58,816 bases of DNA from Phycisphaerae bacterium (GTDB taxonomy: Bacteria; Planctomycetota; Phycisphaerae; UBA1845; Fen-1342), in NCBI GenBank assembly GCA_022072445.1, contig JAJVHV010000030.1, positions 148,822-207,637 of the forward strand, written 5' to 3'. Below, one piece after another: positions 1-58,816 of the stretch (positions are counted from its first letter, which is position 1; the number at the start of each line of letters is the position of its first letter). The position numbers were made by a program, and so were the translations under genes. The notes beneath the pieces are model-generated. The model saw only the letters and a list, made by a program, of their open reading frames with translations. It was not told where the DNA came from and ran no database searches.

Positions 1-290
1 TCGGCTGGGAACGATCGTTCGCGCGACGGCCATCGCGCGTGGTCGAACCCCTCCATTCAGGCTCGCTCCTCGCTCGCCTTCATGGTCGGGGTTCGGCTGG
101 GAACGATCGTTCGCGCGACGGCCATCGTGCGTGGTCGAACCCCTCCATTCAGGCTCGCTCCTCGCTCGCCTTCATGGTCGGGGCTCGGCTGGGAACGATT
201 GTTCGCGCGACGGCCATCGCGCGTGGTCGAACCCCTCCATTCAGGCTCGCTCCTCGCTCGCCTTCATGGTCGGGGCTCGGCTGGGGGCGC
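1..290. repeat. 92-bp tandem repeat, three full copies plus a partial fourth
   Basis: The motif TCGGCTGGGA recurs at 1, 93 and 185, and a diverged copy starts at 277, so the period is exactly 92 bp. Copies differ at only a few bases. Each unit contains GTCGAACCCCTCC and TCGGGGCTCGGCTG, two blocks that also make up the arms of the inverted repeat at 30721-30880. The array runs off the left edge of the window, so its true copy number is unknown. It lies downstream of the minus-strand dockerin gene. Open frames through it are by-products of the repeat and are not called. Confidence 0.9.
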
Positions 291-320
291 TCCCGCGTGC
301 GACCACGCGCGATGACCGGA

Positions 321-1730
321 TCATCCGCCGGTCAACATCTCCACAAACCGGTCGATGTCGAAGCCGTTGAACGACCCGTCGTAGTTCACGTCGCCGACCA
401 CGTTGGGATCGATCTCGGGGAACAGCGCATAGTACTTCCCGTCCGGGTCGGTCAGGGCCAGCACGAACGGATCGATGTCGAATCCGTTGATCGAGCCGTC
501 GCCGTTCATGTCGCCCCGGTCGATCGGCATCAGGTCCACGCCGTCGAGGCCCACGGCGGCCGTCGGCGGGGCGAAGCGGCGGGTCAGGTCGGCGTTGCGC
601 ATGATGACCCAGCCGTCGGTGCTGAGCAGGTCGCCATCGCTGATTGCGCCGTAGACCGCATCGGTGAATCCCTCCTCCAGCGAGAACCAGATGTGGCCGC
701 TCTGCCACATGTAGAGTCCGTCGAGACCGAGGTCGGGCGGCAGCGGTCCGACCGGGTGGAAGCGCGCCAGCAGATCGACGTTGCGCATGAAGATGAATCC
801 GTCGCGGGCGCAAAGCACGTCGCCGTGGCCGACCATCTGCCCCAGCGACTGCGAGAAGAAGTCCCACTCTGTCGAGAAGTACCAGCCCTGGCATGGCCAA
901 CCCCACGTGATCGCGTCGAGCCCATAGTCGGCCGGCGGCATAGGCACAAAGTTCGCCAGCAGCTCGGCGGCGCGGGCCACGATCCAGCCGCTCTCGGACA
1001 GCAAGTCGCCATCGGAGAGCCAGCCCAGCGTCTCGCTGAATACCGGCACTTCGGACGAGAACCAGGCTTCCCACCCGGGTGGCGTGTCCTTGATGGCGCG
1101 ATAGAGCGCGTCGAGGCCGACGTCGGGTGCCGGCGGCTCGATGCCGAGGTCGGCGGTCAACTGTGCGTTCGTGCGAATCACGTAGCCCAGCGTGCTGAGC
1201 ATGTCACCATCGCTGATCACCTCCGAACGGCCGGGCGAGAATGGCACCTCCGAGGTGAAGAGCACCGGCGTGGCTGGCGCGGCGATGATGTGCATCTGAT
1301 ACCACGAGTCGCCGCCGCTGGGCGACTCGATCACCTCGATCTCGATCATGGGCAGCAGGGTCGAGATCAGCACCAGCCCGCTGTCCATGTGAATGAGCTG
1401 GTCCCAGATCGACACGTCGAGCTGCATGCGCTGATATCCGGTCAGCGCGTCGTTTTGATACGTGCCGCCGCCGCGGACGAGCTCCACGCTGTCGGGGCTG
1501 AACCCACGGAAGCGCAGCACCTTGTGTTGATTCGCGAGCGGATCGGGCCAGAGGTCAAACGTGCCGGCCAGCGGCGTGACGGAAATCCCCCCGCCGGAGT
1601 CGTGAAACGTCAGAACCGTGCCCTCCAGCAGGCGATAGCGGGTTGGCTCCTGAGCGGCGGCACGCGGCACGGCCAGAAAGGCGACCGCGCCTGTGAGAGT
1701 CAGAAGTGTGAGGCGGATTCGAGCTAACAT
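321..1730 (-). CDS. Secreted dockerin-type protein
   Basis: A 469-residue exported protein of unknown activity. Residues 1-26 form a signal peptide (MLARIRLTLLTLTGAVAFLA, then AAAQ). The middle (about 30-400) has five or so loosely repeated segments around 'SDGDLLS...GWVIMRNADL', which look like a repeated structural unit rather than a known enzyme domain. The C-terminus carries two dockerin-type calcium loops, GDMNGDGSINGFDIDPF and GDVNYDGSFNGFDIDRF, separated by about 30 residues. In this phylum such pairs are common ends of secreted proteins and need not imply a cellulosome. The start is supported by AAAGGAG seven bases upstream of the ATG. The 3' end faces the 92-bp repeat array. No enzymatic motif was recognised. 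Confidence 0.85.
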   Translation of the reverse strand: MLARIRLTLLTLTGAVAFLAVPRAAAQEPTRYRLLEGTVLTFHDSGGGISVTPLAGTFDLWPDPLANQHKVLRFRGFSPDSVELVRGGGTYQNDALTGYQRMQLDVSIWDQLIHMDSGLVLISTLLPMIEIEVIESPSGGDSWYQMHIIAAPATPVLFTSEVPFSPGRSEVISDGDMLSTLGYVIRTNAQLTADLGIEPPAPDVGLDALYRAIKDTPPGWEAWFSSEVPVFSETLGWLSDGDLLSESGWIVARAAELLANFVPMPPADYGLDAITWGWPCQGWYFSTEWDFFSQSLGQMVGHGDVLCARDGFIFMRNVDLLARFHPVGPLPPDLGLDGLYMWQSGHIWFSLEEGFTDAVYGAISDGDLLSTDGWVIMRNADLTRRFAPPTAAVGLDGVDLMPIDRGDMNGDGSINGFDIDPFVLALTDPDGKYYALFPEIDPNVVGDVNYDGSFNGFDIDRFVEMLTGG

Positions 1731-2144
1731 GGGCGAGCTCCTTTACGCCGCTCGCGGCGGCGCGATTCCGCCGGCACGGGGAGCATGAAGCCGCCGACGT
1801 GCGGCGGAGATTGACGACATTCGTCGTCAGAGACCTGGATGTGTCCTTCGCCCCTTCATCGTGGCACGACGTGCGCACGGGCGCGGCTCGCGACCCGCCG
1901 CGCGCGGTGCGCGCCGACGGCGCACCACGTCGAGCACCCACATAAGAGAGTATTCACCAGGAATTCGCGCACGGCAAGCGCACGGCGGGCCGATCTGCCG
2001 CGGGTGCCGCCCGCGCGGTGCCGGCGGGACAGACCGAACCGGCCTTATGCCCGGAGCGACTGAGAATTCCCGGGGTCGAACGGGCCGACCCGCCCGAGCC
2101 TGAGACGCAGAATGTCCGCCACACCCGTATTGGGTGTCGCGCAG

Positions 2145-2335
2145 TTTCCGAAGGACTACACTACTGTACTGCCTCGCAAGCGTGCCACCGTATCCAGCGT
2201 GGGGAGCATCGGCCTCTGGCCCGTGCGGTCGTGGATTTCACACCGGCCAGATGGCCGGTGCGGTCGTGGATTTCACACCGGCCAGAGGCCGATGCTCCCC
2301 GTCCACATGTTGCGATTTCCTGAGGCACTACACTA
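2145..2335. repeat. Palindromic element inside a 639-bp gene-free stretch
   Basis: Between the dockerin gene and ridA (1731-2369) I see no gene. Its right half holds a compact element. A perfect 21-bp inverted repeat (2201-2221 against 2280-2300; left arm begins GGGGAGCATCGGCCTC) encloses two direct copies of a 29-bp sequence (2223-2251 and 2258-2286) that meet at a small hairpin CCGGCCA/TGGCCGG. The whole is flanked by imperfect direct repeats TTTCCGAAGGACTACACTA (2145-2163) and TTTCCTGAGGCACTACACTA (2316-2335). A related element lies at 27768-27890. The left part (1731-2144) shows only small hairpins such as GACGAC-ATTC-GTCGTC near 1815. Confidence 0.8.
2329..2334 (+). promoter_or_regulatory. 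Possible -10 box for ridA within the palindromic element tail
   Basis: TACACT sits 35 bases upstream of the ridA ATG, in the right-hand direct repeat of the palindromic element. No good -35 is visible at the usual spacing, so this is a weak call. If used, the element would carry an outward promoter. Confidence 0.25.
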
Positions 2336-2369
2336 GCCTGCCGGTCAAGCGATCCCGGAGCCATTCGAC

Positions 2370-2780
2370 ATGTTCCAACGGACTTTCAGCGGCGCGCCGT
2401 GGGAGAAGACGGTCGGCTACTGCCGCGCACTGCGGGCGGGCCGCAGCGTGTACGTCACCGGCACCGCGCCGGTGGCCGAGGATGGGTCGGTGTTCGCGCC
2501 CGGCGACGCCTACCGCCAGGCGCAGCGCTGCTTCGAGATCATCGCCGCCGCCCTCCACCGGCTCGGGGCCGAGCCGCGGCACGTCGTGCGAACGCGGCTG
2601 TTTGTGACCGATATCACGCACTGGAAGGAGTTCGGCGCCGCGCATCGTGAGTTCGTCGGCGAGCACCCGCCCTGCACGACGATGGTGGAAGTCCGGCGGC
2701 TGATCGATCCCGCGATGCTCGTCGAGGTTGAGGTCGATGCGGTCGTCGACGATGAGGCCGCAGATCCGCAGCCGGGCTGA
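2370..2780 (+). CDS. RidA family (YjgF/YER057c/UK114) protein
   Basis: A 136-residue protein matching the RidA fold family, whose best-known members hydrolyse reactive enamine/imine intermediates made by PLP enzymes such as threonine dehydratase. It is full length for the family. Visible hallmarks are 'SVYVTGTAPV' in the N-terminal strand, 'QAQRCFEIIAAAL' in the helix, and 'VVRTRLFVTDITHWKEFGAAHREF' split across the central strand and helix, where the RidA arginine lies, followed by 'PPCTTMVEVRRLIDPAMLVEVEV'. The catalytic-type deaminases carry an Arg in the 'R-x-x-x-F/Y-V' strand, which is present. GGAG lies eight bases before the ATG. The subfamily, and so the substrate, cannot be fixed by eye. 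Confidence 0.88.
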   Translation: MFQRTFSGAPWEKTVGYCRALRAGRSVYVTGTAPVAEDGSVFAPGDAYRQAQRCFEIIAAALHRLGAEPRHVVRTRLFVTDITHWKEFGAAHREFVGEHPPCTTMVEVRRLIDPAMLVEVEVDAVVDDEAADPQPG

Positions 2781-2875
2781 CGAAATACGTCGCAAATGCG
2801 GGCTAGTTCGGAATCGTGTTCAAGCCGTGGCTAGGCGCAGGCCCGAACCCGCCATGCCCGGAGAGGTTGGCGAGC

Positions 2876-3817
2876 GTGTCGACAAACACCCATCTACGGC
2901 AGCGATTCGGTATTGCGACCATTCGGCCGCTGAGCGGCGTCGCCGCGGCACTGACGGTCAGTTTCGGCGTTGTACCGGTGGGCTGCGTCGGCCCTCAGCA
3001 CGTTTGCCCGATCAACCGTGTACCGATCATCTTCACCACGCCGGGCGACCCGGCCAGCGGCGAGATCGGCGGCATGGTGCTGCCGGTCGTACACGAGGGC
3101 CGCGTGCGATACCTCGCGGTGGACACCGGGTCGGCGCTGACGTTCCTCTACCTGGGCCGGCACGGGCCGGAGTTTCTGCCGCGGGCGGGGACGGTGCGGA
3201 TCGGATGCGAGCGGCTGCCGCTGCCGGGGCGCGCGTTCGACGCCGACGACGAGACTGGCATCGGCATCATCGGCGTGCTGGGTGCGGACTACTTCGTGAC
3301 GGTGCCATGTCGCTTCGATCCGGCGGGCGGGCTGGTGACGCGGTTTCCGGACCGCCGGCGTTCTCCGGCGACCCAGCCGTCGCACGGCGCCCAGATTCCA
3401 TTCGAAAACGTCGGCGGACACGTGGTGGTGCGATTGAACGTTGACGGTCACGAGCTGCGGCTGCTATGGGACACCGGTTGTCCGCATCTGCTCTGGCTTG
3501 GCGCCGAAGGCGGAGCCGGTGATCAGACCGTCACCGGGCAGGACGTTGCCGGCGGGCAGTTTACCATGCACTCCGGGCACGCCACCTTGCGAATCCCCGG
3601 CGAACCGCCGCGCGAGATCGTCGCGCTGCGAGTCGGCAGCTTCCCTTACCTGGAAGGTACGATCGAGGCACTCGGCGGCGGCATCGACGGGCTGGCCGGG
3701 CAATCCGTGTTCGGAACGCGGAGCATGTTCTTCGACCCCGCGGCCAGCGTGATCCGCCTCGGGCCGGCACCCGTCCCGAACCGGCGCGGCGGGGAGGAGA
3801 GGGAGGATCAGGAGTGA
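2876..3817 (+). CDS. Two-lobed retropepsin-like aspartic protease, exported
   Basis: A 313-residue protein (from the chosen GTG) with two aspartic protease signatures. The first lobe has AVDTGSALTFLYLG (Asp about 83) and a matching hydrophobic-Gly motif IIGVLGADYF. The second has LLWDTGCPHLLWLG (Asp about 199) and GIDGLAGQSVF. Each lobe therefore has both halves of a retropepsin active site, so a single chain could form the two-Asp catalytic centre without dimerising. The N-terminus (about residues 16-37) is hydrophobic and ends in VPVGC, a poor lipobox, suggesting export or lipidation. GTG at 2876 has GGAGAGG nine bases upstream; an in-frame ATG at 2816 would add 20 residues. The stop overlaps the next start (GTGA). 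The substrate is unknown. Confidence 0.7.
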   Translation: MSTNTHLRQRFGIATIRPLSGVAAALTVSFGVVPVGCVGPQHVCPINRVPIIFTTPGDPASGEIGGMVLPVVHEGRVRYLAVDTGSALTFLYLGRHGPEFLPRAGTVRIGCERLPLPGRAFDADDETGIGIIGVLGADYFVTVPCRFDPAGGLVTRFPDRRRSPATQPSHGAQIPFENVGGHVVVRLNVDGHELRLLWDTGCPHLLWLGAEGGAGDQTVTGQDVAGGQFTMHSGHATLRIPGEPPREIVALRVGSFPYLEGTIEALGGGIDGLAGQSVFGTRSMFFDPAASVIRLGPAPVPNRRGGEEREDQE

Positions 3818-4254
3818 GCGACGCGTTCCTCGCGGCGGCGATCGACGAAGCCCGGACAGGCTTGTCGGAGGGGGGTATCCCGATCGGCTCAGTGCTGGTG
3901 ATCGACGGCCAGATCGTCGGCCGCGGGCACAATCGCCGCGTGCAGCGCGGCAGCGCCATCCTGCACGCCGAGATGGACGCCATCGAGAACGCCGGCCGGC
4001 TTGCGGCCCGTGATTATCGCCGGGCGACGCTTTACTCGACGCTCTCGCCGTGCGACATGTGCAGTGGCACCGCGCTGCTCTACCGCATCCCGCGGATCGT
4101 CATCGGCGAGAATCGCACGTTCCGCGGTCCCGAGCAGCTTCTGCGCGCCCGCGGCGTTGAAGTGACGGTGGTCGATGATGCGGAATGTATCGAACTGATG
4201 CGCGCCTTCATCGCCGCCCACCCGGCGCTCTGGAACGAGGACATCGGCGAATAA
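3814..4254 (+). CDS. Cytosine deaminase, fungal (Fcy1) type
   Basis: A 146-residue zinc-dependent deaminase of the CDA superfamily, predicted to convert cytosine to uracil (EC 3.5.4.1). Zinc and catalytic residues are His51 and Glu53 in HAEMDA and Cys80/Cys83 in SPCDMCSG. It resembles yeast Fcy1 along its whole length as I recall that protein: EGGIPIG near the N-terminus, GRGHN, TLYSTLSPCDMCSG, VVDD, and the C-terminal W-EDIGE tail that closes over the substrate. Bacterial CodA is an unrelated amidohydrolase, so this is the alternative, fungal-like form. Guanine deaminase or another nucleobase deaminase is possible but fits the C-terminus less well. The GTG start overlaps the upstream stop and is preceded by GGGAGGATCAGGA. 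Confidence 0.82.
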   Translation: MSDAFLAAAIDEARTGLSEGGIPIGSVLVIDGQIVGRGHNRRVQRGSAILHAEMDAIENAGRLAARDYRRATLYSTLSPCDMCSGTALLYRIPRIVIGENRTFRGPEQLLRARGVEVTVVDDAECIELMRAFIAAHPALWNEDIGE

Positions 4255-4364
4255 CTTGCCGCGTCCGTGCCGGCGAACAGGCCCGCCGGGAGCGACACAG
4301 CGGTTCCGCTCCGGAGCAGACGTGATCCGACCGCGGCGGCGGCCGCCCGCCGGCGGGCGCTCGC

Positions 4365-4393
4365 TTCCGTCGGCCCGCCGGGTCTCGTAGAAT
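4365..4393 (+). promoter_or_regulatory. Putative promoter upstream of the GH10-like gene
   Basis: TTCCGT (4365-4370), a 17-bp spacer and TAGAAT (4388-4393). The same TTCCGN-17-TAGAAT arrangement recurs at 8481-8509. It lies in the 228-bp gap between the cytosine deaminase and the next gene, which otherwise shows no feature, and would give a leader of roughly 80 bases. Confidence 0.45.
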
Positions 4394-4482
4394 CGCCCGA
4401 ATATCGGTTGCGGGTCGCGCGGCGGACTGGTTCGCCGCGGCTGGAACCGCCGCACCGGCGCTGGCCGGGGAGTGCCATCGAC

Positions 4483-5943
4483 GTGCTGAAGTTCAGTTAC
4501 GTCAAGGAGCTGTTGCCCGACGATCTGCGGCTCGATTGCGCCTACGCCGTGGGCAGCGACGGCGTGCCGCTGCGGGCGGACATCCGCCTGGCGGACGGCA
4601 TCGTTCAATGCAGTGCGCGGACCAGCGACCCCTACGGGCTGGCGCTGCTCTGGCCGGTGCGCGAGTTCGGCTCGATTCTGCTGGAGACGACGCGCCTGCC
4701 GCCGCGCGACGCACCTTACAACCTGCACGTCGAGCTGGCCCGGCATCGGCTGCTGCGGATCAACCTGAAGCGCGAGGAGTGGGGGCTGTTCGACTATCCA
4801 GGCATCGACGAGCTGGCCGCGATGGTCGACGAGGCCCGCGCACTGTTCGTCGAGGCCATCAAGCTGCGCAGCGACGACCGCCGGGCGGCCGAGTTCGCCG
4901 ACCGCTCCCTGGCGCGGGCCGTGCTGGGGTCGGAGAAGTTCTGCCAGTTTCACGCCTCGGTCTTCCTGCAGCGCCGGCAGCAGAGCGGCGGCTTTGCGCG
5001 GCGGTTCCTGGGTGTCACGACGCCGCTGCCCACGCCGACCAACGGCGTCGTTGCGCAGCTGGCGGAGGCGTTCGAGTTCGTTCGTGTTCCCTTTGTCTGG
5101 CGCGAGATTCAACCCAAGGAGCAGGGGGTTTCCTTCGCCGGGCCCGACGCCTGGGTCAAGGCGTGCGGCGCGGCAAAGCTCCCGATCCGCGGCGGGCCGC
5201 TGCTGAACTTCGGCATTCGATCCGTCCCCGACTGGATGTACATCTGGGAGAATGACTACGACTCGATCCTGGAGTACGCGCGCGAGCACGTCCGGCGGAC
5301 GGTCAAGCGCTTCGCGTCGGCGATCTCGAGCTGGGACGTGGTCAGCGGGCTGCACGCGGGCAACGTGTTCGACTTCAGCGTCGAGCAGATCATGGAGCTG
5401 ACGCGTACGGCGGCGCAGCTCACCAAGCAGCTCGCGCCGCGGGCTCAGGTCATCATCGACCTGACCCAGCCGTGGGGCGAGTATTACGCCCGCAATCAGC
5501 GCACCATCCCGCCGCTGCTCTACGCGGAGATGGCCGTGCAGAGCGGCATCAGCTTCGATGCATTCGGTCTTCAGTTTCTTGTCGGCAGCGACTCGTTTTA
5601 CGTCCGCGACATGTTTCAGGTCAGCTCGCTGATTGATCGCCTGGCAAATCTGGGCAAGCCGCTGCACATCACGGCGGTGGCCTGCCCGTCCGCGGCTCCG
5701 GCCGACCCAGCCGGCGTGTGGCGCCGTCCGTGGTCCGAGGAAACGCAATCCGAGTGGCTCATCACCACGCTCGAAACGGTCCTCTCCAAACCCTACGTCG
5801 ACAGCGTCTGCCTGCGAGACCTGGCTGACGGTCCCGACGCCGTCATCTCCCATGGCGGCGTTTACCACGCCGATCTCTCGCCCAAGCGGGCCGTCAAGGC
5901 GCTGATGGAGCTGCGCGCCCGGCTGCAACCCGATAAGAAATGA
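4483..5943 (+). CDS. GH10-like barrel protein lacking the catalytic glutamates
   Basis: A 486-residue protein resembling the glycoside hydrolase 10 (endo-1,4-beta-xylanase) fold. Residues 1-170 are a planctomycete-type N-terminal domain ('DPYGLALLWPVREFGSILLE', 'RINLKREEWGLFDYPG'). The barrel follows (about 175-480), with 'FEFVRVPFVWREIQP' and 'ISSWDVVSGLHAGN' in the expected places. In active GH10 enzymes the latter motif is WDVVNE, with Glu as acid/base; here it reads WDVVSG. The strand that should carry the nucleophile Glu reads LHITAVACPS. Both catalytic Glu therefore appear absent, which suggests a carbohydrate-binding or structural role. No signal peptide was seen. GTG at 4483 is chosen because homologous N-termini begin near LKFSY. 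The stop overlaps the next gene by ATGA. Confidence 0.72.
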   Translation: MLKFSYVKELLPDDLRLDCAYAVGSDGVPLRADIRLADGIVQCSARTSDPYGLALLWPVREFGSILLETTRLPPRDAPYNLHVELARHRLLRINLKREEWGLFDYPGIDELAAMVDEARALFVEAIKLRSDDRRAAEFADRSLARAVLGSEKFCQFHASVFLQRRQQSGGFARRFLGVTTPLPTPTNGVVAQLAEAFEFVRVPFVWREIQPKEQGVSFAGPDAWVKACGAAKLPIRGGPLLNFGIRSVPDWMYIWENDYDSILEYAREHVRRTVKRFASAISSWDVVSGLHAGNVFDFSVEQIMELTRTAAQLTKQLAPRAQVIIDLTQPWGEYYARNQRTIPPLLYAEMAVQSGISFDAFGLQFLVGSDSFYVRDMFQVSSLIDRLANLGKPLHITAVACPSAAPADPAGVWRRPWSEETQSEWLITTLETVLSKPYVDSVCLRDLADGPDAVISHGGVYHADLSPKRAVKALMELRARLQPDKK

Positions 5944-6356
5944 ACGACGCGACGCGACCGCTGCTGCGCGCCCAAACGTCCGCCTGTGCGGCTGTGGCGC
6001 TGCTCGCCGCCGTTCTGGCCGAGGGCGTCCGTTATTCGCGAGACGCGCGGCGCACGCCGCTCGACAAGGAAACCGTCGCCTTCCGGCTCGATCCGAACAG
6101 AGCGAGCGCCGACGAGCTGATGCTCCTGCCGGGCATCGGGCCGGCCATCGCCCGCAACATCGTCGCGTACCGCGAAGCGCGGCCGGCACCGGCGTTTCGG
6201 CGGGCGGCGGATCTTGACCACGTGACGCGCGTCGGCCCGACCATCATCGCCCGGCTGCGGCCCATGCTCTCGTTTCCACCGGAACGGACCGCCGCATCCG
6301 CCGCGCCGCACGACGCCGGCGGCGAAGGACGCGATCGCACGGAGCGCGCCCCGTGA
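5940..6356 (+). CDS. ComEA-like helix-hairpin-helix protein
   Basis: A 138-residue protein with one membrane segment (about residues 12-28) and a tandem helix-hairpin-helix domain: 'DPNRASADELMLLPGIGPAI' followed by 'VGPTIIARLRPML'. The first half is the canonical HhH, with Gly-Ile-Gly in the hairpin that contacts the DNA backbone. ComEA proteins bind incoming DNA at the outer face of the cytoplasmic membrane during transformation. ComF is also encoded in the window (27897-28745), but no ComEC or pilus genes are visible, so competence is only an inference. The start overlaps the upstream stop (ATGA) and its own stop overlaps the next gene (GTGA), so it is translationally coupled on both sides. 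The C-terminal 30 residues look disordered. Confidence 0.75.
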   Translation: MNDATRPLLRAQTSACAAVALLAAVLAEGVRYSRDARRTPLDKETVAFRLDPNRASADELMLLPGIGPAIARNIVAYREARPAPAFRRAADLDHVTRVGPTIIARLRPMLSFPPERTAASAAPHDAGGEGRDRTERAP

Positions 6357-7432
6357 TCGCCCCGCTGCCCGTCGTTTTCGAACCGATTTTCAAGCCCAAG
6401 CCATGGGGCGGTCGCCGCTTCGAAACGCGGCTTGGCAAGCGTCTGCCCGCCGGGGCGTCGATCGGCGAGTCGTGGGAATTGGTGAGTCTCGCGGGCGACG
6501 AGTCGCGCGTCCGCGGCGGCCCGCTGGCCGGAACATCCGTCGCGGAGCTGGTGGAACGCTGGGGAAGCGACTTGCTCGGCGGCGCGGCGCTGGTCGACGG
6601 GCGATTCCCGCTTCTGCTCAAGTACCTCGACGCGGCTGAAAACCTCAGCGTGCAGGTTCATCCGCAGCCGGGGGCCGGCGGCGGACCGGTGAAGCACGAG
6701 AGCTGGTACGTCATCGACGCCGAACCGGGCGCCTGCGTCTACATCGGCCTCCAGCCGGGCGTAACGCCCGAAGACCTGCACCGCGCGGCTGATTCGCCCG
6801 CCGTGGTCGAGCTGCTGCGGCGTCGCGCGGCCCGGCCCGGCGATTGCTTCTACCTGCCGAGCGGTGTGCTGCACGCCCTAGGCGCGGGCACGCTGGTGGC
6901 CGAAGTTCAGACGCCCTCCGACGTTACGTACCGCCTCTACGACTGGGACCGGCGCGACGCGCAGGGCCGGCCGCGCGAACTGCACATCGCCCAGGCCCTG
7001 GCGCATACGCGCTTCGACGTCGACGAAGCCGAGATCGTCACGCGCCGCAGACACGTCGCCAGCGTTTTCTCGACCGCGACGCGGCTGACCGTGTGCGACT
7101 CTTTCCTCGTTGAGAAAGTGCGCGTCATCGGCGGGACGAGCGACGAACTGCTTCATTCCGACATGGCGATCTGGATGGTCCTGCGCGGTTCGGGCGTGCT
7201 GCGCAGCGCGGCGGGTGAGTGTCCGTTCTCGACGGGCGATACGCTGCTGCTGCCCGCGCGGATGCCGGCAGCCCGCGTCGAAGCGCTCGACGATTGCGAG
7301 TGGCTCGACGTCAAGATCCCGGTCGCGAGTTCGCTGGGGGCGTTTCCCCACCCGCAGCGCGAGACGCCGCCGGCTCCGCGCGGCGCACCCGTTCCGCTCG
7401 CACGTCCGCGGCCACCCGGCGCGCCCGAATGA
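6353..7432 (+). CDS. manA: Mannose-6-phosphate isomerase, class I
   Basis: A 359-residue type I phosphomannose isomerase interconverting fructose-6-phosphate and mannose-6-phosphate, the entry to GDP-mannose and surface glycans. The N-terminal cupin has the family signature PKPWGGRRFETRLGK. The zinc site is visible as QVHPQ (His103), KHESWYV (Glu116) and VLHALGAGTLVAEVQ (His about 176), followed by TYRLYDW. A second cupin-like half follows from about residue 240. The GTG start overlaps the upstream stop in GTGA. The last ~30 residues are Pro/Arg-rich and probably unstructured. The stop codon is overlapped by the A-tract of the terminator that serves the opposing gene. Confidence 0.92.
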   Translation: MIAPLPVVFEPIFKPKPWGGRRFETRLGKRLPAGASIGESWELVSLAGDESRVRGGPLAGTSVAELVERWGSDLLGGAALVDGRFPLLLKYLDAAENLSVQVHPQPGAGGGPVKHESWYVIDAEPGACVYIGLQPGVTPEDLHRAADSPAVVELLRRRAARPGDCFYLPSGVLHALGAGTLVAEVQTPSDVTYRLYDWDRRDAQGRPRELHIAQALAHTRFDVDEAEIVTRRRHVASVFSTATRLTVCDSFLVEKVRVIGGTSDELLHSDMAIWMVLRGSGVLRSAAGECPFSTGDTLLLPARMPAARVEALDDCEWLDVKIPVASSLGAFPHPQRETPPAPRGAPVPLARPRPPGAPE

Positions 7433-7467
7433 AAAAAGGGAACGCTCGATGTCATTCGAGCGCTCCC
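7432..7467 (-). terminator. Intrinsic terminator for the minus-strand dockerin gene
   Basis: An 11-bp stem with one mismatch (GGGA and CGCTCGA at 7438-7449 pairing with TCGAGCG and TCCC at 7456-7467) around a 6-base loop. Read on the minus strand it is followed by six T (7432-7437). It lies about 80 bases beyond the end of the 7545-8315 gene and abuts the manA stop. This is the only clear U-tract terminator in the window. Confidence 0.82.
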
Positions 7468-7544
7468 TTCGACGCTTGCGGGTGGAGCGGGCATCCGGCC
7501 CGCTGCTGTGGTGCCTGAAGGCAGGCAAGATGCCTGCGCCACCT

Positions 7545-8315
7545 TTACAGCCCCAGCAGCACGTTCACAAACGGCTCCACGTCCAGGCCGTTGACGTTGC
7601 CGTCACCGCTGAAGTCCGCGTTGGTGATGTCGCAGCCGGGATAGGTCGTGCCGAAGTCGCCCGGCGCGGTGATCGCCAGCAGGAACGGGTCGATGTCGAA
7701 GCCGTTGATCGCGCCGTCGCAGTTCATGTCGCCAAATTGCCGCGAAAAGACGGTGTTCACGTTGCAGGTGTAGGTGAAGCTGATGGGGTTCTCGGGGTCG
7801 TTCGGATTGCCGAGTTCGCCTTCGCCGGCCCAGGCCTGCCGGATACGGCCCGTGCCCGGCGTCTCAAACGTCACGACGCCACTCGACGTGCTGGGCAGCA
7901 CGACCGGCGACGTCAGCCCGAACATGGAAAGGTCGCCTTCGAACGCGATTTCATAGTACTCGGTCGTCGTGAATTCGCCCGTGGCCGGGTTGTACGTTCC
8001 GCTCGACGAACCGGGCACGATGGTCACGGTGATGTCGCCGGTGTCGAACATTCCGAAGAGCAGCAGGGGCTCGATCTGCTGGTCGTAGTCCACGAAGCGG
8101 GCCGTGCCAGCGGCCGCGTCGAATTGGAGCACGAACTGCGTCTGGCTGATCTGCGCTTCGGAGGTTCCGCCGACGTCGCCAAAGTCGAGCGTGAAGGTGC
8201 TGATTTCCTGAAAATCCTGCTGCGCGGCGAGAAACCGCGAATCGGCGAGCGCCGACGCCGACAGCACGGCCGCGAGCGCGACGGCGCTGCTGATTACTCT
8301 GGTCATGTGGGTCAT
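7545..8315 (-). CDS. Secreted dockerin-type protein
   Basis: A 256-residue exported protein. The N-terminus MTHMTRVISSAVALAAVLSA, ending ALA, is a signal peptide. Residues about 30-190 form a beta-rich domain with no motif I recognise. The C-terminal 60 residues are a dockerin-like pair: FGDMNCDGAINGFDIDPF and FSGDGNVNGLDVEPFV, with a Cys in the first loop and another (PGCD) between them that may pair. The chosen ATG at 8315 has GGAAGGAG ten bases upstream; a frame extension to 8399 lacks a signal sequence and a good ribosome site. A promoter lies at 8426-8454 and a strong terminator follows the gene, so this is a single-gene transcript. Its function is unknown, probably extracellular. Confidence 0.8.
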   Translation of the reverse strand: MTHMTRVISSAVALAAVLSASALADSRFLAAQQDFQEISTFTLDFGDVGGTSEAQISQTQFVLQFDAAAGTARFVDYDQQIEPLLLFGMFDTGDITVTIVPGSSSGTYNPATGEFTTTEYYEIAFEGDLSMFGLTSPVVLPSTSSGVVTFETPGTGRIRQAWAGEGELGNPNDPENPISFTYTCNVNTVFSRQFGDMNCDGAINGFDIDPFLLAITAPGDFGTTYPGCDITNADFSGDGNVNGLDVEPFVNVLLGL

Positions 8316-8379
8316 GTGGTCTGGGCTCCTTCCGACTGAAAGACTCAAGGCTCGCGCCGCCGCGCACGGACGCTCGACG

Positions 8380-8395
8380 CATCCGCATGCGGATG
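8380..8395. promoter_or_regulatory. 16-bp perfect palindrome in the dockerin gene leader
   Basis: CATCCGCATGCGGATG is a perfect palindrome located about 25-40 bases after the predicted transcription start of the minus-strand dockerin gene. It could be an operator for a dimeric regulator or a small hairpin in the leader. Confidence 0.4.
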
Positions 8396-8425
8396 ACATT
8401 CCGGTCAGGTCCGAGTGACGGGCAG

Positions 8426-8454
8426 ACTATAACCACGCCGCGTCAGGGCGACAA
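8426..8454 (-). promoter_or_regulatory. Promoter of the 7545-8315 dockerin gene
   Basis: On the minus strand TTGTCG (8449-8454), a 17-bp spacer and TATAGT (8426-8431). The predicted start is near 8419, giving a leader of about 100 bases. The same -35 hexamer, TTGTCG, is used at 45415. Confidence 0.65.
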
Positions 8455-8480
8455 GCGTCCGGCGGCCGGCCGGTGTCTGC

Positions 8481-8509
8481 TTCCGATGCGCCGAGTCGCC
8501 CGATAGAAT
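8481..8509 (+). promoter_or_regulatory. Promoter of the 8565-10362 operon
   Basis: TTCCGA (8481-8486), a 17-bp spacer and TAGAAT (8504-8509), giving a leader of about 49 bases. It is back to back with the promoter at 8426-8454. Confidence 0.5.
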
Positions 8510-8564
8510 CGTGTGATCACTCGCGGTTCGGCGGTGGCCGGCCGAGTGCTGGAGACTCCGTACG

Positions 8565-9149
8565 ATGAAGTTGCCGCGCCTCGACGATCCGCCCCGCTTC
8601 CAGGGGCTGTACGTGTTTGATTTCGGCGAGTGGTGCGCCGTCGGCTATACCGCCGAGGAGATTGCCACACTGCTCGAATCCGAGCAATTCCGCGGCGGGA
8701 AGGTCTATCGCATCCAGCGGGCCTGGCCCGACGGGCGGATGGAGCTGCGCGGCGTCACGCCGGATCGCTTCCAGCTCGAAAGCGGCATGTTCTTCGGGCG
8801 GGCCGGGCAATCCGACGCGCTGCGCGATTTTCACGAATTGGCGGCGCTCGCCGACCGGCTGCCGCCGCCGTGCCGGGCGCGCGTGCAGGTGGCAGAGCTT
8901 GAATCGGCGGCGTGCCGATTCGTCACCGCTCTGCTCTACCCCGCCGAGTATGACGACGACGTGGGCGCGTGGTTGACGCGCGGCGGATTCAACGGCGGCG
9001 ATACGGCGGAGGGTGGGATCAGCCTTGTCGGTGCCTTCGAGGCTGCCGCCAAGACCATGCTCGACCGGCGGCAACTCTGGCCGGCTGGTGCGGCGGCGCG
9101 CAGCCGCGAGGAGCTGTTCGCCAGCGTGCGCCGCGCCCTGCAGCGCTGA
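8565..9149 (+). CDS. Conserved-looking protein of unknown function
   Basis: A 194-residue soluble protein with no recognised domain, signal peptide or membrane segment. It begins MKLPRLDDPPRFQGLYVFDF, contains an acidic segment 'YTAEEIATLLESEQFRGGKVYRI' split by a turn, and ends in a helical Arg-rich tail. Base composition and third-position GC match real genes, and a ribosome site (TGGAG) lies ahead of the ATG. It is the first gene of an operon of four (unknown protein, small protein, zinc-ribbon membrane protein, MoaB/Mog-like protein), which does not reveal its role. Confidence 0.72.
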   Translation: MKLPRLDDPPRFQGLYVFDFGEWCAVGYTAEEIATLLESEQFRGGKVYRIQRAWPDGRMELRGVTPDRFQLESGMFFGRAGQSDALRDFHELAALADRLPPPCRARVQVAELESAACRFVTALLYPAEYDDDVGAWLTRGGFNGGDTAEGGISLVGAFEAAAKTMLDRRQLWPAGAAARSREELFASVRRALQR

Positions 9150-9175
9150 CCCGTTCCGACCGGAGCCACGCGACG

Positions 9176-9421
9176 ATGATTGCTCGATTCCGCCGAATCC
9201 TGCTGAACGTCGGCTGGTCGCTCGCGACGCTCGTCGCCGGAAGACGGCGCGCCCGCGCGTCGCGCGAGCAGGCTCAGCGCGGCGACTTTGGCACGCAAAC
9301 GCGCTTGATGGGTGCCGCGCTCAACGGATTTGCCCGCGATCGGCTGCGCGGCCGCTGGCTGAGACTGTTCCGTTCCAGCGGAGACGATGTCGGGCGCGAG
9401 CCGCGCGGGACCCCGCCATGA
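9176..9421 (+). CDS. Small basic protein of unknown function
   Basis: An 81-residue protein, very Arg-rich (over 20 Arg), starting MIARFRRILLNVGWSLATLV with a short hydrophobic N-terminal helix that may insert in the membrane. It is called because its ATGA overlaps the start of the next gene (9418) and it fills the gap after the 8565 gene exactly as expected for an operon member. GGAGCCACGCGACG precedes the ATG. No family was recognised; a shadow frame cannot be fully excluded. Confidence 0.5.
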   Translation: MIARFRRILLNVGWSLATLVAGRRRARASREQAQRGDFGTQTRLMGAALNGFARDRLRGRWLRLFRSSGDDVGREPRGTPP

Positions 9422-9870
9422 GAAGCCTCGACTATCGCGCCGCCATGAACGCCACGGGCGAGATCGAAGTCGGCGCTCGGGCCGTGCGCCGCTTCCGCCG
9501 CCGGATGGCCGCCGCGCTGCTGGGTGTGACGCTGGTCGGCGCCGCGCTGCTACTCTACTTCACGCTGCGGGGCCAATCGCCGGCCGGCGGCGACGAGTAT
9601 GAAGCCGACCTGCGCTGCATCACGTGCAGCCTGACCCAGACCCGTCGGATTCGAGCCGGTACGGAAGACACGCTGATGTGTCCGAAGTGTGGCCAGCGAT
9701 CGCTGAAAGTCGTCTGGGCGTGCCGGCAGTGCGGATGGCAGTTTGTGCCGGCGGGCTCGGCGGATTTCGTTCGCTGCCCGAAGTGCCGGTCCAGCGCGGT
9801 GGGTTCGGCCGCCGCGGCCCGTCGCGACGCCGCCGCGCCGCCCGGTCCGACCACCCAGCCGAAACCCTGA
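9418..9870 (+). CDS. Membrane-anchored double zinc-ribbon protein
   Basis: A 150-residue protein with an N-terminal cytoplasmic Arg-rich stretch, a single membrane helix (about residues 31-50) and four CxxC knuckles: CITC (67-70), CPKC (88-91), CRQC (102-105) and CPKC (120-123). The spacing fits two zinc ribbons built from successive pairs. The tail is Ala/Pro-rich. By the positive-inside rule the ribbons would be outside the cytoplasmic membrane, which is unusual for this fold, though the reverse orientation is possible. The start overlaps the preceding stop (ATGA), and the MoaB/Mog-like gene follows 12 bases later. Its role is unknown. Confidence 0.7.
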   Translation: MRSLDYRAAMNATGEIEVGARAVRRFRRRMAAALLGVTLVGAALLLYFTLRGQSPAGGDEYEADLRCITCSLTQTRRIRAGTEDTLMCPKCGQRSLKVVWACRQCGWQFVPAGSADFVRCPKCRSSAVGSAAAARRDAAAPPGPTTQPKP

Positions 9871-9882
9871 AGCCAGACGCCG

Positions 9883-10362
9883 ATGCCGCTTCGAACCGCC
9901 GTACTCACAATCTCCGACAGCCGCAGCCGCGGCGAAAAGCCCGACTTGGGCGGACCCGCGGTCGTCGACATGCTGGCGGCGCTTGACGCCGTCCTCGTGC
10001 ATCGCGACGTCGTGCCCGACGAAGTGGGCACCATCCGCGCCGCCGTCGAGGCGTGGCTCGGACGCTGCGACCTGATCGTGACGACGGGCGGTACGGGTGT
10101 CGCGCCGCGCGACGTTACGCCCGACGCGCTCGGCCCGCTCATCGAGCGCAGCCTGCCCGGTTTCGGCGAGGTCATGCGGCTGCGCGGCTTCGAGGCCAAC
10201 CCGCTCTCTGTCGCGTCGCGGAGTGGCGCTGGGATCGCCCGCGGGACGCTGGTTCTCTGGCTTCCGGGATCGCCCCGGGGCGTTCGCGAGTGCCTGGAGT
10301 GGCTCGCGCCGGCGATACGGCACGTCGCCGCGCTGCTCCACGGCACCGACGCCGGCCACTGA
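9883..10362 (+). CDS. MoaB/Mog-family molybdopterin-binding protein
   Basis: A 159-residue protein of the MoaB/Mog family, which adenylylates molybdopterin during molybdenum cofactor synthesis. It is full length for the single-domain form. Motifs: 'TISDSRSRGEKPDLGGP' at the N-terminus, the molybdopterin-binding loop VTTGGTGVAPRDVTPDA, and 'LPGFGEVMR'. The C-terminal 'LWLPGSPRGVRECL' contains the conserved PGSP turn. Whether it is Mog (adenylyltransferase) or MoaB is not decidable by eye. No other moa genes are near; the MoaD-like protein at 46405 is 36 kb away. It is the last gene of the 8565 operon, and the palindrome array begins 34 bases downstream. Confidence 0.85.
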   Translation: MPLRTAVLTISDSRSRGEKPDLGGPAVVDMLAALDAVLVHRDVVPDEVGTIRAAVEAWLGRCDLIVTTGGTGVAPRDVTPDALGPLIERSLPGFGEVMRLRGFEANPLSVASRSGAGIARGTLVLWLPGSPRGVRECLEWLAPAIRHVAALLHGTDAGH

Positions 10363-10395
10363 CCGCAGGTCGCACAACTGCGGCCTGGATGGGAT

Positions 10396-10756
10396 GAGTG
10401 GTGTGGCACAGGCTATTAGCTGGTGTGGCACAGGCTAATAGCCTGTGCCACACTGGTGTGGGACAGGCTATTAGCGGTGTGGGACAGGCTCTTAGCCTGT
10501 GCCACACTCACACTGGTGTGGGACAGGCTCCTAGCCTGTGCCACACTCACACTGGTGTGGGACAGGCTCTTAGCCTGTGCCACACACGCTCACACTGGTG
10601 TGGGACAGGCTCTTAGCCTGTGCCACGCTCACACTGGTGTGGGACAGGCTCCTAGCCTGTGCCACACACGCTCACACTGGTGTGGGACAGGCTCTTAGCC
10701 TGTGCCACGCTCACACTGGTGTGGGACAGGCTCCTAGCCTGTGCCACACTCACACT
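10396..10756. repeat. Tandem array of GTGTGGGACAGGCT palindromes
   Basis: About ten copies of a roughly 40-bp unit fill most of the 446-bp gene-free gap between the MoaB/Mog gene and the diacylglycerol kinase gene. Each complete unit is an inverted repeat: GTGTGGGACAGGCT, a 2-4 base centre (CTT, CCT, ATT) and AGCCTGTGCCACAC. The first units read GTGTGGCACAGG and are perfect palindromes; later ones have a single G/C mismatch. Units are joined by CTCACACTG or ACGCTCACACTG. The first and fourth units are half-length. The near identity suggests recent expansion. Continuous open frames through the array are artefacts. Confidence 0.93.
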
Positions 10757-10776
10757 CGCGCACCGCGGTGAGCCGA

Positions 10777-10782
10777 TAGAAT
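10777..10782 (+). promoter_or_regulatory. -10 box for the diacylglycerol kinase-family gene
   Basis: TAGAAT 27 bases upstream of the ATG, matching -10 boxes at 4388, 8504 and 46393. No convincing -35 is seen; the upstream position falls in the repeat array. Confidence 0.4.
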
Positions 10783-10808
10783 ATCCCGAAGCACCGCGAG
10801 TCGATTGC

Positions 10809-11726
10809 ATGAGTCCGCCCCGTTCCGCGATCGTGATCGTCAACCCCGTCGCCGGCAGCGGCTACGCGCGCGAAATCGTAGCTTGCTTCCGACGCCGGCT
10901 CGATCTGAGCGGCGTCGAAACGGAGCTGGCGGTCTCATCCGGCCCCGACGAGCTGGTCCGTCTCGCTTCGCGCCCGCCGACGCCCGAAACGGTCGTGGTC
11001 GTCGCCGGCGGGGACGGCACGGTCCGTCACGCGCTGACGGCGCTTCGCGGCCGCCCCAACCCGCTGCTCATTCTCCCGGTCGGGACCGAAAACCTGCTCG
11101 CCACGCAGCTCGGCCTGCTGCCTGACGCCGAGGCGCTCTGGAACACGTTTGCCTTCGGGCGCGTCGCGCCGCTCGATCTGGCGACCGTGAACGGCCGGCT
11201 CTTCGCCACCAACGTCGGCGTCGGCTTCGACGCCGAGGTCGTCCGCCGCGTGGCCCGCCGCCGCCGCGGGCACATCACGCACTTCGATTACTTCTGGCCG
11301 CTGTGGCGAACGTTCTGGCAATATCGCTTCCCGCGTGTCCGCGTCGTGGCCGACGGCGGCGAGATCTGCGACGAGCCGGCGCTGGTTTTCGTCGGCAACA
11401 TCCCGCGCTACGCCATCGGCCTGCGCATCCTGCGCGAAGCGCGCTGGGACGACGGGCTGCTTGATCTGTGCATCATGCGTTGCAGCCACCAGGCTCCGCT
11501 GCTCGAACACGCCTTCTGGGCGCTGCTTAACTGGCACGTCGAACACCGCGCCGTCATCTACCGCAAGGTCCGCCGCGTCGAGCTCCAATCCGCCCAGCAC
11601 GTGCTGCTCCAGTCCGACGGCGACCCGGCCGGCGAGCTGCCCGCCGTCGTCGAGGTGCTGCCCGCGGCGATGCGCGTCCTCGTGCCGCCCTCGACGCCCG
11701 CGTCCGACGCCCGCTCGGCCGGATAG
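10809..11726 (+). CDS. Diacylglycerol kinase / sphingosine kinase family lipid kinase
   Basis: A 305-residue protein of the DagK catalytic-domain family (YegS/DgkB/BmrU type), predicted to phosphorylate a lipid such as diacylglycerol using ATP. N-terminal 'AIVIVNPVAGSG' is the first conserved strand and turn. GGDGTV (67-72) is the nucleotide-binding signature, followed by PLLILPVGTENLLA, the equivalent of the usual 'P-x-GTxNdfA' block, and 'TNVGVGFDAEVV'. The ATG at 10809 is chosen because the frame upstream runs into the palindrome array. The last 15 residues look disordered. It stands alone, with the SirB1-like gene 54 bases downstream in the same direction. Confidence 0.85.
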   Translation: MSPPRSAIVIVNPVAGSGYAREIVACFRRRLDLSGVETELAVSSGPDELVRLASRPPTPETVVVVAGGDGTVRHALTALRGRPNPLLILPVGTENLLATQLGLLPDAEALWNTFAFGRVAPLDLATVNGRLFATNVGVGFDAEVVRRVARRRRGHITHFDYFWPLWRTFWQYRFPRVRVVADGGEICDEPALVFVGNIPRYAIGLRILREARWDDGLLDLCIMRCSHQAPLLEHAFWALLNWHVEHRAVIYRKVRRVELQSAQHVLLQSDGDPAGELPAVVEVLPAAMRVLVPPSTPASDARSAG

Positions 11727-11772
11727 CCCGACGACGCGCAGGTGGAGCGTGCGGCGTCCGCGCGCCGCAGGA

Positions 11773-11778
11773 TACAAT
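11773..11778 (+). promoter_or_regulatory. -10-like box overlapping the SirB1-like gene start
   Basis: TACAAT ends two bases before the ATG at 11781 and eight before an in-frame GTG at 11787. If it is functional, transcription would begin near 11785 and the GTG would be the start of a leaderless mRNA. Confidence 0.3.
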
Positions 11779-11780
11779 TC

Positions 11781-12506
11781 ATGCCTGTGAATCCGCAGCC
11801 CGCTGCTCATCCGTTCGATGTTTACGTCCGCCAGCCCGAAGCGCGGATTCGCCTGGCCGAGGCGGCCCTGCTGTTCGCGCGCGACCACTGCGCAACACTC
11901 AAAGTCCAGCCGTGGCTCGACCGCCTGGCCGGACTGGCGCAGCGCGTCCGTTCGTTCGACGGCGGCACGCACGCCCAGCGCGCCGAGGCGCTTCGCCACG
12001 TCATCGTCGAGCAGGAGCACTACACCGGCAGCCACGAGAGTTACCAGGATCCGCGCAGCAGTCTGCTGAACGAGACTATCGCCCGCCGAACCGGCATCCC
12101 CATCACGCTCGCGGTGATCTGGATCGACGTCGGGCGACAACTCGGCTGGAGTGTCGACGGGATCGGACTGCCCGGCCACTTCATCGTCCGCGTCGGCGAC
12201 GCCGACGACGGCCTGCTGCTCGATCCGTTCCACGACGGCGCCGAACTGACGCGCGACGATTGCACGCGGCTCGTGCGGCGGCTGGTGGCGCAGCCGATCA
12301 CGCTGACCGACGAGCACTTTGCCGCGGTCTCGACGCGCATGATCCTGATGCGCATGCTGAACAACCTGCTCGGCCTGGCACTGAACCGCCGCGACTGGAG
12401 CGCGGCGCTGCTGTGCGTCTCGCGGCAGCTGGCGCTGGCGCCCGACGCCGAGGAGCTTCACGGCCGGAGCGAGTTCATCCGTGCCCGGCTGGCCGAACAG
12501 AACTGA
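11781..12506 (+). CDS. SirB1/transglutaminase-like family protein
   Basis: A 241-residue protein of the SirB1_N (transglutaminase-like, YchA-related) family. Typical features are 'YTGSHESYQDPRSSLLNETI' (the region before the core), 'RTGIPITLAVIWIDVGRQLG', 'IGLPGHFIVRV' and 'LLLDPFHDGAELT', and a C-terminal tetratricopeptide-like helix pair 'RMLNNLLGLALNRRDW'. The nucleophilic Cys of true transglutaminases is not conserved in SirB1 members and none is obvious here, so catalysis is doubtful. The family's role is unclear; some members sit with folate or protein-modification genes. ATG 11781 and GTG 11787 are both possible starts. Confidence 0.8.
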   Translation: MPVNPQPAAHPFDVYVRQPEARIRLAEAALLFARDHCATLKVQPWLDRLAGLAQRVRSFDGGTHAQRAEALRHVIVEQEHYTGSHESYQDPRSSLLNETIARRTGIPITLAVIWIDVGRQLGWSVDGIGLPGHFIVRVGDADDGLLLDPFHDGAELTRDDCTRLVRRLVAQPITLTDEHFAAVSTRMILMRMLNNLLGLALNRRDWSAALLCVSRQLALAPDAEELHGRSEFIRARLAEQN

Positions 12507-12575
12507 GCGGCGGCCGGCGCGGTCGCTTGCGGCTGGGACCTCTTGGGGGCGGCCCGTCGCTGCCGCTCCGGGTGT

Positions 12576-12607
12576 GGCATGTTCTCGCCGCCCGGCGTGA
12601 GCATGCC
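12576..12607. terminator. Hairpin between convergent genes
   Basis: A 32-base imperfect hairpin with 14 of 15 pairs (GGCATG ... CATGCC at the base, GCCG/CGGC at the top) lies between the convergent SirB1-like and cytochrome genes. It has no U-tract. It may act as a bidirectional terminator or mRNA end stabiliser. The rest of 12507-12669 is featureless. Confidence 0.45.
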
Positions 12608-12669
12608 TCGCGAACGACGCACGTGTTGGCGGACAACCCGGCGCATCCCGCCCGCGGCGGCCACGCGGG

Positions 12670-15600
12670 CTACTCCGCGCGACGCTGCGGGTCGTGGAAG
12701 TAGAGAAACCGCCGCAGCCCATCCGCGCCGTGGCAGGTCGTACACGTGTTCGGGGGGGTGAACGGGCGCAGCATCGCCCGCTGAGCGCTGCGGACGACCG
12801 GGTCCGCCGCAGGCGCACAGGCGCCGCCGTGAGGAAGGTGGCACGTGCGGCAGGTGATCCGGCCGACGTCGGATTGATGTCCGAATTCATCGTACAGCGG
12901 CAACGTGACGGGCAGCGCGTCGATGGTGCGCATGTCCAGGGCCGGATGCGAGGCGATCGGCACGCTCGGGGCCGGACCGTTCGGGCGATGGCAGCCGATG
13001 CAGTAGCGGTCAGCGGCGTCCGCCATCAGCACGCCGGAAGCCGAACGCGACTGAACGTCCGGCGACACCGCGCCGAGCAACGCAACCGAAAAGAGCGGCG
13101 CGACGATCGCGTCCGCTGGGCCGTGGGGCGAATGGCAGGGCTGGCACGACGTGACCGTCCAGCCGCGCTCGGCCAGTGCCGCCGGATCGTGGGACGTAAC
13201 GCTGATCAGCGCCTGCTGCGAATGGCACTTCAGACAGAGCTGAGTTTCCGAAGTGTGGCCGGTCGCCAGATCGGCCGCCGCGCGGACCAGATTCGGGCCG
13301 CTGAGCGGGCTGGCGTGCGGGTTGTGACACGTCGAGCAGCCGATCTCGCGCTTGCCTCCCACCGTCGCGAGCGGCAAGCCGCCGTTCGGATGATCGTCAG
13401 GCGCGCAGACCGGGTGTTGCAGCGCGTGCGCTCCGTTGTCGTCGGCGACGCTGCGGTGGCAGGCGAGGCAGGCCGCGTCCGTGGCGCGCGAGTCGCACAC
13501 CGGTGCGACTCGGAATAACCCCGTCTGATCGTCGCCGTGCGGACGGTGACAGCTCAGGCAGCGGTCGGCGGGTCTGTCGGCGCGGCGGAGCGCGGCCGCC
13601 AGGTCAGCCAGGTGCGGCGCGTCCTTCCACGTCTCCTGGTTGAGCACGGCGTCGTGCGAGCCGCCGGCCAGCGCGGCCTGTTCGCTGTGGCAGACGGCGC
13701 ACAATTCCTGCGGCGGCAGCGGCAGGTAGCTGGCGTGGCGCGCGTCGTGCGGGTTGTGGCAATCGACGCAGGCGAGGTGCGGATGATTGACCGATCCGAG
13801 CTGTTTGGTCTCGGCGCAGCGTCCCTGCTGGTGACACGTCGTGCAATGCCCCTTCGGATCGGCGCGCGTCGGTTCCGGCTCGCGGGCGTAGCGGTGGAAC
13901 AGGTGGCAGGCGCTGCACGGCCCGCCGTCCGTCACGGTCATGCCGAGTCGATTGCGCTCGTCGGGAAACTTCTGCCGCAGGTCGTGTGACGAGCCGATCA
14001 TCTCGGCGCGCTGCGAATGGCAGCGCAGGCAGATCTGACCGCCATGCAGGTCGTCGGCCAGCATGAACCGCTCGCCCTTGCCCTCGTGCAGCTTGTGACA
14101 CGAAAGGCAGATCAGGCGGCCGTCGGGGCTGACGCGCGTGCCCATTTCGTGGATGGCGGCGAGCTGCTCGGCGTCGACGGGCGGGTTCACGGGGTGTTCG
14201 GTTGGACCGCCGCCGCGGAACATGCCGGGCCGCATCTGGTCGTGGCAGGTCAGGCACAGTTGGCTGTTGTCGGCGCCCATGACCAGTAGATGTTCGTGGC
14301 TGGCGCCGTGCGGCGTGTGACAGGTCTGGCAGGTCAGCTCGCGCGGGTTCGGGCCGACCTTGGCGCCCGCGGCGATCAGCTGCTGCGGGACGGGCCAGGG
14401 CATGCCGCCGGTCGGGTGCGTGCCGAAGCGCGGACCGCGCGTCTTGTCGGTGTGACAACTGACGCACAACTGGCTGGCGACATTGGGAACGCGCAGCACG
14501 ACGGCCCGCTGCAGGTGCCCCTCGGGCGGACCCTGCCCATGCGCCGAATGGCACGTGCGGCAGGCCAGCTTCCCCTCCACCAGCGGCAGATGCCGCGGGA
14601 CGGTCATGGTGGGGGGCGGGGCGACGTCGGTACGGTGGCCGTGCTCTTCCCACACGCGATGGCGCGAGTCGGCGACGCTCGAATCGTGGCACGAGAGACA
14701 GCTTTCGCTGCGAGCGACGAGCGGGTCTTCGGCGGATGAGCTGGGGCGCAGGAGGAGCTCGGTGTCGCGGCCTTCGACGAAGGGCGGCATCCACTCGAGG
14801 TGGCAGATCGTGCAGGCCCGCGCCTGCTGGCCCACGCCGCTGCGCGTCCGCTGCGCCGGCCCGCGCGGCAGCGCGCGGGCGGACGCGCCGATGTCGACCA
14901 CCGCGACGCGCGCCGCGCGCAGCTCGACCACGTAGAGCGCGCCGTCGGGACCGAAGCTCAGACCGAGCGGGCCCTCGAAACGCAGCGGCGCCCCAGAGTC
15001 ATCACGCAGTACATCCAGCGCCGCGCCGTTCGGCCGAAAGGCCTGGATCACACCCACCACGCTGTCGGCGATCCAGACGTTGCCGCCGCCGTCGACGGCA
15101 ATCCCGCCCGGCCGATACAGCTCGCCACGCTCCACGCCGTAGCTGCCAGCCGCGGCGACCGCCTCGCCGGCCGGCGAGAGAATCTGGCCGCGCCCGTTGA
15201 TGACGTCCGTAACGGCGACGTCGCCCCCGGGCAGCGCGGCGATCATGAACGGATACTGAAATTGCCCGAGCGACTCTCCCATCTGGCCGAACGAGCGCCA
15301 CGTTTCGCGCGCCGGGTCGAGTGCCAGAATCCGATGATTGTCGTTGTCGACGACCCACGGCCCCGACGGCAATGGCAGCACGTCGGTCGGGTCGGCGGGA
15401 CGGCCGTCGGGGGCGGCGGGAATGCGGTACTCGCGCTGAAGCTGCAAGTCGGCCCCCAGCAGCACCAGGCGCGCGTTGCCCGTGTCGCAGATCCAGAGCG
15501 ATCCGTCCGCGGCGAAGCGCGCGCTGACCGGCCGCGAAAGAGCGCTGCCGGTCGCTGCGCTGATCTCGCGCATGCTCCGGCCATCCGCGGATACGACCAC

Positions 15601-15861
15601 GACGCGATCGTTGACGCCGTCCGTGATCGCCACCAGGCCGGCCTCGCTGACGCTGACGGCCGTGGGCAGTCGGAGCGGCGCCTCGGCCGGCAGCTCGAGC
15701 GCCGCGCGCCGCTGACCGACGAACGTGTCCTGGCCCGATGCCGGCCACGCCGCCCAGAGAATCAGTGGCAGCACGTGGCACAGCCGGTGACGGATCGAAC
15801 TGCAACGGATGCGCGGAATCGTCGGCGGTCTCATGCGGCAGCGTTTCGTAACGGATTTCAC
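12670..15861 (-). CDS. NHL-propeller multihaem cytochrome c with 20 CxxCH motifs
   Basis: A 1,063-residue exported protein. A signal peptide (about 25-44, 'HVLPLILWAAWPASG') is followed by an NHL-type beta-propeller (about 60-325: 'SLWICDTGNARLVLLG', 'PGGIAVDGGGNVWIADSVVG', 'FGPDGALYVVEL') and then, from Cys350 to near residue 1050, twenty CxxCH haem c sites that I counted. Many are followed by 'xxPH' or 'xxAH' as in doubled CxxCH/decahaem-type electron carriers. It is presumably periplasmic or surface-exposed and moves electrons; the propeller may bind a partner. The GTG start overlaps the nif3 stop (GTGA), so it is translationally coupled. System II maturation genes lie at 22450-26969. No haem lyase is adjacent. 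Confidence 0.88.
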   Translation of the reverse strand: MKSVTKRCRMRPPTIPRIRCSSIRHRLCHVLPLILWAAWPASGQDTFVGQRRAALELPAEAPLRLPTAVSVSEAGLVAITDGVNDRVVVVSADGRSMREISAATGSALSRPVSARFAADGSLWICDTGNARLVLLGADLQLQREYRIPAAPDGRPADPTDVLPLPSGPWVVDNDNHRILALDPARETWRSFGQMGESLGQFQYPFMIAALPGGDVAVTDVINGRGQILSPAGEAVAAAGSYGVERGELYRPGGIAVDGGGNVWIADSVVGVIQAFRPNGAALDVLRDDSGAPLRFEGPLGLSFGPDGALYVVELRAARVAVVDIGASARALPRGPAQRTRSGVGQQARACTICHLEWMPPFVEGRDTELLLRPSSSAEDPLVARSESCLSCHDSSVADSRHRVWEEHGHRTDVAPPPTMTVPRHLPLVEGKLACRTCHSAHGQGPPEGHLQRAVVLRVPNVASQLCVSCHTDKTRGPRFGTHPTGGMPWPVPQQLIAAGAKVGPNPRELTCQTCHTPHGASHEHLLVMGADNSQLCLTCHDQMRPGMFRGGGPTEHPVNPPVDAEQLAAIHEMGTRVSPDGRLICLSCHKLHEGKGERFMLADDLHGGQICLRCHSQRAEMIGSSHDLRQKFPDERNRLGMTVTDGGPCSACHLFHRYAREPEPTRADPKGHCTTCHQQGRCAETKQLGSVNHPHLACVDCHNPHDARHASYLPLPPQELCAVCHSEQAALAGGSHDAVLNQETWKDAPHLADLAAALRRADRPADRCLSCHRPHGDDQTGLFRVAPVCDSRATDAACLACHRSVADDNGAHALQHPVCAPDDHPNGGLPLATVGGKREIGCSTCHNPHASPLSGPNLVRAAADLATGHTSETQLCLKCHSQQALISVTSHDPAALAERGWTVTSCQPCHSPHGPADAIVAPLFSVALLGAVSPDVQSRSASGVLMADAADRYCIGCHRPNGPAPSVPIASHPALDMRTIDALPVTLPLYDEFGHQSDVGRITCRTCHLPHGGACAPAADPVVRSAQRAMLRPFTPPNTCTTCHGADGLRRFLYFHDPQRRAE

Positions 15862-16994
15862 GGCGGCGTCAACCGCCGATGCGGGGATCGATCAGATTTC
15901 GAGAGCCAGACGCAGGCCGCCGGCAGCGCCGCGGCGAGCCGCGCGCGCAGGACCGGCAGCACGGGCCGCTCGCTGGCGTCGTGTCCCAGGTGAATCGCCG
16001 TAACGCCGGCACGCAGCAGTGCCAGTGCGTCGTGATGCTTGAACTCGCCCGTCAGCACCAGCGAGTTCGGATCGCGGAACGAGCGCACGCCATACGCGCC
16101 GGCCGCCGCCGTCACCGACGTGAACTCGCGGTGCAGTTCGCCGACGATGGACGCGTTCGAGAGGTCGACGCAGGTCGCGAGCGACCGCACGAGCCGGTCG
16201 CCGCGGCACGGCGTGGCAAGTGTGCCAACGCGGCCCGAGCCGGTGCGGCCGCGGGCGTCGATCGTCCGAAGCGAATGGATGTCGACCGCCGGCTCCTCAT
16301 ACGGATGAACGCCGTGCAGTGCCCGCACGGCGGCGCCGAGGCGCGCGGCCGGCACGATCATCTCGAGGCGGACTTCCGCGGCCCGCTCGAATTGCCCGGC
16401 GCGGCCGACCGCCGGCCGGGTGCTCGCGTCGCCCAGAAACGTGCCGTACCCGGCGGTCTCGAAACTGCACAGCGTGTAGGCGCCGATCACCCCCGCACCG
16501 GCCGAGGCCAGCGCGTCGCGCACGGGCGTGACCGCGTCGGGCGGCGTGAAGACCACAAGCTTGTACTGGCGTGCATCGGCACCGAGCGGCTCCAGCGGAG
16601 CGCGGGCGGCCGGCTTGAAGACATCGAGCAGCACGTCGTTGGTCCCGCCCTCGGCATGGTCCAGTGCCGTGTGCAGCGCCACGATCGACACGCGCGCCGC
16701 CAGCAGTTCCGCCAGTTGCGTCGTCGGGCATTCGGCCGCGGCCGTGACCGCGCGAATGCCCTTGAAGATCGGCGGGTGATAAACCACCAGCAGGTCCACG
16801 CGCTCCGCCAGAGCCTCGGCGGCGACCGCGTCCGTCAGGTCGATCGCCAGCATGATGCGGCCCGCGGGCCAGCCCGGAGCGCCGGCCAGCAGGCCGACGT
16901 TGTCCCATTCTGCCGCGAGCCGGAGCGGGCAAAGCACGTCCAGCGCGCCGAGCGCTTCGCCGACGGACGGTGCGGGGCTGGCGGCGTCACTCAT
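15858..16994 (-). CDS. Nif3-like dinuclear metal centre protein
   Basis: A 378-residue NIF3/YbgI-family protein, a toroidal hexamer with two metals per subunit. Metal-binding blocks are visible: WDNVGLL (29-35), YHPPIFKG with His73, LHTALDHAEGG with His108 and Asp112, and the C-terminal 'HLGHDASERPVLPVL' supplying His and Glu. The 378-residue length means it carries the extra central domain (about 140-260, 'YKLVVFTPPDAVTPVRDAL ... GVHPYEEPAVD'), as in the Gram-positive YqfO subgroup. The biochemical role is unsettled; GTP cyclohydrolase I type 2 activity has been proposed for the family, which would fit the pabB-pabC folate neighbourhood. It overlaps pabC by 8 bp and the cytochrome gene by 4. 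Confidence 0.88.
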   Translation of the reverse strand: MSDAASPAPSVGEALGALDVLCPLRLAAEWDNVGLLAGAPGWPAGRIMLAIDLTDAVAAEALAERVDLLVVYHPPIFKGIRAVTAAAECPTTQLAELLAARVSIVALHTALDHAEGGTNDVLLDVFKPAARAPLEPLGADARQYKLVVFTPPDAVTPVRDALASAGAGVIGAYTLCSFETAGYGTFLGDASTRPAVGRAGQFERAAEVRLEMIVPAARLGAAVRALHGVHPYEEPAVDIHSLRTIDARGRTGSGRVGTLATPCRGDRLVRSLATCVDLSNASIVGELHREFTSVTAAAGAYGVRSFRDPNSLVLTGEFKHHDALALLRAGVTAIHLGHDASERPVLPVLRARLAAALPAACVWLSKSDRSPHRRLTPP

Positions 16995-17856
16995 CGTCCG
17001 CCTCAGCGTCGGCGTCGATCAGCGCATCGTAGAGCCCGGCCAGGCGGCGCGTGAGCGGGCCGGGTTTCTCGTCGCCGATCACGGCGCGCTCGATTCGGAC
17101 GACCGGCATGAGTCCCATCATGCTGTTGGTGAGGAAAATCTCGTCGGCGCCGAGCAGGTCGTCGATCGTCAAGCTCTGCTCGCGAAACGCGATGCGATGC
17201 TCCACCGCCAGCTCCAGCAGCACCCCACGCGTGATGCCGGGAAGAACCGGCGTGGTCACCGGCGGCGTCAGCAGCGCCTCGTCCCTGACCAGAAAGACCG
17301 AGCTGATCGCTCCCTCGGCGAGCGTGTTGTCGATCGTGAACCAGAGCGCCTCGAAACATTGCCGCTCATACGCCTCGCGCAACGACGCCAGCCGCGCAAT
17401 GTAGCTCGTCGTCTTGTGGCCCGTCGTCGGGTCGAACGCCGACTGCCGATAGCGGCTGATCGTCACTGTTACGCCGCGCTGGAAATATTCCGCGGGATAC
17501 GGCATGTTCGCCGCCGACGTCGCCACGTACGTCAGCCGCGGCTGCTCGTCGCCTGTGGCGCGCAACGTGCCGGTCGTCACGGTCAGGCGGACGCGTTGGT
17601 CGGCCGCGCCGCCAGCCGCGATGACACGCCCGACCGAACTGCGCATCTCGTCAACGTCAGGGATGGTCGTCCAGCCGAGCGTCCGCGCCGAGCGAGCCAG
17701 GCGGTCGAGATGAGCGCCGAGGCGAAAGACGCGGCGACCGCGGGCGCGCATGGTCTCGAAAAGCCCGACGCCTTGCGTGAAGCCCGAGTCGAAAACGCTG
17801 ACGCTGGCTTCGGAGGCCGGCAACACCTCACCATTCAGACAGACCCATTCGTTCAC
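16987..17856 (-). CDS. pabC: Class IV aminotransferase, probably aminodeoxychorismate lyase
   Basis: A 289-residue fold-type IV PLP enzyme. PLP lysine is Lys148 in GHKTTSYIARL; the phosphate-cup and Glu region is 'TLAEGAISSVFLV', and 'PGITRGVLLELA' is the family's conserved turn. N-terminal 'SVFDSGFTQGVGLFETMRA' is typical of PabC and D-amino-acid/branched-chain transaminases alike. The role is assigned from position: it directly follows and overlaps (ATGA) pabB, whose product PabC converts to 4-aminobenzoate. IlvE or D-alanine aminotransferase activity cannot be excluded from sequence alone. It overlaps nif3 by 8 bp. Confidence 0.8.
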   Translation of the reverse strand: MNEWVCLNGEVLPASEASVSVFDSGFTQGVGLFETMRARGRRVFRLGAHLDRLARSARTLGWTTIPDVDEMRSSVGRVIAAGGAADQRVRLTVTTGTLRATGDEQPRLTYVATSAANMPYPAEYFQRGVTVTISRYRQSAFDPTTGHKTTSYIARLASLREAYERQCFEALWFTIDNTLAEGAISSVFLVRDEALLTPPVTTPVLPGITRGVLLELAVEHRIAFREQSLTIDDLLGADEIFLTNSMMGLMPVVRIERAVIGDEKPGPLTRRLAGLYDALIDADAEADDE

Positions 17857-19355
17857 GCGCGCTCTCCGCGCCCGGTCGCCGCCGCGATCGTCGCCGGACG
17901 GCTCGGCGCTAGATTCTGTCGCGCCGCGGCTGCCGTGGGTAGTGCTTCGCGCGGCGGGCGCGCCAACGGCTCGACGATGCCGCGCACCTTGGCGAGCGAT
18001 TCAAGATACTCGGCATGCGGATCGGAGTCGGCGACAATACCCCCGCCGGCGTGCAGGACGGTGCCGCCTGGCCCGCTCTGAATGGTACGGATGGCGACGT
18101 TCAGCGTCAGATTCCCGTCGAGGGCCAGAGCGCCGACCGCACCGCAATAGACGCCACGCGGCGCGGGCTCGAGCTCGCGGATGAGCTGCATGGAGCGGAT
18201 CTTGGGGGCACCCGTGATCGAGCCCGCCGGAAACGCGGCCTGGATCAGATCGAAGGCGTCGCCATCCGGTCGCAGGCGGCCGCTCACGTCGGCAACGGTG
18301 TGAAACACGGTCGGATGCACTTCGATGCGGCGCGGATGGTCGACGCGGATCGATCCGAATTCGCACACGCGGCCCAGGTCGTTGCGGTGCAGATCGACGA
18401 TCATCGCCAGCTCGGCCTGCTCCTTCTCGCTGGTCCAGAGTTCGGCCCGCTGCCGCGCGTCGGTCTCGACCCGCCCGCTGCGCGGCCGTGTGCCCTTGAT
18501 CGGCCGCGTCAGCACGCGCGAGCCACGCTGCTCGAGAAACAACTCCGGCGACGCGGAGCAGACAAACCCCGCGTCCCACCGCAACAGCGCCGAGTAAGGC
18601 GCGGGATTCGCCGCGGCGATCGCGGCGTGAAGCGCCAGCGCGTCGTCGCCGCAGCCGTGCAGATGGAAGCACTGCGCCAGGTTGACCTGATACACGTCGC
18701 CCGCGGCAATGTAGCGCAGCGCGCGACGCACCATCTGTTGGTAGGCGCGCGGTTCGACGTCGCTGCACGCTTCGACGGCGGGCGGCGTCGCGAGAGCGCG
18801 CGCGGCGCGGCAGCCCTCCTGCCAGTCGGCGTACGACTCCGCCGCGGTGCGATCGGCGTCCGGGTCGAGACCCGAGGCGGCGACGACGTACGCTCGGCGG
18901 GACGTGTGATCCAGAACCACTCCGCTGGCAAAGAGCGCCATCCGCACGCGCGGCAGCCCGACGCCACCGGCCGGAGCGGACGGCATGGCGGCTTCCAACT
19001 GGTCGGCCAGGTCGTACCCCAGATACCCCACCCAGCCTGGCGCACGTCCCAGCGGGCAGGGCGCGAAGCGCGGCAGTGCGCGGCCCAGCTCGCGCCAGAG
19101 ACGCCATGCACTCGACGCGCGGCGCACCACTTCTCCGGCCACAACGAACGTCGCGGGCCGAGTGGCGTGCTGCTCCAGGACAGCCGCCGGCCGCCGGCAA
19201 ATCAGGCTGTAGCGGCCCGGCGCCGTCTGCTCCGGCCCGGGCGGACCACCGTCAAGCCAAGCCAGCTCGTCGCCGGCGGTGAACGCAGCAACCGCGGCGA
19301 CGGGGTCCGTCGGGTATTGCGTTTCGCGAATCAGCCAGTCGCCGGTGCGGCTCAT
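17853..19355 (-). CDS. pabB: Aminodeoxychorismate synthase component I
   Basis: A 500-residue chorismate-utilising enzyme that aminates chorismate to 4-amino-4-deoxychorismate for folate synthesis. The diagnostic PIKGT (in 'RVLTRPIKGTRPRSGRVE') carries the PabB lysine, whereas anthranilate synthase TrpE has PLAGT. Other conserved blocks are 'AGDVYQVNLAQCF', 'SEKEQAELAMIVDLHRNDLG', 'FPAGSITGAPKIRSMQLI' and 'YCGAVGALALDG'. The glutaminase partner (PabA/TrpG) is not in the window. ATG 19355 starts MSRTGDWLIRE; upstream codons in frame look non-coding. A TTGCGG/TACGCT promoter places the start of transcription almost on this ATG. It is first in pabB-pabC-nif3-cytochrome. Confidence 0.9.
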   Translation of the reverse strand: MSRTGDWLIRETQYPTDPVAAVAAFTAGDELAWLDGGPPGPEQTAPGRYSLICRRPAAVLEQHATRPATFVVAGEVVRRASSAWRLWRELGRALPRFAPCPLGRAPGWVGYLGYDLADQLEAAMPSAPAGGVGLPRVRMALFASGVVLDHTSRRAYVVAASGLDPDADRTAAESYADWQEGCRAARALATPPAVEACSDVEPRAYQQMVRRALRYIAAGDVYQVNLAQCFHLHGCGDDALALHAAIAAANPAPYSALLRWDAGFVCSASPELFLEQRGSRVLTRPIKGTRPRSGRVETDARQRAELWTSEKEQAELAMIVDLHRNDLGRVCEFGSIRVDHPRRIEVHPTVFHTVADVSGRLRPDGDAFDLIQAAFPAGSITGAPKIRSMQLIRELEPAPRGVYCGAVGALALDGNLTLNVAIRTIQSGPGGTVLHAGGGIVADSDPHAEYLESLAKVRGIVEPLARPPREALPTAAAARQNLAPSRPATIAAATGRGERA

Positions 19356-19364
19356 GTGTGCAGG

Positions 19365-19394
19365 AGCGTACGGTCGAGAGGCGCATCGCCGCAA
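19365..19394 (-). promoter_or_regulatory. Promoter of the pabB-pabC-nif3-cytochrome operon
   Basis: On the minus strand TTGCGG (19389-19394), an 18-bp spacer and TACGCT (19365-19370). The -10 box ends nine bases before the pabB ATG, so the transcript would have almost no leader, and no ribosome site is visible. Confidence 0.5.
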
Positions 19395-19478
19395 GCCGTG
19401 AGAATCGGGGAGGTCGGTGCTCGGCGGGACGGCGTTCGTCCCCTCCGTCGGCGGGTGGCTTCGTCGTGCCCCGGCCGT

Positions 19479-20093
19479 TCACGTGCCGCCGACAGCGTCG
19501 CCCAATCCCCGCAGAATCGCGCCCCATTTCTCGCACATGGGCGGCACTTCGTAGTGAATCAGGTCGGCCAGCAGGACGAAATCGCGGTTATCCAGCGTGT
19601 TGCGCAGCTCGCGCAGCGTCTCAGAGACCTGCCCCAGGTGCAGCAGCAGCGACATCCCCTCGTGCTCGTGGAGTGTCAGATCGCGGCCCAGCACTTCGCA
19701 GCTCTGCAGAAGCGTGTCGCGCACGACCTGCCAGACCTCCACGAATCCCGTGAACTCGTTCATCGCCTCCGCGATCTCGCCCGAGTTGAGCCGGTCGGCG
19801 ATTTGCACCTGCCGGTGTCCCGCCGCCGCGACGTGCGCCGCCGCCTCGCGGAGTGCGTCGGCGGTGAGCTGGCGCGTGTCGGCGGATTCGAGGTCGATCT
19901 GGTCGCTGGGCTCGATCGTCGCACTCAGCGCGCGATCGATGGACTCGTCCGGAATCAGCTCCCCGTTGAGGCTCACCGAGACGATCAGCCGCTGCTGCGA
20001 GTGCTCGCTGCGGACCTGGTCGATCAGCGCCCGCAGGTCGGCCGGGATCGTCGCCGGGGTGTCGAGTTTTCGTCCGTCGAGCGTTACGATCAT
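19479..20093 (-). CDS. Protein of unknown function, helical
   Basis: A 204-residue soluble protein. Residues 1-75 look like a small alpha/beta domain (MIVTLDGRKLDTPATIPADL ... VSVSLNGELIPDESIDRAL). Residues 80-200 are mostly helical, with 'EAMNEFTGFVEVWQVVRDTL' and 'LHEHEGMSLLLHLGQVSETL', suggesting a helical bundle. No signal peptide, membrane segment or known family was recognised. The start is well supported: GGAGG sits seven bases before the ATG. It is read in the same direction as pabB but ends 123 bases before that gene's start, so it is separately regulated or weakly linked. Confidence 0.75.
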   Translation of the reverse strand: MIVTLDGRKLDTPATIPADLRALIDQVRSEHSQQRLIVSVSLNGELIPDESIDRALSATIEPSDQIDLESADTRQLTADALREAAAHVAAAGHRQVQIADRLNSGEIAEAMNEFTGFVEVWQVVRDTLLQSCEVLGRDLTLHEHEGMSLLLHLGQVSETLRELRNTLDNRDFVLLADLIHYEVPPMCEKWGAILRGLGDAVGGT

Positions 20094-20186
20094 GATCTGA
20101 TCCTCCGCGATCCTTCCCTATCGGCGGGTTGGCTTCGACGGAGTGAGCCGCAGCGCATGTTCCACGTGCGGAAAGGTACCCCAGCG

Positions 20187-20525
20187 ATGCCCCGCCCGGG
20201 CTGGCTGACGAACTGGTTGGAACGGCACCAGACGCGAGTGTCGTTCTGGCTGCACGTGGTCGGCATCCCGCTGACGGTCCTGGCCGTCGTGCTCGCCGGC
20301 TGGCAGCTTTACCATGGTCTGTGGCCGCTCTGGTGGCGGCCGGCGGCGCTGCTGGTGCTCGGGTATGCGTTGCAGGCGGCCGGGCACTGGTTCGAAGGCA
20401 ACGACATGGGCGAGATCATCCTCGTGAAACGCGCTCTCGGCCGCCCGTACGTCGCGGTCGCCGATCAATTCCTCCGCCGCGGTCGCTCCGCCGGTGCCGT
20501 GACCAGCACGTGTGCGCGCCGCTGA
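20187..20525 (+). CDS. DUF962 / Mpo1-like small membrane protein
   Basis: A 112-residue protein with two or three membrane helices, matching the DUF962 (YGL010w/Mpo1-like) family: 'FWLHVVGIPLTVLAVVLAGW' then 'GYALQAAGHWFEGNDMGEII', where the family has a conserved GHxxFEg motif. Yeast Mpo1 is an Fe(II)-dependent dioxygenase in 2-hydroxy fatty acid alpha-oxidation; whether bacterial members do this is not known to me. ATG 20187 has AAAGG ten bases upstream; an ATG at 20157 would add ten residues. The OleA/FabH-like gene follows nine bases later, so a shared lipid-related operon is plausible. Confidence 0.68.
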   Translation: MPRPGWLTNWLERHQTRVSFWLHVVGIPLTVLAVVLAGWQLYHGLWPLWWRPAALLVLGYALQAAGHWFEGNDMGEIILVKRALGRPYVAVADQFLRRGRSAGAVTSTCARR

Positions 20526-20534
20526 AGCTCATCG

Positions 20535-21569
20535 ATGCGATTCCAGCGCTCATTCATTCAATCAATCGCGTACGAGGTGCCGTCGGCCGTGGTCACGTCG
20601 CGGCAGCTCGAGGATCGCCTTGAGCCGCTATATCAGCAACTCCGCATCCAGCCCGGCTCACTCGAAGCGCTCACCGGAATCCGCGAGCGGCGCTACTGGC
20701 CGCCAGGGCAGAACATGCACGAGCCCGCGACGCGCGCCGCCCGAGCCGCGCTTGCCGCGGCCCGCGTCTCTCCGGCCGACGTTGGCGTGCTGGTCTATGC
20801 GGGCGTCTGCCGCGACCAGCTCGAGCCCGCAACCGCCTGCGCCGTCGCCGATGGCGTGGGCGTGGGCGGCGACGCCGCGATCTATGACGTGTCGAACGCA
20901 TGCCTGGGCGTCGTCAACGGGATTCTTCAGGTGGCCAGCGCAATCGAACTGGGTCACGTTTCCGCCGGCCTGGTGGTCTCCTGCGAATCCGCCCGGCAGA
21001 TCGTGGATATCACCATCGGCCGGCTGCTCTCCGAGCCGACCATGGACAACTTTCGACTTTCGCTGGCCACGCTGACCGGTGGCTCGGGCGCTGCCGCCGT
21101 AGTCGTCGTGAGCGACGCGCTCGCACGCGACGGACATCGAATCGTCGGCGGAGTGTTGCGCGCCGCACCGGAACATCATCGCCTCTGCCGCTGGGGGCCC
21201 GACACCGGCGTCCCCGCGACCAGCCCGCAGGTGATGCGGACCGATTCGCTGGGTGTGCTGCAGCACGGCGTCGCGTTGGGTCTTGAAAGCTGGAAGCGCT
21301 TTCTTGCAGAGCTTGCCTGGGACCGGCCGGACAAGATCATTTGCCACCAGGTGGGAGCGCCGCACCGCGAACAGGTGCTTCGCGCGATCGGCGTGTCGCC
21401 GGAGTGCGACTACGTGACGTTCGACCGTTATGGGAATATCGGGACGGTATCGCTCCCGCTCACGGCGGCGATGGCATCGGAGAGCGGGTTCTTTCAGCCG
21501 CGGGATCGGGTGGGATTGTTGGGGATCGGAAGTGGGTTGAATTGCCTGCTGCTAGGCGTTAAATGGTAG
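20535..21569 (+). CDS. Ketosynthase III-family protein (OleA/FabH-like)
   Basis: A 344-residue thiolase-superfamily enzyme that condenses acyl thioesters. The catalytic triad is complete: Cys123 in SNACLGVVNG, His271 in ICHQVGAPH and Asn301 in RYGNIGTVSLP. The length (344) and N-terminal 'RFQRSFIQSIAYEVPSAVVT' followed by 'LTGIRERRYW' are closer to OleA, which makes beta-keto acids by head-to-head condensation for long-chain olefins, than to the ~320-residue FabH that starts fatty acid synthesis. No oleB, oleC or oleD is adjacent. A FabH role remains possible. It follows the DUF962 gene in what looks like a two-gene operon. Confidence 0.78.
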   Translation: MRFQRSFIQSIAYEVPSAVVTSRQLEDRLEPLYQQLRIQPGSLEALTGIRERRYWPPGQNMHEPATRAARAALAAARVSPADVGVLVYAGVCRDQLEPATACAVADGVGVGGDAAIYDVSNACLGVVNGILQVASAIELGHVSAGLVVSCESARQIVDITIGRLLSEPTMDNFRLSLATLTGGSGAAAVVVVSDALARDGHRIVGGVLRAAPEHHRLCRWGPDTGVPATSPQVMRTDSLGVLQHGVALGLESWKRFLAELAWDRPDKIICHQVGAPHREQVLRAIGVSPECDYVTFDRYGNIGTVSLPLTAAMASESGFFQPRDRVGLLGIGSGLNCLLLGVKW

Positions 21570-21606
21570 AGGGTGCGCGAAATCGCGCAGAGTGCGTCAA
21601 GAGACG

Positions 21607-21647
21607 AAAAGCGGCCGACTCCAGAGAATGCGAGCCAGCCGCTCTTC
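21607..21647. terminator. Possible bidirectional terminator
   Basis: AGCGGC (21610-21615) pairs with GCCGCT (21638-21643), with an inner CTC/GAG helix; AAAA precedes it and TCTT follows. It lies between the convergent ketosynthase and lipoprotein genes. The U-tracts are short. Confidence 0.35.
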
Positions 21648-21679
21648 TTGAGGGAGGAGAATCGGAACCGAACTGCGGT

Positions 21680-22234
21680 TCAGGTTGTCTTGAAGAAGAT
21701 GATCGCCGACTCGCTCTTGTCGGCGCGGATCGAGAGGATCGCCTTGTACTTCACGCCCGGCTTCATCTCGACCTTCGGAATCTCCTTGCCGGTCACGTCG
21801 AGCACTTTGAAGCCCGGGCCGGGGTAGGAGAGGTCGTAAGGAGTATCGGGCTTCATCTGCGCCAGCGGGTTGTTGGCGTCGGTGGCGACGATGGTGAAGT
21901 CGGCCTGGTGCGAATAATCGGCTTCGAAGGCCTGGTAGATCGACACGATCACCGAGGTGATACGACCGAGCTTGTCGGGATCCTTGATGGCGAACTCGAG
22001 CATCGGCGAGGTGCTGACGGGTTCGTCGATCTTCCAGCGCGAGTAGCCGCTCATGGCTTTCTCGGCCATATTCTCCTTGGCCTGCTTGCCGTCGAGCTTG
22101 ATCCGCAGGTACGTGGTTTGCTTGGAGAGGTTCAGGCCGACTTGAGCGCCTGTCATCGCGGCTCCGGTCGCGGAGCAGCCGGCGAGAAAGGCGAGAGAAG
22201 CGCTGAGGCCGAGGCTGAGCAGAATTGACCGCAT
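21680..22234 (-). CDS. Lipoprotein of unknown function
   Basis: A 184-residue lipoprotein. Residues 1-20 form a lipoprotein signal ending in the lipobox LAGC (Cys20). The mature part is beta-rich ('FEADYSHQADFTIVATDANN', 'GPGFKVLDVTGKEIPKVEM', 'YKAILSIRADKSESAIIFFK') with charged, Lys-rich segments that stand out from the Arg-rich neighbours. No family was recognised. AAGGAG sits eight bases before the ATG, and a TAGAAT -10 box lies at 22294-22299. It is convergent with the ketosynthase gene and divergent from the resB-like gene. Confidence 0.78.
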   Translation of the reverse strand: MRSILLSLGLSASLAFLAGCSATGAAMTGAQVGLNLSKQTTYLRIKLDGKQAKENMAEKAMSGYSRWKIDEPVSTSPMLEFAIKDPDKLGRITSVIVSIYQAFEADYSHQADFTIVATDANNPLAQMKPDTPYDLSYPGPGFKVLDVTGKEIPKVEMKPGVKYKAILSIRADKSESAIIFFKTT

Positions 22235-22293
22235 ACGGTTGGCTCCTTGTCAGAAAGTGCGGGCCGACGCCCCATAGGTCGGCGCCGGCCGGG

Positions 22294-22299
22294 ATTCTA
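22294..22299 (-). promoter_or_regulatory. -10 box for the lipoprotein gene
   Basis: TAGAAT on the minus strand, 59 bases upstream of the ATG. TGCCAG lies 17 bp further up as a weak -35. Confidence 0.4.
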
Positions 22300-22406
22300 T
22301 CGGCAGATTGAGCCGCCTGGCATCGGCCGTCGCCGGCGGTTGCGTTGGCCGGCATGAGGATCGGGCGTGCGGCCGAGCGGTGCTCGGCCGGAGCGCAATT
22401 TTCGCA

Positions 22407-22412
22407 TACAAT
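22407..22412 (+). promoter_or_regulatory. -10 box for the resB-ccsA operon
   Basis: TACAAT 37 bases upstream of the chosen resB ATG (22450). No clear -35 was found; the preceding DNA is AT-richer than usual (GCAATTTTCGC), which may help promoter function. Confidence 0.4.
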
Positions 22413-22449
22413 AATCCAAGCCATTCGGGCTCCCCCAGGAATGAACTCG

Positions 22450-24810
22450 ATGTCCAGTACCACACCCCCCACGGAAAAGGCCGGCAAACGGAAGGGTGGT
22501 CCGCTTCTGCGGCTGCTGACCAGCGTCTGGTTCGGGATCGTGCTGCTCACGCTGATCCTGGCCTATGCGTGCATCTTCTCGGCCATGCCGCAGGTGCGCG
22601 GCGCGCTGGAGCTGACGGAGATGGCGGCGTTCTCGCACTGGCTTTTCGCCGCCCTGGTTTTCCTGTTCTGTGTCGTGCTGGCCACGACCACGTGGGTCCG
22701 CATCCGCTGGAACGTCAAGAACGCGGGCGTGCTGATCGTGCACACCGGGCTGTTGCTGCTGACAGGCGGTTCGATCTGGTATTTCGGCACCAAGATCGAG
22801 GGAGACGTGCTGCTCATTTCGCCGCGGATCGAGCTGCTGACGGCCGACGGCAAGGAGCTGCGCAACGGCGCCATGCTGGCGGAGAAGGGTCAGCGCTGGG
22901 CGAACACGATGCCGGCGCTGGGCGGGCGCGTCGAGCTGGAAGTGCTCGAAACGCGCGGTGCGGGAGTTGAGCCGGTGGTGTCGGCGGACGTGAAAGTGGC
23001 GATCGGCGACGCGGCGCCGCAGACGCTGACGTTGACGGCCCCGGATGCGGGCACGCAGCCGATCAGCGACCGGCTGACGGTGCGGCTGTCGCCGGCGACG
23101 GTGGAGCGAACGTTTTATGACCGCTTCGTCGCCGCGTTGTACTTCGGTCCGGCTGGCACGGACTTGCAGCACGCAGCGCTGAGCGCGTTGCCGCTGCACC
23201 GCGAGCGGTACGTGGACGGCCCCGAGGTGATCCGCGATGCGAACAACCGCGCGTCACCCAGCAAGCGTAACTGGCCGCACGTCCGCCTGGCGGGATTGAC
23301 GATCCCGACCGGCTGGTTCGAGACGTGGCGCATGCCGATCGACGTGCCGACGCCCGGCCTGCCGTTCGACGTGCAGATCACCGGCTATCTGCCTTATGTG
23401 CGCGGCTTCGACACCGTCGCCGCCGAGGGCGGTGCGGAACTGAATCCGGCGGTGAATTTGCGTTTCAGGATTTCGGGCCGTGATGAAGACGTGCTGCTGT
23501 TCGCGCGCGATCCGCGCGAGTCGATCGTGCTCGACCAGAGCGGCCTGGGCGTCGAGTACCTGTGGGCCGAGAGCGACGCGCAGCGGGAGGAGTGGCAGAA
23601 GCCGCTGGCCGGCCCGCACGAGCTGACGATCGAGATCAAGGACCCGCCCGTCTCGCAGACGCTGGCGGTCGAAGCGGGGCAGAAAATCAGCGTGCCGGGG
23701 ACGACGTACGAATTGACCGTCGATCAGCTTCTGCCCGATTGGCCGCTGATGACGCCGGGCTTCGAGAACGCACGCTCGCCCGTGGCGCGGGTCCGCGTCA
23801 GCAATGGCGAGAAGAGCTACGATCGCACCGTCGTACAGCGCTTCCCGCAGCTTTCGCAGGACATCGACGAGCAGGGCATGCGCCGCCGGGAAGGGCCCTA
23901 CGATCCGAATCTGGTGCTGCGTTATCGCACGAGTGCCGCCGGCTGGATCCGCGTCATCGGTGGGCCGGCGCCCGAGTCGGGGTACGCCGTCGCGGTGTGG
24001 GACACGCGCGGCGGGGTGCAGAAGCATACGGGGGCGTTTGGTGCGAGCATCGCCGTCTCGCCGGGGCTTGCGATGACGCTGGTCAGCGCTCCGATCCGGG
24101 CTCAGCGGGCGATGGTGCCGGTGGTTGAGCCACTCGAGACGCGGCGGCCTGACTTTGAGCGGCAGAAGTCGGCGATCCGCGTGAAGCTGACGGGACGAAA
24201 GGAGTTCTCCGGCTGGTCGCAGTCGCTATGGCTGCAGTTCTTCAGCTATCCGACCGTCGACGCGACGCCGTCCGTGGTGCGCGGGCCGGACGGGCGTGAA
24301 TACAGCCTGCTCTATTCGCGGCAGGAGCACGACCTCGGCGGCGAGCTCGCCCTGCGGCGGCTGCGCGTCAACTTCTTCCCCGGGCGGCGCAGCGCCGAGT
24401 CGTGGCACAGCGGTTTTCTGACGGCCGTGTACAAGCCGGATGCGGAGCGCGTGCCGGCTCACCTGCGCAGCTCGCGGAGCGACCTGTTCGCCGGCGCTGC
24501 CGTGGCGGGGGAGGTGTACACGAATCAGACGCACACGTTCGGGCGCTGGACCCTCTTCCAGAGCGGCGCGCCGAGCAACGACGACTGGAGCTGGTCGTCG
24601 CTGGGCGTCGGCAACCGCGAGGGGATCTGGACCATGGTGCTGGGTTGCATCCTGGTGCCGGTCGGCTGCATCTATGCGTTCTACATCAAGCCGGTGATTG
24701 TCCGGCGCCGAAAGGCCGAGGCGCTGGCCGAAGCGTTTCGTCGCGAGGCTTCGGGCCGCAAGGCGCCGGTCGGGGCGAATAACAAAGACCTGGTGGAGGT
24801 TGGGTCATGA
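22450..24810 (+). CDS. ResB/Ccs1-like cytochrome c maturation protein
   Basis: A 786-residue membrane protein of the ResB/Ccs1 family, which with CcsA forms the system II haem-delivery and apocytochrome ligation complex at the outer face of the cytoplasmic membrane. Three helices occur near the N-terminus ('LTSVWFGIVLLTLILAYACI', 'WLFAALVFLFCVVLATTTW', 'VLIVHTGLLLLTGGSIWYFG'), then a ~600-residue periplasmic domain, then a final helix ('IWTMVLGCILVPVGCIYAFY'). This is longer than typical Ccs1 because of the periplasmic insert. ATG 22450 is preferred because AGGA lies nine bases upstream; ATG 22441 abuts it. The stop overlaps the ccsA-like start (ATGA). Confidence 0.85.
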   Translation: MSSTTPPTEKAGKRKGGPLLRLLTSVWFGIVLLTLILAYACIFSAMPQVRGALELTEMAAFSHWLFAALVFLFCVVLATTTWVRIRWNVKNAGVLIVHTGLLLLTGGSIWYFGTKIEGDVLLISPRIELLTADGKELRNGAMLAEKGQRWANTMPALGGRVELEVLETRGAGVEPVVSADVKVAIGDAAPQTLTLTAPDAGTQPISDRLTVRLSPATVERTFYDRFVAALYFGPAGTDLQHAALSALPLHRERYVDGPEVIRDANNRASPSKRNWPHVRLAGLTIPTGWFETWRMPIDVPTPGLPFDVQITGYLPYVRGFDTVAAEGGAELNPAVNLRFRISGRDEDVLLFARDPRESIVLDQSGLGVEYLWAESDAQREEWQKPLAGPHELTIEIKDPPVSQTLAVEAGQKISVPGTTYELTVDQLLPDWPLMTPGFENARSPVARVRVSNGEKSYDRTVVQRFPQLSQDIDEQGMRRREGPYDPNLVLRYRTSAAGWIRVIGGPAPESGYAVAVWDTRGGVQKHTGAFGASIAVSPGLAMTLVSAPIRAQRAMVPVVEPLETRRPDFERQKSAIRVKLTGRKEFSGWSQSLWLQFFSYPTVDATPSVVRGPDGREYSLLYSRQEHDLGGELALRRLRVNFFPGRRSAESWHSGFLTAVYKPDAERVPAHLRSSRSDLFAGAAVAGEVYTNQTHTFGRWTLFQSGAPSNDDWSWSSLGVGNREGIWTMVLGCILVPVGCIYAFYIKPVIVRRRKAEALAEAFRREASGRKAPVGANNKDLVEVGS

Positions 24811-26969
24811 GCTGCCGCGTGCGCGGGCTGGTTACGGGGATCGTCTGTCTGGTCGGTGCGGCCGGCGCCTTGGCCGGCGAAAAGGCCTTCGACGCGTCGC
24901 GCGACGCCGTGGTGCTCGACGGGCAGATCGACTGGACGAAAGCGCGGCTGATCGTCGTGCAGCACGACCGGCGTTACAAGACGCTGGACTCGTTCGCGCG
25001 CGAGTCGCTCTACTCCATGACGCGCCGCGAGCACTTCCCGCAGCTCAGTCCGATGGCCTCGCTGATGGAGTGGCTGTTCAATCGATCGGCGTATGCCGAC
25101 ACGCCGATCGTCAACCTCAAAGAGCCAGGGGTGCGTTACCACTTCACGTCGCACCTGAACAGCGACGTGGTCCGCGATCGTATCCGGCGTACGGGCAAGA
25201 TGACGCTGCGCGAGTTCGCCGATCCGATGATCGAGCGGCGCGCCCGCGAGCTTGAGCCGCGCCCGACGATGGGCACCGCCATGCGGCGCGTGCGCGAGGC
25301 CCAGGTCGTGGCGCAGTTCTTCGACGAGACCGTGCGGATCGTGCCGCAGCCGGGTTCCGACCCCGACGCGCTCTGGCATACGCCGCAGGAGCTGCTGGCC
25401 AACGTGCCGCAGGAGTTCTGGAATGAAAGCGGGATCGACCCCGCGGCGTTGCTGGCGGGCAGCGGTGAGCCGATCGCGGGAATCAGCGGCGAGCAGGCGT
25501 TGTCGATCATCCTGCCGTGGGTCGCGCTGCGGGCGGCGTGGCTGAGCCACGACGCGGCGACGGTACAGGCCAAGCTGGACGAGCTGGCGGAGCGATTGCC
25601 GAAGCTGGCGGCGGCAGGCGCGTACCCGAGCGAATCGCAGCGGGCCGCCGAGGCGCGCTATTACGCGATGGGCAAGGTCAACTTCGCCTGGCTGGTGTAT
25701 TTTCTGGGCTTCCTGGTTTCGGTGATGGCGCTGGTAACCAACTGGAAGGTGGCGCGCCTCGCGGCGCTGCTGCTGCTGGTCGCGGGGCTCGGTCTGCACG
25801 CCTACGGTATCGCGCTGCGCTGGTACATTCTGGGGCGCATCCCGAACGCCAACATGTTCGAGGCGGTCGTTTTCGCCGCCTGGGGCGCGATCTTCGCCGC
25901 CGGCGTGCTGGAGCTGGTGTTCCGCTGGAACCTGTTCATGCTCGCGGCGCACGCGGCCGGGTTCTTCGCGCTGATCGTGGCCCAGTTTGTGATTCCCGGC
26001 GGCGGGACGATCACGAGCATCATGGGCATTCTCGACGACATCATGCTGCGTATTCACACGGTGATGATCATCTTCTCCTACGGGCTGATCTTCATCGCCG
26101 GCGTGCTGGCGCTGGTCTACCTGTTCGGCTACTACTACTTCACCAAGCCGGGAGCCTCGATCGAAGCCGGCATGATGATGGCCCTGGCCGGTATGTGGGC
26201 CCTGGCGGTGCTCTGGATCGCCTACCGCAACGTGCAGCCGGGCATCGTCGGCGTACCCAAGCCGGCCTGGCTGACGCTCTCGGGCTGGATCGCCTGCGGG
26301 CTCTGCACGCTTGCTCTGTGCTGCTGGCGGCTGTTGCGGATGCGCGAGACCGGAGTCGCCGCGCTGTTCGTCGCCGCCGTCACGTGCATGGTCCTGGGCA
26401 TCGGCAACGACGCGTTCATCTGGGGCGTGGCCTGGTCGCTGATCGGCACCGGCGTGGTCTGGGCGGGCGGCACGGGGCTGGGGCTGCTGGTGTCGGGATC
26501 ATGGCCGCGGACGCGCGAGGTGGCACTGCCGGGCGCGGGAAGCATGCGCGTGGACGTCGGGCCGGCGCTGCGTAACGCCGACCGCGGCGACGAACGGCGA
26601 CCGATCCTGGCGGGCGGCATGCCGGGCGACGAGCGGGTCTTCTTCGAACGGAAACTCCCGGAGTGGCTGAACCAGGCCGACTGGGCGCATCTCATCATTC
26701 TCAATCTTGTGTTCGTGCTGCTGTTCGGCGGCGTGATTCTGGGAGCGGTCTGGGCCGATTACTCGTGGGGCCGGCCGTGGGGCTGGGACCCGAAGGAAGT
26801 GTTCGCGATGAACACCTGGATCATCTACGCGATCCTGATCCACGTGCGCTTCGTGGTAAAGCAGCGCGGCCTGTGGACGGCGTGGCTGAGCGTGCTGGGC
26901 TGCCTGATGATGGCGTTCAACTGGTGCTATGTGAACTTCTTCATTGTCGGCATGCACAGCTATGCGTGA
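24807..26969 (+). CDS. ccsA: CcsA/ResC-like cytochrome c maturation protein
   Basis: A 720-residue haem-handling protein. A signal-like N-terminus (VTGIVCLVGAAGALAG) leads into about 250 residues of periplasmic sequence, then a multi-helix CcsA domain from about residue 290. The tryptophan-rich WWD haem-binding motif is visible as WADYSWGRPWGWDPKEVF (about 648-665), followed by the conserved 'NTWIIYAILIHVRF' helix. Candidate axial histidines are in LHAYGIALRW, in the helix after the WWD motif, and in the C-terminal GMHSYA. The extended N-terminus is a fusion seen in system II proteins of several phyla. It overlaps resB by 4 bp. A likely client is the 20-haem protein at 12670-15861. Confidence 0.88.
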   Translation: MSCRVRGLVTGIVCLVGAAGALAGEKAFDASRDAVVLDGQIDWTKARLIVVQHDRRYKTLDSFARESLYSMTRREHFPQLSPMASLMEWLFNRSAYADTPIVNLKEPGVRYHFTSHLNSDVVRDRIRRTGKMTLREFADPMIERRARELEPRPTMGTAMRRVREAQVVAQFFDETVRIVPQPGSDPDALWHTPQELLANVPQEFWNESGIDPAALLAGSGEPIAGISGEQALSIILPWVALRAAWLSHDAATVQAKLDELAERLPKLAAAGAYPSESQRAAEARYYAMGKVNFAWLVYFLGFLVSVMALVTNWKVARLAALLLLVAGLGLHAYGIALRWYILGRIPNANMFEAVVFAAWGAIFAAGVLELVFRWNLFMLAAHAAGFFALIVAQFVIPGGGTITSIMGILDDIMLRIHTVMIIFSYGLIFIAGVLALVYLFGYYYFTKPGASIEAGMMMALAGMWALAVLWIAYRNVQPGIVGVPKPAWLTLSGWIACGLCTLALCCWRLLRMRETGVAALFVAAVTCMVLGIGNDAFIWGVAWSLIGTGVVWAGGTGLGLLVSGSWPRTREVALPGAGSMRVDVGPALRNADRGDERRPILAGGMPGDERVFFERKLPEWLNQADWAHLIILNLVFVLLFGGVILGAVWADYSWGRPWGWDPKEVFAMNTWIIYAILIHVRFVVKQRGLWTAWLSVLGCLMMAFNWCYVNFFIVGMHSYA

Positions 26970-27013
26970 CGCGCGTCGCCGGGGCGGGCATCCGGAGCAC
27001 GGATGACAGCACG

Positions 27014-27670
27014 ATGACGGTGGGCTTCGCCATCTGGACGCTCGTGGCGTACTTACTCGGGGCCGTGCCGTTTGGTCTGGTGATCGGGCTGGCGCGCGGC
27101 GTGGACATCCGCCAGCACGGCAGTCGCAATATCGGCGCGACAAATGCTGGCCGCGTGCTCGGTCGCAACTGGGGCTTGCTGTGCCTGGCGCTGGACATTC
27201 TGAAGGGCCTCGTCCCGGCGTGGGGCGCGTCGTGGTTCGTGGGGCCACAGCCAGGAGCGGCGGAGCTGAGCGCCTGGATCGGCGTGGGTGTCGCGGCGGT
27301 GCTGGGGCACACGTTTCCAATCTACCTCGGTTTTCGCGGCGGCAAGGGTGTGGCGACGACGATCGGCGTGGGGCTGGGCATCTGGCCGTACTATACGGTG
27401 CCGATGGTGGCGGCACTGCTGGTCTACGCAGTGCTGCGATTCTCGAGCGGGTTTGTATCGCTCGGGTCGCTGGGGATGGCGCTGGCGTTTCCGATCGCGT
27501 TCTTCGTGACGACGCGCGTGCGCGGCGAGTCGTTGCGCGACTTCTGGCCGATGCAGCTCGTGGCGCTGCTGCTGGCGGTGCTGATTTTCGTTCGCCATCG
27601 AAGCAACATCGCCCGGCTGCTTCGCGGACGCGAACAGCAGCTCAGCGATCCGCTTGACGCGCAGCGTTAG
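27014..27670 (+). CDS. plsY: Acyl-phosphate:glycerol-3-phosphate acyltransferase
   Basis: A 218-residue integral membrane enzyme that makes lysophosphatidic acid from acyl-phosphate and glycerol-3-phosphate. All three cytoplasmic PlsY motifs are visible: 'SRNIGATNAGRVLGRNWG' (motif 1), 'GHTFPIYLGFRGGKGVATTIGV' across motif 2, here split as GHTFPIYLGF and RGGKGVATT, and the SLGSLGMALAFP region in motif 3. About five membrane helices are predicted. It starts 44 bases after the ccsA-like gene and may be cotranscribed. The length is normal for the family. Confidence 0.92.
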   Translation: MTVGFAIWTLVAYLLGAVPFGLVIGLARGVDIRQHGSRNIGATNAGRVLGRNWGLLCLALDILKGLVPAWGASWFVGPQPGAAELSAWIGVGVAAVLGHTFPIYLGFRGGKGVATTIGVGLGIWPYYTVPMVAALLVYAVLRFSSGFVSLGSLGMALAFPIAFFVTTRVRGESLRDFWPMQLVALLLAVLIFVRHRSNIARLLRGREQQLSDPLDAQR

Positions 27671-27719
27671 CTAGCTAGTCCCGAGTCGGAGGTTCATTCC
27701 AGCACGGCGCCTATCAGAA

Positions 27720-27890
27720 CCCCGCACGCGAACGCGGGGCGGCTGGACCCACCACTCGCGGGTTCGAGGAGCATCGGCCTGGCCGGTGCGAAACGCCGTC
27801 CGGCACTGGCCGGAGGCCCCGATGCGGACCGGCCGGAGGCCAATGCTCCCCTTCGGAATACCGCACGGCATTGCTGAGACACTACATTTA
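27720..27890. repeat. Second palindromic element, related to 2145-2335
   Basis: The 226-bp gap between convergent plsY and comF starts with a CCCCGC/GCGGGG hairpin (27720-27739, possible terminator). It continues with GGAGCATCGGCCT (27768-27780) and ends with GGCCGGAGG, CCAATGCTCCCC (27831-27851), an imperfect inverted repeat of the same sequence as the element at 2201-2300. The tail CTGAGACACTACATTTAG (27874-27891) matches CTGAGGCACTACACTAG at the end of the first element. The interior differs between the two copies. Confidence 0.75.
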
Positions 27891-27896
27891 GCGGTT

Positions 27897-28745
27897 CTAA
27901 CTCAGCTCGGCAGCGTCGGCGTCGGACGCCGTCGTGGCGGCCACGTCGCCGCCCAGAGACGAGCGCGCCGCAATCGCCGCGTAAACCCGGCGGGCGCCGA
28001 GCCGCCGAAGCACCTTGGAGACTTCGCACAACGTCGCCCCGGTCGCGGCCAGGTTGTCGACGATGCAGACGGTCGCGCCCGAAAGGTCCCAATCGCGCGA
28101 CGCCCGCGGCGCGACGACGCGCCGGAGCAGGCTCCGCGGCGCCGGCGCAAAGCAGTCTTTCACGTTCTCGAAACGCCGCGAACGAACGCTGATGACGGTC
28201 TGGCTGGGCGTGTTGCGAATACGGCGCACGGCGCGGGCCATCGGCCGCCCGGTGCAGCGCGACAGCTCCTCGGCCAGCAGCAGGGCGTGGTTGCACGGCC
28301 GGAACATCCGCCGCACGACGTGCATCGGCACCGGCACCAGCCACTGAACGTCGGAAAACCAGCTTGTCTGCCGGAGAGAAGCGGCCAGATGGCGCGCCAG
28401 AATCGTCGCCGCCCGTTCGCGGCCGGCGTATTTGAGACCGACGATCAGTGTGCGCAGCGCGCCGCCGTACGGTCCGATGCGCGCCACGCCGGCCACGTTC
28501 CAGAATCGTTCGCCGCGGCACGCTCGGCAGTCGCCGTCGCGGATGGTGATCGACTGTGCGTTGCGGCCGCAGGAGGGACAGCATGAGACCGCGCCGGCCG
28601 TGGCCAGCTCGGTGCGGCAGTCGCGGCACAGTTCGCCGTCGGCGCCGGCGATCCAGGCTCCGCACGCCGCGCAGGTCTGCGGCATGACCAGGTCATCCGC
28701 GGTCTGGCACGCGATCCCCGCCGCCCGAAGCGCCCGCGTCCACAT
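27897..28745 (-). CDS. comF: ComF family phosphoribosyltransferase-like protein
   Basis: A 282-residue ComF protein. Two zinc knuckle pairs lie at the N-terminus (CAACG ... CRDC at about 25-43; CCPSCG ... CRAC at about 55-75), then 'YGGALRTLIVGLKYAGRERA', the family's conserved entry to the PRTase fold, 'LVPVPMH', and the PRPP-binding loop VCIVDNLAATGATL. In most PRTases this loop is DD-x-x-TTG; here the second Asp is Asn (VDN) and the first Thr is Ala. ComF is needed for DNA uptake in naturally competent bacteria; the ComEA-like protein at 5940 is a possible functional partner. The gene lies 4 bases from xseB's stop, in the same operon. Confidence 0.85.
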   Translation of the reverse strand: MWTRALRAAGIACQTADDLVMPQTCAACGAWIAGADGELCRDCRTELATAGAVSCCPSCGRNAQSITIRDGDCRACRGERFWNVAGVARIGPYGGALRTLIVGLKYAGRERAATILARHLAASLRQTSWFSDVQWLVPVPMHVVRRMFRPCNHALLLAEELSRCTGRPMARAVRRIRNTPSQTVISVRSRRFENVKDCFAPAPRSLLRRVVAPRASRDWDLSGATVCIVDNLAATGATLCEVSKVLRRLGARRVYAAIAARSSLGGDVAATTASDADAAELS

Positions 28746-28749
28746 GCCG

Positions 28750-29034
28750 CTACCCGGCGGATTCGGCGTCGTCGCCGCCGGCAGGCTCGAAGGGTGTCAG
28801 CGGCGGCGGCGCGGCCGAAGGTGTCGCGCTCTGGGCGGCGTCGAGCTGAATCTTCTGCACGCGCTGCTCGGCGTCCTGGAGGATCGCCTTGCACTGGGCG
28901 TGCAGCGCCATGGCCTCCTCGTAGCGGGCGACGGATTCCTCCAGATCGATGTCGCCGCGCTCCATCGCCTCGACGATGGCCTCAAGGCGGGCGAGTGCAT
29001 CCTCGAACTTGAGACGTTGCCTGGACTTGCTCAT
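28750..29034 (-). CDS. xseB: Exodeoxyribonuclease VII small subunit
   Basis: A 94-residue XseB. The core 'LKFEDALARLEAIVEAMERG', then 'DIDLEESVARYEEAMALHAQ', then 'CKAILQDAEQRVQKIQ' is the canonical helical hairpin that binds the large subunit XseA. The tail after residue 66 is a Pro/Ala extension. ATG 29034 begins MSKSRQRLKF; a longer frame upstream would add 21 unrelated residues. The xseA partner is not in the window. Its stop lies 4 bases before the comF start, so the two are cotranscribed. A strong promoter for the divergent gene begins at 29091. Confidence 0.92.
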   Translation of the reverse strand: MSKSRQRLKFEDALARLEAIVEAMERGDIDLEESVARYEEAMALHAQCKAILQDAEQRVQKIQLDAAQSATPSAAPPPLTPFEPAGGDDAESAG

Positions 29035-29090
29035 GCGGCACCATCGCCCTCGGAGGCGTGACGGGGCCATGATCGTCGAGGCCGGGCTCT

Positions 29091-29119
29091 TTGACAATCG
29101 CGCGCCCGGCCGATACTTT
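29091..29119 (+). promoter_or_regulatory. Consensus promoter of the membrane coiled-coil gene
   Basis: TTGACA (29091-29096), a 17-bp spacer and TACTTT (29114-29119): one of the best sigma-70-type matches in the window. The predicted start is near 29126, giving a leader of about 90 bases ending in AAGGAG. Confidence 0.8.
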
Positions 29120-29216
29120 TTCGTGCGACGTGGCGTGTGTCGAGGCGCTTACCGCCGTCGCGACAATTGGTTACGCCCGTCGTACGTATGTTCGGTTCAC
29201 AAGGAGCGAAGGCACC

Positions 29217-30632
29217 ATGGCCGGTCGACCTGCCCCGCGACGTTCCCCCGGTGCTGGACTGTCGGGACTTCACTACGGTCTGATCACGTCCATCGTCATC
29301 TCGGTCGCGGCGGTCGGCGCGTTTATCTGGCAGCTCACCAACGTCAAGGGCATCGAGTCGGAGCGCGACCGGTTCAAGCGGCTGGTGACGGAATACGGCG
29401 AACCGCCCGACTATTACCGGAACGAGGCGACGGCCCGCGGCTCGCGCGTCTTCGACGTGCTCGACAAGGACCGGTCTACGTTTGCCAAGCTCGTCACCGG
29501 CGAGGCGACCACCGTCGCGGCCGGTGCCGAGGCGCAGGTCGACGCGGTCCTCAGCCAGGTGGCCACGAATCACCCCAAGTCCGTCACCAAGTCCGACGCC
29601 CTGCTGACGGCGGTGCGGCGGCTCGACAAGCTGCTGGCCGACGAAAAGCGCACCAGCGGCGAGGCCAACCGCAAGCTCGACGAAGTGCGCGGCGAGAATC
29701 TGACGCTGACGCGCAGCATCAAGGCCGTGCAGGACGACTTTCAGGCGCAGGTGGCGGGTCTCAACGACCGCCTGACGCAGCTTCAGGCGCAGGTTCGCGA
29801 TTTCCAGACCAAGAAGGACGACCAGCTCAACACGATCCAGCAGTCGTTCGTCGCCCACACCGAGCAGAAGCTCCGCGAGGATCAGGAGCGCCGCCGCAAG
29901 CAGAAGGAGCTCGAGCTGGAGATCGCCCGGCTTCAGGGGCAGGTGGGCGAGTTCCGCCGTGTGATCGAGGAGCTGAAGCCGACCAGTTTCGATCCGAACG
30001 AGATTCTGGCGAAGGCCGACGGCCGCGTCAGCCGGGCGGTTCCGGGCAGCGACGTGGTGTACGTGAACCTGGGCGAGGTGGACGGAATCAAAATCGGCAT
30101 GGGCTTCGAGGTGTTCTCGGCGGCGCGCGAGTCGAGCGAGGCGCTGCGCGGCAAGGCCTCGATCGAGGTGGTGACCGTTCTTGAGCACTCCGCCGAGTGC
30201 AAGGTGACGCGCCTGGAGCACGGTCGTCCGATCATCGAGGGCGACGTGATCGTCAACATCACGTACGAACGCAACCGCAGGCCGCGCTTCGTGGTCGCCG
30301 GCGCGTTCGACCTCAACTACGACGGCGTCGACGACTTTGACGGGGCCGAGCGGATCAAGAGCATGATCCGCGAATGGGGCGGCGAGACGATCGACGAACT
30401 CGACGAGCGCACCGACTTCGTCGTCATCGGCGGTGCGCCGCGCATCCCGGACGTGTCGGACGGCACGACCGAGGTCGTGGGCGAACAGGTCCGCGACCGG
30501 AAGGTGAAACTGGGCGAATTCCGTGACCTGATCAACCGGGCGCGTGCCAGCTTCGTGCCGGTGATCACGCAGAACCAGTTCCTGTTCCTGACCGGCTACG
30601 CCGGCGACACCAACGTCGTCGCACGGCGCTGA
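29217..30632 (+). CDS. Membrane-anchored coiled-coil protein with BRCT-like C-terminus
   Basis: A 471-residue protein with one membrane helix near the N-terminus (about 23-42, 'ITSIVISVAAVGAFIWQ'), a long coiled coil (about 145-265, with heptads such as 'LNDRLTQLQAQVRDFQTKKD' and 'RRRKQKELELEIARLQGQV'), a small beta domain (about 280-350), and a C-terminal segment that looks like a BRCT fold: 'PRFVVAGAFDLNYDG' with 'GAERIKSMIREWGGETIDEL' and 'TDFVVIGGAP' (about 357-405). BRCT domains normally bind phosphopeptides or DNA ends in repair proteins and ligase, so one tethered to a membrane coiled coil is unusual. AAGGAG lies ten bases upstream of the ATG. The role is unknown; envelope scaffolding or chromosome tethering are guesses. 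Confidence 0.8.
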   Translation: MAGRPAPRRSPGAGLSGLHYGLITSIVISVAAVGAFIWQLTNVKGIESERDRFKRLVTEYGEPPDYYRNEATARGSRVFDVLDKDRSTFAKLVTGEATTVAAGAEAQVDAVLSQVATNHPKSVTKSDALLTAVRRLDKLLADEKRTSGEANRKLDEVRGENLTLTRSIKAVQDDFQAQVAGLNDRLTQLQAQVRDFQTKKDDQLNTIQQSFVAHTEQKLREDQERRRKQKELELEIARLQGQVGEFRRVIEELKPTSFDPNEILAKADGRVSRAVPGSDVVYVNLGEVDGIKIGMGFEVFSAARESSEALRGKASIEVVTVLEHSAECKVTRLEHGRPIIEGDVIVNITYERNRRPRFVVAGAFDLNYDGVDDFDGAERIKSMIREWGGETIDELDERTDFVVIGGAPRIPDVSDGTTEVVGEQVRDRKVKLGEFRDLINRARASFVPVITQNQFLFLTGYAGDTNVVARR

Positions 30633-30720
30633 GGTCCGGGCACCGGGCCGCCGGCCGTCACAGCGCGCCAACCCAGCGCGCGGCTCAGCGCACAAACTCA
30701 ACGCGTGTGGGATCGCGGCC

Positions 30721-30880
30721 AGCCGAGCCCCGACCGTCAGGGAGGGGTTCGACGTCGAATTGCCACCGAACTCGGTGGAGCGGCCAGCTTCGATCATGCG
30801 CGTGCGACACGATTCGAAGTGCGCGCCGAGTTCGGAGGCGAACTCAGGTCGAACCCCTCCCCGACGATCGGGGCTCGGCT
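30721..30880. repeat. Long inverted repeat in a 309-bp gene-free stretch
   Basis: In the gap 30633-30941 between convergent genes, a 33-bp arm at 30721-30753 (AGCCGAGCCCCGACCGTCAG, then GGAGGGGTTCGAC) pairs with 30848-30880 with only two mismatches. The ~94-bp centre holds smaller hairpins such as CCACCGAACTCGGTGG. The arm sequence contains the same two blocks as the 92-bp tandem repeat at 1-290. Upstream, 30634-30650 can form a short GGTCCGG/CCGGGCC hairpin. No gene was seen. Confidence 0.85.
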
Positions 30881-30941
30881 GCGCGGACTGTCGCGCGGCG
30901 TCGGAGGTTCGACGCGAAGGCGCGTCCCGCGTTCGCAACCG

Positions 30942-32069
30942 CTATTTCGGCGGCGGCGGCGGCATGCTGGCAAAGTGCGGCGCGAGCGTGTTCGACGTGC
31001 CCGCCTTGGCCCACTCGGCCATGCCGGTCTGCCAGATCAGCGTTTCGCGCGTCAGCCGGCCGCTTCGAATCGCCTCGCGCACGCCCTGCTCATCCAGCGG
31101 TCCGACCTGTCTGCCATCGACCGCGATGAAGAGCGACAGCGCACCCGGCAGCGGCGGCGGCCCCGCGGGTGAAGCGGGTGTCCCGGACGCGGCGCCCGCC
31201 GTACCGGACGCGGCCGCCGAAATCGTCCGTGCCATCTCGGCACCCAGCGCCACGCCCAGGCCGGCGTTCATCGCTCCGCCCGCGGCGCCGCCCGGCGTGC
31301 GGGCCGAGGCCTCGACCGCGTTGGCGGCCTGAAACTGCGTGTAGGCCCCCAGGTTCCCCACGATGCCCATGCTGCTGCGCTTGTCGAGCGCTTCCTCGAC
31401 GGCCGGCGGCAACGAGATGTTCTCGATCACCAGCCGCGGCAGCTCAAGCCCGAAGCTCTCGAAGTCGGCGCCCATCCGCGTGACGATGAACTTCGCCAAC
31501 TCGTCGTAGTTGGCCGCCAGGTCGAGCACCGGGATGCGGCTCTCGCCGACGATGTCGGCGAAACGCGACGCAATCAGGCTGCGAAGCTGCTCGGTGATGT
31601 CGTCGGTGTGAAAGCGGCCGCCGGTGCCGACCACCTCGCGCAGGAAGCGTGCCGGGTCGGCCACGCGCAGGGCGTAGGTGCCGAAGGCCCGCAGTCGAAC
31701 CGGGCCGAACTCGGCGTCGCGCAGCATCAGCGGGTTCTTGGTGCCCCACTTGAGGTCGGTAAACTGCCGCGTGCTGACGAAATACACCTCGGCCTTGAAC
31801 GGGCTCTCGAAGCCGTGCGCCCAGCCCATCAGCGTCGCCAGCAGCGGCAGATTGCGCGTCTCGAGTGCATAGGTCCCCGGCGAGAAGACGTCGGCCAGCC
31901 GCCCTTCATTGACGAAAGCCGCCGCCTGCCCCTCGCGCACGACCAGTTTCGCCCCGTGCTTGATCTCGTTGTTGTAGCGCTCGAAGCGATAGACCATCGT
32001 GTCGTGGCTCGAATCGAGCCACTCGATGATGTCGATCAGTTCGCCGCGCAGCTTGTCCCAGATTCCCAT
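30942..32069 (-). CDS. SPFH-domain protein with C-terminal GYF_2-like domain
   Basis: A 375-residue protein. Residues about 20-225 are an SPFH (band 7-like) domain of the 'virion core protein' subtype: 'LVVREGQAAAFVNEGRLADV', 'FSPGTYALETRNLPLLATL', 'LMLRDAEFGPVRLRAFGTYA'. An Ala/Gly/Pro linker follows (about 245-310), then a short GYF_2-type domain: 'LFIAVDGRQVGPLDEQGVRE' and 'TLIWQTGMAEWAKA'. Zinc-ribbon or GYF tails are common on this SPFH subtype. No transmembrane helix was seen, so it is probably membrane-associated. GGAGG lies seven bases before ATG 32069, and a perfect TATAAT is at 32111. A role in membrane stress or protein quality control is inferred from the family. Confidence 0.82.
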   Translation of the reverse strand: MGIWDKLRGELIDIIEWLDSSHDTMVYRFERYNNEIKHGAKLVVREGQAAAFVNEGRLADVFSPGTYALETRNLPLLATLMGWAHGFESPFKAEVYFVSTRQFTDLKWGTKNPLMLRDAEFGPVRLRAFGTYALRVADPARFLREVVGTGGRFHTDDITEQLRSLIASRFADIVGESRIPVLDLAANYDELAKFIVTRMGADFESFGLELPRLVIENISLPPAVEEALDKRSSMGIVGNLGAYTQFQAANAVEASARTPGGAAGGAMNAGLGVALGAEMARTISAAASGTAGAASGTPASPAGPPPLPGALSLFIAVDGRQVGPLDEQGVREAIRSGRLTRETLIWQTGMAEWAKAGTSNTLAPHFASMPPPPPK

Positions 32070-32110
32070 GAGCAATCCTCCGACGCGATTCGAGCGATGT
32101 CAGGAACCGG

Positions 32111-32139
32111 ATTATACCCTTGCCGACCACGCGCAACGG
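32111..32139 (-). promoter_or_regulatory. Promoter of the SPFH gene
   Basis: A perfect TATAAT on the minus strand (32111-32116), with CCGTTG (32134-32139) at a 17-bp spacing as a weak -35. The predicted leader is about 35 bases and includes GGAGG. Confidence 0.6.
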
Positions 32140-32278
32140 TGCCCGCGGACGGGCCCGCGGCCGCTTTCCCACCCGCGCGCCGAATTGCCAACGATGCGCC
32201 GTTTGGCCACAATGTCGGCTCCGCGGCAGGCGGCACTTGAGCACGCCGCCCCATCGCTGCATCCAAGGAAGGAGCCAC

Positions 32279-33586
32279 ATGTTCACAGCGCGACGGATTT
32301 CGGACTCGATGGCACCACGCGCACGGAAAACGCGCACCCTGCTGGTTGTCGGGTTGGCGGCGGCCAGCGGCCTGCTGACCGCCTGCGAGAAGCCCGCCGA
32401 CATGACCCCCTACCAGCCGCGGCCGACGCGCAAGAACTACAACAAGCCGCTGCCACCCGGCCAGCTCGCGCTGCGCAAGATCGATCCGGCCGACTACCCC
32501 GACTTCGGACCCGGTTTCTACAACAAGGCCCGGCTCGAGGAAGCGGCGCGCAACAGCCTGGTTTACATGTCCAAGCCGTCGAGCCAGAACTACTACCCCT
32601 ACGGCGAGATCACGCACCAGCGTGCGGTCGATTCGCTGAACGCGTTTCTGCGCGTGCTGGCGGAGGCCGATTCGCCCGAGGCGCTCGACGCCGCCATCCG
32701 CCGCGACTTTGACGTCTATCAATCGGTCGGCTGCGACGACGCCGGCACAATGTTCTTCACGGGCTATTACTGCCCGATCTTCGACGGCCGTAAACAGCGC
32801 GACGAGCGCTTCCGCTACCCGCTCTACGCCATGCCGCCCGACCTGGTCAAGGACGCCGAAGGCCGCACGCTCGGCCGGCGCGGCGCGGATGGCGGCGTGT
32901 CGCCTTATCCAACGCGCCGCGACATCGAGCAGCAGAACCTCGCGCACGGCCTCGAGATCGCCTGGTTGAAGGACCCGTTCGAGGTCTACGTGGTGACCGT
33001 GCAGGGTTCGGCCAAGCTCCGCCTCGAAGACGGCAGCATCTACGAATTGGGCTACGCCGCCAACAACGGCCACGAGTACAAGCCGGTCGCCGAGCAAATG
33101 ATCCAGGACGGGGTGCTCAACCGCGACGAGCTCTCGCTTCAGGCGCTGATCCAGTATTTCGCGGCCCACCCGGACCAGATTCAGAAGTATTGCTGGGAGA
33201 ACCCGCGCTACGTGTTCTTCCGCGAGGCCGCCGGCGGACCGTTCGGCAGCATCAACGCCCCGGTGATCCCCTACCGCTCGCTCGCCACCGACAAGCAGGT
33301 CTTCCCGCGCGCCTGCGTCGCATTCGTCAGCACCGACGTGCCCGTGCAGCGCGAGGGCGGCATCCAGCTCCTGCCCTTCGGAAGCTTCGCGCTCGATCAG
33401 GACACGGGCGGCGCCATCCGCGCCGCCGGCCGCTGCGACATCTTCATGGGCGAGGGTGCCGCGGCGGAAGCGGTCGCCGGCCGGACCGGCGCCGAGGGCC
33501 ACCTCTATTACGTCTTTACGAAGAGCGCGCCCGCCGTCGCTTCGCGAAGCGATGCGGAGCAAGCGGCGATGCCGAATGAAGAATGA
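32279..33586 (+). CDS. mltA: Membrane-bound lytic murein transglycosylase A
   Basis: A 435-residue lipoprotein that cleaves peptidoglycan glycan strands with formation of 1,6-anhydromuramyl ends. A lipoprotein signal ends in LLTAC (Cys36). The MltA domain shows 'FFTGYYCPIFDG', 'VYVVTVQGSAKLRLEDG' and the 3D-type motif DTGGAIRAAGRCDIFMG, which holds the catalytic Asp. This implies that the organism has peptidoglycan. GGAAGGAG lies five bases before the ATG. The last codons and the stop are written by a 7-bp tandem repeat (33574-33594), and the stop overlaps selB (ATGA), so the very C-terminus is probably recent. Confidence 0.88.
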   Translation: MFTARRISDSMAPRARKTRTLLVVGLAAASGLLTACEKPADMTPYQPRPTRKNYNKPLPPGQLALRKIDPADYPDFGPGFYNKARLEEAARNSLVYMSKPSSQNYYPYGEITHQRAVDSLNAFLRVLAEADSPEALDAAIRRDFDVYQSVGCDDAGTMFFTGYYCPIFDGRKQRDERFRYPLYAMPPDLVKDAEGRTLGRRGADGGVSPYPTRRDIEQQNLAHGLEIAWLKDPFEVYVVTVQGSAKLRLEDGSIYELGYAANNGHEYKPVAEQMIQDGVLNRDELSLQALIQYFAAHPDQIQKYCWENPRYVFFREAAGGPFGSINAPVIPYRSLATDKQVFPRACVAFVSTDVPVQREGGIQLLPFGSFALDQDTGGAIRAAGRCDIFMGEGAAAEAVAGRTGAEGHLYYVFTKSAPAVASRSDAEQAAMPNEE

Positions 33587-33594
33587 CGAATGAG
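33574..33594. repeat. 7-bp tandem repeat at the mltA/selB junction
   Basis: GAATGAA, GAATGAC, GAATGAG: three consecutive heptamers, followed by the degenerate GGACGAC. They encode the last residues and stop of mltA and the start codon of selB. The same heptamer family, in reverse orientation, occurs at 44334-44368. Confidence 0.7.
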
Positions 33595-35664
33595 GGACGA
33601 CAAGCCGCGGAGCGCCAGCCTGCTGGTATTCCAGATTCTTCGGACCGCATTTGTCCTCCCGCCGCGCAACTCGTCGTCGGCACAGCCGGCCACATCGATC
33701 ATGGCAAGAGCCGACTGGTCTGGACGCTGACCGGGACCGATCCGGACCGCCTGCCGGAGGAAAAGGCGCGCGGCATGACGATCGACCTGGGTTTTGCCCA
33801 CGCCACGATCGACGGCTGCGACGTGTACTTCGTCGACGTGCCCGGACACGAGCGCTTCATCCGCAACATGGTCGCCGGCGCGTGGGGCGTCGACTTGGCC
33901 CTGCTGGTCGTGGCGGCCGACGACTCGGTCATGCCGCAGACACGCGAACATGCCGAGCTGCTCGCGCTGCTGGGCGTGCGGCGCTGCGCGCTCGTCCTCA
34001 CGAAGCTCGATCTGGTCGACGACGGCTGGGCCGACCAGGTCGAGAGTGAAGCGCGCGAACTGCTCGCTTCGGTCGGGATCGCCCCGCTGGCTTGCCTGCG
34101 CACTTCCGCCGAGGACGGGCGCGGCTTGGACGAGCTGCGCCGCCTGCTCGCGGCGCAGGCCGCGGCGCGCCGCACTGAGGCCGCACCGCCGCGCTGGTTT
34201 CGACTGCCCGTGGATCGCGCCTTTGCCGTGAAGGGCCGCGGAACCGTCGTCACCGGTACGGTGGCCCACGGCGACCTGCGCGTCGACGCCGAGCTCGAGC
34301 TCTGGCCGGTGGGCGGACTGCGGGGTGAGTCGCGCCGCGGCGGCGGCGGACTCTTGCCGATGCTGGCCGCTGAGCGGCGCGTCCGGGTGCGCGACATTCA
34401 GTCGCATTCGAGTGCCCGCGCGTCGACCGCCGGGCGCACGCGCGCCGCGCTCAATCTCGCGGGCTTGGCGGTCGAGGATGCTTGCCGCGGCCACGAACTC
34501 GCCTCACCCGGCTACGTCGTGCCCACCAGCCGCTTCGACGCCTGGCTGGACGCGTTTCATCCCGCGGGCGACCCGGCCCGCAGCCGCTTTCCCGCTCGTC
34601 TGCATGTCGCCACCTGCGAAGTGCTGGCCACCGTCCGGCCGCTCGCTCCGCCGGCGGAACCGACGCCCGATCCCAGCGGCACGGCCCGCTTCGCGCAGAT
34701 TCGCACGCGCTGGCCGGTCGTCGTCGAGTGGGGTCAGCGGTTTGTGCTGCGCGACGAAAACGGGACACGCACGATCGGCGGCGGCGCGGTGCTGCGCGGC
34801 GTCGCGGTCGCGTGGTCGAGCCGCAATCCGCCCGATCCCGCCGCACTCGAGCGGCTGCGTTCGGGCGAACCGCATGTGCGCGTGGAGGAGACCATTCGCG
34901 GGGCCGCCTGGACCGAGCTGACGGCGGAGCGCGTCGCGGCCCTCTCCGGCTTGGCCGACGCGGCGGAGGCCGCCGCGCACGTCGCTCGGCTGGCAGATGC
35001 CGGCCGGGTCGTTTCGCTGCCGAGCGGCCAGACGCGGCACTGGGTGCACGTCGCGCAACTGGCCGACGCCGCCGGCGCCGCCGTCGCCCGGCTGAATCGA
35101 GCGTTGACCGAGAATCCACGCTTCACGGGTGTTCCGCGGGCCGAGTGGCCCGCGTGGATGCCGCGCGCCTGCCCCGCTCGGTTGCGGCCGGCCCTGGCCG
35201 AGTGGTTGCTCACGGCCGGTCACGTCGCCGACGCCGATGGCTTCATCTTGCCGCGCGGGCATCGCGCCGTCATGAGCGCGGATGATCAGCGGCTGTTCGA
35301 CACACTGCTGGCAGAATTTCGCGCCGGCGGGGCCGCGCCGCCGACGGCCGACGACCTGACCTGCCGCGACGCTCGGAATGCGCGCCGCATCGACGAACTC
35401 GTCAGACTCGCCGCGGCCCGCGGCCGCCTGGTGATGATCGCGCCCGGCGTTTTCCTGCACGCCGAGTGCTACCAGGCCGCGGTCGCCGACGTCGTCGCCG
35501 CCATCCGCACTCGCGGCCCGCTCACCGTCGCCGACATCCGCACGCTGCTCAAGTCCACGCGGAAATTCATCGTCCCGCTCTGCGAGCACCTCGACGCCGC
35601 GGGCATCACCAAACGCAGCGGCGACCTCCGAGTGCTGGGTCCGGCCGGCGCGGCGCATGCGTGA
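33583..35664 (+). CDS. selB: Selenocysteine-specific translation elongation factor
   Basis: A 693-residue SelB, the EF-Tu-like GTPase that brings Sec-tRNA to in-frame UGA codons. G-domain motifs: [11 protein letters not shown] (P-loop), the [20 protein letters not shown] region (G3) and LTKLDLV (G4). Domains II-III follow, with a low-complexity Arg/Gly segment near residues 245-285. The C-terminal ~250 residues form the winged-helix array that binds the SECIS hairpin ('[20 protein letters not shown]' is the last wing). The start lies in a heptamer repeat and gives about 28 residues before the expected N-terminus; no better start is visible. selA, selD and the Sec tRNA are not in the window. 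The organism is therefore predicted to make selenoproteins. Confidence 0.92.
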
Positions 35665-35688
35665 AGATCCGAGCCGGGCTGTCGCCTT

Positions 35689-36693
35689 CTAGCGCCCGAG
35701 CTGCGCGTCCGTCCGTACGAGCCAATGATCGCTGCGCAGCGTCGCGCGCGTCTCACAGGCCAGCGGCACAAAATCGGGCGATAGCCAGATCTGATCCAGC
35801 GCCAGTACCGGCAGCGGCGACGGCCACGTACAGGCGTACCCGCGGCCCGCCTGCTCAAACGCACTGCCCAGCTCACGCCGCAGCGGCGCAAAATGCACCG
35901 AGTCCGGCGGCGTGTTGAAATCCCCCAGCAGGATCACCGGCCCGTCGATCGCTGCGACGATCGCGGCAAGGTCCGCCAGATACGGCTTGCGAAACACCAG
36001 CGGATCGCCCGGGATGTCGACGAGTAGAATGGTCACGGGCCGCTCGCCGAGCGCGGCGCGCACGAGTTTGAGCCGGCCGCGCCGTTCGAATACGCGGCTC
36101 TCGCATGACTCGATCCGCCCGCGCACGCCGACCACCAGCCCATAGGTGTCGTCAGTGATTTCGACGAGGTGCGGACTCGTGCGCAGCAGGCACGTCCGAT
36201 CGACACCGCTCCGCCACGCCTCGACCAGCCCGACGACGTCGGGCCGCTCGTCCGCGACCGTCTGTGCCATCGCCGGCCAGCCGCCCCAGCCACTGGACAC
36301 GTTCCACAGCGCGATGCGAATCGCCGCCGACCCGCTGCCCAGCTCGAGTGCCGCCGCCTGCGTCGCGCTCGCGGCCCCGCGCAAGTCGCGCTGCAACGCG
36401 CCCGACGCCCCCGACCTGCGGAAGTCGGACCAGAACGCGTCGGCCGCGCACGCCGCCGAAACGCCGCCGGCAATCAGCGCCGCCCGCGGCATGCGCCTGC
36501 GTGCCAGGAGCAACGCCAGCACCAGCGCCCCGGCGGCGAGCACCTCCGGCCGTGCCATGTAATACAGCATCGCCATCACCGCCACGTGGTCGCGAAGCCC
36601 CCAGCGCGCCAGAAGTCCCGCCACCAGTCCCGCCGTCAGCGCACGGCTGAACCAACGCGCCCCGCGGAATCCGCCGCGGCGATCTGGCCGCAA
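35689..36693 (-). CDS. Membrane endonuclease/exonuclease/phosphatase-family protein
   Basis: About 334 residues: three membrane helices (the third near 'AALIAGGVSAACAADAFW'), then an EEP (exonuclease III/DNase I-like) domain with 'RIALWNVSSGWGGWPAM', 'DVVGLVEAW', GDFNTPPDSVHF (catalytic Asp/Asn pair), 'VLALDQIWLS' and the terminal SDHWLV. These are the conserved metal and phosphate ligands of the fold. Substrates in the family range from DNA to phospholipids and inositides; membrane anchoring favours a lipid or extracellular target. The start is uncertain: TTG 36693 has CGGAG five bases upstream and avoids metK, while a frame-initial ATG at 36783 would overlap metK by 58 bp. It is convergent with selB, 24 bases apart. 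Confidence 0.8.
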   Translation of the reverse strand: MRPDRRGGFRGARWFSRALTAGLVAGLLARWGLRDHVAVMAMLYYMARPEVLAAGALVLALLLARRRMPRAALIAGGVSAACAADAFWSDFRRSGASGALQRDLRGAASATQAAALELGSGSAAIRIALWNVSSGWGGWPAMAQTVADERPDVVGLVEAWRSGVDRTCLLRTSPHLVEITDDTYGLVVGVRGRIESCESRVFERRGRLKLVRAALGERPVTILLVDIPGDPLVFRKPYLADLAAIVAAIDGPVILLGDFNTPPDSVHFAPLRRELGSAFEQAGRGYACTWPSPLPVLALDQIWLSPDFVPLACETRATLRSDHWLVRTDAQLGR

Positions 36694-36725
36694 TGTTGCT
36701 CCGACTTCGCCGGGCGCCCGAGGGC

Positions 36726-37895
36726 TCAGACTTTCGCGCCGACCGCGCTCTTCAACGCCGCCGCTTTGTCGGTCCGTTCCCATGTGAATTGCGGCAGCGT
36801 GCGCCCGAAGTGCCCATGCCGCGCCGTTTCGCGGTAGATCGGGCGGCGCAGGTCGAGGTGGTCGATGATTCCACGCGGCGTCAACGGGAAGTGCTCGCGC
36901 ACCAGCGTCGACAGCAGCTCCTCGCTGACCTTCGCGGTCCCCTCCGTGCTGACCAGCACGCTGGTCGGCTCGGCGACGCCGATCGCGTACGAGAGCTGCA
37001 CTTCACAGATTTCAGCCAGGCCGGCGGCCACGATGTTCTTCGCGATGTACCGGCTCATGTACGCCGCGGATCGATCGACTTTGGTCGGGTCTTTGCCGCT
37101 GAAGGCCCCGCCGCCGTGCCGTCCGCGGCCGCCGTATGTATCGACGATGATCTTGCGCCCGGTGAGTCCGGTGTCGCCGTGCGGCCCGCCGACTTCGAAG
37201 CGTCCGGTCGGGTTCACGTGCAGCGTGACGTCCTTGTTCCACCAGTCGCCCAGCACGGGCTTGAAGATGTGCTCGATCACTTCGTGCTTCAGCTCGTCCT
37301 GGCTGTCGTTCCAGCTCTTGTCGTGCTGCGTCGAGAGCACCAGCGTGTCGACGCGGACCGGCCGACGCCCCTCGTACTCGACGGTCACCTGCGACTTCGC
37401 GTCGGGGCGCAGGCCGCGGATGATCCCGTCGCGCCGCACGTGCACCTGCCGCTCCACCAGCCGATGCGCAAGCTGAATCGGCAGCGGCATCAGCTCAGGC
37501 GTCTCGCGGCAGGCAAACCCGAACATCATGCCCTGGTCGCCCGCGCCGTCGCGATCAACCCCCATCGCAATGTCCGGCGACTGCTTCTTGATGCTCGTCA
37601 GAACCGCGCATGACTCATAGTCGAACGCCATGTCGCCCGACGTGTAGCCGATTTCGCGAATCACATCGCGCACGACGTCGGGAATCTCGACGTACGCCTT
37701 GGTGGTCACCTCCCCCGCCACCACCACCATCCCGGTCGAAACCAGCGTCTCGCACGCCACGCGCGAGTTCGGGTCCTGCGCCAACATCGCGTCGAGGATG
37801 GCGTCCGAGATCTGGTCGGCCACCTTATCGGGGTGGCCCATGCTGACTGATTCGGACGTGAACGGATACCGCCGCCCGTCAAACTCGCTTCCCAC
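36726..37895 (-). CDS. metK: S-adenosylmethionine synthetase
   Basis: A 389-residue enzyme making S-adenosylmethionine from methionine and ATP. Signatures: '[20 protein letters not shown]' (ATP site), '[13 protein letters not shown]' (the GAGDQG loop), '[20 protein letters not shown]' and [19 protein letters not shown] 37895 is chosen because GGAG lies seven bases upstream and it gives a normal N-terminus. A promoter at 38022-38050 would start transcription near an in-frame ATG at 38012, which would add 39 residues, so either the leader is about 120 bases or an extended form is made leaderless. I saw no SAM riboswitch in the leader. Confidence 0.93.
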
Positions 37896-38021
37896 AGTTG
37901 CGCTCCCTGCTGCGCGATCTTGAATGATCCGGCCATGCCCGTCGCGAAAATCCACCGGGAACGGCGCCGGCGGCCCGGGTCTCACGCTCGAGACGATGCC
38001 GCCCCATGCCATTGATTCTGG

Positions 38022-38050
38022 AGTGTAGGCTCCGCCGAACAGAGCGGCAA
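38022..38050 (-). promoter_or_regulatory. Promoter of metK
   Basis: On the minus strand TTGCCG (38045-38050), a 17-bp spacer and TACACT (38022-38027). A GCCGCA-TTCGC-TGCGGC hairpin at 38158-38174 lies further out, between metK and the divergent protease gene. The rest of the 436-bp divergent region (37896-38331) shows nothing else. Confidence 0.6.
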
Positions 38051-38331
38051 GCCACCGCTACGCCCCGCCGCCGGGCCGATCGCAGATATTTTTGCCCCCA
38101 CGCGCGTCCAATTCCAGCGCGGCGGCCGGTAGTAACACCGGTGAGTCTCAAGAAAATGCCGCATTCGCTGCGGCCTGCTGAAACATCAGATAGGCAACGC
38201 CAGCGAGACTTCACCGCGTGGCCGGCCGACTCGGGCGTCGTGCTCAATGCCTCGCCACGCAGCCCTCACTCCCACCGCCGAGCGAATCTCGCATTCGAGC
38301 GGCGGCGTACCGCAAGCAAAGGAGATTCGAC

Positions 38332-41300
38332 ATGAAACGGCGATGGTGGGTTACGACGTACGGCATGATCGTCTGCACGGCGCTGGGCGCGCTGGGCGCG
38401 TGGCAGGATGAACTCGCAGTGGACGTGCCGGAGGATGAGGCGCCCGCGTGGGCGCAGATTACGCCGAGCGGCACGGAAGTGATTATCCCGGACGTGGCGG
38501 CGTGGGACTCGGAAAACGTGCGCGCCATGCTGGAGAGTATCGCGCCGGGCGCCGTGTCTCGTGGTGGCCGGCCTGCCCTCTTGTGCAGCAGCAACATGCA
38601 GATCGACGCCGGGGCCGCGTTTGACGTGCCCGGCGGCCGCGCGACGCTGATCGATTCGGCGACGACGGACCTGCTGCTTTCGCTCATCGCTCCGGGCGAG
38701 CTGGACGCAGTGTTCGACGGCGCGCTGGTGGTGTACGAGCCCTCGTTCGTGGCCGACCCGAGCGATCGGCCGCGCGACGCCGACCATGACGACGATGCGG
38801 TCGAAGACCTGGCCGCGGCGCCGGCCGATCCGCTGGCGCTCGAAGCGCCCACCGTTTCGGGCGAGGAAGTTGGGCTGCTCGACTCGCCGATGGACGCCAA
38901 CCTGTGGCCGCTGCTGATCGCGCCCGACATGCTCGAAGGCGTCGACCCGCGTTCGCTGCACCTCGCAACACTTCGCGGCAGCTCGGTCGCGGCAGGCGCC
39001 TGGCAAGACGTAGCCGGCGGCCGCATCGTCCTGATCGACGAAGCCGCGCTTGACGCCATCCGCGGCGTCATCCCGATCGACATCCCCGCCGACCAGCCCG
39101 TGGTGGCGTTCGCGGCGTCTGACGTTGCCGACGAAGTCGGTCACGCGCTCGCCGCGGCGCCAGAATCACCCGTCGATGTGACGCCAACCAATGACGGTGC
39201 CGCTCCGCAGTCCGATGACGGCGGCGCCGAAATCGCCCTGCTCGACGCGGAGCAGATCGATCCGCAAATTCGCGAACTGGTCGCCCAGCTCGTGGGGTCC
39301 GAGCAGGGCCGAGTGGGTGTCAGCCGCGGCCCGGTGCAGCTTGACGCCGGGACGTGGACCGACGTCGCCGGCGGCCGCGCCATGGCGCTCGACATCGACA
39401 CCGATGAGACGCTGCGCGCCCTGTTCGATGCTTCCGGCGTCGCACTGGCCGCCTCCGACCGCCTCGTGCTGTTCGTTTCCCAGGAAGCCGCGACTGAAGC
39501 TGCACAGGCGTCGACCGTCATGGATGGCGACGCCGTGGCGGCGGCTGACGACGCACTCGTCAGCGCCGCGATCGTCGACGAGGCCACCGGCGACGAAGTC
39601 ACGTTTCTGCCGGTCGCGCCGCGCTCGAGCGACGAACTGCTTCTGATGGTGAACGACGTTCCTCCACCGGCCGGCGATATGCGTAACGCCCGGCTGGCCG
39701 CCTACCGCGGCGTCGACGCCCTTCCGCATGGCCAGTGGCGCGCGGTCGGCGACGGCTACGTCTGCCGCATCGTCGATGAAGCCGTCGACGTCGTCAGCGC
39801 CATGATCGAGGACGATGAGTTTGTTGCGCCGGCGGGCGGCGCGTACGCCGTGTTTGTGTCGGAGCACGCCCCGCAGAATGCCGACGAAACCGGGCAAGAC
39901 GAGCGCCATGGGGCGTTTCCGTCTCTCGACGATCAGTCCGATCCGCTGAGCGATCCGCAATTCGATGTTCTGCCGGTTGAGCAGCGCGCCGCGATGGCCA
40001 ATCTTCAGGCGCTTTACCCCGAAGTCCGCTACTACCTCAACGGCACGCGCATCACGCGTGCTTATGGCGCGCCGTTTGGCGGCGGCGCCACGCCTCAGGA
40101 AGCGGCCGAGTCTTTCGTCGCGGCTCACGCCGGCGTCTTTGGCGGCACGCCGGCCGATCTTCGCCCCGGCAATCAGTTCAACGACGAGCTGACGCAGGAG
40201 CTGATGTACGACGAGGCGACTGGAGAGTATGCGTTCACGCTTGTCTACTACACGCAGCATCGCGACGGCATTCCGGTCATCGGGGCCGAGCTGCGCGTCA
40301 TGGTGCGCAATGAGCCCGGCTATCCGATCGTGTGGGCCGGTTCCAGTCTGCGCGACCTGAGCGGCTTCGAGCTGCCGAAGGCCGCGATCGGCAATGACCC
40401 CGGCACGACCGGCCACGAGCAGGCTCAGGCCATCATCCCCGACCTGGCGCAGTTCTCGCCGTCGCTGCAGCGCATCTGGGCCGGCATCGACCACATGCAG
40501 GTCGCACCGCAACTGGTCGTCATGTTCGACGCCACCAACTCGCCCGACACGAGCATGGGCGGGAAGGTGTGGCGTTTTCTGGCGAATCCGCAGAGCGGCG
40601 AGATCGTGCACTACAAGGATCAGATGTGCACGGCGACGGTGTCGGGCAATGTGAAGATCAAGCACACCGACGGCTTCAAGGCCGATTACTGCGCGTCGGA
40701 AGTGTCGGACAACATGAAGAGCGCCAAGGTCTTCAACTTCCTGCCGCCGGTCACGGTTTACGCCAGCACGTCCGGCAATTACAGCATGTCGGTGAATACG
40801 CTGTTCGACGTGGTGGTCGAGACCAAGATCGAAGGCCGGCACTTCGTCGTCGAGGACAAGCAGGGCAGCCTCGAGCATCTGACGAAATCGGTTCCCAACG
40901 GCGGCACGGGCAACTTCGTGCACAACGAGGACAACGACAGCGGCCGGATTCGCGCTCAGGCGAACGGATACTTCTTCGCCGATTTCGCGCGGCGCTTCCT
41001 GCTGGATTCGTCGAACGGCGTGCCGAACTTCCCGACGATCAAGTCGCAGAACGATTTCCCGGTGCACGTGAATCACGATGAGAATCCACTGACGCTCTGT
41101 CCGTGCAACGCCTGGTACTTTCCCGGGCTGCTCGGCATCGGCGCCACGCTCAACTTCTGCCGCGCCCAGGACGGATGCCCGAACACGGCGTTTGGCGGCG
41201 TGATCTTCCACGAGTACGGGCACCACGTCGTCGCCATGGCCGGCAGCGGTCAGGGGCAGTATGGCGAGGGGTTCGGCGACTGCATGAACATTCTGGCGGC

Positions 41301-44160
41301 CAACGACCGCGGCGTGGGCTACGGCCTGAATCGCGACGACGACTGTTCGAAGCCCATCCGTCGCTCGGGCGGTTCCAGCTTCCAGTATCCGTGCAACGGT
41401 AGCGACCCGCACGATTGCGCGCCGCTGATCTCGGGCTGCGTGTGGGACACGTACCAGGAGCTGGGCGGTGATAATTCCGATCTGAGCGTGGTCAAGAAGC
41501 TGACGCTCAACAGCGTGCTGCTGCACACCGGCGAGCTGATCGAGCCGGACATCACGATCGACTTCGTCACGCTCGACGACACCAACGGGAAGCTGTGGGA
41601 CGGCACGCCGCACGGCACCGCCATCGCCGCCGCCTTCGGCGAGCACAACATGGGCGTGGCCTGCTCGGATCGTCCGACCACGCCGGCCAACGTGGTGGCG
41701 ACGAACGCTTCGTTCTGCGACAAGGTCCGCGTGACCTGGACGGCCTCGACCCGCGCGCAGCGCTATCGCATCACGCGGGCACCGACGTTCGACGTCACCC
41801 AGCAGAAGGAGATCGGCAACACGACCGGGACGACGATTGAGGACAACGACTGGACGCTCGACCCGAACATCTCGTACTTCTACTGGGTCACCGCGGAGAA
41901 CTTCTGCGGCCGCAGCGGCACGAGCAACGCGGACGTGGGCACGATCTCCGATCCGCCGCCCGCGCCCAGCGGCATGAACGCCAGCGACGGCACGCAGTGC
42001 AACGCCGTTCGCATCGTCTGGAACGCGGTCAGCGGCGCCACGGGCTACACCATCTGGCGCAGCACGGTCAACAGCCCGGAGACGGCCGTCCAGATCGGCA
42101 CCGACACCGCCTCGCCCTACGACGACACGACCGCCTCGTCGTCGGGCACAACCTATTTCTACTGGGTCCGCACGACCAAGCCGTGCGGCAAGGGCGGCTT
42201 CGGCCTGGCCGACAGCGGCTTCCGCGGCAGCGCCCCCGGCGCTCCGGGCGTCATCATCGCCAGCGACAACAACTGTTCGGCGATCAACGTCAACTGGACC
42301 GACGTGGCTGGTGCGACGTCGTACATGCTCTATCGCAACACGACGAACAACTCGGCCACCGCCACGCTTCTGGCGACCGTGACCAGCTCCGATTACTCGT
42401 GGACCGCCGCAACGCCCGGGACGACGTACTACTTCTGGGCCAAGGCCAAAAACACGTGTGGGACGAGCGGCTTCAGCAACGCGACCACCGGAACGCGGCT
42501 CCCCGGGCCCGGAGTTCCGACGGGCGTCTTGGCGAGTGACGACACGTCGTGTACGTCGGTCGAAGTCAAGTGGAACGCCGCCGCCGAAGCCACCGGCTAC
42601 ACCATCTGGCGCAACACGGTGAACAACAGCGCCACGGCGACGCAGATCGGCTCGGACACGGCCAGCCCGTTCAGTGACACGACGGCCACGCCGGGCACGA
42701 CCTACTCCTACTGGGTCAAGGGCACCAATGCCTGCGGCTCCAGCGCGTTCAGCACGTCCAACACCGGCAAGCGCAAGGCGGCGCCGAATCCGCCCGCCAG
42801 CGTCACCGCCAGCGACGGCACGTCTTGTGAGCACGTCGCACTTGGCTGGCCCAGTGTCACCGGCGCTACGGCCTACTCCGTCTGGCGCGGCACGACGAGC
42901 AATTCCGCGCAGGCGGCTCTGTTGGGCGTCACCAACGTGCTCAAGTTCATCGACACGACCGGGACGCCGAACGTCACCTATCACTACTGGGTCCGCAGCC
43001 GCAACGACTGTGGCGACGGCGCGTTCGGCACGCCCAGCACCGGCTTCCGCACGACTCCGCTGCCGGCGCCCAGCGTCGTCAACGCGACGGACAGCGTGCA
43101 CTGCGCGTTCGTACGCGTATCGTGGAACGGCGTCAGCGGCGCGACGGGTTACACGATCTGGCGGCACACCGCCAACGACGAAGCCCAGGCAACGCAGATC
43201 GCCTCCGACACCGCCAGCCCGTATGACGACACGTCGGCAACGCCGGGGCAGGTCTACTTCTACTGGGTGCGGGCCACCGCTGCCTGCGGCAAGGGGCCGT
43301 TCAGCGACCCCGACAGCGGCTCACGTCCGGGCGTGATCGCGGCACCGACCGGCGTCAGCGCCACCGACGGCACCAGTTGCACGTTTGTGACGGTCTCGTG
43401 GAACGCCGTCTCGGGCGCCAGCAGCTACACCATTTGGCGCAACACCACCAACAACACGGCGACCGCCAAGAACATCGGGTCCGACTCGGCCAGCCCGTTC
43501 AGCGACTCGACAGCCACGGCCGGCACGACCTACTTCTACTGGGTCAAGGCCGTCGACGCCTGCGGCTCGAGCGGCTTCAGCAGCACGAACAGCGGCTTTC
43601 GCGAGAAAACACCGACTGCGCCGACCGGCGTCGCCGCATCCGACGCCACCTCGTGCGACGCCGTCACCGTCTCCTGGACCGCGGTTAGCAACGCCGACGG
43701 CTACACCATCTGGCGTGGCACGTCGTCCTCAACCGCGTCCGCCACGCAGATCGGCAGCGACTCCGCCTCGCCGTTCAACGACGTCACCGCCACACCCGGC
43801 ACGACGTTTTACTACTGGGTGAAGGCGTCGAACCAGTGCGGCACCAGCGGCTTCAGCGCTTCCAACACCGGGTCGCGCAAGAAGGCGCCCGCCACGCCGA
43901 CCGGCGTGTCCGCTTCGGACGGCTTGTCCGGATTCGTGCGTGTGTCGTGGAATTCGGTCAGCGGTGCGAGCAGCTACCGCATCTACCGCAGTCTGACGAA
44001 CAACACGAGCGACGCGGAACTGATCGCCAACGATTCGGCCAGTCCGTACAGCGACACGACGGCCATTCCGTTCCTGACGTACCACTACTGGGTGCGTGCG
44101 ACGAACGATTGCGGCACGAGCGGGTTCAGCAGTTCGAACTCGGGCTGGAGACTGCCGTAG
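38332..44160 (+). CDS. Giant secreted M36-like metalloprotease with nine Fn3 modules
   Basis: A 1,942-residue exported protein. A short signal sequence (about 6-23) is followed by four copies of an unrecognised ~120-residue unit (starting near 47, 178, 298 and 421; each has 'xAGxWxDVxGGRxxxID' and a closing 'VVxF' strand). An FTP-like propeptide region (about 545-690) precedes a fungalysin/M36-like protease domain with the zinc site HEYGHH (960-965), then GEGFGD about 15 residues later as the third-ligand region. From about 1116 to the end are nine fibronectin type III modules of ~92 residues, most with two Cys ('SC' early, 'ACG/TCG' late). No dockerin, LPXTG or PEP-CTERM tail was seen. AAAGGAG lies seven bases before the ATG. 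It is probably an extracellular protease. Confidence 0.88.
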   Translation: MKRRWWVTTYGMIVCTALGALGAWQDELAVDVPEDEAPAWAQITPSGTEVIIPDVAAWDSENVRAMLESIAPGAVSRGGRPALLCSSNMQIDAGAAFDVPGGRATLIDSATTDLLLSLIAPGELDAVFDGALVVYEPSFVADPSDRPRDADHDDDAVEDLAAAPADPLALEAPTVSGEEVGLLDSPMDANLWPLLIAPDMLEGVDPRSLHLATLRGSSVAAGAWQDVAGGRIVLIDEAALDAIRGVIPIDIPADQPVVAFAASDVADEVGHALAAAPESPVDVTPTNDGAAPQSDDGGAEIALLDAEQIDPQIRELVAQLVGSEQGRVGVSRGPVQLDAGTWTDVAGGRAMALDIDTDETLRALFDASGVALAASDRLVLFVSQEAATEAAQASTVMDGDAVAAADDALVSAAIVDEATGDEVTFLPVAPRSSDELLLMVNDVPPPAGDMRNARLAAYRGVDALPHGQWRAVGDGYVCRIVDEAVDVVSAMIEDDEFVAPAGGAYAVFVSEHAPQNADETGQDERHGAFPSLDDQSDPLSDPQFDVLPVEQRAAMANLQALYPEVRYYLNGTRITRAYGAPFGGGATPQEAAESFVAAHAGVFGGTPADLRPGNQFNDELTQELMYDEATGEYAFTLVYYTQHRDGIPVIGAELRVMVRNEPGYPIVWAGSSLRDLSGFELPKAAIGNDPGTTGHEQAQAIIPDLAQFSPSLQRIWAGIDHMQVAPQLVVMFDATNSPDTSMGGKVWRFLANPQSGEIVHYKDQMCTATVSGNVKIKHTDGFKADYCASEVSDNMKSAKVFNFLPPVTVYASTSGNYSMSVNTLFDVVVETKIEGRHFVVEDKQGSLEHLTKSVPNGGTGNFVHNEDNDSGRIRAQANGYFFADFARRFLLDSSNGVPNFPTIKSQNDFPVHVNHDENPLTLCPCNAWYFPGLLGIGATLNFCRAQDGCPNTAFGGVIFHEYGHHVVAMAGSGQGQYGEGFGDCMNILAANDRGVGYGLNRDDDCSKPIRRSGGSSFQYPCNGSDPHDCAPLISGCVWDTYQELGGDNSDLSVVKKLTLNSVLLHTGELIEPDITIDFVTLDDTNGKLWDGTPHGTAIAAAFGEHNMGVACSDRPTTPANVVATNASFCDKVRVTWTASTRAQRYRITRAPTFDVTQQKEIGNTTGTTIEDNDWTLDPNISYFYWVTAENFCGRSGTSNADVGTISDPPPAPSGMNASDGTQCNAVRIVWNAVSGATGYTIWRSTVNSPETAVQIGTDTASPYDDTTASSSGTTYFYWVRTTKPCGKGGFGLADSGFRGSAPGAPGVIIASDNNCSAINVNWTDVAGATSYMLYRNTTNNSATATLLATVTSSDYSWTAATPGTTYYFWAKAKNTCGTSGFSNATTGTRLPGPGVPTGVLASDDTSCTSVEVKWNAAAEATGYTIWRNTVNNSATATQIGSDTASPFSDTTATPGTTYSYWVKGTNACGSSAFSTSNTGKRKAAPNPPASVTASDGTSCEHVALGWPSVTGATAYSVWRGTTSNSAQAALLGVTNVLKFIDTTGTPNVTYHYWVRSRNDCGDGAFGTPSTGFRTTPLPAPSVVNATDSVHCAFVRVSWNGVSGATGYTIWRHTANDEAQATQIASDTASPYDDTSATPGQVYFYWVRATAACGKGPFSDPDSGSRPGVIAAPTGVSATDGTSCTFVTVSWNAVSGASSYTIWRNTTNNTATAKNIGSDSASPFSDSTATAGTTYFYWVKAVDACGSSGFSSTNSGFREKTPTAPTGVAASDATSCDAVTVSWTAVSNADGYTIWRGTSSSTASATQIGSDSASPFNDVTATPGTTFYYWVKASNQCGTSGFSASNTGSRKKAPATPTGVSASDGLSGFVRVSWNSVSGASSYRIYRSLTNNTSDAELIANDSASPYSDTTAIPFLTYHYWVRATNDCGTSGFSSSNSGWRLP

Positions 44161-44204
44161 GCTGACGGCCGGGCAACCTGCCCGCGCGAGTGAACGATGA
44201 AGCA

Positions 44205-44240
44205 ACCGCGGGGAGTCGCTCATGGGCGGCTCCCCGCGGT
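44205..44240. terminator. Strong hairpin after the giant protease gene
   Basis: A perfect 11-bp stem, ACCGCGGGGAG (44205-44215) with CTCCCCGCGGT (44230-44240), around a 14-base loop, 45 bases after the stop. There is no U-tract, so it may be a Rho-assisted terminator or an mRNA 3' stabiliser. Confidence 0.5.
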
Positions 44241-44333
44241 GCGTTGCGGTCGCCGCGCTTCACAGCCCGACGCACTGGCGAGTGGGAGGGAGTGCAGCCG
44301 CGGGTGCGGAACGTTTCGCCGCGAACACGCGCT

Positions 44334-44368
44334 GGCGTTCTGCATTCTGCATTCTTCATTCTTCATTG
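44334..44368. repeat. 7-bp tandem repeat array
   Basis: GGCGTTC, TGCATTC, TGCATTC, TTCATTC, TTCATTG in strict 7-bp register. On the minus strand this reads GAATGAA/GAATGCA, the same heptamer as at 33574-33594. It lies in the intergenic region between the protease and HDOD genes (44161-44405), which otherwise holds only the hairpin. Confidence 0.75.
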
Positions 44369-44405
44369 CAGTTGCAGCAGCCGCGGGCGGCGGCTCTTGA
44401 TCAGG

Positions 44406-45305
44406 TCATTGCTCGCCGAAAACGCTCGACGCTTCGGCCACAAGTTCGGGCAGCTTGGCGGTCAGGTCGGCCAGCGTCGCCGGCGTCAGTCCGATCGACT
44501 CGAGCATCTCTTCGGTGACAGCCTGCGTCTGCGCCGTCAGCCAGAAACCATAGCGCGCCTGGCAGCAGAGCACGTCGGCAATGTTCACATACGTCGTCAG
44601 CTTGCGCAGCTCCGGCTTCAGATGCGACGGGTCGTGGTGGTAACCGATGGCGCTGCGCAGTCCGGGCGGGAACTTCCACTTGGCGGCCAGCGCCGCGCCG
44701 AAGGTCGGATGATCGGCGCCGATCACCTCCGCCTCCACCTGGCAGAAATTCAGCGGCTCACTATGGCAGCGAACGGCGATCGTCCGCAGCTTGTCGGGAA
44801 ACAGTTGATGCTCCACCAGCAATCCCATGTCGTGGACCAGGCCGGCGACAAATGCCTCTTCGGCAAAATCGCGCCCACCCGCCTTGGCGAGCAGCTTGGC
44901 GCAGACGCCCACCGAGATCGAGTGCGTCCACAGGTCCTTGGGTGCGAAATGCTCGGAGATCGGCTGCGGCGTGAACATGCGCGAGAGCGACGCGGCCAGG
45001 GCGATGTTCTTCACGGCGCTGAGACCGAGCATGACGATGGCCCGGTCGAGACTCGAAATCTGCGAGGGCAGGCCGTAAAACGCCGAGTTCACGACCTTGA
45101 GGATCTTGGCCGCCAGGGCGGGGTCGTTCTTCACGATGTCGTGCATGTCGTGGGCGCTGGCCTTGGGGTCTTCGACCACGTCCATGATTTTTACCGTGAT
45201 CTCGGGCAGGGCCGATATCTCGGTGACCTTGGCCATGGCGCTCTGCAAGTGCGGCGGCAGCGCGGGAGCGGACGGGTGTGGCGCAAGCAGCTCGGCGGTC
45301 GACAT
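44406..45305 (-). CDS. HDOD-domain protein
   Basis: A 299-residue protein made of an HDOD domain (about 40-240), an HD-hydrolase relative that usually lacks the full metal site and acts in signalling. Visible blocks are 'ITVKIMDVVEDPKASAHDMH', 'IVKNDPALAAKILKVVNSAF', 'SSLDRAIVMLGLSAVKNIAL' and 'EEAFVAGLVHDMGLLVEHQL'. The last contains a real HD (VHD), so partial metal binding is possible. The C-terminal 60 residues are helical. The ATG at 45305 has GGAG eight bases upstream; ten more residues in frame are unlikely. It is divergent from an HD-domain gene, 246 bp apart, hinting at a shared signalling context. Confidence 0.87.
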   Translation of the reverse strand: MSTAELLAPHPSAPALPPHLQSAMAKVTEISALPEITVKIMDVVEDPKASAHDMHDIVKNDPALAAKILKVVNSAFYGLPSQISSLDRAIVMLGLSAVKNIALAASLSRMFTPQPISEHFAPKDLWTHSISVGVCAKLLAKAGGRDFAEEAFVAGLVHDMGLLVEHQLFPDKLRTIAVRCHSEPLNFCQVEAEVIGADHPTFGAALAAKWKFPPGLRSAIGYHHDPSHLKPELRKLTTYVNIADVLCCQARYGFWLTAQTQAVTEEMLESIGLTPATLADLTAKLPELVAEASSVFGEQ

Positions 45306-45414
45306 CGCAGAATCTCCGGGGTCGAGGGTCGGCACGTGCCTTCTATTCGCTATCGGCGGGTGGGGCGGGCGTGTTCAGTGATGACCACGTCAGGTGGTGA
45401 ACGTCCCGATAACA

Positions 45415-45443
45415 TTGTCGCCGCGTGCCACTGGCGGTATGAT
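45415..45443 (+). promoter_or_regulatory. Promoter of the HD-domain gene
   Basis: TTGTCG (45415-45420), a 17-bp spacer and TATGAT (45438-45443). The leader is about 100 bases and ends in GGGAGGTGGC before the ATG. Confidence 0.65.
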
Positions 45444-45551
45444 GGGGGTGATGGTGGCCAACAGCCACGATCGCGCGACTCGGAAGGTGAACGGAAGCAG
45501 CCGAGACTGAGTTCGCGGACGTACACGTCTTGGTGAGAACAGGGAGGTGGC

Positions 45552-46274
45552 ATGGTCGACATCGACCGGGTTGCGGGGTTGGCGCAAGGTCTGCTGACGC
45601 TGCGGGGGAACGACGGAAAGCAGGACGCGTGGCTGTGGCAGCACAGCGAGCGCGTGATGCGCCTGGCGCGGATGATTTCGTTGCTGCCGGAGTTTTCGGA
45701 CATTAGCGTTGACCGGGGCGCGGTTGCGGTCGCCGCCCTGTTCCACGACGCCGGCTGGGTGGTGCAGTTCGAACAGGGCCGGCTGGAGCGCTGGCAGGTG
45801 ATGAACAAACCGACCAGCGATCTGCAGCGCGAACTGGGGGCGACTTTTCTGCGCGAGCACGCGTCTCACATCGTGCCGGCGCCGACGCTCGACACCGCCG
45901 CCGAGGCCATCCGCCAGTGCAACTTCCGCGAGACCGAGCTGCCCGAGGCGCAAATACTGTCGGAAGCGGAGAATCTGGATGACGTGGGGATGATGCACGT
46001 GGTGCGTCAGATCCGGCATCACCTGGCCGAAGGGCGCTCGGTCGATCAGCTCCTGAATGGCTGGTCGCGGCAGAAGGAATACCAGTACTGGGAGGCGCGG
46101 ATCAAGGACAGTTTTCGCATCGAGGCGGTGCGGCAACTGGCGCGAACGCGACTGGCGACGGTCGATCAGGTCATGTCGATGATCGCGCGCGAGCACAGTT
46201 GCATGGACGTCAAGCGCGTCATCGAGGCCTTCGGTATCGAGCCGTCGCCGCAGGAAGGCGTGGCGACGCCGTAG
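45552..46274 (+). CDS. HD-domain protein
   Basis: A 240-residue protein with an HD phosphohydrolase-like domain: HSERVMRLARMI (His30) and VAALFHDAGW (His64-Asp65), then 'EAENLDDVGMMHVVRQIRHH', which supplies the distal Asp. These are the expected metal ligands of an HD hydrolase, so it may be catalytically active on a nucleotide; the substrate is unknown. The C-terminal helices (about 175-240) are not assigned. GGGAGG precedes the ATG. Its own promoter lies at 45415-45443. A heptamer array follows ten bases after the stop. Confidence 0.82.
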   Translation: MVDIDRVAGLAQGLLTLRGNDGKQDAWLWQHSERVMRLARMISLLPEFSDISVDRGAVAVAALFHDAGWVVQFEQGRLERWQVMNKPTSDLQRELGATFLREHASHIVPAPTLDTAAEAIRQCNFRETELPEAQILSEAENLDDVGMMHVVRQIRHHLAEGRSVDQLLNGWSRQKEYQYWEARIKDSFRIEAVRQLARTRLATVDQVMSMIAREHSCMDVKRVIEAFGIEPSPQEGVATP

Positions 46275-46283
46275 GGGTCTGGA

Positions 46284-46332
46284 TTCAGCGTTTGGGGTTC
46301 AGCGTTCAGCTCTCAGAGTTCAGCGTTCGCCG
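46284..46332. repeat. 7-bp tandem repeat array
   Basis: TTCAGCG, TTTGGGG, TTCAGCG, TTCAGCT, CTCAGAG, TTCAGCG, TTCGCCG: seven units in strict 7-bp register, four close to TTCAGCG. It is intergenic between the HD and MoaD-like genes. Confidence 0.75.
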
Positions 46333-46392
46333 GCGCGTCGCGTCGGTCCTCGGTGGCCAGGCGCGCGGTCGCGGGCGATCGCCCCGCTCCGG

Positions 46393-46398
46393 TAGAAT
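46393..46398 (+). promoter_or_regulatory. -10 box immediately ahead of the MoaD-like gene
   Basis: TAGAAT ends six bases before the ATG at 46405, so transcription should start at or within a base of the A of the start codon. No -35 and no ribosome site were seen. It predicts a leaderless mRNA. Confidence 0.5.
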
Positions 46399-46404
46399 GG
46401 CGGC

Positions 46405-46701
46405 ATGATTCGCGTCGTTCTTCCATTTCACCTGCGCTCGCTGGCGCGGGTCGACGGTGAAGTGCGGCTGAGCGTCGATGGACCGGTCACGCACCGTGCG
46501 CTGCTTGACGCGCTCGAGGCCCGCTATCCGATGCTGCGCGGCACGATCCGCGACCACGGCACGCTGCGGCGGCGGCCGTTCATCCGCTTTTTCGCCTGCC
46601 GGCGCGATCTCTCGCACGAGCCGCCCGACACGCCCCTGCCCGAGGCGGTCGTCCGCGGGGCCGAGCCGTACCTGGTGGTCGGGGCGATCGCCGGCGGGTA
46701 G
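46405..46701 (+). CDS. MoaD/ThiS-family ubiquitin-like sulfur carrier
   Basis: A 98-residue beta-grasp protein. It begins with the strand [16 protein letters not shown], has '[20 protein letters not shown]' as the helix, and ends in the exposed Gly-Gly (VVGAIAGG) that is adenylated and thiocarboxylated in MoaD/ThiS carriers. '[20 protein letters not shown]' is characteristic of a MoaD-like subgroup found outside the classic moa operons. No E1-like partner is adjacent, so the acceptor (molybdopterin, thiazole, or a Cys/Met pathway) is unknown. It is followed 35 bases later by a nucleotidyltransferase gene. A -10 box touches the start. Confidence 0.85.
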
Positions 46702-46736
46702 GCGCGGCTCACCTCCTTTGCAACAGGAACCGCCCC

Positions 46737-47570
46737 ATGATGACGCGGGTCGCTCTCGACGAACTGCGCTTGCCGGCACCTCATCGCGAGTTTCTGGAGG
46801 GCGCCCTCCCGCGGCTGATGAGCGATCTTCGCATCGTGGGCGTGCTCGCCGCCGGGTCGATTCTGACCGGTGCCATGGACGAATTCAGTGATCTGGACCT
46901 CGTCGTGGCCGTCGAGCCCGAGCACGACGCGGCGATCCTGGAGAATCGCCTGGCGATGACTGCGCGGCTCGGGCTGCTGCTCTCGGCCTTTACCGGCGAG
47001 CACGTCGGCGAGCCACGGATCATCATCGCGCTCTTCGGCCCGCCGCCGCTGCACGTTGATCTCAAGTTTGCACCGGTGACGGACCTGGCGAAGCGCACGG
47101 ACCGGCCGTTGGTACTTTGCGAGCGCGGCCACGGCGTGTCGGACATCGTCGCGCGTGCGAGCGCGTCGCCGGCGCGGCCGGACGCACAGTGGATCGAGGA
47201 TCGCGTCTGGGTCTGGGTGCACTACGTCGCGGCGAAGATCGGGCGGGGCGAGCTTTTCGAGGCTCTGGACGGGCTCGCCGCTCTTCGCCGGCTTGTGCTG
47301 GGGCCGCTGGCGCTGGCGGCGTGCGGTGCGGCTCCGTACGGAGTGCGCCGAATTGAGTGGCATGTGCCGGAATTCGCGCAGCAGCTTCGGCAGACCGTTG
47401 CGGACTACGATGCGTCGTCGTGCAGCCGCGCGCTTGAGGCCGTCGCGGATCTCTACGTGCGGCTGCGCGACGAACACCCCGCGCCCGGACTGATTCGCCG
47501 CGAGGCGGCACAAGCTGCGTCACGCGCCTATCTGGCGGGGTTGAGCGTGCGCGGCAATGCGCGATCGTGA
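46737..47570 (+). CDS. Nucleotidyltransferase-domain protein
   Basis: A 277-residue protein with an N-terminal nucleotidyltransferase fold: the GS/DxD signature reads 'GVLAAGSILTGAMDEFSDLD', followed by LVVAV, and a later Asp in 'LHVDLKFAPV' completes the metal triad. The C-terminal ~150 residues are helical and resemble the substrate-binding half of DUF4111/aminoglycoside adenylyltransferase-like proteins, though no specific family is clear. It could modify a small molecule or act as an antitoxin-type MNT enzyme; no HEPN partner is adjacent. An ATG at 46740 is an equal alternative start. It is convergent with the cysteine synthase gene, ten bases apart. Confidence 0.78.
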   Translation: MMTRVALDELRLPAPHREFLEGALPRLMSDLRIVGVLAAGSILTGAMDEFSDLDLVVAVEPEHDAAILENRLAMTARLGLLLSAFTGEHVGEPRIIIALFGPPPLHVDLKFAPVTDLAKRTDRPLVLCERGHGVSDIVARASASPARPDAQWIEDRVWVWVHYVAAKIGRGELFEALDGLAALRRLVLGPLALAACGAAPYGVRRIEWHVPEFAQQLRQTVADYDASSCSRALEAVADLYVRLRDEHPAPGLIRREAAQAASRAYLAGLSVRGNARS

Positions 47571-47580
47571 CGCGCCGGCG

Positions 47581-48504
47581 TCACGGCCGCCGATAGACGT
47601 CGGTGCTGAGATACTTCAGGCCCGAGTCGACCAGTAACGTCACGACCGTGCCGCCAGGGCCGAGCCGCCGGGCGAGCTCGATTGCGGCGATGACGTTGGC
47701 GCCGGACGAAGTTCCCGCGAGCAGCCCTTCCTCGCAGGCCAGCCGGCGGGCCATCTCCTTGGCATCGTCGGTCGCGACGGCGGCGATTTCATCGACGAGA
47801 GACGGGTCCCAGAGCGGCGGCGTGTAGCCGATGCCGACTCCTTCGATCTTGTGTGGCCCCGCCGGACCGCCGCCCAGCACCGATGACTCGGTGGGCTCGA
47901 CGACGACGATCCGCACGCCCGGCTTGTGCCGCTTCAGCACGGTGGCGACGCCGCGGGACGAGGCGGCGGTGCCGACGCAGTGGACGAACGCGTCGACCTT
48001 GCCACCGGTCTGACTCCAGATTTCCTCGCCGAGCGGGAAATAGCCGGCGATGCTGTCGCGGTTGTTGAGCTGATCGGTCCAGTACGTGTGCGGCTCGCGG
48101 CTGAGCGTGCGGGCGGCCTCGATCATGCCGAGAATCAGCTTGCGCGTCGTTCGGCCACCCTCGCTCGGCACCAGTGTCAGCTCGGCGCCCAGCGCCGCCA
48201 TGTGGTCCAGCTTTTCGCGGCTGAACGCGTCGGAGGTGACGATGCGGATGCGGTATCCGCGGGCGGCACAGACCATCGCGAGCGAGGCGCCGGTGCTGCC
48301 GCCGGTGTATTCGACAACCGTGTCGCCGGGTTTCAGCCGGCCGTCGGCCTCGGCCCGAGTGATGACGGCGTTGGCCATGCGGTCCTTCATGCTGCCGGTC
48401 GGGTTCTCCCATTCGAGCTTGACGAGCACGGCGGCGCAGTCGGGCGGTACGACTTTTCGCAGGCGGACGATCGACGTGTTTCCGATGGCTTGCAGGAGAT
48501 CCAT
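47581..48504 (-). CDS. Cysteine synthase-family PLP enzyme
   Basis: A 307-residue fold-type II PLP enzyme of the cysteine synthase/cystathionine beta-synthase group. The PLP lysine is in NPTGSMKDRMA, the substrate Asn-loop equivalent is VVEYTGGSTGASLA (the 'TSGNTG' position, here TGGSTG), and the phosphate-binding loop is 'GTAASSRGVATVLK' (usually GTGGT). 'EGLLAGTSSGANV' is the conserved C-terminal block. The changes in both loops suggest a substrate other than O-acetylserine, or a diverged subfamily. ATG 48504 starts MDLLQAIGNTSIVRL; upstream frame extension is rejected. The 253 bp upstream (48505-48757) show no gene. Confidence 0.85.
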   Translation of the reverse strand: MDLLQAIGNTSIVRLRKVVPPDCAAVLVKLEWENPTGSMKDRMANAVITRAEADGRLKPGDTVVEYTGGSTGASLAMVCAARGYRIRIVTSDAFSREKLDHMAALGAELTLVPSEGGRTTRKLILGMIEAARTLSREPHTYWTDQLNNRDSIAGYFPLGEEIWSQTGGKVDAFVHCVGTAASSRGVATVLKRHKPGVRIVVVEPTESSVLGGGPAGPHKIEGVGIGYTPPLWDPSLVDEIAAVATDDAKEMARRLACEEGLLAGTSSGANVIAAIELARRLGPGGTVVTLLVDSGLKYLSTDVYRRP

Positions 48505-48757
48505 GGCACCATCAGACACTCGCCGCGCCGCCATGTCGAGCGTGGCGGAACGGGTCGACGGTGGGAAAGCGGGAACGTGGGAAGAGGGAGGCGGATGAAC
48601 TCGCGGAATTCGGCTGCCTTGTGGCGCCCAGATCAGGGCGATTCGGCCGGTTGCGACGTCGCCGGTTTCGATTCCGCGGCGCGGCGGGCAGCTTCTTCGG
48701 CTTCGCGCTGCTCGACGGCGCGCTGCTCGGCGTTTTACGCAGCATCGTTCGTTGGTT

Positions 48758-50245
48758 TCAGGGCTTCGCAGCGGGCTGCGTGGTCGCCGCGGCGGCGCGT
48801 TTCGCTTCGTCGTCGCGCTGTTGGCGGGTAGGAAGTTTGTCGACGCGCGGCTTGAGCTGCTTCTCGAAGATGTCGTCGATCGGGCGGCGGAGCTCGGCCA
48901 GCCGCTCATTCGTCGCGCGCAGCTTGTCGTTGTCGCTCGCCTTGCGGGCGACGCCGATCTCGTCCTGGGCCTTGTAAAAGTCGGTCTTGCGGCGGTTCAG
49001 GTATTCCTGCCCGTGCCCCTGGCACTCCTTGAGAATCTGAAACGCCTTCTGGCGCTGCTCGTCGTTGAGCTTGAAGCGCTCGCAGAAGTCGCGGACGTAC
49101 TGCTCCCACAGCGAGATCGGCTTGTTCTGCGTGGAGCGGAAGGCCATCTCGCGATGATGGGTCTCCCAGTTCTTGAGCTGCTCGGCGGTCATGAAAGGGC
49201 TGTGCTCGCCGCGACGGCGCGCCATAATGGTCGGGCCGGGCTGCGCCCCGGCCGCGCGAGCCTTCTTCCAGTCAGCCAGCGTGACCACGCGATCACCATC
49301 CCAGAACATCACGCCGACGCCGCCCTCTTCGCGGAGATTCTGCGGGGTGACGTTGAAGCCCGGTTCGAGGCCGATGTCGCGGCCGCCGAGCGAAGCAGGG
49401 TCGTCGGGCGCGTTGATCACGGCGTCATCGATGGTGTAGGTTTCGACGAGAGCACCGTCGCGGTAGTACGTTACTTGCGCCGGCAGCCACATGCCGGCCA
49501 GTTCGCGCAATTCGGACTTGCACTCGGCGCGGACCTTTCCCGCACCGTCGACGAGGCGCGCACTGACCGAGTTCCAGCCGCGCGCGGCGTCGATCGTCCA
49601 GACCAGTTGGGTCCCGTTCGATTGGCGCAGCGTGACTTCGTGTTGGGTGCCGCTGATCCGCTCCTGCCACTCTGACGGCTCAGTCCCGGCGGGTGACTTT
49701 GAGTCGAGGTGGACACCCCACTGGGCGTTCGTCCCACTCTCGAATCCGGCTCGGCTAAGTGGATGAACCCCGAGCATGCGGATGTCGGGATGTTCAGCCA
49801 CGTCCGGCGGCGGATTTCTCTCCTGGCCCGCGTCGCCGCGACGCCAGATATCCGCGGCGATCGACGCATCGGGATGGTGCCACAGGCCATCTGCATTCTG
49901 CAGGTAGAATTCAGGAAAGCGGCTATAGGGCGCCAGCGGAGCTCCGCCCCAGCGCACCCAGCCGTCCTGGTCGCCGAGGTGCTTGACCACCATGTCGCCG
50001 TTCAGCGCCATCCGGCTGACGAATTGAAATCGACGACCGGGCAATTGCTGGTGGTCTTCGCGCGACCATGCGATCGTGCCGCTGACGATCGAGCGGCGCG
50101 ACTCTTGTAGCGCGCGAATCGCCTGCGGACATTTCCGGATTGCTTCCTGGCCGGCCGGGGTGCACAGCGCGAGGAGACATCGTGGCGGCGCTGCGATCAG
50201 CAGGACGACGATGAGCAGCGGCTGTGCCCGCGACAGCCCTGACAT
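48758..50245 (-). CDS. Secreted protein of unknown function
   Basis: A 495-residue exported protein. The signal peptide covers about residues 1-26 (PLLIVVLLIAAPPRCLLAL). The body up to ~320 is beta-rich, with 'TLRQSNGTQLVWTIDAARGW' and 'AGMWLPAQVTYYRDGALVET', which resembles proteins that read out substrate-derived residual values in planctomycetes, but no family is certain. Residues ~350-495 are helical and highly charged ('ERFKLNDEQRQKAFQILKEC', 'IDDIFEKQLKPRVDKLPTRQ'), possibly a coiled coil, ending in an Ala/Lys/Pro tail. AAGGGG lies six bases before ATG 50245. A TTGACA-containing promoter is upstream. It stands alone. Confidence 0.75.
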   Translation of the reverse strand: MSGLSRAQPLLIVVLLIAAPPRCLLALCTPAGQEAIRKCPQAIRALQESRRSIVSGTIAWSREDHQQLPGRRFQFVSRMALNGDMVVKHLGDQDGWVRWGGAPLAPYSRFPEFYLQNADGLWHHPDASIAADIWRRGDAGQERNPPPDVAEHPDIRMLGVHPLSRAGFESGTNAQWGVHLDSKSPAGTEPSEWQERISGTQHEVTLRQSNGTQLVWTIDAARGWNSVSARLVDGAGKVRAECKSELRELAGMWLPAQVTYYRDGALVETYTIDDAVINAPDDPASLGGRDIGLEPGFNVTPQNLREEGGVGVMFWDGDRVVTLADWKKARAAGAQPGPTIMARRRGEHSPFMTAEQLKNWETHHREMAFRSTQNKPISLWEQYVRDFCERFKLNDEQRQKAFQILKECQGHGQEYLNRRKTDFYKAQDEIGVARKASDNDKLRATNERLAELRRPIDDIFEKQLKPRVDKLPTRQQRDDEAKRAAAATTQPAAKP

Positions 50246-50308
50246 GTGCAACCCCTTCGGACCCACGACTACGTCGCCGCCGACTGGCGGCAAAGCAACT
50301 TCCAATCT

Positions 50309-50335
50309 ATCGTACCCCCCCCTGGGAGTTGTCAA
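50309..50335 (-). promoter_or_regulatory. Probable promoter of the 48758-50245 gene
   Basis: On the minus strand a perfect TTGACA (50330-50335) is followed by TACGAT (50309-50314) at a short 15-bp spacing; GATAGA at 18 bp is an alternative -10. A run of eight G separates the boxes. Confidence 0.5.
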
Positions 50336-50441
50336 GCGAAAATCGGCTTCGCCGCCTGCGATTCTGCCGCGTGGACTTTCGGCGTCCCGATCGGAAGGTG
50401 AAAGCGTGAGAAAGGCACCGAGTCCGTTGGCGAGGGCCGGG

Positions 50442-51461
50442 CTATTGGCGCGGTTTGGAGACGTGCTGATCGATCAGAATCGGATTGCCGTCGGGGTCGA
50501 TCAGCAGCAGACTGGCCGGGCCGCTGGTCGACTCGTCGGCCTCGGTCGCCAGCGATAAGCCGCGCTGCTTCAGGGCGCGCTGGATGTCGCGCACGTCGTC
50601 GAAATCGGACAGCGCCGCGCCGCTGCGATCCCAGCCGGGGTTGTAGGTCAGGCCGTTGCGCTCGAGCATGCCCTGGAACAGGCCGATCGTGCTGGTCTCG
50701 TTCTGAACGATCAGGTAGTGCGTGCCGTCGCCGGCGACCTTCCGAAAGCCAAGCTTCTCATAGAACGCGCGCGACGCGGCCACGTCCTTGACCGCCAGGC
50801 TGACCGAGAAGTTGCCGAGCCGCACGTGTTCACCGGCGTCGGCCTGCCGCCGATATTCGTAAACGGCGGTCTTTCGCCACGATTTACCGCCATCGGTGGA
50901 CGCCTCCCAGATGAGCGAAAACTCGTCGCGATTGCCGCCCGGGCGCTGCGTGAAACGCAGGAAGGACTCGGGAGCACCGGGCATGATCGAGCTGGTGCCG
51001 GGCTTGACGTTGCTGACGGTCAGGTCGTCGCCCTGCCGCGTTCCCTCGAAGACGTCGGTCAGCGACATGATGCTGTCGAGCCAGACGAACCGGTACACCT
51101 TGCGGAAGCGGTCGTAGGAGCGGAACCCGCTCATCGAAAGCTTGAACGCCGGGATGGTGATCTCTTCGCGCAGAAAACTCCCGCCGAGCATCGGCGCGAT
51201 CGTCGCCTCAGTCTGGCCCGGATACTCCTTGCCGTCGGGGCCGATGTAGCGGGTGGTGACCTTCCACTTGCCGGCGAGCCAGGCGAGGTCCTCCATTTCC
51301 TGGGGTGGGGCTGCGAATGGCGGCCACGCGGGCCTGCTGGTGGGCCCGGCTTGGGTGGGCTTTGGGGCGACGGGAGCGTCCTGCTTGGCGCCGCCCGTCG
51401 ACTGGGCCGCGGCGGCGATCATGGTGAACATGAGTATCGGCACTGCAATCCGGTAAGCCAC
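50442..51461 (-). CDS. Exported DUF1579 domain fused to a VOC/glyoxalase-like domain
   Basis: A 339-residue protein. A signal peptide (about 1-20: 'VAYRIAVPILMFTMIAAAA') is followed by a DUF1579-type beta domain (about 54-215: 'DLAWLAGKWKVTTRYIGPDG', 'ATIAPMLGGSFLREEITI', 'RKVYRFVWLDSIMSLTD') and then a VOC-fold domain (about 218-335: 'RLGNFSVSLAVKDVAASRAF', 'GTHYLIVQNETSTIGLFQGM', 'LLLIDPDGNPILIDQH'). The VOC half has the single-module pattern seen in bleomycin-resistance and glyoxalase relatives. The fusion and its export suggest binding or processing of a small ligand outside the cytoplasm; function unknown. GTG 51461 has AGGAG seven bases upstream. Confidence 0.8.
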   Translation of the reverse strand: MAYRIAVPILMFTMIAAAAQSTGGAKQDAPVAPKPTQAGPTSRPAWPPFAAPPQEMEDLAWLAGKWKVTTRYIGPDGKEYPGQTEATIAPMLGGSFLREEITIPAFKLSMSGFRSYDRFRKVYRFVWLDSIMSLTDVFEGTRQGDDLTVSNVKPGTSSIMPGAPESFLRFTQRPGGNRDEFSLIWEASTDGGKSWRKTAVYEYRRQADAGEHVRLGNFSVSLAVKDVAASRAFYEKLGFRKVAGDGTHYLIVQNETSTIGLFQGMLERNGLTYNPGWDRSGAALSDFDDVRDIQRALKQRGLSLATEADESTSGPASLLLIDPDGNPILIDQHVSKPRQ

Positions 51462-51562
51462 TGTCGAACTCCTCGCAGCCTCGCGCCCGCCGAGTCGGCG
51501 AAGCACTGTACCGCCGCGGCGCGGGCGGAACCAGTCGTTTTCGCCGCTCCGCCGGCGCGCAC

Positions 51563-51609
51563 TTGACGGAGACGGCCTCGGCCTCTATACTTGCATTATG
51601 ACGCAAGTA
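51563..51609 (+). promoter_or_regulatory. arsR promoter with overlapping operator
   Basis: TTGACG (51563-51568), a 17-bp spacer and TATACT (51586-51591), near the consensus. The -10 ends six bases before the arsR ATG, so the mRNA should be leaderless. A palindrome, ACTTGC-N8-GCAAGT (51589-51608), covers the end of the -10 box and the start codon and is well placed to be the ArsR operator. Confidence 0.82.
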
Positions 51610-51984
51610 CGCAAACGAAAACCGCCACCGACGCCCCGGCAGGCCGCGGCGCGTGATGGACCGATCGACGCGCTGCTCAAGCCCGAATTCTTCAAGGCCT
51701 TCTCCCATCCGACACGCGTGTCGCTGATTGCGTGCGTCGCCAAGTGCGGGCGAGGCTGTTCGGTCGGAGAAATCGCCGAGTGCTGCTCCGTGGATTTCTC
51801 CGTCGTGTCCCGGCACCTGGCGTTGCTCGCCCGTTCGGGCGTGCTGGAAGCGAAGAAACACGGGCGGACCGTCTTCTACACCGTCCGCTACGCCGAACTC
51901 TGCCGATCGCTCCGCGTGCTCGCGGATGCGTTGGAGCAGTGCTGCCCAGAGAAGGGAGGGACGTGCGGTGGCAAGTCGTGCTGA
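51598..51984 (+). CDS. arsR: ArsR-family arsenic-responsive repressor
   Basis: A 128-residue winged-helix repressor of the ArsR/SmtB family. The recognition helix region is 'CSVGEIAECCSVDFSVVSRH' and the wing 'KKHGRTVFYTV'. Candidate As(III) ligands are a C-terminal Cys115-Cys116 with Cys123 (QCCPEKGGTC), similar to the CC-x5-C arrangement of Acidithiobacillus ArsR, and an additional Cys set in the DNA-binding helices (Cys50, Cys54, Cys62, Cys63), the site used by E. coli-type ArsR. Having both sets is unusual. It begins the ars operon, with a palindromic operator at its own start, so autoregulation is expected. It overlaps the next gene by 17 bp. Confidence 0.9.
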   Translation: MTQVRKRKPPPTPRQAAARDGPIDALLKPEFFKAFSHPTRVSLIACVAKCGRGCSVGEIAECCSVDFSVVSRHLALLARSGVLEAKKHGRTVFYTVRYAELCRSLRVLADALEQCCPEKGGTCGGKSC

Positions 51985-53311
51985 GCGGCTCCGCGTGCTC
52001 TTCCTGTGCACCGGCAACGCGTGCCGAAGCCAGATGGCGGAGGGTTGGGCGCGGGCGCTGCGCTCCGACTCGATCGAACCGTACTCGGCCGGGACTGACC
52101 CGCACGGGCTGAACCGCCTCGCCGTGCGGGCGATGGCCGAAGCGGGCATCGACATCTCCCGTCACGCATCCAAGAGCGTCCATGCGCTGACGGGCGTTCC
52201 GTTCGACTTCGTCGTGACGGTGTGCGATTCGGCCAGCGAAGCGTGCCCAACCTTCCCTGCTCCCGCGAAGGTGCTGCACGTCGGTTTCGATGACCCGCCC
52301 AGGTTCGCGAAGGGCGCGACGACCGACGACGAAGCGCTGCCGCACTATCGCCGGGTGCGCGACGAGATCCGGCGATTCGTGGAGACGCTGCCCCAAGCCT
52401 TTTTCGGAGATTCGACCATGACCAGCCCTGCCTGCCGTAACGACTCGTGCTGCCCGCCCGCCGCCTCCGACGCAAACGCCGTGCGCGAACAGGTCCGTGA
52501 GGGTTACGCGAAGATCGCCCAAGGCGGAAGTTGTGGCCCGAGCGGATCGGGTGCCGGATGCTGCGGTGCTCCGGCGTTCTCGCCGGATCAACTCGCCCAG
52601 GCCATCGGTTACACGAGCGGTGACCTGGACGCGCTTCCGGATGGTGCGAACATGGGCCTCTCGTGCGGCAACCCGACCGCCCTTGCGTCGCTGCGCCCCG
52701 GCGAAGTGGTGCTCGACCTGGGCGCGGGCGGCGGTTTCGATTGCTTCGTGGCCGGGCCGAATGTGGGGAGGACGGGCCGCGTGATCGGCGTGGACATGAC
52801 GCCCGACATGCTCAGCAAGGCGCGCCGCAACGTGGCGTCGTACCGCGATCGGACCGGCCTGGAGAACGTGGAATTCCGATTGGGCGAGATCGAGGCGCTT
52901 CCCGTCGCCGACGCGAGCGTCGACGTCGTGATATCGAACTGCGTGCTGAACCTCTCGCCCGACAAGCCGCGCGTGTGGCGCGAGATCGCCCGCGTGCTGA
53001 AGCCCGGCGGGCGCGTCGCCGTTTCCGATTTGGCGCTCCTGCGCCCGCTGCCCGAGTCGGTCAAAGCCGATGTCCAGGCCCTGGTCGGGTGTGTCGCCGG
53101 GGCGGTGCTCGTGGAGCAGACGCGCGGCATGGCCAGCGCGGCCGGCTTGACCGAGGTCGCGCTGACGCTTAAGCCGCGCTACATCGACGCGATGATGGAT
53201 TGGCAGGACCCGCTCTATCGGAGAATCGTGGAGCGTCTGCCGGCTGGATCGAAGCCCAGCGACTACATCACCAGTCTTGACGTGTCGGCACGAAAACCGT
53301 CGTCGCGGTAG
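51968..53311 (+). CDS. Arsenate reductase-arsenite methyltransferase fusion (ArsC-ArsM)
   Basis: A single 447-residue frame. Residues 1-147 are a thioredoxin-linked, LMW-phosphatase-like arsenate reductase: P-loop CTGNACRS (Cys14-Ser21), the redox pair Cys86 and Cys93 in VCDSASEAC, and the general acid in DDPP (about 109). Residues 151-447 are a complete As(III) S-adenosylmethionine methyltransferase: SAM motif VLDLGAGGGFDCF and the three conserved Cys at 233 (GLSCGNP), 325 (ISNCVLNLS) and 375 (VGCVAGA). The chain would reduce As(V) and methylate As(III). ATG at 52418 (residue 151) has GGAG nine bases upstream, so ArsM alone could also be made. GTG 51968 has GGGAGGGA upstream and overlaps arsR. 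Confidence 0.88.
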   Translation: MASRAERLRVLFLCTGNACRSQMAEGWARALRSDSIEPYSAGTDPHGLNRLAVRAMAEAGIDISRHASKSVHALTGVPFDFVVTVCDSASEACPTFPAPAKVLHVGFDDPPRFAKGATTDDEALPHYRRVRDEIRRFVETLPQAFFGDSTMTSPACRNDSCCPPAASDANAVREQVREGYAKIAQGGSCGPSGSGAGCCGAPAFSPDQLAQAIGYTSGDLDALPDGANMGLSCGNPTALASLRPGEVVLDLGAGGGFDCFVAGPNVGRTGRVIGVDMTPDMLSKARRNVASYRDRTGLENVEFRLGEIEALPVADASVDVVISNCVLNLSPDKPRVWREIARVLKPGGRVAVSDLALLRPLPESVKADVQALVGCVAGAVLVEQTRGMASAAGLTEVALTLKPRYIDAMMDWQDPLYRRIVERLPAGSKPSDYITSLDVSARKPSSR

Positions 53312-53332
53312 AAATCAGCGGTGACAACAAGC

Positions 53333-54487
53333 ATGTCAGGACAGAATGACACACGCCGGCTGAACGTCTTCGAGCGTTATCTGACGCTCTGGGTCGCCCT
53401 GTGCATGGTCGTTGGCATCGCCCTCGGCAAGCTGCTGCCCGGCCTGACCGATGCACTGCGCCGCGTCGAATTCGGCGGCGGCAGCCAGATCAACGTGCCG
53501 ATCGCCATCCTCATCTGGCTCATGATCTACCCCATGATGCTCAAGGTGGACTTCGCGTCGGTGCCCGGCGTTGGCAAGCGGCCCAAGGGCCTGCTCATCA
53601 CGTGCTTCGTGAACTGGCTGGTCAAACCGTTCAGCATGGCTCTCCTGGGCTACGTCTTCTTCAAGCACCTCTTCGGCCCGTGGATCGGGGCGGAACTGGC
53701 CGACCAGTACATCGCCGGCGTCATCATCCTCGCCGCCGCGCCGTGCACGGCGATGGTCTTCGTGTGGAGTTATCTGACGCGCGGCGACGCGGCCTATACG
53801 CTCGTGCAGGTTTCGGTGAACGACCTGCTGATGCTGGTGCTGTTTGCGCCGATCGTGGCGCTCCTCGTCAGCGGCGCTTCGGCATTGTCGGTGCCGTTCA
53901 GTGTGCTGGTCTACGCCGTCATCGGCTTCATCGTGATCCCACTGGCCGCGGGGGCGATCACGCGCCGCGCGTTGATTCAGCGCCGCGGCGTGCAGTGGTT
54001 CGAACAGTCGTTCCTGCCGCGATTTCATCCGATTGCGGTGCTGGCGCTGCTGGCCACGCTGGTGCTGATCTTCGCGTTCCAGGCGGACAACATCACGAAG
54101 CGGTTCTTTCACGTCGTGCTGATCGCGATTCCGATCCTGCTTCAGGTGTACTTCAATTCTTCGCTGGTCTACGGCCTGATGATGCTCTTCCGCGTGCCGC
54201 ACAGCGTGGCGGCGCCGGGGGCGCTGATTGGCGCCAGCAACTTCTTCGAGCTGGCCGTTGCGACCGCGATCGCGCTCTACGGCCCGGAGTCCGGCGCCGC
54301 GCTGGCGACGGTCGTCGGCGTGCTGGTCGAGGTGCCGGTGATGCTCAGCGTCTGCGCGCTGTGCAACCGCACGCGCGGCTGGTTCGACGCGTCGTCGTCC
54401 GCGGAGTGTCCGGCCCCCGCGCCCGGCTGCTGTGCCAACTGGAGTTCCTTCGCGCCGCCGGCCGACCCGGCAGCCAGTCGAGCGTAG
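53333..54487 (+). CDS. acr3: ACR3-type arsenite efflux permease
   Basis: A 384-residue membrane transporter of the ACR3 (BART superfamily) type with about ten helices. Key residues are visible: the conserved Cys in 'AAPCTAMVFVWSYLTRGD' (helix 4) and Glu in 'ASNFFELAVATAIALYG' (helix 9), both required for As(III) transport in characterised members. 'VPIAILIWLMIYPMMLKVDF' is the family signature. The C-terminal tail (after ~360) has two Cys pairs (ECPAPAPGCC) not typical of ACR3, perhaps metalloid-binding. The start is ATG 53333 or GTG 53321; no strong ribosome site. It follows the arsC-arsM fusion by 21 bases and closes the ars operon. Confidence 0.92.
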   Translation: MSGQNDTRRLNVFERYLTLWVALCMVVGIALGKLLPGLTDALRRVEFGGGSQINVPIAILIWLMIYPMMLKVDFASVPGVGKRPKGLLITCFVNWLVKPFSMALLGYVFFKHLFGPWIGAELADQYIAGVIILAAAPCTAMVFVWSYLTRGDAAYTLVQVSVNDLLMLVLFAPIVALLVSGASALSVPFSVLVYAVIGFIVIPLAAGAITRRALIQRRGVQWFEQSFLPRFHPIAVLALLATLVLIFAFQADNITKRFFHVVLIAIPILLQVYFNSSLVYGLMMLFRVPHSVAAPGALIGASNFFELAVATAIALYGPESGAALATVVGVLVEVPVMLSVCALCNRTRGWFDASSSAECPAPAPGCCANWSSFAPPADPAASRA

Positions 54488-54572
54488 CCCTGCTCCGCAC
54501 CACCTTGCTGCGTTCCAGATCAGGAGAAGCTCGGACTCCGCAGAGAATTCCGGATTGGCCCGGTCCGCGCGC

Positions 54573-54601
54573 TTGACAATGAATAAGCGACGACTTATAT
54601 A
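54573..54601 (+). promoter_or_regulatory. Promoter and operator of the second arsR-like cassette
   Basis: A perfect TTGACA (54573-54578), a 17-bp spacer and TATATA (54596-54601). The -10 ends six bases before the ATG at 54608, predicting a leaderless mRNA. An inverted repeat ATAAG-CGACGA-CTTAT (54583-54598) fills the spacer and touches the -10, the right place for repression by the ArsR-family product. Confidence 0.8.
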
Positions 54602-54607
54602 TAGTGC

Positions 54608-54955
54608 ATGGGTACAGCCGTGGCCGAGGACAGGATTTTTCAGGCGCTCGCGGACCCCAGCCGCAGGCGGATCTTCGAGTCGCTCACGCGCGGCGAAGCG
54701 GCGGTGAAGGACCTCACGGCCCGTTTCGACATCTCGCAGCCGGCGATCTCGCAGCACCTCGGCCACTTGAAGAGCGCCGGCCTGGTGAATCGCCGGCGCG
54801 ACGGGCGCAATGTCTACTACCGGGTCGAACCGCGTGGGATGAAGCCGTTGATCGACTGGATCGCGCACTACCGCGCGTTCTGGACGGAGCGCCTCGATCG
54901 CCTTGAACGCTTGCTGAAGACGATAGGCGAACAGCGGCTGCGAGGAGGCACATAG
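54608..54955 (+). CDS. ArsR-family regulator without metal-binding cysteines
   Basis: A 115-residue winged-helix regulator: 'IFQALADPSRRRIFESLTRG', 'LTARFDISQPAISQHLGHLK' (recognition helix) and the wing 'NRRRDGRNVYYRV', with a C-terminal dimerisation helix. It has no Cys at all, so it does not sense thiophilic metals. This type is usually paired with an SRPBCC/AHSA1 protein, exactly as here. It is predicted to repress its own cassette through the inverted repeat in its promoter. The stop codon TAG lies within the first unit of an 8-bp tandem repeat. Confidence 0.9.
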   Translation: MGTAVAEDRIFQALADPSRRRIFESLTRGEAAVKDLTARFDISQPAISQHLGHLKSAGLVNRRRDGRNVYYRVEPRGMKPLIDWIAHYRAFWTERLDRLERLLKTIGEQRLRGGT

Positions 54956-55037
54956 CCACATAGCCACATAGCCACATAGCCACGTAGCCACGTAGCCACG
55001 TAGCCACGTAGCCACGTAGCCACGAAGCGACGAAGCG
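54950..55037. repeat. 8-bp tandem repeat array (ACATAGCC/ACGTAGCC)
   Basis: Eleven units in exact 8-bp register: four ACATAGCC, five ACGTAGCC and two ACGAAGCG. The array provides the arsR-like stop codon and fills the gap to the SRPBCC gene. The stepwise change of variants along the array suggests slippage expansion. Confidence 0.92.
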
Positions 55038-55067
55038 ATGAAGGAACGAGCTGGAGAGGATAGCCGC

Positions 55068-55508
55068 ATGAACCCAATCGACACGACCGCACGTTCGCAG
55101 ACCGAGTCCATTTCCTTCGAGTTCGATCTGCCACATGCCCCAGACACGGTGTGGCGCGCCCTCACCGACCCCGTGCTGCTCGCCGAGTGGCTCCTGCCCG
55201 TCGTCGATCTGAAGCTCGACGCGGGAGCGGCGTTCACGTTCAAGGCACCGCCGCAACCTGGGTGGAACGGCACGGTGAACTGCCGGCTCCGCGAGATCGA
55301 AGCGCCGCGAAAGCTCAGCTACGCGTGGGTCGTCGGCGACATCGACACCGTCGTGACCTTCACGCTCACGCCCACGGCGTCGGGCACGCGGCTCTCGCTC
55401 GTGCAGGCGGGCTTCAAGCAGGACCAGAAGGCGGCTTTCGGCGGCGCGCGTTATGGCTGGAACATGATGGGCGGCAGGCTTGTCGAACTGCTGGCGAGGA
55501 CCGGATGA
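55068..55508 (+). CDS. SRPBCC (AHSA1-like) family protein
   Basis: A 146-residue START/AHSA1-like protein with the standard pattern 'ISFEFDLPHAPDTVWRALTD', 'LLAEWLLPVV', 'LREIEAPRKLSYAWV' and 'TRLSLVQAGF'. These proteins form a hydrophobic cavity and are usually encoded next to an ArsR-type regulator; the ligand is unknown. ATG 55068 is preferred because GGAGAGG lies eight bases upstream; an ATG at 55038 begins within the tandem repeat. It is the second gene of the cassette that starts at 54608. The stop is followed 32 bases later by a heptamer array. Confidence 0.88.
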   Translation: MNPIDTTARSQTESISFEFDLPHAPDTVWRALTDPVLLAEWLLPVVDLKLDAGAAFTFKAPPQPGWNGTVNCRLREIEAPRKLSYAWVVGDIDTVVTFTLTPTASGTRLSLVQAGFKQDQKAAFGGARYGWNMMGGRLVELLARTG

Positions 55509-55540
55509 AGGCAGGTCGGCGATTCGAAATCGGCACCTTC

Positions 55541-55603
55541 TGATCTCTGATCTCTGATCTCTGACCTCTGACCTCTGACTTATGCCTTCCGGCCTCTGAC
55601 TAT
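55541..55603. repeat. 7-bp tandem repeat array (TGATCTC/TGACCTC)
   Basis: Nine units in strict 7-bp register: three TGATCTC, two TGACCTC, then TGACTTA, TGCCTTC, CGGCCTC and TGACTAT, decaying toward the right. It lies just upstream of the small membrane protein gene, and its last unit is ten bases before that ATG. Confidence 0.9.
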
Positions 55604-55613
55604 ATTCCTGGAG

Positions 55614-55847
55614 ATGCGAATGACCTGGAACAAATGGATTCGGCAGACCCACCGCTGGCTGTCTGTTGTCTTCACGCTGGCCGTCATCGCCAATTTCGTC
55701 GGCTTCGCCGTGGGGCAGGGGCAGCAGCCTCCCGCCTGGATAATCTACTCGCCGTTGCCCCCGCTTGCGTTACTATGGTGCTCCGGAATGTACTTATTCG
55801 TGCTGCCGTACGCGAGCAGGCGGCGCGGCGGACCGCGCACCGGGTGA
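55614..55847 (+). CDS. Small membrane protein
   Basis: A 77-residue protein with two membrane helices: 'THRWLSVVFTLAVIANFVGF' and 'LPPLALLWCSGMYLFVLPY', joined by a short loop and ending in a basic tail (SRRRGGPRTG). It begins MRMTWNKWIRQTHRWLS. I associate proteins of this kind with SRPBCC/DUF1801 cassettes but cannot name a function. GGAGATGCGA overlaps the start region, with GGAG four bases before the first codon. It lies between the SRPBCC and DUF1801 genes in the same direction, so it is a probable operon member. Confidence 0.72.
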   Translation: MRMTWNKWIRQTHRWLSVVFTLAVIANFVGFAVGQGQQPPAWIIYSPLPPLALLWCSGMYLFVLPYASRRRGGPRTG

Positions 55848-55926
55848 CCGGACGGCCAACCGCTCACGCGCCGGCGCCGTCTGGTGCAACTCGTCTGTGC
55901 TGGTACGTCGAACAACGGAGCGATTC

Positions 55927-56322
55927 ATGCCGATCACCGAAGACATCCAGGCGTACAACGCGGCCCAATCGGCCGGCGACAAGCGCATCTGCGACGCGCT
56001 CGCCACGACCATCGATCGACATTTGCCGGGCGCCGAGTGCAAGATCTGGCACCGGCACCCGGTGTGGTTCCTGGACGGCAATCCGATCGTGGGCTACAGC
56101 AAGCTCAAGGACTGCATCCGCCTGCTGTTCTGGAGCGGCCAGTCGTTCGACGAGCCCGGCCTGGCGCCCGAGGGCAGCTTCAAGGCCGCCGAAGCCCGGT
56201 TTGCCGCTGAAGATCAGATCGCCGCCAAGGACCTCCAACGCTGGCTCGAAAAGTCGACCGAGATCCAGTGGGATTACAAGAACATCATGAAGCGCAAGGG
56301 CAGGCTCGAGCGACTGAAGTAA
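55927..56322 (+). CDS. DUF1801-domain protein
   Basis: A 131-residue protein of the DUF1801 (YdhG-like, CyaY/iron chaperone-like fold) family: 'CDALATTIDRHLPGAECKIW', 'HPVWFLDGNPIVGYSKLKD', 'IRLLFWSGQSFDEPG' and the basic C-terminal 'WDYKNIMKRKGRLERL'. The family's function is not established; members travel with ArsR, SRPBCC and YdeI genes, as here. The ATG is at 55927, with CGGAGCG five bases ahead. It is full length. Confidence 0.88.
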   Translation: MPITEDIQAYNAAQSAGDKRICDALATTIDRHLPGAECKIWHRHPVWFLDGNPIVGYSKLKDCIRLLFWSGQSFDEPGLAPEGSFKAAEARFAAEDQIAAKDLQRWLEKSTEIQWDYKNIMKRKGRLERLK

Positions 56323-56354
56323 ATCGGCGGCCTCGTTCTCACGGCAATCCCGGA

Positions 56355-56984
56355 ATGAACGCAATGGCTGGTAAGACATCCAAGAAGTCAATCGAAACCG
56401 CCGCCGAAGCCGGATGCGTGATCCGCTTCCGTACAACACTCCTCCGCCCGAAGTCCGCGGACAAGCGCTCCGACTGGGCCTTCCTGATCCTGCCCAAAGA
56501 CGCCAGCACAGAACTCCCCTCTCGCGGACAGGTCACCGTCGAAGGCACCTTCAATGGCGTCGCCTTCCAAGCCACGCTCCAGCCCGACGGCCAGGGCGGA
56601 CACTGGCTCAAGGTGGACCGCAAGCTGCGCGAGGCGGCGGGCGCCCCCGGCACAGCCGGATTGCAGGCCGGCGACGTCGTCACGCTGGAAATCGCGCCAG
56701 TGGCCGAGGAGCCGGAACCCACGGTGCCGCCCGACCTGCGGAAGGCGCTCGCGGCCGCTCCGCCGAAGGCGCGCGAAGTGTGGGCGGACGTCACGCCCGC
56801 CGCACGCCGCGATTTCATTCACTGGATCACCTCGGGGAAGAAGGCAGAGACGCGCGTCAAGCGGATCGCGACGGCCTGCGATATGCTCGCCAAAGGCAAG
56901 CGCCGCCCGTGCTGCTTCGATCGGTCGGGGATGTATGACAAGAGCCTCAGTTGCCCGGTAGCCGATGACGAGTCAGAAACGTAG
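56355..56984 (+). CDS. DUF1905 and YdeI/OmpD-associated domain protein
   Basis: A 209-residue two-domain protein. Residues about 18-112 form the DUF1905 beta-barrel ('RSDWAFLILPKDASTELPSR', 'GQVTVEGTFNGVAFQATLQP', 'LQAGDVVTLEIAPV'). Residues about 125-195 form the helical YdeI/OmpD-associated domain ('VPPDLRKALAAAPPKAREVW' and 'RRDFIHWITSGKKAETRVKR', then 'ACDMLAKGKRRPC'). E. coli YdeI-type proteins are linked to polymyxin or bacteriocin tolerance, but the mechanism is unclear. The C-terminal 20 residues hold two Cys. An internal ATG at 56364 is an alternative start. It precedes the AlkD-like gene by five bases. Confidence 0.85.
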   Translation: MNAMAGKTSKKSIETAAEAGCVIRFRTTLLRPKSADKRSDWAFLILPKDASTELPSRGQVTVEGTFNGVAFQATLQPDGQGGHWLKVDRKLREAAGAPGTAGLQAGDVVTLEIAPVAEEPEPTVPPDLRKALAAAPPKAREVWADVTPAARRDFIHWITSGKKAETRVKRIATACDMLAKGKRRPCCFDRSGMYDKSLSCPVADDESET

Positions 56985-56989
56985 GGGCC

Positions 56990-57838
56990 ATGAAGCTCAA
57001 GGGAACGACGGCCATGAATCTCAAGGAAACGCTGGCGACACTCGAATCTCTCGGCGATGACAAGCGGCGGGAGTGGAACGTCAAGAACGGGGCGGGCAAG
57101 ACCAAGACGTTCGGCTGCGCGACGGGCGACATCCGCGCGCTCGCCAAGAAGATCAAGACCAACCACGAACTCGCGCTGGAACTCTGGAAGACCGGCAACG
57201 TCGATGCGCAACTGCTGGCGATCCTGCTGATGAAGCCGACATCGATCTCGGCTGCCGAGGTGGATCGCCTGGTGCGGTCGGCCACGTTCGTCTGGGTGGC
57301 GGACTGGCTGAACGCCTACATCGTCAAGGAACTGCCCCCCGCCGACAAGGAGTCGCTCCGCATCAAGTGGATGGACGATAAAGATGGCTGGGCAGCCCGC
57401 GCGGGGTGGAATTTGACGGCCAGCCGCATCGCCCAGACGGCGAAGGCGGGCAAGGCGGGCGCGGCGGGCAAGGCGGGCACGCGGGCAACGGCAAAAGAGG
57501 TAGCCAAGCCCGACAAGCCGCCAAAGGCTGCCGAGCCGGCCAAGGCTGCCAGGCCGGCAAAGGGAACCAGAGCGGTGGCAGATGGCGGGGCGGACCATCT
57601 CGATCTGCCGGCGCTGCTGGATCGCATCGAGTCGGAGATGGCCGCCGCGCCGCCGGAGGCGCAATGGACGATGAACGCCGCACTCGCGAACATCGGCATC
57701 CACGACGCGAAGCTCCGCAAGCGGGCCATCGCCATCGGCGAGAAGCTCGGGATCTATCGCGACTATCCGTGCTCGAAGGGCTGCACGTCGCCGTTCGCGC
57801 CGATCTGGATCAACGAGATGGTGAAGCGGCAGGGCTGA
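56990..57838 (+). CDS. AlkD-like DNA alkylation repair protein with a Lys/Ala-rich insert
   Basis: A 282-residue HEAT-like repeat protein resembling the DNA alkylation repair (AlkD) family: 'REWNVKNGAGKTKTFGCATG', 'DIRALAKKIKTNHELALELW', 'AQLLAILLMKPTSI' and 'VWVADWLNAYIVKELPP'. Residues 151-200 are a low-complexity, positively charged linker of AKAGKAG-type repeats, after which the domain resumes ('NAALANIGIHDAKLRKRAIA') and ends with a Cys pair (YPCSKGCTSPF). The linker is not typical of AlkD and may bind DNA non-specifically. ATG 57014 (MNLKETLATLES) is an alternative start. It is the last gene of the ArsR-SRPBCC-DUF1801-YdeI cassette. Confidence 0.82.
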   Translation: MKLKGTTAMNLKETLATLESLGDDKRREWNVKNGAGKTKTFGCATGDIRALAKKIKTNHELALELWKTGNVDAQLLAILLMKPTSISAAEVDRLVRSATFVWVADWLNAYIVKELPPADKESLRIKWMDDKDGWAARAGWNLTASRIAQTAKAGKAGAAGKAGTRATAKEVAKPDKPPKAAEPAKAARPAKGTRAVADGGADHLDLPALLDRIESEMAAAPPEAQWTMNAALANIGIHDAKLRKRAIAIGEKLGIYRDYPCSKGCTSPFAPIWINEMVKRQG

Positions 57839-58099
57839 ACGCCGCGAGGCGAACTGCGCGGCCACTCACTGCTTGCGAAATGGGATCGGACGCAACCAAC
57901 TTCCCGAGGCCGTTGACACGACGCGAGTTTTCTCGCCGTCATTGGTCGCGCCCTACCGACGCCACGAGCTGTGAAGAGCCTCGGGGGGCGATCGAAAGGC
58001 GTCGGCTTACGCTGAAAATATTTGACTCGGCACCTCCTTTCGGCGGCGTTGATTCCGCCAGCGGGTATTCTGTCTGACCGGGCCGGTTATTTCAAGACG

Positions 58100-58345
58100 C
58101 GCCCTCCGGGCGGAACCAGAGATTGAGGGCACTTCAATCCAGGCGTTGAAACGCTTGGCAACCATCGCGCGCCCTGCGGGCGAAGAAGTGACCCGCGTCC
58201 TCGCCCGGGCGGGCGCGTCTTCGACACAGAGCGAAAAACCCTCAGGCGCGTTTTCGCCCGGCAGGGGGCACGGACGTTACCAGGGGCTTCGAGCCCCTGG
58301 AAAGCGAACCACCCCCCCTCCCTCTTTTTTCCGCCCGGAGGGCGG
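58100..58345. repeat. REP-like hairpin cluster
   Basis: In the 403-bp gap 57839-58241 and into the transposase 3' end there are at least five GC hairpins: CGCCCTCCGGGCGG (58100-58113), CGCCCTGCGGGCG (58170-58182), CGCCCGGGCGGGCG (58202-58215), a 21-base hairpin with 9-bp arms (58280-58300, arm CCAGGGGCT, loop TCG) and CCGCCCGGAGGGCGG (58331-58345). Such clusters beside a Y1 transposase gene are the usual setting of REP elements and their RAYT. The first 250 bases of the gap show nothing. Confidence 0.72.
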
Positions 58346-58709
58346 ACGGAATCCCGTGTCGGCGAAGCAGCTCGCGGAACTCAGACTTGAAGTCCATGTG
58401 TTGGTGATGCTCCTTCTGCCGCGCGATATACGCTTCGACTTCGGGGACAGCCGACTTGCTCACCGTGAAGCCGCCATAGCCCTCCTGCCACGAGAAATGT
58501 CCGAGCTGTGGCCACGTCTCGTTGATCCACTTCGAGGACCGGCCCTTGATCTGCTGGAGCATGTTCGAGTGCGACAGATCGGCGCGGTACCGGATCAGCA
58601 GATGGACATGGTCGGGCATGCCGTTGATGGCGAGCAGCGTACAACGCACGTCCCGCAGGATGCCGCCCATGAAGGGATAAACGCGCTCCTCTAAGCTCGA
58701 CTTTCGCAC
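58242..58709 (-). pseudogene. REP-associated (IS200-like) tyrosine transposase, truncated at both ends
   Basis: A 155-residue frame with the core of a Y1 HUH transposase: the HUH motif in AINGMPDHVHLLIRY and the catalytic tyrosine in 'VPEVEAYIARQKEHH', with 'SSKWINETWPQLGHFSWQEG' between. It starts abruptly at 'RKSSLEERVYPFMGGILRD'; family members have about 25 more residues ahead (a strand with H-x-V-F-x-T-K), and an in-frame TAA lies 10 codons upstream. The C-terminus lacks the usual short tail and reads into the hairpin cluster for about 40 Arg/Gly/Ser residues. The gene is probably non-functional or mis-joined; an N-terminal frameshift is the alternative. The GTG start is nominal. Confidence 0.7.
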
Positions 58710-58710
58710 T

Positions 58711-58816
58711 TTACGCCGCCTGTTGGACGGCGTTTAGCAGGGATTGGACGAGTTTTGTGTGACCCCGGCCCTGCACGCGGAGTGACAAAACCTGCGCCCG
58801 GACGCTTTCGGATCGC
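58711..58816 (-). CDS. Possible C-terminus of an unidentified protein running off the window
   Basis: A minus-strand frame is open from the window edge to a TAA at 58711-58713, giving about 34 residues that end HTKLVQSLLNAVQQAA, a helical, plausible protein tail with mostly G or C in third positions. It ends one base before the transposase frame begins. It may equally be non-coding flank; too little is visible to name it. Confidence 0.25.
   Translation of the reverse strand, partial: RSESVRAQVLSLRVQGRGHTKLVQSLLNAVQQAA

Follow-up and report, generated by a model that had tools for sequence, protein, structure and literature searches.

Known fusions of ArsC or of ArsM

The arsenate reductase ArsC has been described as a part of several fusion proteins, namely ArsR-ArsC, ACR3-ArsC, AqpS-ArsC and ArsN-ArsC (as given in the accessible part of PMC6205960). 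The arsenite methyltransferase ArsM is likewise known from fusions: ArsR-ArsM in Brevundimonas M20 (PMC10190100) and arsM-SelD in Naegleria (PMC5552862; both papers accessible in part). The accessible parts of four further papers (PMC8515886, PMC12607644, PMC6176005 and PMC9812998) contain no ArsC-ArsM fusion protein, and the name "arsCM" that appears in PMC8515886 is an item in a gene list in the part of the text consulted. We did not find the ArsC-ArsM pairing in the open-access literature; it may exist elsewhere, and RefSeq or UniProt may well contain such proteins.

A predicted ArsC-ArsM fusion protein from Phycisphaerae

The window analyzed in this work is a stretch of 58,816 nucleotides from a Phycisphaerae bacterium (phylum Planctomycetota), whose genome assembly amounts to 5.25 Mb in 50 contigs and is 96.7% complete. 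It was originally predicted to encode ArsC and ArsM as one polypeptide with all expected cysteines in both halves, and our analysis agrees on both points. The gene (51968..53311, + strand; locus L001) starts with GTG, preceded by AGGGAGG, and ends with TAG; its translation comprises 447 aa with the terminal stop as the only one, and contains a complete LMW-phosphatase-type ArsC and, behind it, a complete ArsM. In the related locus L118, an ATG is found at the position aligned with the GTG at 51968.

The ArsC domain encompasses aa 7-142 (51986..52393, +). The profile search matched aa 10-106 to LMWPc (PF01451) and aa 10-140 to TIGR02691 (thioredoxin-type arsenate reductase), which is the top ArsC model among those listed for the first half, with a score of 129.5 bits, i.e. 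below the cut-off of 174.3. The model of this domain resembles the structures of two stand-alone reductases, the thioredoxin-linked ArsC of S. aureus pI258 (2cd7: Z 22.1, 1.4 Å over 129 residues) and ArsC of the B. subtilis type (1jl3: Z 21.6, 1.8 Å over 135 residues). Cys14, Cys86 and Cys93 align with cysteines of B. subtilis ArsC (1jl3), which we take to be its three catalytic residues, and the CX5R loop (C14 to R20) together with C86 and C93 is invariant in all 10 fused loci. The first half is ArsC-like by fold and by cysteines, and falls outside TIGR02691 by the curated cut-off.

The ArsM domain encompasses aa 166-445 (52463..53302, +), with Cys198/199, Cys233, Cys325 and Cys375, and was matched by NF008823 (arsenite methyltransferase) at aa 168-445 with 310.8 bits, above the cut-off of 263. 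Its fold resembles that of the ArsM structures 4fr0, 5evj and 6cx6 (Z 25.7-25.9; for 6cx6: Z 25.9, 2.2 Å over 225 residues). Cys233, Cys325 and Cys375 align with Cys72, Cys174 and Cys224 of 4fr0, presumably the arsenic-binding residues, and are also invariant in the 10 fused loci.

The predicted model of the complete protein (104 rows in the alignment) exhibits a mean pLDDT of 89.7 and a pTM of 0.72, with pLDDT below 50 at aa 148-159, 161-163 and 189-195. It suggests two folded domains joined by a low-confidence linker, their mutual orientation not being firm. A Foldseek search with the whole model reported mostly methyltransferases, with ArsC (1jl3) at rank 38.

Genomic context

The fusion gene is flanked on the same strand by a gene for an ArsR/SmtB-type repressor (51598..51984, +; NF033788, 58.9 bits, cut-off 55), whose last 17 nt are shared with the beginning of the fusion gene, and by a gene for an ACR3 arsenite efflux transporter (53321..54487, +; TIGR00832, 366.9 bits, cut-off 282.8; start codon as listed mechanically), which begins 9 nt past the fusion stop. 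The order is arsR, arsC-arsM fusion, acr3. Among the 10 fused loci, ArsR was found in the neighborhood of nine and ACR3 in that of six, the flanks available being of unequal length. Searches of the 96.7%-complete genome revealed no other LMW-type ArsC match at E ≤0.001, no match to the other ArsC family (PF03960) and none to ArsI, ArsP or ArsH; a second clear ArsM was not found either, the next matches in the genome being to the methyltransferase core, with at most 42.8 bits.

Other features of the window include a gene divergent from arsR (50442-51506, -), in which DUF1579 is joined to a glyoxalase-type domain, and 11 copies of an 8-base repeat (54949-55036) that start within the final codons of an ArsR-like gene (54608-54955) and continue up to a gene with an AHSA1 domain (55038-55508); with a unit of 8 bases, gain or loss of a copy shifts the frame. 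There are also two longer tandem arrays, one at 10476-10756 (39-base unit resembling an inverted repeat, 7.0 copies, 90% matches) and one at the window edge, 1-285 (92-base unit, 3.1 copies, 97% matches).

Occurrence in other genomes

The nearest named relatives of the fusion protein (best 80 of 577) come from metagenome-assembled genomes (MAGs) of Phycisphaerales and other Planctomycetota. We identified at least 10 distinct fused loci, eight of them from the phylum of the window, at least one from Hydrogenedentota (L041) and at least one from Paceibacterota (L052), the count outside the phylum being a lower bound drawn from the best 80 of 577 relatives; alongside them there are 66 distinct arsC-arsM pairs that are adjacent but separate. 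The view that the two genes are normally separate holds for most of the classed pairs, but the fusion recurs, with 10 distinct loci. At least three of the fused loci come from MAGs, which we count against our preferred explanation.

In a sample of 397 genomes of the class, all 107 genomes with a match at E ≤1e-100 were classed: seven are fused, 41 adjacent and separate, 57 have an arsM with no arsC in the preceding 400 nt, and two are cut off; L029, whose genome lies outside the sample, was left out of this tally. Seventeen of the 48 adjacent pairs are in one frame, which is near the third expected by chance, and of these seventeen, seven have no stop between the genes (the fused ones) and ten keep it. 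A phylum-wide sample of 392 genomes, restricted to matches at E ≤1e-126, so that more distant fusions can be missed, yielded eight matches: four fused (the window, L121, L122 and L201), three adjacent (L123, L200 and L202) and one with ArsM only (L203).

Mobile elements were considered as further carriers and rejected. Of 1253 matching plasmid records, 3 align with 80% or more of the query at a single site; in the rows with such coverage among the 30 of 1253 listed (H1, H3 and H4), arsC and arsM are named as separate features. Viral contigs gave three loci, all with ArsM and no arsC within 400 nt upstream.

Phylogenetic analysis

Trees were calculated from concatenated ArsC-ArsM pairs after removal of identical ones (L080, L119, L147, L151, L153 and L163; L119 is identical in sequence to L038), with internal stops in a few rows read as X. 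On the 73-row tree the distribution of the fused state takes six changes, of which at least five are forced by the starred branches, the bootstrap support being unsettled; on a 76-row quick tree it takes seven changes, with at least three forced. In the 73-row tree the window locus groups with L118 and L038 (99/94), which together form its fused clade, and L122 groups with L155 (99/83). Within the wider clade of the window, the fused L009 is sister to the separate pairs L046 and L049, hence gain and loss of the fusion are indistinguishable there and the polarity is ambiguous. Taken as a whole, the trees suggest that the ArsC-ArsM fusion arose several times from neighboring genes.

The fused gene of the window, assigned to family f1, has its closest counterparts in family f10 (82% and 78%), ahead of the fused L009 from its own family (73%), and the ArsR encoded next to it shares 79% identity with the ArsR of L118. 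Given the affinity to f10 and the identity of the ArsR proteins, the cassette 51598-53311 may possibly have been laterally transferred.

The junction and the possible own start of ArsM

The junction encompasses aa 143-169 (52394..52474, +), i.e. the ArsC tail followed by the ArsM N-terminus, and includes the two stretches of pLDDT below 50 at aa 148-159 and 161-163. A GGAG (52406-52409), a spacer of 8 nt and an in-frame ATG (52418-52420) make up a possible own start of ArsM (52406..52420, +), where the original prediction had placed them. These elements are retained in both clade mates, L118 and L038, and the distance of 24 nt from the end of the arsC match to the ATG, in frame, is the same in all three loci, which differ from one another at a dS of 0.88-1.11 in ArsC and 0.79-1.15 in the core of ArsM (rough values, near saturation). 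In the separate sisters L046 and L049 the corresponding sequence is AAGGAG-7 nt-ATGA, where TGA closes arsC and ATG opens arsM, while the three fused loci have GGAG-8 nt-ATGA. The one additional base between the Shine-Dalgarno (SD) sequence and the ATG brings arsC into the arsM frame and places the TGA out of frame. A possible 4-nt overlap of start and stop is present in 20 of the 66 distinct separate pairs, in 14 of them as ATGA. If the junction arose from neighbors overlapping in this manner, the linker contains nothing newly acquired, only the natural tail of ArsC joined to the natural N-terminus of ArsM. The stretch whose open frame is required by the fusion alone is about 8 codons long in the window clade, so that an open frame in it is by itself weak evidence. 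The linker (aa 143-169) exhibits a pN/pS of 0.52-0.61, compared to values of 0.11-0.30 for ArsC and for the core of ArsM, and the span between the domain matches ranges from 18 to 174 nt across loci.

As the GGAG and the ATG are still present, free ArsM may be made as a second product in the window clade. GGA is an uncommon choice for glycine in the three clade members (5 of 40, 6 of 38 and 2 of 45 cases, with the SD codon counted), yet it occupies the SD position in all three, a conservation that may in part be explained by shared descent; SD-like 4-mers ahead of the ATG are common in general (54 of 71 separate loci). Among the other fused loci, L121 also retains AGGAG and ATG, and L009, L041 and L052 retain the ATG with a weak or absent SD. 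In L122, L155 and L201 there is no ATG at the ArsM start, and the ArsM cysteines are intact in all three. L122 has a GTG 6 nt past a GGAG, from which ArsM would miss its first helix, L155 has a GTG 11 nt past a GGAG, and in L201 the sole candidates are two TTGs that lack an SD, so that this locus shows no SD-led ArsM start. The pN/pS of the L122/L155 ArsM cores is 0.30. ArsM could still be initiated elsewhere in these loci, e.g. at the GTGs in L122 and L155. Among the indirect evidence for the fused form acting as a working methyltransferase, that from these three loci ranks first, with L201 carrying the most weight and L122 and L155 less; the loci also indirectly support the production of one polypeptide in the cell.

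Functional interpretation

Judging from the sequences, a bifunctional enzyme is likely. In the explanation that we prefer, and consider quite probable, an ArsC-ArsM protein is encoded in an arsR-arsCM-acr3 cluster, was fused in place and is probably accompanied by free ArsM. The ArsC half would reduce arsenate to arsenite by the three-cysteine, thioredoxin-linked route, the tethered ArsM half would methylate arsenite with SAM via its three conserved cysteines, and unmethylated arsenite would exit through ACR3. The fusion would have originated from neighbors with an ATGA overlap, when the spacer from the SD to the ATG grew by a single base and arsC came into the arsM frame, and the retained SD and ATG would probably yield some free ArsM besides the fusion. 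We infer here the direction of change, both activities and the dual products.

A single base separates the fused from the separate state at the window junction, and an error of sequencing or assembly, e.g. in the run of five T at 52400-52404, might in principle have joined two separate genes. We regard this as very improbable, since the same in-frame junction is found in two further species at a silent divergence near 1: L118 and L038 share the frame and the length and have no run of five T, and the remaining fused loci have quite different junctions. The end of arsC, which had been named as the place where an error could undo the prediction, bears no sign of one. A stronger competitor, although compatible with the preferred explanation, is neutral read-through, in which compact neighbors that happen to share a frame become joined, the halves work as if they were apart and free ArsM carries out most of the methylation. 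The lack of a stop in 7 of the 17 same-frame pairs of the class sample, the SD and ATG that persist in the clade of the window, and the linker, with its low model confidence and its pN/pS higher than in the domains, all fit this possibility. However, fused clades of three and of two species have lasted over large divergence, and L122, L155 and L201 keep the ArsM cysteines with no ATG for ArsM and, in L201, with no SD-led start of any kind. We judge neutral read-through to be somewhat less probable than not.

The original prediction also proposed that arsenite is handed over directly from ArsC to ArsM, which would keep free arsenite low. Such channeling from one active site to the other is in line with the repeated fusion of two consecutive enzymes and with the L201 form that lacks an own ArsM start. 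Against it stand the adjoining ACR3 gene and the inter-domain stretch, whose variable length (18 to 174 nt) and low model confidence speak against a fixed interface; the model, with pLDDT below 50 at aa 148-159 and 161-163, is silent on the interface, and the proposed hand-over is left unsupported. We consider channeling improbable. Slightly less doubtful, but still unlikely in our view, is a bolder extension of the preferred explanation, according to which a one-protein arsenate-to-methylarsenical enzyme evolved recurrently and was selected as the tethering limits free arsenite, with the loci devoid of an ArsM start as the fixed end point.

Under this bolder extension, and with ArsI, ArsP and ArsH unmatched in this genome, the cell would need to release its methylated product or carry the methylation further. 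The series from separate genes through ATGA-overlapping genes and fusions with their own ArsM start to fusions with no ArsM ATG illustrates the small steps through which a bifunctional enzyme can arise, and the same series offers natural constructs for testing if the tethering of enzymes around a toxic intermediate is of advantage.

Comparison with known systems

Compared to stand-alone thioredoxin-linked ArsC, the ArsC of the window runs on into ArsM and scores under the TIGR02691 cut-off, while the ArsM half, which has equivalents of Cys72, Cys174 and Cys224, differs from 4fr0, 5evj and 6cx6 in having ArsC ahead of it in the same polypeptide. With the ArsR-ArsM fusion of Brevundimonas M20 (PMC10190100) and the arsM-SelD fusion of Naegleria (PMC5552862) it shares the involvement of ArsM, but according to the accessible parts of these papers the partner is a repressor in the former and SelD in the latter, and not a reductase. 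The fusions listed in the accessible part of PMC6205960 are similar in that ArsC is joined to another arsenic-resistance protein; their partners are repressors, transporters or ArsN, whereas in the window the partner is a methyltransferase, i.e. the next enzyme, so that the predicted fusion pairs two consecutive enzymes.
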